Positions 1-21,654 of a DNA stretch of 21,654 nt are shown here, piece by piece. Made by a program: the position numbers and the translations under genes. Within the stretch, counting starts at the first letter, position 1, and each line of letters begins with the position of its first letter. The notes beneath the pieces are model-generated. The model saw only the letters and a program-made list of their open reading frames with translations, was not told where the DNA came from and did no database searches. The stretch is from the IMG/VR virus record IMGVR_UViG_3300024273_000493, positions 1-21,654 of that record, one strand, 5' to 3'. The stretch comes from a virus.

Positions 1-1455
1 TATTAAATTAAAGTTTTTTTCTAAGTGAGATATTCTATCGTTGTTAAAATTGTCAGCTTCTAGTATATCGTTTAATTCTCCTCTTTTTGAGTCTGCAATA
101 GCAAGTATTTCTTTTTTCTTAGCTAATAATTTAGTTGAAACGGCTTTTGCTCTTTTTACCTCATATTCAGTTTGATAATCTGCTTTTGACATAGCTGTTA
201 AAGAGGCATTGATAGAATTTATAACTCCATCAGCATTTTTAAACCATTGCTCTGTATTTTTTTGATCTGTTTTTAGATTAAGTTTTGATTTTTCACTAGC
301 TAATTCCGCTAGCTTTTGGGCACTACTTTTGTCAAACACTTGATTTACGCCTACAAATGCCGGCACAGGACCAGCTATACCACCTATTTTTTTAACAAGT
401 AAATCCCAATTTGTATTAGAGTCTTGATCATCAACCCAAGCAGTTAATTGAGCTGTTCTTTTTTTATCTTCTTTTTCTTGAATTATAACCTCCGCCATGT
501 TTCTTTTTATCCACTCATCTTCGGACACGTTATCTGGCTTATTTTTTAAACGATTCCAACTTGCTTTTGATACTTCAAAAGCCTTATCCCACTCTGGATT
601 ATTTTTCTTTGGCTCGTTTTTGTCTATAACTCGCGAGTAGGTAATGTTACCACTTTTACTAAAACCAACAGGTTCTTTTTTGTAGTTATCTACTTTACTT
701 TGATTATTAACAAAGTCAATAGCGTCTAAAGACGTTTGAGTTATGAACTCAGGAGATAAAACAGTAGCATCGTTAACCTCTGTTAAAACCGCTTGCTCCT
801 CTTCTGTGAGAGAAACTTTTTCGTTGTTCATTGAAGCGTTTAGTAATTCTTCTACGTTTTGACCTAGTTTATCACCTTCTCTATATATTGACTTTGTTTT
901 GTTGGCTTTGTCTTGAGAATAATCTGTGTGACCAAATAATTCTGCAATAGCTAATATCTTACCTTTGTTTGCTTCGTTGCTGGCGTCGTGCTGTTGCCAA
1001 TCCTCAGAGCCTTTTTGTCTAAAATAATACTGACCACTTGCATCATACTTGTATTCAGTAGGATCTCCATCTCTAACATATGTTTGACCTGGAGCAGCCA
1101 CCGTGGTATACTCTGGATCTATACTAGCTCTTTGCTCTGCGTCACTCAACACTTGCTCAGTGTGTACAGAATCATTTTTCTCTGACGGCTGTAAATCTCC
1201 ACTTTCCGACTCGGACTTTGTATTCTTTTCTGACTCCACACCTTGGTCCGCATTTGCAGAGTCGTTTGTCTTTCCCTCTGTCTCAGTATTTGACTCAGGT
1301 TTGTCTTTAGTCTCCTTAGAATCAACCTTAGCGTCTTCCTTGAGCTCTTCTTTAGGTTGAGAAGCTTTGTAAGCGTTTAACTTGCTATTAAAGTCTTCTT
1401 GACTAAGAGGTGGTTTTATGCTTTGTAATTCTTGTACTTTCTCTAATAAAGTCAT
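1..1455 (-). CDS. Large protein at the end of the virion gene block, 3' end cut by the window (485 residues visible); probable internal virion/ejection or tail-associated protein
   Basis: This frame is open from an ATG at 1455 to the left edge with no stop, so only the first 485 residues are seen. Residues about 25-100 are a Glu/Lys/Ser/Asp-rich low-complexity linker. A short ordered-looking stretch follows around residues 109-140, containing YVRDGDPTEYKYD and then QYYFRQKGSEDWQ. Residues about 345-365 include the hydrophobic run KIGGIAGPVPAFVG, and from about 370 onward the sequence is charged, helical and coiled-coil-like. No catalytic motif is visible. The start lies 5 bases after the preceding stop, in an A/T-only leader without Shine-Dalgarno. 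Its place after a gp14-like protein suggests a large internal virion protein (compare gp15/gp16 of T7), but that rests on position alone. The missing C-terminus could hold an enzymatic domain such as a transglycosylase. Confidence 0.75.
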   Translation of the reverse strand, partial: MTLLEKVQELQSIKPPLSQEDFNSKLNAYKASQPKEELKEDAKVDSKETKDKPESNTETEGKTNDSANADQGVESEKNTKSESESGDLQPSEKNDSVHTEQVLSDAEQRASIDPEYTTVAAPGQTYVRDGDPTEYKYDASGQYYFRQKGSEDWQQHDASNEANKGKILAIAELFGHTDYSQDKANKTKSIYREGDKLGQNVEELLNASMNNEKVSLTEEEQAVLTEVNDATVLSPEFITQTSLDAIDFVNNQSKVDNYKKEPVGFSKSGNITYSRVIDKNEPKKNNPEWDKAFEVSKASWNRLKNKPDNVSEDEWIKRNMAEVIIQEKEDKKRTAQLTAWVDDQDSNTNWDLLVKKIGGIAGPVPAFVGVNQVFDKSSAQKLAELASEKSKLNLKTDQKNTEQWFKNADGVINSINASLTAMSKADYQTEYEVKRAKAVSTKLLAKKKEILAIADSKRGELNDILEADNFNNDRISHLEKNFNLI

Positions 1456-1460
1456 TTAAT

Positions 1461-2558
1461 TTAATTTAAATTGTTATCGTCAATATACTTTTGAGCCTTC
1501 GCTTTCTTACCTTCTGCTAAATCAAACACAGCAGCGTCTTCCTCTACAAGAGGTAGTTTCATTGTTATAAATTGCTTTAAATAGTTTTTCATAAAATACT
1601 CTGCATATTTTTTTTCAAAAATTACTTTATTATCTTGTGACAAAGGTAAGTCTTCTTCGTAAGACCAAGAATGATTACCGGCATTAGCGTTTTGAACCAT
1701 TTGGTCATCTTCTTCAACGCTAGATTCTTTTCCTATAAAAACATTCCATGCAGCTATGACTTCTTGCTCAGAACTCATAAGACCTGCTACTTCTGCGTTT
1801 ATAAATGGCTTAGCTTTTATTTCAATCTTGTTTAAATCAAATTGAAGTATGTTTCTACCTTTTCCATTACCTATATCTATTATCTCGTAGTCGTAAGAAC
1901 CGTCAGTATTTTTTAATATAAACTCATCAGCTATAGCGGCTTGAGGTGTTAGTTTGCCATCTTGAGAAGATCCTTCAGCTAAAATCCCAACTTCTGTCAA
2001 TAGTTTTAACATGTTATCATTGATAGCAGGTGTTGGTGAAACAAGGTCTGTATCTGAATCTAGTAAAGCTTTTAAAGTATTGCTATTTATAACTAGAGGA
2101 GTTTCAATCATAGGTCCTGTAAAAGTTATACGTTGAGAACCATCTTCTATTAAGTCTAAATAAACGTCATAACCTTCTGTTTTAGAAAAACCAGGCTTAT
2201 TAGTCATTATAGAATTAGCAACCATAAAAACATAGTTGTTGTTAGGATCGTAGTATTCATCTTCAGTTGTAGATAATTGATCTACTAAAGACTCTACAAA
2301 AGCTAAAGACTTAGCAGGAGCGGCTTCTATTCTTATTAATTGGTCATGCTCGTATTCACAGCTCTCTCCTATACAATTGCCAGAATCTACCGCCATTTTA
2401 AGTTTAGCATATGTTTTACCAGTACCTTTATAGGCGTTGTCTAATAATCCAAACGCGGTGTCTATATTGCTAGCAACATAATTTCTATTGTAAGCTAAAG
2501 CATTACTTTGATTAGCTTGCTTTAGCGTTAAATTGTATAGTATATTTTTGTTCTCCAT
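1461..2558 (-). CDS. Hypothetical virion-block protein, 365 residues
   Basis: I do not recognise this family. The protein has no signal peptide or membrane segment. It opens with a helical, polar stretch (NLTLKQANQSNALAYNRNYV), has a Cys pair near residues 62-67 (CIGESC), and continues as a mixed acidic sequence. A charged C-terminal helix ends in AEGKKAKAQKYIDDNNLN. The acidic, soluble composition and its position between a probable ejection protein and a large partial gene fit a virion or internal-core component. It starts 10 bases after the upstream gene stops and ends 5 bases before the next start, so it is almost certainly co-transcribed and perhaps translationally coupled. The leader is A/T-only with no Shine-Dalgarno. 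An assembly chaperone is an alternative that the sequence does not exclude. Confidence 0.8.
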   Translation of the reverse strand: MENKNILYNLTLKQANQSNALAYNRNYVASNIDTAFGLLDNAYKGTGKTYAKLKMAVDSGNCIGESCEYEHDQLIRIEAAPAKSLAFVESLVDQLSTTEDEYYDPNNNYVFMVANSIMTNKPGFSKTEGYDVYLDLIEDGSQRITFTGPMIETPLVINSNTLKALLDSDTDLVSPTPAINDNMLKLLTEVGILAEGSSQDGKLTPQAAIADEFILKNTDGSYDYEIIDIGNGKGRNILQFDLNKIEIKAKPFINAEVAGLMSSEQEVIAAWNVFIGKESSVEEDDQMVQNANAGNHSWSYEEDLPLSQDNKVIFEKKYAEYFMKNYLKQFITMKLPLVEEDAAVFDLAEGKKAKAQKYIDDNNLN

Positions 2559-2568
2559 TTTTTAGTTA

Positions 2569-3237
2569 TTAACCTATTTTTCCACCTAAACCACCAGCTA
2601 TACCTGCTATAGCACCGATTCCACCTGTTATTGCAGCTGTTTGATCTGCTTGCGCTTGTGCTTCTTGACCTCTTAAAGCTGCTATTTGATTAGAAACTCT
2701 ATTCATAGCAGTTCTTTCTCTTTGTTCAGTCTGACCATAAACAAATTGTCTACCAGAAACATCCGCAGCCTGCATTCTCTGTGCCTCGCTTTTCTTTTGT
2801 TGCTGCAGAGTAGCTTCTCCTTCTGCTCTTTTAGCATTATTAGCAGCTTCTTGGCTTTCAATGTTTGCAGCTACACCTTTCTTAGATTGTAAAGCAGCTT
2901 GCGCTAAAGCAGTTGCACCACCAGCACTTGCGCCAGTAGCCATAAGCGTGTCCAACGTATTAGCTAAAGCAATATCTGTTTGCTCCATTTGTATTTCAGT
3001 AGCTTTCGTAGCTACAGTGAGTCTTTCAAAAGGATTACTTAACATATTGCTTAGACTAGTAACTCCTTCGTAAGGGTTTATTATAGCTTGCCTGTTAGCT
3101 TCCATTTGGCGAAGTTTTCCTTCTAATCTTCTTGCTTTTCTTGCTGCTGCTCTTTTAGCTTTTCTAGCGGCGCTACTTCCAAATATAGCACCTCCTATGC
3201 TAACCGCTGCGCCAATACCTGCTGCTACTACACTCAT
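2569..3237 (-). CDS. Probable internal virion / DNA-ejection protein (T7 gp14-like or P22 gp7-like architecture)
   Basis: This 222-residue protein begins with a small-residue hydrophobic helix at residues about 3-23 (VVAAGIGAAVSIGGAIFGSS). A strongly basic Ala/Arg/Lys helix follows (about 24-45). Most of the rest, to about residue 195, is Ala/Gln/Glu-rich and reads as long coiled coil. It ends in a second Gly/Ala/Ile-rich hydrophobic segment (about 200-222). Internal virion proteins of podoviruses, such as T7 gp14 and P22 gp7, are of this size. They carry similar hydrophobic and coiled-coil segments and pass into the host envelope during DNA ejection. Assignment is by architecture and position, not by a diagnostic motif. 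Only one base separates it from the cupin gene upstream, and the 365-residue gene starts 10 bases downstream. Confidence 0.72.
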   Translation of the reverse strand: MSVVAAGIGAAVSIGGAIFGSSAARKAKRAAARKARRLEGKLRQMEANRQAIINPYEGVTSLSNMLSNPFERLTVATKATEIQMEQTDIALANTLDTLMATGASAGGATALAQAALQSKKGVAANIESQEAANNAKRAEGEATLQQQKKSEAQRMQAADVSGRQFVYGQTEQRERTAMNRVSNQIAALRGQEAQAQADQTAAITGGIGAIAGIAGGLGGKIG

Positions 3238-3238
3238 A

Positions 3239-3757
3239 TTATTTATTTTTTAATTTTAATTTATCATGCATAACTTCTATACTTACAAGCGGATCATCAA
3301 AATCCTCTGCTATTATTTCTTTCATAACATCTTCAACGTTAGTTTTATCTGTAGCATGTACAGTTGTCCATAGAGTGTCTTGATGTATGTATATTAATCT
3401 TTTAGTTCCAGGTTGTGTTATGCCACTGTGAGGAGCTTTAAACTGTTCTATACCGTTCTCTGTTAACACAGATACCTTACCTTTTAATATAAAATAAGGA
3501 TGTTCTTTTTTATGTATACCAGTAGTTATCACTTGACCTTTCGGCATAAATATCTCTCTTATATAACAACCACCAGCAAATGTATGCTTTAGTGGATTTA
3601 CTTTATTAACCTCTTCGTTTTGTCCAGGAGAATTACCATCGCCATAAGAACCTGGTAAGTTTACTAGCTGCTCTTCAAATTTCATTATATTGTCTCTAAA
3701 ATGATTTATTCTTTGAAGATCTTGATTTATTTTTTTATCTATTAAAGACTGTTCCAT
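3239..3757 (-). CDS. Cupin-fold protein in the virion gene block
   Basis: This 172-residue protein has a helical N-terminus (about 1-35) and a single beta-barrel domain at about 58-138. Cupin motif 1 appears as IHKKEHPYFILKG (residues 81-93), with H82, E85 and H86 as candidate metal ligands and the terminal Gly conserved. Motif 2 is QPGTKRLIYIH (115-125) followed by LWTTVHAT with H134. The canonical HxH spacing of motif 1 is altered (H-K-K-E-H), so metal binding and catalysis are uncertain. Proteins with this fold recur among tail and internal-protein genes of environmental podoviruses, where the function is unknown. It starts 10 bases after the 642-residue gene and stops one base before the next gene. 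A structural or assembly role is as likely as an enzymatic one. Confidence 0.75.
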   Translation of the reverse strand: MEQSLIDKKINQDLQRINHFRDNIMKFEEQLVNLPGSYGDGNSPGQNEEVNKVNPLKHTFAGGCYIREIFMPKGQVITTGIHKKEHPYFILKGKVSVLTENGIEQFKAPHSGITQPGTKRLIYIHQDTLWTTVHATDKTNVEDVMKEIIAEDFDDPLVSIEVMHDKLKLKNK

Positions 3758-3767
3758 TTAATTAAAT

Positions 3768-5696
3768 TTAATACCCGTTATTCATACTGTACGTGCTTTC
3801 TACTGAAAATAAAGATTTTTCACCGCCAAAGTCTGTTGTAAGATCTGTTGACATTTTTACAGTAGAATAATAACCTTTTATACCGCTTATTTGGTTTCCA
3901 AATATAATCTCTCCGGCTGAAGCTAAAGAATCGTTTATTAAATTAGCAACATATTTGTTTTCTTTTAAATTAAAGCCAGAGTAATATCTAGGCAACGGTG
4001 GATTCGAGTTTGAAAATACAGCAGCATAATCATTACTACTTGTTTCTGCACTAAAAAACAATTCAGATACTTCAGTAAATGTAACGGGTTGTGATAAAAC
4101 TAAGTCGCCAGTGGAAACATCATATGAAACAACTGTGAGAAAACCTCCAGGTATTTGTTCGCCACTTACTTCACCACCTGCTAATATATAACCCCCTACA
4201 CTGTTCACGTCTAAAGTCATACTTGCACTATTCGTTACAATAGGAGCTAAAGCTTTTCCCTCTGTTAATATATATTCTCCTTCGTATAAACTAGAAATTT
4301 CTGCAGTGAAATCGTTGCTAATATTCCAATTACCACTTATTCCTAAAGTAGGACTTGTTTCGTCGCTAACAAAACTATCCACTTGCCAACCATTGCTTCC
4401 TTCGTAACCTATTGTTTTAAAAGATTTAGAGTTAGTAGGATTAGGATTAAAGACAAATGTAATAGAAGAAGGTTTTTCTACCCCATAAAAACTATTTCTA
4501 TTAACGCTGTTGTCATTGTGTCTCCACAGGTTTACACTTGAGTCAGTAAAAAGTAAAGGTACACTAGCAGAGAGTACTATAGAAGTATCAACAACCACCA
4601 CGCCTGTGTTAAACGACGTTGGCGTATAACTAAGAACGCTAACCGTTAATCCAGGTGGAATTAATGTTGAAGTTACTAAAGACCCAACAGGTATATCACC
4701 ATTGACAAATGTAACTGGAAACGAGGTAGATCCAAGACTATTAACTGTAGTTGAAGCAAGATCATTGTAGCTTGTTGTTTTAACAGAATAAAAATTATTT
4801 CTTAAACTAAACATTTGATCTGGTACATAACTATGAAAGCTAACCCAGCCTTTTGCTCTTTCATCAAAGACCAAAGTTGGATCTACTCTTCTTGTTGCTA
4901 TTAGTGGAGATCTACTTGTTCTACTTCGCTGTAAAGAAACAACATATTCACTTGAGTATATATCCCAAGCTCCTAATATTCTACCTTCGCCTGTTAAGCT
5001 AGTTGTTCTAACTAATTCATCTCTAAAAAAGTCTTTCATACCATAAGAAGATATCTCTTCAATGCCACCTGACAATCTTAAAACAGCGTTATTGTTTTTA
5101 TCTGAAAAATACTTATTATTACCATAAATAGCAAAGCTCTCTGGGTTTTTAGATATTCCGTATTTACCAGGATAAGGTTGAATAACACCTATAACTAAAT
5201 TACTAGCCGTAACTGTGCCTCCTCCTTCTGCTGAGTATATCGCATCTTTATCTATCAATGCTCTACTAACTTTTAACTCTTGAAAAACATTTAAGTTAGT
5301 ATCTTCTGCATAAAGTTTTTGTATCGACCCATTTGCTGGATCAGCAGATTTAGTTATATCTTCTCCTACTGAAAATACGTTTGTTTGGTTTATACCCGTC
5401 CTTGAATTAAATATACCCGAATATATTAAAGTATTAAATCTTCTAGTTCCATTAGGTTCATCTTCAACTAAATAAGCTTTAGCTCCAAAGTCAACAGATG
5501 TATTGTTGTATCCACCTCTAATTCTAGATTCTTCAATAGCCCAACTAGCGTCTCTATTTACATCAAGAACTGGTTGTCCACCAATATCCGTAGGTATTCC
5601 AAACGAACCATTCCAAATAACTTTCTCCGCGTTATTGTTTACTTTTTTTAAAAGAAAAGTATTGAAATATTTTACCTCTATTATTGAACCTGCCAT
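3768..5696 (-). CDS. Tail stabilization / propeller-type virion protein, C-terminal partner of the 1878-residue protein
   Basis: This 642-residue beta-rich protein contains landmarks that I recognise from large tail/nozzle-type proteins of environmental podoviruses. They are EESRIRGGYNNTSVDFGAKA (about 54-73), FNSRTGINQTNVFSVGEDIT (about 96-115), the blade-like VFDERAKGWVSFHSYVPDQM (about 275-294), and a closing segment with GNQISGIKGYYSTVKMSTD. Two copies of a small beta-module interrupt the core, at residues about 318-372 and 485-551. There is no signal peptide or membrane segment. It follows the 1878-residue gene by 34 bases and the cupin gene begins 10 bases after it. I infer that it builds part of the short tail or its propeller-like collar. 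In relatives this part may be fused to the preceding protein, which would explain the two adjacent genes here. Catalytic residues are not evident. Confidence 0.78.
   Translation of the reverse strand: MAGSIIEVKYFNTFLLKKVNNNAEKVIWNGSFGIPTDIGGQPVLDVNRDASWAIEESRIRGGYNNTSVDFGAKAYLVEDEPNGTRRFNTLIYSGIFNSRTGINQTNVFSVGEDITKSADPANGSIQKLYAEDTNLNVFQELKVSRALIDKDAIYSAEGGGTVTASNLVIGVIQPYPGKYGISKNPESFAIYGNNKYFSDKNNNAVLRLSGGIEEISSYGMKDFFRDELVRTTSLTGEGRILGAWDIYSSEYVVSLQRSRTSRSPLIATRRVDPTLVFDERAKGWVSFHSYVPDQMFSLRNNFYSVKTTSYNDLASTTVNSLGSTSFPVTFVNGDIPVGSLVTSTLIPPGLTVSVLSYTPTSFNTGVVVVDTSIVLSASVPLLFTDSSVNLWRHNDNSVNRNSFYGVEKPSSITFVFNPNPTNSKSFKTIGYEGSNGWQVDSFVSDETSPTLGISGNWNISNDFTAEISSLYEGEYILTEGKALAPIVTNSASMTLDVNSVGGYILAGGEVSGEQIPGGFLTVVSYDVSTGDLVLSQPVTFTEVSELFFSAETSSNDYAAVFSNSNPPLPRYYSGFNLKENKYVANLINDSLASAGEIIFGNQISGIKGYYSTVKMSTDLTTDFGGEKSLFSVESTYSMNNGY
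4044..4244 (-). repeat. Beta-module copy H in the 642-residue protein (residues about 485-551)
   Basis: The stretch reads YILAGGEVSGEQIPGGFLTV, then VVSYDVSTGDLVLSQPVTFT and a Phe-Phe strand. It shares the pattern G-x-x-VSG-x-x-IP-x-G-x-x-V, a loop, a second strand with LS, and a final hydrophobic strand with the modules in the 1878-residue protein. The repeat is at protein level; no extended DNA identity is visible. Confidence 0.5.
4581..4745 (-). repeat. Beta-module copy G in the 642-residue protein (residues about 318-372)
   Basis: The core PVGSLVTSTLIPPGLTVSVL is followed by SYTPTSFN and a strand ending LSASVPLLFTD. It lines up with copy B of the 1878-residue protein (SPGDLISGVGIPEGTTVVSF, then TPTNPSNQFN). 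This is the clearest cross-gene match of the module family. Confidence 0.55.
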
Positions 5697-5730
5697 ATTT
5701 AATTATTACTTATTTTATTTTTAAATTACT

Positions 5731-8700
5731 CTATATTATACTAAAGTTGAATTGAGACACATTGTCGGATCTAACGGCTTGATTACAAAATAAAGTAGGT
5801 GTGGCTAATACACCACCACCACAGCCATTAAAACATTGTTCATTGTTTTGCAATTGCGCTTGAACTCCTCTCGTGACTCCTAAAGGAGTAAGCTCAGGTT
5901 CGCTATTAACGTTATATGGTTGATCTGTAAACGGCGGCGCCCAGCCAGCGTAACTAACTCTGTCCAACACCCAAGAAGAAGCTAGCCACTGACTGTAACT
6001 ATACATACCCCATAAATCTTGTAAAGCCTGATAGTCATCACCAGGAGCAAAATACCAAGGACTAAGATTTGCGTTAAAGGCACCATGATAGCTGTAAGCA
6101 TATTGTGGAAACGTGCCATTTGGATCTAACACATATGGTGCTGAGGCGCTATTTGATGGCAAGCTTGTATCGTAGTAGAATTTTTTTTGTGGCGCAGAAA
6201 AGGGTGGGTTGGATATGTAAATATTTTTAACTCTAGGAGTTCTAGCGCCAACATCATTTCTTAAACCTTGATCTGGCCAACCATTTCCAGGAACATAAAC
6301 ACCACCATTCTCTTCTGCGTTTATATCTACAAATAACTTCTCACACCCACTCAACTCTCCTGCAAGGTTTTCGTAGGTCCATCTTTTTCCATCAGTACTT
6401 ACGTCTGTTACCTTTATTAAGCTATTTATTAAAGGGGGTTGCTCCCAGCTTGCTGCTTCTGGGAATAAGCTAAGATCTTGGAATTGAACTTTGTGACCAA
6501 CCGAACCTAGTGGAGTGTTTTTAGGTATTGTTATTGTATTAGAATTATTTTCTACTATTCCTGTAGAATAATCCACTAAATCTAGGCTTGGAGAAATTCT
6601 AGGTGCGCAACATGAATCCATGCCTGGTGCATTGTTTTGAAAAAATCCAGCTGCATACAGGTACCAACCTACGTCAGAACTACCAGCCCCAGGAGTGTCG
6701 GCTTTAATACGTATTAAAGTAGAAGGAAAATAATGCCACATAGTATTACCCCCCGAGTCGCGTAAACAGTTATTACCACAAACGTCTGGATCACCGTTTT
6801 GAACGTACCAATTGTTTGGACCCCGCCCAAATTGGTTGAAGGGATTGTTTCCATCTCCAATAGCGTTAAGCTCTAAAGCATCTGATTCTTGAAGTTTATT
6901 CCAAATATTATCTCTTCCTAGCTCAAGCCTCATGTCTATTTCAAATTGTTGAAACACTATGGTTCCAGCATCTTGAACAGCTAAAGTAACTATATACAAA
7001 GCAGCGGGCAACCCTGGATTTTGTGCAAATTTATTGAAAAGTTTTCCTGCAATTTGCCCTTGAAGAGATCCGCTTGACGATAATTCAAATATAGGATCTC
7101 CATTAAATAAAGCAAAATCCCCCGCGGCATTACCTATTCTTTGATCCCACACCTTTGTTCCTGCAAACTGACCGTTTTGATCTACAAACTCAACGTCTAA
7201 TTTAGATAGCGGTTGACCAGAGCTTCCTAAAACCTGATTAGCAGCTCCATTATTAGCGTATACTTGTGCTATAAGAGGTTTCGATTTTACTGTTCTAATT
7301 GGAACACTAGCTGGTATCTGGCTAGGTGGATTTGCACCTGGTCCATAATCTGTTTGATTCTGTGGAGAGTCTCCGTCAAAAGCTTCAATTAAAAAGAACT
7401 CAGGGCTCTCATTTCCTAAATTTGCAGTTCTAGTGACTATATTATCTTGACCATCTATTCTTATTTTAAAATTAAAAGTAAATTGTCTAGCAGGTTGATT
7501 GTTTCCATAATAAACATTGCCCCAGTAGTTAAGCACGTTATTAACACTTGGCACCGAATTCACCGAAGTTGTTTGTATTTGCCAAGGACCACCGCCAGTG
7601 TTAAATCCAGTGTCTATCAGTCTAAAGTAATCGTATTGAGTATTATCACCATTAACATTTAGAGGCGGGTTATTGTTGTCAAAAATACTATCTATTTCAA
7701 CAAAATCAGGATCAGGGGCACCAGTAACTGGATCGAGTCTATTTGGGTTGAGTGTTATTGTAACACCAAAGTTATCTACGACTCTAAAGCCATTACCATT
7801 TAATATAAATCCGTCTTGAGCTAAACCTTCTGTGAAATCACTAGGATTCCAAGTTATATTTGAACCTCCTGGTTGTGATTGATTGTTTAGTATAGAATCA
7901 TTAAGATCTGATACTACTCCAGAAGTAGAAGTTTCCCAGAATATATCAATTGCACTCTCAGTTGCTTCTGTTTCATAAACAGCTAAGTACTGTATTCCTG
8001 GAGTATCTAAAGCAAAAGCGGGTATTGAAGTGGTTCCTCCAGTTGGCGTAAACACTAGTTCAACTCCTGGTGTTAATGTAATTGTTCTAGTAAATCCGTC
8101 TTTTCCTTGTAAGGTTATGTCCATAACTCCAGCTGCAGGTATAGCTCCACCTCCAACAGCTGTGTTAGACAAAATGTAAGTGTCATCTGGAATACCTTGA
8201 CCTGAGACTAAAGCATTTATTAAAGAGGAAGTAGCAGGGTTATTAGACACGTTTGACACTGAAAACGAGTTTGAGGTTATTGGTGCTGTGTCACCTGGGT
8301 TTGCACCTATAATTTCTCCAGATGAAGGACTAAAGTTTGTATTTGCTAATTGTCCTATTTGAGATACCGTAGATATTCTAGCTACTAACGGATTAGACTC
8401 TAAAGAATAAAACTGAGGAAATAAATTTGGTTGCTTAGGATTTGATGGATCGAAATCAAACAAATCATTAAGCGTCGATATAACAGTAACGGTATCTGTA
8501 GATGTTCCTGGATAATACTGAACATTTGTTTCACCTGAAGTAATAGGGTTTGTTGGAATCACGTTTTGGACTCTACCAAACAACTGTATTGAACTTCTAA
8601 ACTGTCTTTGATCAGGACCTACTTCCGTTAAATCTCTAGGTATTTTATTTATATTATCGTTTATAAGAACAGCGTGAGAAGTTTGCCCTACTTCCAATGT

Positions 8701-11367
8701 TTGATCAATTGGATAAGAAGCCATTATACCAGGTAGGTATACATTATAGTATTCTTGCTCTGTTTGTTTTACAACTATCTTATATGAATACCATCCAAGA
8801 GGATTATACTCAAGGCTAGACGTATCGCCATTATATCTATTTCCATTTATAGGATTATTCACTAAAATCTTCAAAGAATTTCCAGGCCAATCAGTCACTC
8901 CTCCATTTAATTCTTCATCTATATAAGGAGAATATAAAGTAGATCCAGCGTACTCTCTACCATTTACAGTAATAGAGGTTTCGTTATTAGAAAGTATAAC
9001 ACTAGACTGTCTTCCATATCTATCTGATAAAACAAAACCGACTTGATAGTTTCTATTTCCTTTAACAGAACTACTAGGGTATTCTATCTTACTAGTTGTG
9101 TTTTCAACTTGTCCTCCAGGCTCAAACACAAGAATAACACTTCCCACTGGAAACGTTACCGTGTTATTTAAAGTTATAATTGCCTCTGTACTATTAGCAA
9201 GGGTGAAAGTAGCTATCTGCCCTATTGTAAAACTTGCTACTCCGTTTAATTGAACATTGAAAACACCTTCAGTGAGCTCTGTAACACCTGTAACAAGAAG
9301 TCCACTTGTACCAACTCCAGATAATTCAGATCCAATAGGTATAAAGTTAGAAGTGTTAGCTACGGTTATAATAGAATTAATGTTTGTATTGACAACATCA
9401 CTAGTTACACTTACACCTGACCCATTGTTATTAGTTGAAACAACTATTGTGCCGAATGGTATATTAACGCCAAACTCATTAGAAGTAACCACTGCGCCTG
9501 GAAAAAATCCTCCAGGAGGAAGAATTATTTGGCTAAGATCAATATCTAAAGGGTCACCTGCAGGTATAGTACCAGCTCCAATATAAGTAGCAGTTACTTC
9601 ATTTAAACTAAAATCAGCCTTAGCAGTTACCGCTACATTATAATCTATAAACGCTGGAGGATCTATTTTGTTTAAAAAATTACCATACATCACTCTATTA
9701 CCTGAAACCTCTTGAGCCAATGCTCTAACTGGTATTTTATCAAAAACCCTAACTAAATCTGCTGATGGAAGAGTTTTTGTTGGTTTAGTTGATCTGTATT
9801 TAAAAACAAAATAATTAGGACTACCTATTGTCAAAAGAACATCGTCATCAAGAGTCAAAGCTGTTGGACTGATTAATATGTCACCATTAAACTGGTTGCT
9901 AGGATTTGTTGGTGTAAAACTAACAACGGTGGTTCCTTCTGGTATACCAACACCTGATATTAAATCTCCAGGAGATATACCCCCTTGAATATTTTTAACT
10001 GGTATTATAGTACTAGGACCTACAACTGATATGTCAGTTAAACATACAGCCGATTGATTATATACTTTATCTATAGGAACTGTTTCTACAACTTTTACAG
10101 CTACAGCGTCAGATTCTTTATATAGTATATCTATTTCTTTTATTTTTAAAGCATCTTCTAACGTGTAGTTAGTGAAAGGAAGAGGTATTCTTAAGTCTAT
10201 ACTATTTACTTTATTTTCTACAAAATAAACAACACTACTTCTATAAGCTTCATCTTGATCGTTTTTTTCTTGACTTGGGCTTTCAGCAAACATGAAGTAA
10301 CCGTCTTGCTTAGGTATAAATGCTATTTGCGTGAAAGGAGCAAAAATAGAATATTCATTATCAACAAACCTAAATCTATAGCTAAATCTAGCAAACTTAC
10401 TTTCTAAATAGTCTGGATCACCTCCAAAAGTTGCTTGGTAATATGGGTTTGAATTAAAAACTAATACTTGATTATTAGCAACTGTTATAGCTCCGCTTAA
10501 AGTTATATCATAACTCAATGGAGTTCCTGTTGGTGGCACTTGAGCTATAGAGTTAACAACAAACCCCGTGTCTGTAAGCGTGTTGTCTTGTGTATTTAAC
10601 AAAGAAACCGTAGCTGGTTGTCCATAGACATTACTCGTGCCAACTTGAATTTCACCTATAATATTGTCTATGTTTATAACTGTTTGAGTAGTTTGTTGCG
10701 ATGTTGATAAAGCCCTTCCTCCGTTAGGTAAAAATAAACTACTAACATCTTTCATTGTAGTTTCATAATCCCCTGGGCTTAAAACGCTCTTCTCCCATAA
10801 CTCCATACAATCGTGCGGATTGTACTTAGCTACTGATATTTGATCTTCTGTTGTATAAAAAGTAGGAGAAGACTGTGGCGTAGGGTTAGCAAGTTTTATA
10901 TTTATAACCCTAGGCTGGTTTCTGTTATCTGTAAAAAATAATAGATTTTCTAAAACATTTACGCCAGTTATTTGATTAGTGGTAGAAAAGTTAAGAAACT
11001 CACCTTGAACTAACACTGTGGATAAATTAGATAATACGTTAGTGGATATTATAAAGTTTTTAGCAGTAGGATTATACACGTATCTATTAGGGTTCGCGTC
11101 TGTGTAATTAGTAAAAAACAAATAAACAGTATTGTTTATTTCGTCTGAAAAAGTACCTATACATATAATATTTGAAACTCCAGTTAAAGCCTTGTAATCT
11201 TGTATTGCTACGTTGCCTAATATGTTCTCTAAGCTACCTACCTTAGATCCTTCAGATTTACTTATTTGAGCATTTTGCGCATCTCTGTATTCACCCTCTG
11301 GTAATATACGTGCATCCAAGTCTTTGTTCATCTTGGATTTTAAAAAAGTATTTTGAACTTTAGCCAT
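5731..11367 (-). CDS. Giant tail/nozzle-type virion protein with inserted beta-modules (1878 residues)
   Basis: The N-terminus (about 3-60) has the signature MNKDLDARILPEGEYRDAQN followed by SEGSKVGSLENILGN. This resembles the opening of propeller-type tail proteins (compare T7 gp12 nozzle and P22 gp10), in which the phage tail tube or collar is built from beta-propellers. Further blade-like strands follow to about residue 580 and again around 730-1000. The core is interrupted by small beta-modules at about 452-512, 585-735 and 1030-1110. A cadherin/Ig-like stretch lies around 1320-1475. The last 350 residues are aromatic- and Cys-rich, holding 8 of the 11 cysteines (for example DVCGNNC, SCCAP, CFNGCGGG), and may be a separate receptor-facing domain. 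It starts 6 bases after the connector gene stops. The gene fills 26% of the window. The role is inferred; a pure fibre protein is less likely given the N-terminal signature. Confidence 0.8.
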   Translation of the reverse strand: MAKVQNTFLKSKMNKDLDARILPEGEYRDAQNAQISKSEGSKVGSLENILGNVAIQDYKALTGVSNIICIGTFSDEINNTVYLFFTNYTDANPNRYVYNPTAKNFIISTNVLSNLSTVLVQGEFLNFSTTNQITGVNVLENLLFFTDNRNQPRVINIKLANPTPQSSPTFYTTEDQISVAKYNPHDCMELWEKSVLSPGDYETTMKDVSSLFLPNGGRALSTSQQTTQTVINIDNIIGEIQVGTSNVYGQPATVSLLNTQDNTLTDTGFVVNSIAQVPPTGTPLSYDITLSGAITVANNQVLVFNSNPYYQATFGGDPDYLESKFARFSYRFRFVDNEYSIFAPFTQIAFIPKQDGYFMFAESPSQEKNDQDEAYRSSVVYFVENKVNSIDLRIPLPFTNYTLEDALKIKEIDILYKESDAVAVKVVETVPIDKVYNQSAVCLTDISVVGPSTIIPVKNIQGGISPGDLISGVGIPEGTTVVSFTPTNPSNQFNGDILISPTALTLDDDVLLTIGSPNYFVFKYRSTKPTKTLPSADLVRVFDKIPVRALAQEVSGNRVMYGNFLNKIDPPAFIDYNVAVTAKADFSLNEVTATYIGAGTIPAGDPLDIDLSQIILPPGGFFPGAVVTSNEFGVNIPFGTIVVSTNNNGSGVSVTSDVVNTNINSIITVANTSNFIPIGSELSGVGTSGLLVTGVTELTEGVFNVQLNGVASFTIGQIATFTLANSTEAIITLNNTVTFPVGSVILVFEPGGQVENTTSKIEYPSSSVKGNRNYQVGFVLSDRYGRQSSVILSNNETSITVNGREYAGSTLYSPYIDEELNGGVTDWPGNSLKILVNNPINGNRYNGDTSSLEYNPLGWYSYKIVVKQTEQEYYNVYLPGIMASYPIDQTLEVGQTSHAVLINDNINKIPRDLTEVGPDQRQFRSSIQLFGRVQNVIPTNPITSGETNVQYYPGTSTDTVTVISTLNDLFDFDPSNPKQPNLFPQFYSLESNPLVARISTVSQIGQLANTNFSPSSGEIIGANPGDTAPITSNSFSVSNVSNNPATSSLINALVSGQGIPDDTYILSNTAVGGGAIPAAGVMDITLQGKDGFTRTITLTPGVELVFTPTGGTTSIPAFALDTPGIQYLAVYETEATESAIDIFWETSTSGVVSDLNDSILNNQSQPGGSNITWNPSDFTEGLAQDGFILNGNGFRVVDNFGVTITLNPNRLDPVTGAPDPDFVEIDSIFDNNNPPLNVNGDNTQYDYFRLIDTGFNTGGGPWQIQTTSVNSVPSVNNVLNYWGNVYYGNNQPARQFTFNFKIRIDGQDNIVTRTANLGNESPEFFLIEAFDGDSPQNQTDYGPGANPPSQIPASVPIRTVKSKPLIAQVYANNGAANQVLGSSGQPLSKLDVEFVDQNGQFAGTKVWDQRIGNAAGDFALFNGDPIFELSSSGSLQGQIAGKLFNKFAQNPGLPAALYIVTLAVQDAGTIVFQQFEIDMRLELGRDNIWNKLQESDALELNAIGDGNNPFNQFGRGPNNWYVQNGDPDVCGNNCLRDSGGNTMWHYFPSTLIRIKADTPGAGSSDVGWYLYAAGFFQNNAPGMDSCCAPRISPSLDLVDYSTGIVENNSNTITIPKNTPLGSVGHKVQFQDLSLFPEAASWEQPPLINSLIKVTDVSTDGKRWTYENLAGELSGCEKLFVDINAEENGGVYVPGNGWPDQGLRNDVGARTPRVKNIYISNPPFSAPQKKFYYDTSLPSNSASAPYVLDPNGTFPQYAYSYHGAFNANLSPWYFAPGDDYQALQDLWGMYSYSQWLASSWVLDRVSYAGWAPPFTDQPYNVNSEPELTPLGVTRGVQAQLQNNEQCFNGCGGGVLATPTLFCNQAVRSDNVSQFNFSII
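8038..8280 (-). repeat. Beta-module copy F in the 1878-residue protein (residues about 1030-1110)
   Basis: The motif LVSGQGIPDDTYILSNTAVG (from residue 1053) is followed by GGAIPAAGVMDITLQG and a closing strand GVELVFTP. The GxGxIPAxxxxDIxLxx phrase recurs near residue 594 in the same protein (GAGTIPAGDPLDIDLSQ), with partial DNA similarity around 8120-8150 and 9550-9580. Confidence 0.55.
9120..9615 (-). repeat. Tandem beta-modules C, D and a partial E in the 1878-residue protein (residues about 585-735)
   Basis: Two or more modules follow one another. The first has GAVVTSNEFGVNIPFGTIVV, and the second has FIPIGSELSGVGTSGLLVTG ending in FTIGQIATFTLA. A shorter remnant, IITLNNTVTFPVGSVILVFE, comes next. 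Spacing between equivalent Gly/Pro positions is about 40-60 residues. DNA copies have diverged, so this is an old duplication or repeated acquisition. Confidence 0.55.
9832..10014 (-). repeat. Beta-module copy B in the 1878-residue protein (residues about 452-512)
   Basis: The module reads IIPVKNIQGGISPGDLISGV, then GIPEGTTVVSFTPTNPSNQF, and closes with strands ending LDDDVLLTIGSP. It is the best-preserved example of the pattern: strand, (S/P)xGxxxSGxGIPxGTxVxS, variable loop, LS-type strand, hydrophobic closing strand. Confidence 0.55.
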
Positions 11368-11373
11368 TAAATT

Positions 11374-12597
11374 TTAGTGTTTAATCCATTTAGATTTACC
11401 TCTCATTACTTGAACTATCTCGTCAAGCTTAATATTAGATAACCTTATTTTTGCATTTCTTAATTTAGCTCTTCTGTCTTTTTGAAGTCTTTGAACTAAG
11501 TACTCTTGTTGTCCTGATCTTGTAGATACTATAGAATGTAATATAGACGCGTATAGAGCATCTTCAGCTAGCTTAGGAACTTTAGTATCATTGTCGTACC
11601 CTAAACCATCAGAGATGTATTCTAATACAATAAGCTTATTAGCTAAGTTGCTAGAAAAAGACATTTTACCTTCTCTTTCGTTTAGTGTAAACCAACCATT
11701 AGTTTGAGATGTTTGAGGATCAAGACCGTATCGTCTACCCCAATTAAAATCTCCATTTAAACCATTGTAACTAGCCCAATAAGCAAAGTCATCTATGTTG
11801 TTAAAGAATTGACCATTAATTAAGTTATCGTTAGCATTTGCCCAACGATCTTCTGTTATAGAAGTTCCTTCTAAATTATCAGCAAAATTACTTTGAATAG
11901 GAATTCCTTGAGCATCTTGTATAGGATTCTTGTATGGGTTTATAGTTAGATTATTTGCTGGGTATATAATTCTTTTTACTCCTAATTGGTCTATCCAAGA
12001 AACTCTAACATAATTAACGTAGTCTTGGGGTATTGCTACACTTAGGCTAGGTGGTATGCTGAGCTCTTGCGAATGAATACTCTTTAATGTATCATAGCTA
12101 AACTCTTGTAAACTTCTTTTAGCAAAAAACAATACATCTGACTTTTTAGCAGTTTGTATTATTTTGCCATCACCTACATATCCAACCATAAAGTTGTCAA
12201 TTGCGTCATCTAGTTTTATGTATTCATAGCTTCCGTAATTATCTTCAACCGTTGTTCCAAAAGCGTCACCATTTCCATAATTACCACCGTCTAGTGATTT
12301 TAGTTGAACTACAACATAGGTTCCAATAGCTGGAGGAATTGGAACTGCCACCGTACCTAGAGTTATAGTATTATTAGACACAACATATTCCGTAGTGTAT
12401 TCTAAAAAAGTACCAGGTAATCCGCTTGGACTCGTATATAATTTGAAGTTGTTTAAAGCATAATTAGCCTCTGTCGGATCATAATTTCCAAACGCTAAAT
12501 CAGTGTCAAACGTTGTAACGAAAGAACTTGAGCCATCAGCTACAAACCCTTGAGCTCCTTGGTAATATTGTTGATTTGTTTCTGTTATTAAACTCAT
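11374..12597 (-). CDS. Head-tail connector / tail-adaptor protein with an N-terminal beta-domain insertion (407 residues)
   Basis: The C-terminal three quarters carry a block that I recognise from structural proteins of environmental podoviruses: YGSYEYIKLDDAIDNFMVGY (121-140), then AKKSDVLFFAKRSLQEFSYD (150-169), then IPQDYVNYVRVSWIDQLGVK (189-208). The mixed helical pattern fits connector/adaptor (gatekeeper) proteins below the portal. Residues about 14-115 form a beta-rich domain with the order DGSSSFVTTFD, YTTEYVVSNNTITLG, PPAIGTYVVVQLKS. That order resembles the N-terminal domain of T7-type tail fibre proteins and seems to interrupt the connector core. The very basic C-terminus (QKDRRAKLRNAKIRL, ending GKSKWIKH) could contact DNA or the portal. 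It starts 4 bases after the 269-residue gene ends and stops 6 bases before the giant tail gene. The exact role within the neck is inferred. Confidence 0.75.
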   Translation of the reverse strand: MSLITETNQQYYQGAQGFVADGSSSFVTTFDTDLAFGNYDPTEANYALNNFKLYTSPSGLPGTFLEYTTEYVVSNNTITLGTVAVPIPPAIGTYVVVQLKSLDGGNYGNGDAFGTTVEDNYGSYEYIKLDDAIDNFMVGYVGDGKIIQTAKKSDVLFFAKRSLQEFSYDTLKSIHSQELSIPPSLSVAIPQDYVNYVRVSWIDQLGVKRIIYPANNLTINPYKNPIQDAQGIPIQSNFADNLEGTSITEDRWANANDNLINGQFFNNIDDFAYWASYNGLNGDFNWGRRYGLDPQTSQTNGWFTLNEREGKMSFSSNLANKLIVLEYISDGLGYDNDTKVPKLAEDALYASILHSIVSTRSGQQEYLVQRLQKDRRAKLRNAKIRLSNIKLDEIVQVMRGKSKWIKH

Positions 12598-12601
12598 TTA
12601 T

Positions 12602-13411
12602 TTAAGATTTTTCGTTAGCTTGTACCTCAGCTGTTTCCTGAGATGCAATATCTATAATTGTTGGATCGTTTATTATTATGCCGCAATATTTTAATACACG
12701 AATAATTATATTACTTGATTCTGTATTTGACAGCTGAAAATCTACAGAATTACCCGCAGAGAAAATATATTGATTTCTGCTACCAATCTGAAATGACCAG
12801 TTTGGTGTAATAGGGGAAACTATGCAGTTAACAGTTACAGTCGATGGTTGAGGTGATATCGTAAGTCCGACAGTTTCTAGTGGAGTTACAGTTCTTGTGC
12901 TAGCGTAAGCTATAGGAAAATTTTGTGTAGGAGCTGTTAGTTTTGATCTAGTTATTTTGTTAAAATCAGATCTTGTAACAAGCTGTGTTATATATTCACC
13001 TCCAGAAGAAGATGCTTGAGGGTTGGTGTTTCCAACTAAAGAAGAATCATACTTTGATAATATGTCACCCATCCAGTAAATTTCAGCTTCATATATTCCA
13101 AAATTAAGACCTATAGGGTTATAAGTCCAAGTAGCTTGGGGTGAAGTTATGTCATACGTAAAATCTAAATCTTTTATAAAAGGATATAGCTTTTCGTTTT
13201 GGTTTTTAAATATATTAAAAAACTCTGTATCGTTTTGGGTGTTATTTTGATTTTGACGGTTTAATTGATTTCCATCTGGAAAATATGATTCAAATATTTC
13301 TGACTGAACCTGCGAAGCTATGTTATTAAACTCTTGAGGCGTTATGTATCCTCTTTGCTCTTTATTAATAATCTGCAAGACTGTTTGATATACTGCATTT
13401 ACACTTACCAT
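12602..13411 (-). CDS. Structural protein of the neck region, probable connector/tail-completion protein (269 residues)
   Basis: The N-terminus is helical with the phrase MVSVNAVYQTVLQIINKEQR and then GYITPQEFNNIASQVQSEIF, a pattern I associate with a recurrent structural protein of Bacteroidota and marine phages. An Asn/Gln-rich stretch follows (about 47-65, NQLNRQNQNNTQND). The remainder is beta-rich, with an LxxYDITSPQATWTYNPIG-type segment and a closing strand-rich domain. There are no membrane segments or enzymatic motifs. The start ATG lies directly after a run of A residues and 22 bases downstream of a hairpin terminator, with no Shine-Dalgarno. The gene probably begins the transcription unit that continues into the connector and tail genes. 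Position between capsid and tail genes supports a neck or head-completion role. The precise function is unknown. Confidence 0.75.
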   Translation of the reverse strand: MVSVNAVYQTVLQIINKEQRGYITPQEFNNIASQVQSEIFESYFPDGNQLNRQNQNNTQNDTEFFNIFKNQNEKLYPFIKDLDFTYDITSPQATWTYNPIGLNFGIYEAEIYWMGDILSKYDSSLVGNTNPQASSSGGEYITQLVTRSDFNKITRSKLTAPTQNFPIAYASTRTVTPLETVGLTISPQPSTVTVNCIVSPITPNWSFQIGSRNQYIFSAGNSVDFQLSNTESSNIIIRVLKYCGIIINDPTIIDIASQETAEVQANEKS

Positions 13412-13432
13412 TTTTTTTTATTTTTGTATACT

Positions 13433-13456
13433 AAAAAGGCGGCCTAAACCGCCTTA
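13433..13456 (-). terminator. Rho-independent terminator after the 275-residue gene
   Basis: On the minus strand a 7-bp stem AAGGCGG / CCGCCTT (13436-13442 and 13449-13455) closes a 6-base loop and is followed at once by a short T-run. It lies 20 bases past the stop of the 275-residue gene, in a 63-base gap. A 10-base palindrome ATACTAGTAT (13456-13465) abuts it on the upstream side and might be an operator or part of a promoter for the downstream genes. Confidence 0.8.
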
Positions 13457-13474
13457 TACTAGTATCACATGTTA

Positions 13475-14302
13475 TTATAGTTTTTTATCTATAGACTTAT
13501 AGATTTCTACTCCTTCGTCTGTTTTTAAGAAAGCCGCAAACGCTGAGTAAGGGTTTTCGTCAAAAGGAACGTTCATTAATTTTCTATCGTTTGATCCCCA
13601 TGTAAATGTTCTTTGATCTTGCGATAATCTTATAATGCCAACTTCCTGTGCTCTAATAGCAAAATTCCTTAGTTGTACATTTTCGTCATTAGCTAAGTTT
13701 AAGAACAATGCTGGATTGTTTCTAGCAAACAATAGTAAGTCTCTTTTAAGTTCTTTAGAACTCATTGAATTTACCTTAGATCCCATCTCAACTCTTAATA
13801 TAGCTTCTCCGTGATCTACATCCATACCTCTAGCTGCATTTAATGCATCTATTTGAAGATCTAAAATATCTAAATCATCAGAAGCTTCTGCAACTGCGCT
13901 AAACTCTTGATATAATTTACCTTTCAAAGGGTGGTATATTGATAGTAATTTTTGTAGGTTCTGCTGTTCTTTTGAAACTTGCAGAGTACCTCCGTGAAAC
14001 CTAATATGTCCCATTGTAACCTCCCCTTTTTGTTCATCTACTAAGGGTGAGTCCTGATTGGTTGCATATCTTATCTCTCTTTGTTTTCCAGTTTTTGCAT
14101 CAAAATATAACAATGCATGTTTCCTAGTGTGCTTTCCAGGTATTGTTAATGTTAAAGGGTTTTTATTGCCTGTCAGGTAATAAACTCTATCTTTGATTTC
14201 CCATTCAGGTTTTGAGGGTTTTACTGGAGCAGCCATTATCGTTTGTACTGCTTCTTCTTGAGGTGCAACCTCAATTTGCTTTGCTTTAGCTTGTTTAGCC
14301 AT
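13475..14302 (-). CDS. Capsid-region protein of unknown function (275 residues)
   Basis: I do not recognise a named family. The first 30 residues are a Lys/Ala/Gln/Glu-rich flexible tail. A beta-rich domain follows at about 34-105, with DRVYYLTGNKNPLTLTIPGK, then HALLYFDAKTGKQREIRYA and GHIRFHGGTLQVS. The second half (about 108-275) is helical and acidic. There are no membrane or secretion signals. The gene sits between the major capsid gene and the neck genes and has a terminator on each side, so its dose is probably set independently of both. That is what one expects of a minor capsid, decoration or head-completion protein, but it is an inference from position. The start leader is identical over 22 bases to that of the scaffold-like gene at 17088. 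Confidence 0.75.
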   Translation of the reverse strand: MAKQAKAKQIEVAPQEEAVQTIMAAPVKPSKPEWEIKDRVYYLTGNKNPLTLTIPGKHTRKHALLYFDAKTGKQREIRYATNQDSPLVDEQKGEVTMGHIRFHGGTLQVSKEQQNLQKLLSIYHPLKGKLYQEFSAVAEASDDLDILDLQIDALNAARGMDVDHGEAILRVEMGSKVNSMSSKELKRDLLLFARNNPALFLNLANDENVQLRNFAIRAQEVGIIRLSQDQRTFTWGSNDRKLMNVPFDENPYSAFAAFLKTDEGVEIYKSIDKKL

Positions 14303-14321
14303 AATATAATAAAATTAAATA
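14300..14321 (-). repeat. Shared 22-base start/leader element, copy 1
   Basis: Read on the minus strand, this is a pure A/T leader of 19 bases plus the ATG of the 275-residue gene. It is identical over all 22 bases to the leader and ATG at 17086-17107. It has no Shine-Dalgarno sequence and may act as a translation-initiation enhancer or be part of a promoter. Confidence 0.7.
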
Positions 14322-14332
14322 GTTTAAAAATG

Positions 14333-14374
14333 TGACAATAGCCTTAGTATATAAGTAGTAAGGGGCTAATGTCA
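14333..14374 (-). promoter_or_regulatory. Long imperfect inverted repeat between capsid gene and next gene
   Basis: The arms TGACAATAGCC (14333-14343) and GGCTAATGTCA (14364-14374) match in 10 of 11 positions, and further partial pairing (TTA/TAA) is possible in the 20-base spacer. The minus-strand spacer contains TTATATACT, which could be a -10-like element. The position is just past the capsid terminator and 31 bases before the next start. It may be an operator, a promoter for the 275-residue gene, or a stabilising hairpin at an mRNA 5' end; the sequence does not decide between them. Confidence 0.45.
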
Positions 14375-14375
14375 T

Positions 14376-14401
14376 ATAAAAACCCCCGCCCGAAGGCAGG
14401 G
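14376..14401 (-). terminator. Strong rho-independent terminator after the major capsid gene
   Basis: On the minus strand the hairpin is CCCTGCC-TTCG-GGCGGGG: a 7-bp GC-rich stem with one G-U pair, a stabilising UUCG-type tetraloop, and then GTTTTTAT. It lies 21 bases past the capsid stop codon. Its strength and place suggest that most capsid transcripts end here. Confidence 0.9.
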
Positions 14402-14422
14402 ATTGTTATTAATATTGAATCA

Positions 14423-15889
14423 TTAGATTCCTTTGAAAAGTACAAAGTTGTTAGCAGCTTGAGTTACTAAACATCTTTCAGATAGGAAGTTTACTTCCAT
14501 AGCATCCAGAGTAGAAGTAAATGCTCCACCTGCAGAACCAGTTAACCAAGACTTCATACGTCTGTCATCTCCTTGAGAAGCTCTGTATCGTACGTGTAAG
14601 AATGGTCGACGTATATTTGTACCTAGTACTTGATCGTAAACTGTAGAAGTTCCAGCTGGTACTAATACACCTTCGATAGAACTAATACCTGTGATAGCTC
14701 CACGAGTAGAAGCGTCATTTAAGTATTTCCAGTCAGTCTTATAGAAATCGTAAGATCCTCTACGGAATCCGCTAAATCCTAAATTCAAAGCCATTTCTTC
14801 TGAGTTTTCAAATAAACCAAAAGCAGTTCCACCGGCGAATCCACCAGAGATGCCAGCTAGCATATCGTCAAAATCAAGAGATGTTTGTCTTTGTAAGAAT
14901 AACATGTTCTCTTCAATAGCACCTTGAGTGTCTAAATTCTTAAGGATACCGTCAAATTCGTCAAGTCCAGCAGCAGCAGTAAATCCTACTTCTACATTTC
15001 CACGAGTTTGAATAGCAGCAAATAAACCTTCAGTACCAGCAAGTCCAGTAGCAGCAGGTACACCAGCTTGAGCGATTTGGTTATACTCACCTTCTACCAT
15101 TGCCATTTCTAAGTAATCTTCAAAACGTAAACGAGTTTCAGATTCAGCTTTTAAATACCATAAGTATCCAGATGCACCGTCTTCAGTTGCAACTTCAACC
15201 CATCCGATTTGAGCCATATCAGATCCAGATACAGTGTATTGGCTTCTGATGATGATTGGAGAGTTAGAAAATTGAGTTAGTTGAGGTTCAACAGATACAT
15301 ATCCATTAGCAGCAGCTCCAGCAGCAGCAGTACTTGAATTTAAGAATTGGCCTTTTTGGTAAGCAGAACCGTATACAAATACTTTGATTCCAGCACCAAC
15401 AGTAATTCCATTAGCAGCAGCTTCTAAAGAAGCGTTGTTAAAAGGAGTTACAGTGAATTGACCAACACCACCACCTGCACCAGGTGTACTAGCAGTAACT
15501 AAAGCTTTTGCTTCAGCTCCAGTCGCTGGATCTAAAATAACAACCGTATCGTTAGGAGAAATAACATTTGTTACTCCAGCAGGAAGGGTTATAACGTTAG
15601 AAGCAGCTCCACCTGTAGCAACTACTGTTGCATTGTCGTAAGAGACGTGTAATCTATTTTGTTCTGACCAAATTACTTGATCACTTGTCATTGGCATTTC
15701 AGCGCCAACCATTTTTAAGAATCCTGATAACGTACGGTTTCCGTAACGCTCTACTTCAGCTTCATAAATTTCTGGCAGATATTGCTGTGCAAAATCACTT
15801 GTGCCGTTGTTAAATTGTAGGTAGTTAGTCGCAAGTAATTGTTGTGCCTGCGAAGGGATTAAACCACCAAATTGAGGAGTTAAACTCAT
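14423..15889 (-). CDS. Major capsid protein (488 residues)
   Basis: The length, the place after portal and scaffold-like genes, and the strong terminator behind it mark this as the major capsid protein, expected to have the HK97 fold. The N-terminal arm (1-80, with YLPEIYEAEVERYGNRTLSG) is helical. Residues about 83-181 are a Gly/Ala/Val-rich beta stretch that could be the E-loop or an inserted surface domain. Residues 240-345 hold the long helical spine region (AESETRLRFEDYLEMAMVEG), and the C-terminus closes with NFLSERCLVTQAANNFVLFK. No lysine-asparagine cross-link pair can be assigned by eye. Codon choice is somewhat richer in GC and more regular than in neighbours, as expected of a highly expressed gene. 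It starts 14 bases after the scaffold-like gene stops, without Shine-Dalgarno. The family name within the HK97 group is not resolved. Confidence 0.88.
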   Translation of the reverse strand: MSLTPQFGGLIPSQAQQLLATNYLQFNNGTSDFAQQYLPEIYEAEVERYGNRTLSGFLKMVGAEMPMTSDQVIWSEQNRLHVSYDNATVVATGGAASNVITLPAGVTNVISPNDTVVILDPATGAEAKALVTASTPGAGGGVGQFTVTPFNNASLEAAANGITVGAGIKVFVYGSAYQKGQFLNSSTAAAGAAANGYVSVEPQLTQFSNSPIIIRSQYTVSGSDMAQIGWVEVATEDGASGYLWYLKAESETRLRFEDYLEMAMVEGEYNQIAQAGVPAATGLAGTEGLFAAIQTRGNVEVGFTAAAGLDEFDGILKNLDTQGAIEENMLFLQRQTSLDFDDMLAGISGGFAGGTAFGLFENSEEMALNLGFSGFRRGSYDFYKTDWKYLNDASTRGAITGISSIEGVLVPAGTSTVYDQVLGTNIRRPFLHVRYRASQGDDRRMKSWLTGSAGGAFTSTLDAMEVNFLSERCLVTQAANNFVLFKGI

Positions 15890-15903
15890 AATTGTTTGTT
15901 TTT

Positions 15904-17088
15904 TTAGTTAAATTTTCGTTTTTTAATTTTAAGTTTTGTAGAGTCAGAACCTGAAATTGCTCTTACCTTAAATCCGTCAATAAAAACATCTCCTTGAGTT
16001 GACCTAGCTTGTGTGTTGCTTGGGTTCTTAGATCTGTTAACGACATCTTTTACAGCATCGGCTTTTCCTTGCTCATAAAAATGAGCTGCGATCTTGTCTA
16101 CATTGTCAGCAGCGTATATAGCTTTGTGATAACCTTTCGTATCTTTAACATTACCTTCTTCGTCTAGGAACTTCCCGACAAGGTTTGTTATGTTTGATTG
16201 GTTTTCTGCAACTTTATCACGATTCTGAATATTGTACTTATAGTTCTTGTCACCAACTTTAATATCGAAACCTTCGAAATTGTTGTTAAAAAGCTCTTTA
16301 GTACTTTCTTGGAATTGTGCATGCTGTTGCTCAGCTGTTTCCTGTTGCTTATTGTAGCGGTTGAAAAAATCAGTGGCTTTTTGTTGTTCTTGAGTAACGC
16401 CCGGTCTCAACTTGATCTCGTCGTAATATTTACTCTTCGTTTCTTCTAAAAAACCTTTGGCTTTAGCAACCTCTTCTTTAAATGCAAGTTTTTTCTTGCG
16501 TATATCCCTTTCTTCGTCTAGATCTTCGTCATAGTCAAAATCTTCAACTAATAATTCGATGTCACTACTATCTAAGTAAGGTTTATTTTTTTTATAGTAT
16601 TCTACTAATAAAGTTTTTTCATCAACATCTGAATAGTCAGTGTTTAGTCTAGTATAATCTTGAATTGTTCCACCAGTGTCTTCCATGAAAGAAATTAGTT
16701 TCTCAATGTTCTCAGGTAGTGCTTTGCCAAGAATTCTTTCGTCTTGTATTGCTTTCTCTACTTGAGCTTCAACTTTTTCAGTCTCTGTTACTTCTTTGAT
16801 TGGAGAAAACCCTTCAACATCCGCGTTGGACTCTTGTACAGGTTCTCCCACCTTTGTGCTATCTCCGGATGGTTCTTCCACAGATACTTCCTTTGTTTCT
16901 CCGATTTGAATGGCATCTTCGCTTGGTATTACCACTTTAGTAATTTCTGGAGCTGTTTCAATCAAAGGTTCTTTGATATTAACTTTAACCGGTTCATTAC
17001 TAGGTGTTGTTAATTTTTTTGGAGTTCTTTTTTTAATCTTAAACTCACCTTCCTGCTTAACAGGTTCATTTGTTTTTACTTCTGACAT
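15904..17088 (-). CDS. Probable scaffolding protein (394 residues)
   Basis: This gene lies between portal and capsid genes, the usual place for the internal scaffold that shapes the procapsid. The protein is strongly charged. Residues 1-115 are a disordered Glu/Pro/Thr/Val/Lys-rich region. Residues 115-260 are helical and acidic (for example ELLVEDFDYDEDLDEERDI), and 225-290 are Gln/Glu-rich coiled coil. The tail is basic and ends KLKIKKRKFN. A matching basic segment FKIKKRTPKK lies at residues 16-25, so KIKKR occurs near both ends. In P22 the basic C-terminus of scaffold binds the capsid protein, which makes this tail a plausible capsid contact. No serine-protease motif is evident. It starts 29 bases after the portal gene and stops 14 bases before the capsid start. 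A minor capsid or portal-associated protein is the alternative. Confidence 0.7.
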   Translation of the reverse strand: MSEVKTNEPVKQEGEFKIKKRTPKKLTTPSNEPVKVNIKEPLIETAPEITKVVIPSEDAIQIGETKEVSVEEPSGDSTKVGEPVQESNADVEGFSPIKEVTETEKVEAQVEKAIQDERILGKALPENIEKLISFMEDTGGTIQDYTRLNTDYSDVDEKTLLVEYYKKNKPYLDSSDIELLVEDFDYDEDLDEERDIRKKKLAFKEEVAKAKGFLEETKSKYYDEIKLRPGVTQEQQKATDFFNRYNKQQETAEQQHAQFQESTKELFNNNFEGFDIKVGDKNYKYNIQNRDKVAENQSNITNLVGKFLDEEGNVKDTKGYHKAIYAADNVDKIAAHFYEQGKADAVKDVVNRSKNPSNTQARSTQGDVFIDGFKVRAISGSDSTKLKIKKRKFN

Positions 17089-17107
17089 AATATAATAAAA
17101 TTAAATA
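17086..17107 (-). repeat. Shared 22-base start/leader element, copy 2
   Basis: This element covers the ATG of the scaffold-like gene and its A/T-only leader. It is identical over 22 bases to 14300-14321, and similarity weakens immediately beyond. Here it fills most of the short gap after the portal gene. Confidence 0.7.
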
Positions 17108-17117
17108 ATTAATAAAC

Positions 17118-19502
17118 CTACATCGCGGTAGGAACTTCTGCGTTTTCTTGCTCAAAATCAAAAGGCATTAAATCGTTTTTCCTTTGAGTTATCATTTTAC
17201 TTTGTTGCGTACCTTCCATTTGTATACGCTTATCTTTTCTATCTTCTATTTCTTTTTCTTTCTGCTGAACAGCTTGCATATCCATCTGTTTCAATTGCAT
17301 ATCAAAATTGAATTGAGCTTGCATCTTTTGTTGTTCTAACTGAGCAGCTGTTTCCATCCTAGCAATTTCCATTTGAGATCTAGCTTGTTCATATTGAACT
17401 TTAGAGCCACTTATAGCTTCTTGCTTTTGGACTTCAGTCATCGCTATTTTCTCAGCAGCATCTGCTTGAGACTCAGATTGAGCTCTTATGTTAGCTTGAG
17501 CGTTTTCTTGATCTTGTTTAGCTTTAGACTTTCTTTTTACTTTAAGAAGTTGATTAGCTAATTTAAGATTTTTTATTTGTCTTAAATCAATAGCGTCTTC
17601 AAGGTCTATGCCTCCTTGCTGCAATGCAACTTGTATATTAGCTTCTAATTGTTGTTGCTCTTCATCATCAGGTTCTAGTTCTAAGAAAATACCAAAATCA
17701 TGTAGATTTAAGTTAGAAACTTCTTGAAGAGTGTTAACATTGTAATTGCTTATTGAGTTCTTTAAAGACTCAGCTGTTAATGGAAACTCTAGAGCATCAG
17801 CTATCTTAAGAGCTATGTTTTCAGCAACTCTAAGAGTTAAGTATGCGCTAGCTTGCTTGATATGTCTAGTTGCTACGTTGGATGCGTTAGCGGCCATCTT
17901 TTGCAAGCCTACTAAAGTACCTTTGTCTGGCGTAGTTCCATCTCTAGCTTCGTTTAATCCTGTCACATCACGGATCATTTGTAAGTAATATTGATAGGTT
18001 TGAATAAGACTTTGTATCTTGCCTTGACCGCTTGAGCTGTTAAGTTCTTGAATAGGTATTTTACCTGGATTCATGTCACCGTCTTGAGTAAGTGATCTAC
18101 CAACAATAGAACCTGTTTGGAAATACATATTTAGTGCTTCCGCTGGGTTATAGTTAGTTCCATTACCAAGATCAACCTCTGCAAGTCCGTCCATATCTAA
18201 ATAGACACCGTCTGGCACAATCCTAGACATAACTTGTTGTAACTTCAAGTGTGTTAGCTGTATCATATCAGCAAAACCAATACATTTGCTAACAAGAGAT
18301 TCAATACGTCCTTTGTATATTCTAGGCGCACAAATAGCATAATTCATTTCTACCTTAGTAGTATCTGCCATAGGTCTAGACATATTCTTAGCTAATTCCC
18401 ATTTTAGCATTGTGTTTGTACCTAATACTTTAGCTCCACTATATAATACCTCTATAGATCTAGAAACTTTTTCAAAACTATCATTCTCTGGAGGATTAAA
18501 GCTATCGTCTTTCTCTATAGCTTTTAATAACCCTTGATCTGTTTGTTTTATTTTAAAAACTTGATTTTGATACGTTTTGTAGTCAAAATACAAAACCTGA
18601 ACAGTGTTTTCGTCGTAATTACCCCAACCTGTAACGTAAGAGCTATTGCTAGGCGTGTTTTGAATTCTTTTTAATTCGTCCTCGGTTACGTTTGGAAATT
18701 CTTTTTTGAGTTCAGGTATAGTTATGGATTTTAACTCACCAACATAGTACACGTCTTCGAAGTTAGGATCTTCTGTGTATGAATATACCATATACGCAGG
18801 ATCAACATAATCTACCGTTATGCCTTCTGCAGTATTAAAATTAGTTTTAGTTGCTGAAATACCTAATACAGTTAAATCCATATTAAGTCTGCGTTTTACT
18901 AAGTCATATTTGTTTTGAGCAAATACAGTAGATATAGCTTCCTCTTCCGCTATTTCTATAGATTGCTTATAACTTAGTTGCATATGAAGCTCTAGCTCTT
19001 CGTCTGTTTCTGGTAGTAAGTCTGGATTTGAAGCTTGATACAAATCTATTCCAAGAGTTGCTTTTAAGTTATCTAAATATTCTTTAGCCAACATATCTTC
19101 ATATATCTTAGAAGCATAATCTGTTCTTTTCTTTATAGAAGCAGGGTCTTGAGCGTAAGCTTTTATATCGTAAGTTCTAGCAGATATGCCATTTACTACT
19201 ATATCTACAAACTTAGATAATATAGGCACTGGTTTCCAGTCTAAGTTTAAATAAGATAAATCACCGTTTATAGATAATTCATTTTTGTATTTTTGTATAG
19301 ATTGCTCGCCTCTAGCATATAATCTTAACTCATTAAAGCTATTCCAGTTAGTCAAATACCTATTACCTGTTGTTCTACCCGCAGAAAACCATTCGCCTTC
19401 TATAGCTTGCGCTACTTGACTTCCGTATTCTAAACTAGCTTTTTCCGTGTCACTAACTACTTGACTAGGAAATGAGCTTCTGGTATTAGTATATATATTC
19501 AT
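17118..19502 (-). CDS. Portal protein (794 residues)
   Basis: This is the dodecameric portal at the DNA-entry vertex, judged by its size, its place directly after the terminase, and its sequence pattern. The N-terminal region contains the phrase LDWKPVPILSKFVDIVVNGI (about 87-106). A long mixed alpha/beta body follows, with YVDPAYMVYSYTEDPNFEDV and, later, IRDVTGLNEARDGTTPDKGT. Segments of that last kind are typical of phage portals near the tunnel-loop region. Residues about 642-780 form a Gln/Glu/Met/Lys-rich coiled coil, which would fit an internal barrel or core-binding region. The total length is at the long end for portals and close to that of portals in large Bacteroidota podoviruses. 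The start ATG directly follows the terminase stop (TAA-ATG with no gap), suggesting translational coupling. There is no Shine-Dalgarno. Confidence 0.88.
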   Translation of the reverse strand: MNIYTNTRSSFPSQVVSDTEKASLEYGSQVAQAIEGEWFSAGRTTGNRYLTNWNSFNELRLYARGEQSIQKYKNELSINGDLSYLNLDWKPVPILSKFVDIVVNGISARTYDIKAYAQDPASIKKRTDYASKIYEDMLAKEYLDNLKATLGIDLYQASNPDLLPETDEELELHMQLSYKQSIEIAEEEAISTVFAQNKYDLVKRRLNMDLTVLGISATKTNFNTAEGITVDYVDPAYMVYSYTEDPNFEDVYYVGELKSITIPELKKEFPNVTEDELKRIQNTPSNSSYVTGWGNYDENTVQVLYFDYKTYQNQVFKIKQTDQGLLKAIEKDDSFNPPENDSFEKVSRSIEVLYSGAKVLGTNTMLKWELAKNMSRPMADTTKVEMNYAICAPRIYKGRIESLVSKCIGFADMIQLTHLKLQQVMSRIVPDGVYLDMDGLAEVDLGNGTNYNPAEALNMYFQTGSIVGRSLTQDGDMNPGKIPIQELNSSSGQGKIQSLIQTYQYYLQMIRDVTGLNEARDGTTPDKGTLVGLQKMAANASNVATRHIKQASAYLTLRVAENIALKIADALEFPLTAESLKNSISNYNVNTLQEVSNLNLHDFGIFLELEPDDEEQQQLEANIQVALQQGGIDLEDAIDLRQIKNLKLANQLLKVKRKSKAKQDQENAQANIRAQSESQADAAEKIAMTEVQKQEAISGSKVQYEQARSQMEIARMETAAQLEQQKMQAQFNFDMQLKQMDMQAVQQKEKEIEDRKDKRIQMEGTQQSKMITQRKNDLMPFDFEQENAEVPTAM

Positions 19503-21653
19503 TTAACTTATTATTTTTGATGTATTTCCTTTGTTATCGTACTTTCTAAAACCTAAATCTACCGCCTTAGGTTTTTGCCTAGGCGCGTTAGGTGCGTATC
19601 TATGTTTATTACAAGCCATTAAAGCTAGACCTGAACTAATAGATGCATCATGCTTTGTTCTGTTGTTAATATTAAACTTAGCCCAGTCTTCTAATGTTCT
19701 TTGAAAATATGTGTCTCCGTGACCTGTTTCTTTTCTACCTACAAAATCATTTATATAAGTTTCAATTGCTGCAGCGTGTGCTTGTTTAATATCTTCACTA
19801 GAGTTTGGTATTCCACCTAGCTCTCTTTCTGTCACAGACAGTTTATTATATTTTCTATCAGGTCTGTTAATTGAATAACCTCTGTAGCCTCGACGCTTGA
19901 AATAATACAATAGTCTAGGTTTATTGTTCTCAGCTAATATAGGCATCCCGTAGAATACACAAGCCATTAGAACGTCTTCAAAGAATATCTCAGCAGTCTG
20001 AGGCCGAGCTATATATTCTAAAAAAAACATATTCGGAGGCACGTCCTCCATTGAAAACTTTGTTAAACCGTGAAGAGATCCATTGGATCCTCTACCGTCC
20101 ACAGTGCCTGATATGTCATATGGATCGCAGCCAAATGCTCCACAATGCTCATTGCCAGGATAATTAGTACCATTTTTTATATATCTTTTATTTTGAAGAT
20201 TTGCAGGTGGAACCCAGGTTACTAAAAATCTACCATCTTTGTTTGGTACAAATATCACCTTAGTATCTTGCTTGGCGTTCTCCCATTGAAAACTTCCTTT
20301 TGTTACTTTAATCGAGTTTTTAAGATCTTCGTTAAAATCTATTTGCTCGTATATCTTTGTCAAGTTAAATAGAGATTGTTTTGATTCATCTCTAAACGCG
20401 TGTTTAGTTGTGCGTGGGAATTGTCTGTAGAATTCATTTAAACTGTCTTGATCAGACTTTAAACCTTCTACTTCATTGTCCCAATATTCTATTACGCCTT
20501 GTGTTATTTTTGTTCCGTGTGGGTCTTCAACTCCTTCTTTTGGTGTGTTGAATACAGGAAAGCCATAAGAATCAATGTATCCTTCGTAGTTCCATTCCAT
20601 AGGTATGAACAAAGAATAGAGTCCTGAGCGTGTCTGTCCATTGGCGTTTCTTTGTGTAACATCTGAATCATTGTAAAGTTTTTTAAAGTTTGCACCACCT
20701 TTGTCTAAAGCATTTGAGGTACTACCCATCATACACTTGCCAATAACTCTAGAACCTAATCTTAAACAAGTTCTGGTTACTCGCCAGTTGTTTAATATAT
20801 TTGTAGGTCTCTCCCACTTTCCACTTTCATCGTGTACTAGTAGTTTTAGTTTCTCTCCATCGTAGGAGTTGTCGCCCGTGTTCTTCCAGTCGATCGTTGT
20901 GTCGAGACCGGTAATCTCTTGGAGCTTCTCGTTCGAGTCAAGTTTACGCCTGGTAAACTTTGATGCTGGGACGCGATAGGCAAGTTCGGTCTTCGGGCGA
21001 TCCATACCGTCCTGGATCGGCTTGAAGAAGAACGGGTAGTTGACCGAAATCGGTACGACCTTATCTGTGAACATCTTCTTTGCATCTGGACCAGATTTGG
21101 ACAGTATCCCAAACCGTGAATCCGTAGATATGGTTGCAAGGTTAACTGATTCAGCTGAGGACATAAACGAGAATCCGCTACGACGGTTCTTAAGATAACA
21201 CATTCCATAAGACCGCTTGTCGGCCTTACAAGCTTCCCAGAATATATAGAATAATCTGTTTGACTCGCGAAAGTCTGGTTGCCCGACATCAATCTTACTC
21301 CACTGCAAGTACATGTAGTTAGTACCAGTAATATAAGTAGGCTTGCCTTTGTTAATAAACCAAAAACCTTCTTCGCGCCGTGTAAATTCTTTATCAATGT
21401 AATCATACCATTTTTCTTTAAAGTCTAACGGATATTCTTCCCAGTCAAACACAGATTTAATTTTACTTAATTCTTTTGGATACTTAGTATAAGACCATCT
21501 GTCGTTTTCAAACTCTACAATATCTTTTTCTTTAGGCAGAGCTATTAAAAGATCCTGTATCTTATATATCTCACCTATTTCGCCAGTTTTACTAATAACT
21601 ACTAAGTCGTGCTCAGCATTGTGCCCATATTCCCACTTCTTGTACCTATTCAT
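19503..21653 (-). CDS. terL: Terminase large subunit (716 residues)
   Basis: This is the DNA-packaging ATPase and nuclease. A Walker A-like motif of the atypical form KNRRSGFS lies at residues 155-162. Walker B is LLVHDE (271-276), followed by the coupling-type motif GSTSNALDKGG (310-320). The C-terminal RNase H-like nuclease shows acidic sites at D510 (GCDPYD), about E575 (LAENN) and D669 (KHDA). The length of 716 residues is in the range of terminases in large podoviruses of Bacteroidota. The ATG at 21653 is one base from the window edge, so a start further upstream cannot be excluded, though the N-terminus looks natural. The portal gene starts immediately after its stop. Codon choice and GC change sharply inside the gene between about 20850 and 21300, covering most of the ATPase domain. 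Confidence 0.92.
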   Translation of the reverse strand: MNRYKKWEYGHNAEHDLVVISKTGEIGEIYKIQDLLIALPKEKDIVEFENDRWSYTKYPKELSKIKSVFDWEEYPLDFKEKWYDYIDKEFTRREEGFWFINKGKPTYITGTNYMYLQWSKIDVGQPDFRESNRLFYIFWEACKADKRSYGMCYLKNRRSGFSFMSSAESVNLATISTDSRFGILSKSGPDAKKMFTDKVVPISVNYPFFFKPIQDGMDRPKTELAYRVPASKFTRRKLDSNEKLQEITGLDTTIDWKNTGDNSYDGEKLKLLVHDESGKWERPTNILNNWRVTRTCLRLGSRVIGKCMMGSTSNALDKGGANFKKLYNDSDVTQRNANGQTRSGLYSLFIPMEWNYEGYIDSYGFPVFNTPKEGVEDPHGTKITQGVIEYWDNEVEGLKSDQDSLNEFYRQFPRTTKHAFRDESKQSLFNLTKIYEQIDFNEDLKNSIKVTKGSFQWENAKQDTKVIFVPNKDGRFLVTWVPPANLQNKRYIKNGTNYPGNEHCGAFGCDPYDISGTVDGRGSNGSLHGLTKFSMEDVPPNMFFLEYIARPQTAEIFFEDVLMACVFYGMPILAENNKPRLLYYFKRRGYRGYSINRPDRKYNKLSVTERELGGIPNSSEDIKQAHAAAIETYINDFVGRKETGHGDTYFQRTLEDWAKFNINNRTKHDASISSGLALMACNKHRYAPNAPRQKPKAVDLGFRKYDNKGNTSKIIS
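20850..21300 (-). other. High-GC, foreign-codon island inside the terminase gene
   Basis: By hand count GC is 50%, 53% and 53% in the three 60-base lines from 20881 to 21060, then 42%, 43% and 48% in the lines to 21240. It is 37% at 20701-20760 and 30% at 21421-21480. Codons inside are GAC, AAC, AAG, GAG, CTC, ATC, ACC, whereas flanks prefer GAT, AAT, AAA, GAA, TTA, ATA. The left edge is sharp near 20850 and the right edge is gradual near 21300. The reading frame is unbroken and encodes residues about 118-268. Confidence 0.8.
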
Positions 21654-21654
21654 T

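Follow-up and report, generated by a model that had tools for sequence, protein, structure and literature searches.

In phage crAss001 the muzzle is a hexamer located at the tail tip; its crass domain lies there with loops exposed and probably touches the cell surface, and the length of the muzzle varies via insertions in the crass/IG2 region, which are able to affect surface properties (PMC10172136, here and below after the available parts of that paper). crAss001 gp44 is a propeller-containing tail-tip protein of the same family as the two proteins considered here, which are encoded in a virus record of 21,654 bases (the window, that is, the whole stretch of DNA analysed). However, gp44 is encoded by one gene, comprises 1371 aa and has no detectable copy of the module described below, whereas in the window there are two genes, both with modules.

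It is known that Ig-like domains are carried by phage structural proteins, for example T4 Hoc. These domains and our module are both small, all-beta, varied in copy number and situated on virion proteins, but the module differs from them in its predicted six-strand barrel, the absence of a significant Ig match, the insertion into loops and the nesting of copies within each other. The K1F and phi92 endosialidases, enzymes built on a propeller into which a small barrel is inserted, resemble the muzzle in this combination within a tail protein; the structural similarity is weak, and no sequence relation between the module and these enzymes was found. Ig-like domains in phage structural proteins are also treated in PMC10385173, and domain mosaicism of phage proteins, with fragments common to otherwise unrelated ones, in PMC10684548 (both in the parts available). 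In contrast to such mosaicism, the module copies at a given site are orthologues of long standing and show no recent shuffling.

The split muzzle and its module copies

P0001 (5731..11367, 1878 aa) and P0002 (3768..5696, 642 aa), which like all their module copies below are on the minus strand, are the two halves of one split crAss-like muzzle (tail-tip gatekeeper) protein, P0001 being its N-terminal part and P0002 its C-terminal part with the propeller. In P0001, Pfam crAss_MUZ covers the first 174 residues (1.4e-12, 47 bits, curated cut-off 27), the PHROG match is phrog_14478 (3.8e-39), and profile alignment leads to residues 1-429 of crAss001 gp44 (3.8e-42). The protein comprises the ring-joining region, blades 1-2, IG1, the first part of IG2 and the crass-domain region; the latter gave no profile alignment to the solved muzzle. 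P0002 matches the last part of crAss_MUZ (28.5 bits, cut-off 27) and crAss_MUZ_C (43.8 bits), and aligns with gp44 residues 1039-1286 (5.6e-39). Our structure model of the muzzle covers P0002, i.e. the C part only, as a monomer (mean pLDDT 76); by Foldseek it matches the crAss001 muzzle (7qok, 4.2e-11; 7qol, 3.5e-10), with a low full-chain TM, and also resembles podophage tail proteins. Whole P0001 and P0002 yielded crAss_MUZ models only in Pfam, and neither phmmer searches with both proteins nor a profile of P0002 homologues matched PDB sequences.

The two genes have further virion genes, terminase and portal included, as neighbours in the window. The muzzle is split into two genes in the window as well as in the related contigs that were found, and a single gene encodes it in five isolates (crAss001, phi38:1, elemo, Gundel, MW202828). 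Maribacter phage Panino, a cultured marine relative that carries a module, likewise has it in two genes, and in one contig (L027) the N part is divided once more (978 + 796 aa).

The module family is approximately 76 residues long. The starting profile was built from the P0002 476-552 insert of P0002 homologues alone, no other copy being included, and it found P0002 306-387 (iE 2.6e-4) and P0001 435-493 (8e-7). With the iterated profile the total is seven copies, five in P0001 and two in P0002, and these copies share common ancestry. Real copies, the two parts of the nested pair S3 excepted, score 21.7-56.1 bits, compared with 9.7 bits for the best domain among 400 shuffled proteins. An earlier note on this DNA had listed five segments across both genes as repeats of one module. 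Profile cross-detection found the module in all five; the count has to be raised, as one segment holds two copies, giving six, and the copy at 10447-10725 had been missed.

The first copy, S1 (10447..10725; P0001 215-307; iE 2.2e-6, 23.8 bits), lies near the start of the IG1-like region, and its nearest relative is the S1 copy of another contig (L021). S2 (9817..10065; P0001 435-517; iE 1.9e-16), inside the IG1-like region, is the canonical copy with the full motif: the pattern GxxVSGxGIPxGTxVxS, proposed by the earlier note as common to all segments, occurs without mismatch only at 9919-9969, the other copies deviating at 2 to 4 or more positions. S3 is a nested pair, described below. S4 (8041..8322; P0001 1016-1109; iE 1.1e-5, 21.7 bits) is in the crass-domain region. 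In P0002, S6 (4536..4781; residues 306-387; iE 8.5e-10) takes the place of a turn of the propeller part, and S8 (4041..4271; residues 476-552; iE 5.7e-15) has a pLDDT of about 87-96 in the P0002 model. The capsid protein P0006 did not match the module profile; residues 62-140 of P0003 (11374-12597) gave 5.8 bits (E 0.93), probably by chance.

The S2 segment alone was predicted by AlphaFold2 as a six-strand barrel (pLDDT 87), and S6 and S8 have the same strand order in the full P0002 model as the single module. A Foldseek search of the single module against the PDB gave no match, to SH3-, OB- or EF-Tu-type small barrels or otherwise, below E 0.001 (best TM about 0.6); the weak matches included the phi92 and K1F endosialidases (E 0.035-0.2, TM about 0.45-0.47) amid ATPase and elongation-factor barrels. 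Among predicted phage proteins, TM values reached about 0.6-0.7, cyanophage proteins and a capsid protein being included. The module profile found nothing below E 0.16 in PDB sequences, and the module matched no family in Pfam or NCBIfam. For 106 modules compared with Pfam, the best listed Ig-type match was Big_9 (0.086, one member), and neither BACON nor carbohydrate-binding families were among those listed; BACON was also absent from P0001 and P0002 at E up to 1.

Insertion sites, nesting and history of the copies

The earlier note had proposed an alignment with related phages, to see if there are defined insertion points with or without a copy; the comparison with such phages revealed fixed sites. 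The residues flanking S6 are direct neighbours in crAss001 (1233/1234) and in phi38:1 (1110/1111) in the profile alignment, those flanking S8 are neighbours in phi38:1 (1203/1204) and in elemo, and those flanking S2 map to crAss001 269/276. With the crAss001 domain limits taken from PMC10172136, S1 and S2 are situated at or in the IG1 match, S3 in IG2 and S4 in the crass-domain region. The core is indeed interrupted, as had been noticed, although a propeller setting applies only to the two copies in the 642-aa protein and not to those in P0001. Most P0002 homologues lacking S6 have three residues instead, the empty site being a short turn, and those lacking S8 have 6 to 36 residues over the aligned span.

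Occupancy varies between homologues, with 17 patterns among the 82 N-part and 6 among the 78 C-part homologues. S2 is occupied in 65 and S3 in 66 of the 82 N-part homologues; the S4 site holds one copy in 41/82 and two in 21/82, and the S8 site may also carry two. No copy at all is present in 33 of the 78 C-part and 11 of the 82 N-part homologues. Empty sites are seen in phi38:1, crAss001, elemo and one contig (L101), and no module was detectable in the muzzles of the five single-gene isolates.

The S3 region (9118-9609) is a nested pair, with the inner module inside the beta4-beta5 hairpin of the outer one. The outer module consists of an N-terminal part (9430..9609; P0001 587-646; the first part of the profile) and a C-terminal part (9118..9198; 724-750; profile positions 48-71), separated by the inner module (9199..9429; 647-723), which alone has a weak score of 11.4 bits. 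The profile matches in this region comprise a hit dominated by the N-terminal part (587-669 with the iterated profile, iE 0.06, weak), a weak full-profile hit and a C-terminal fragment, an order that is clearer in relatives. Hence the earlier note was right in placing a module at 9120-9615, but this is not a single unit. The two parts of this pair score low (9.6-14.7 bits and 2.7-7.3 bits), and we accepted them because the outer S3 module rises from 14.7 to 31.4 bits once 647-723 is excised, and because the inner modules of relatives, which are strong (42-58 bits), align with the S3 inner module. These relatives (L090, L084, L001, L007) have both modules, and in two others (L002, L013) the outer module occurs alone. 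As tandem controls also gain score in the excision scan, it is not decisive alone, and the nesting rests mainly on the outer-only relatives and on the shortened first hit. Among the adjacent pairs of muzzle homologues, this first hit stops no later than profile position 58 in 30 of 34 (with a trailing C-terminal fragment scored in 7 of the 34), compared with 2 of 35 bacterial adjacent pairs, where tandem copies are nearly complete. In the AlphaFold2 module model, the insertion point falls in the hairpin joining strands 4 and 5.

For 252 of the 259 modules compared, the closest relative was a same-site module of another phage (at most 72 in 1000 label shuffles), although the related contigs are not independent, and so this ratio overstates the number of events. 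Therefore, each site received its insertion long ago, and the copies were then passed on, apart from losses and some doublings. S6 of P0002 departs from this, its nearest relative in this test being an S8 module of another contig (L049). Of the spread by duplication or recombination proposed earlier, an ancient duplication or transfer is retained, whereas recent spread or shuffling is not supported.

Occurrence of the module outside the muzzle

Loci outside the muzzle were gathered with a DNA pattern for V[ST]GxGIPxGTxV; in loci selected in this way the motif itself is not independent evidence, the support over the rest of the domain is partly independent, and the sample is biased. The pattern matched at least 120 viral and 97 bacterial stretches, and the motif was in an open frame in 119 of the viral matches listed and in 93 bacterial ones. 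The profile supports a module in 89 viral loci among the matches listed and in 73 bacterial genome loci. In a tblastn search with the module consensus, only Roseobacter phage CRP-345 was found. In phages, the module is carried by the head closure protein Hc3, a SU10-type adaptor, head decoration and other virion proteins; in bacteria, by a BapA/LapF-type adhesin and a beta-strand repeat protein. Hc3 of one locus (L153) is interrupted by a module; in a relative with flanking identities of 69% and 74%, roughly ten residues occupy this position.

Several loci carry more than one module. Four Verrucomicrobia contigs (L244, L246, L265, L307) have very long open frames with three to five modules each. 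A 1187-aa virion protein of phrog_5838 (L147:2348-5908) has two, and four modules of the muzzle set weakly match the same phrog. A 526-aa protein of a bacterial contig (L297:3452-5029) has two modules, matches a phage collar domain and, weakly, CBM5/12, and is possibly a prophage tail protein.

The chances seem to us about even that these loci and the muzzle reflect one mobile beta-barrel domain of phages and bacterial surface proteins, whose insertion targets are loops of muzzle, head-closure, adaptor and decoration proteins as well as its own beta4-beta5 hairpin, with nested stacks remodelling virion surfaces.

Possible roles of the module

The most likely explanation, and one we moderately favour, is that a single inserted barrel family provides the muzzle with a variable scaffold on the surface of the tail tip. 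The module would be an independently folding six-strand barrel set in loops of the muzzle, where it would replace a turn with the host fold undisturbed; its beta4-beta5 hairpin could likewise take up a further module, yielding nested pairs. Copies on the outside of the tail tip would then alter its surface and bulk, and seven per subunit would amount to 42 in total, provided that the muzzle is hexameric here too. By analogy with the crAss001 structure (PMC10172136, as above), the modules may thus be exposed and affect the contact with the host, presumably as a variable, low-charge scaffold at the host envelope and not as a lectin with one fixed ligand. The cross-detection of copies, their presence or absence at fixed sites, the predicted fold, the nesting, the Hc3 case and the low conservation of the modules support this scaffold: in S8 the mean identity is 33%, compared with 66% for the core, and it is lower than that of the core in 38 of 38 homologues. 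At the same time, insertions that are old and orthologous are equally compatible with a structural or neutral role and with surface variation.

Next in order is a nomadic domain that itself has no function and is tolerated by the loops, with copies slowly gained, lost and duplicated. In its favour are the occurrence in unrelated virion and bacterial proteins, the low charge, the lack of conserved surface residues and the absence of all copies from some relatives. Nevertheless, we consider it rather unlikely, as S2 and S3 are retained in most homologues and the hydrophobic core positions are conserved, implying selection at least on folding.

It is less probable still that the module is a carbohydrate-binding one, attaching the tail tip to glycans of the host surface. 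The tail-tip position of the muzzle (by PMC10172136), the weak likeness to the two endosialidases and the occurrence in bacterial adhesin-like proteins would agree with glycan binding, but the Foldseek matches are not significant and are mixed with barrels of ATPases and elongation factors, and a carbohydrate-binding Pfam match is absent. The composition also argues against it: W+Y+H make up 1.9% of the modules compared with 7.0% of the core, the charge is half that of the core, and strong conservation is seen at positions that are Gly, Thr or hydrophobic and look structural, with no conserved aromatic or polar residues. Hence no single conserved ligand is indicated.

If the modules were structural pegs stabilising contacts among muzzle subunits or with other tail parts, one could explain the conserved orthologous sites and the occurrence of modules in decoration, adaptor and head-closure proteins, to which they could add bulk that holds the virion together. 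However, presence or absence at the same site among relatives and low conservation are unlike interface elements, making pegs improbable. Finally, it is hardly credible that we are dealing with normal blades of the propeller or repeats of the core and not with an inserted module, since, although the segments sit in beta-rich proteins including a propeller, the core is uninterrupted in homologues without these segments and the module is predicted to fold alone; for S6 and S8 the exact empty sites rule out the blade reading.

Returning to the scaffold, the variation in muzzle length noted in the available part of PMC10172136 is, in this related group, due to insertions of one domain family. The defined sites and the self-nesting rule make the role of muzzle insertions testable. 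As the domain is recurrent and yet has no Pfam or NCBIfam model, a family model would aid the annotation of virion and bacterial surface proteins.
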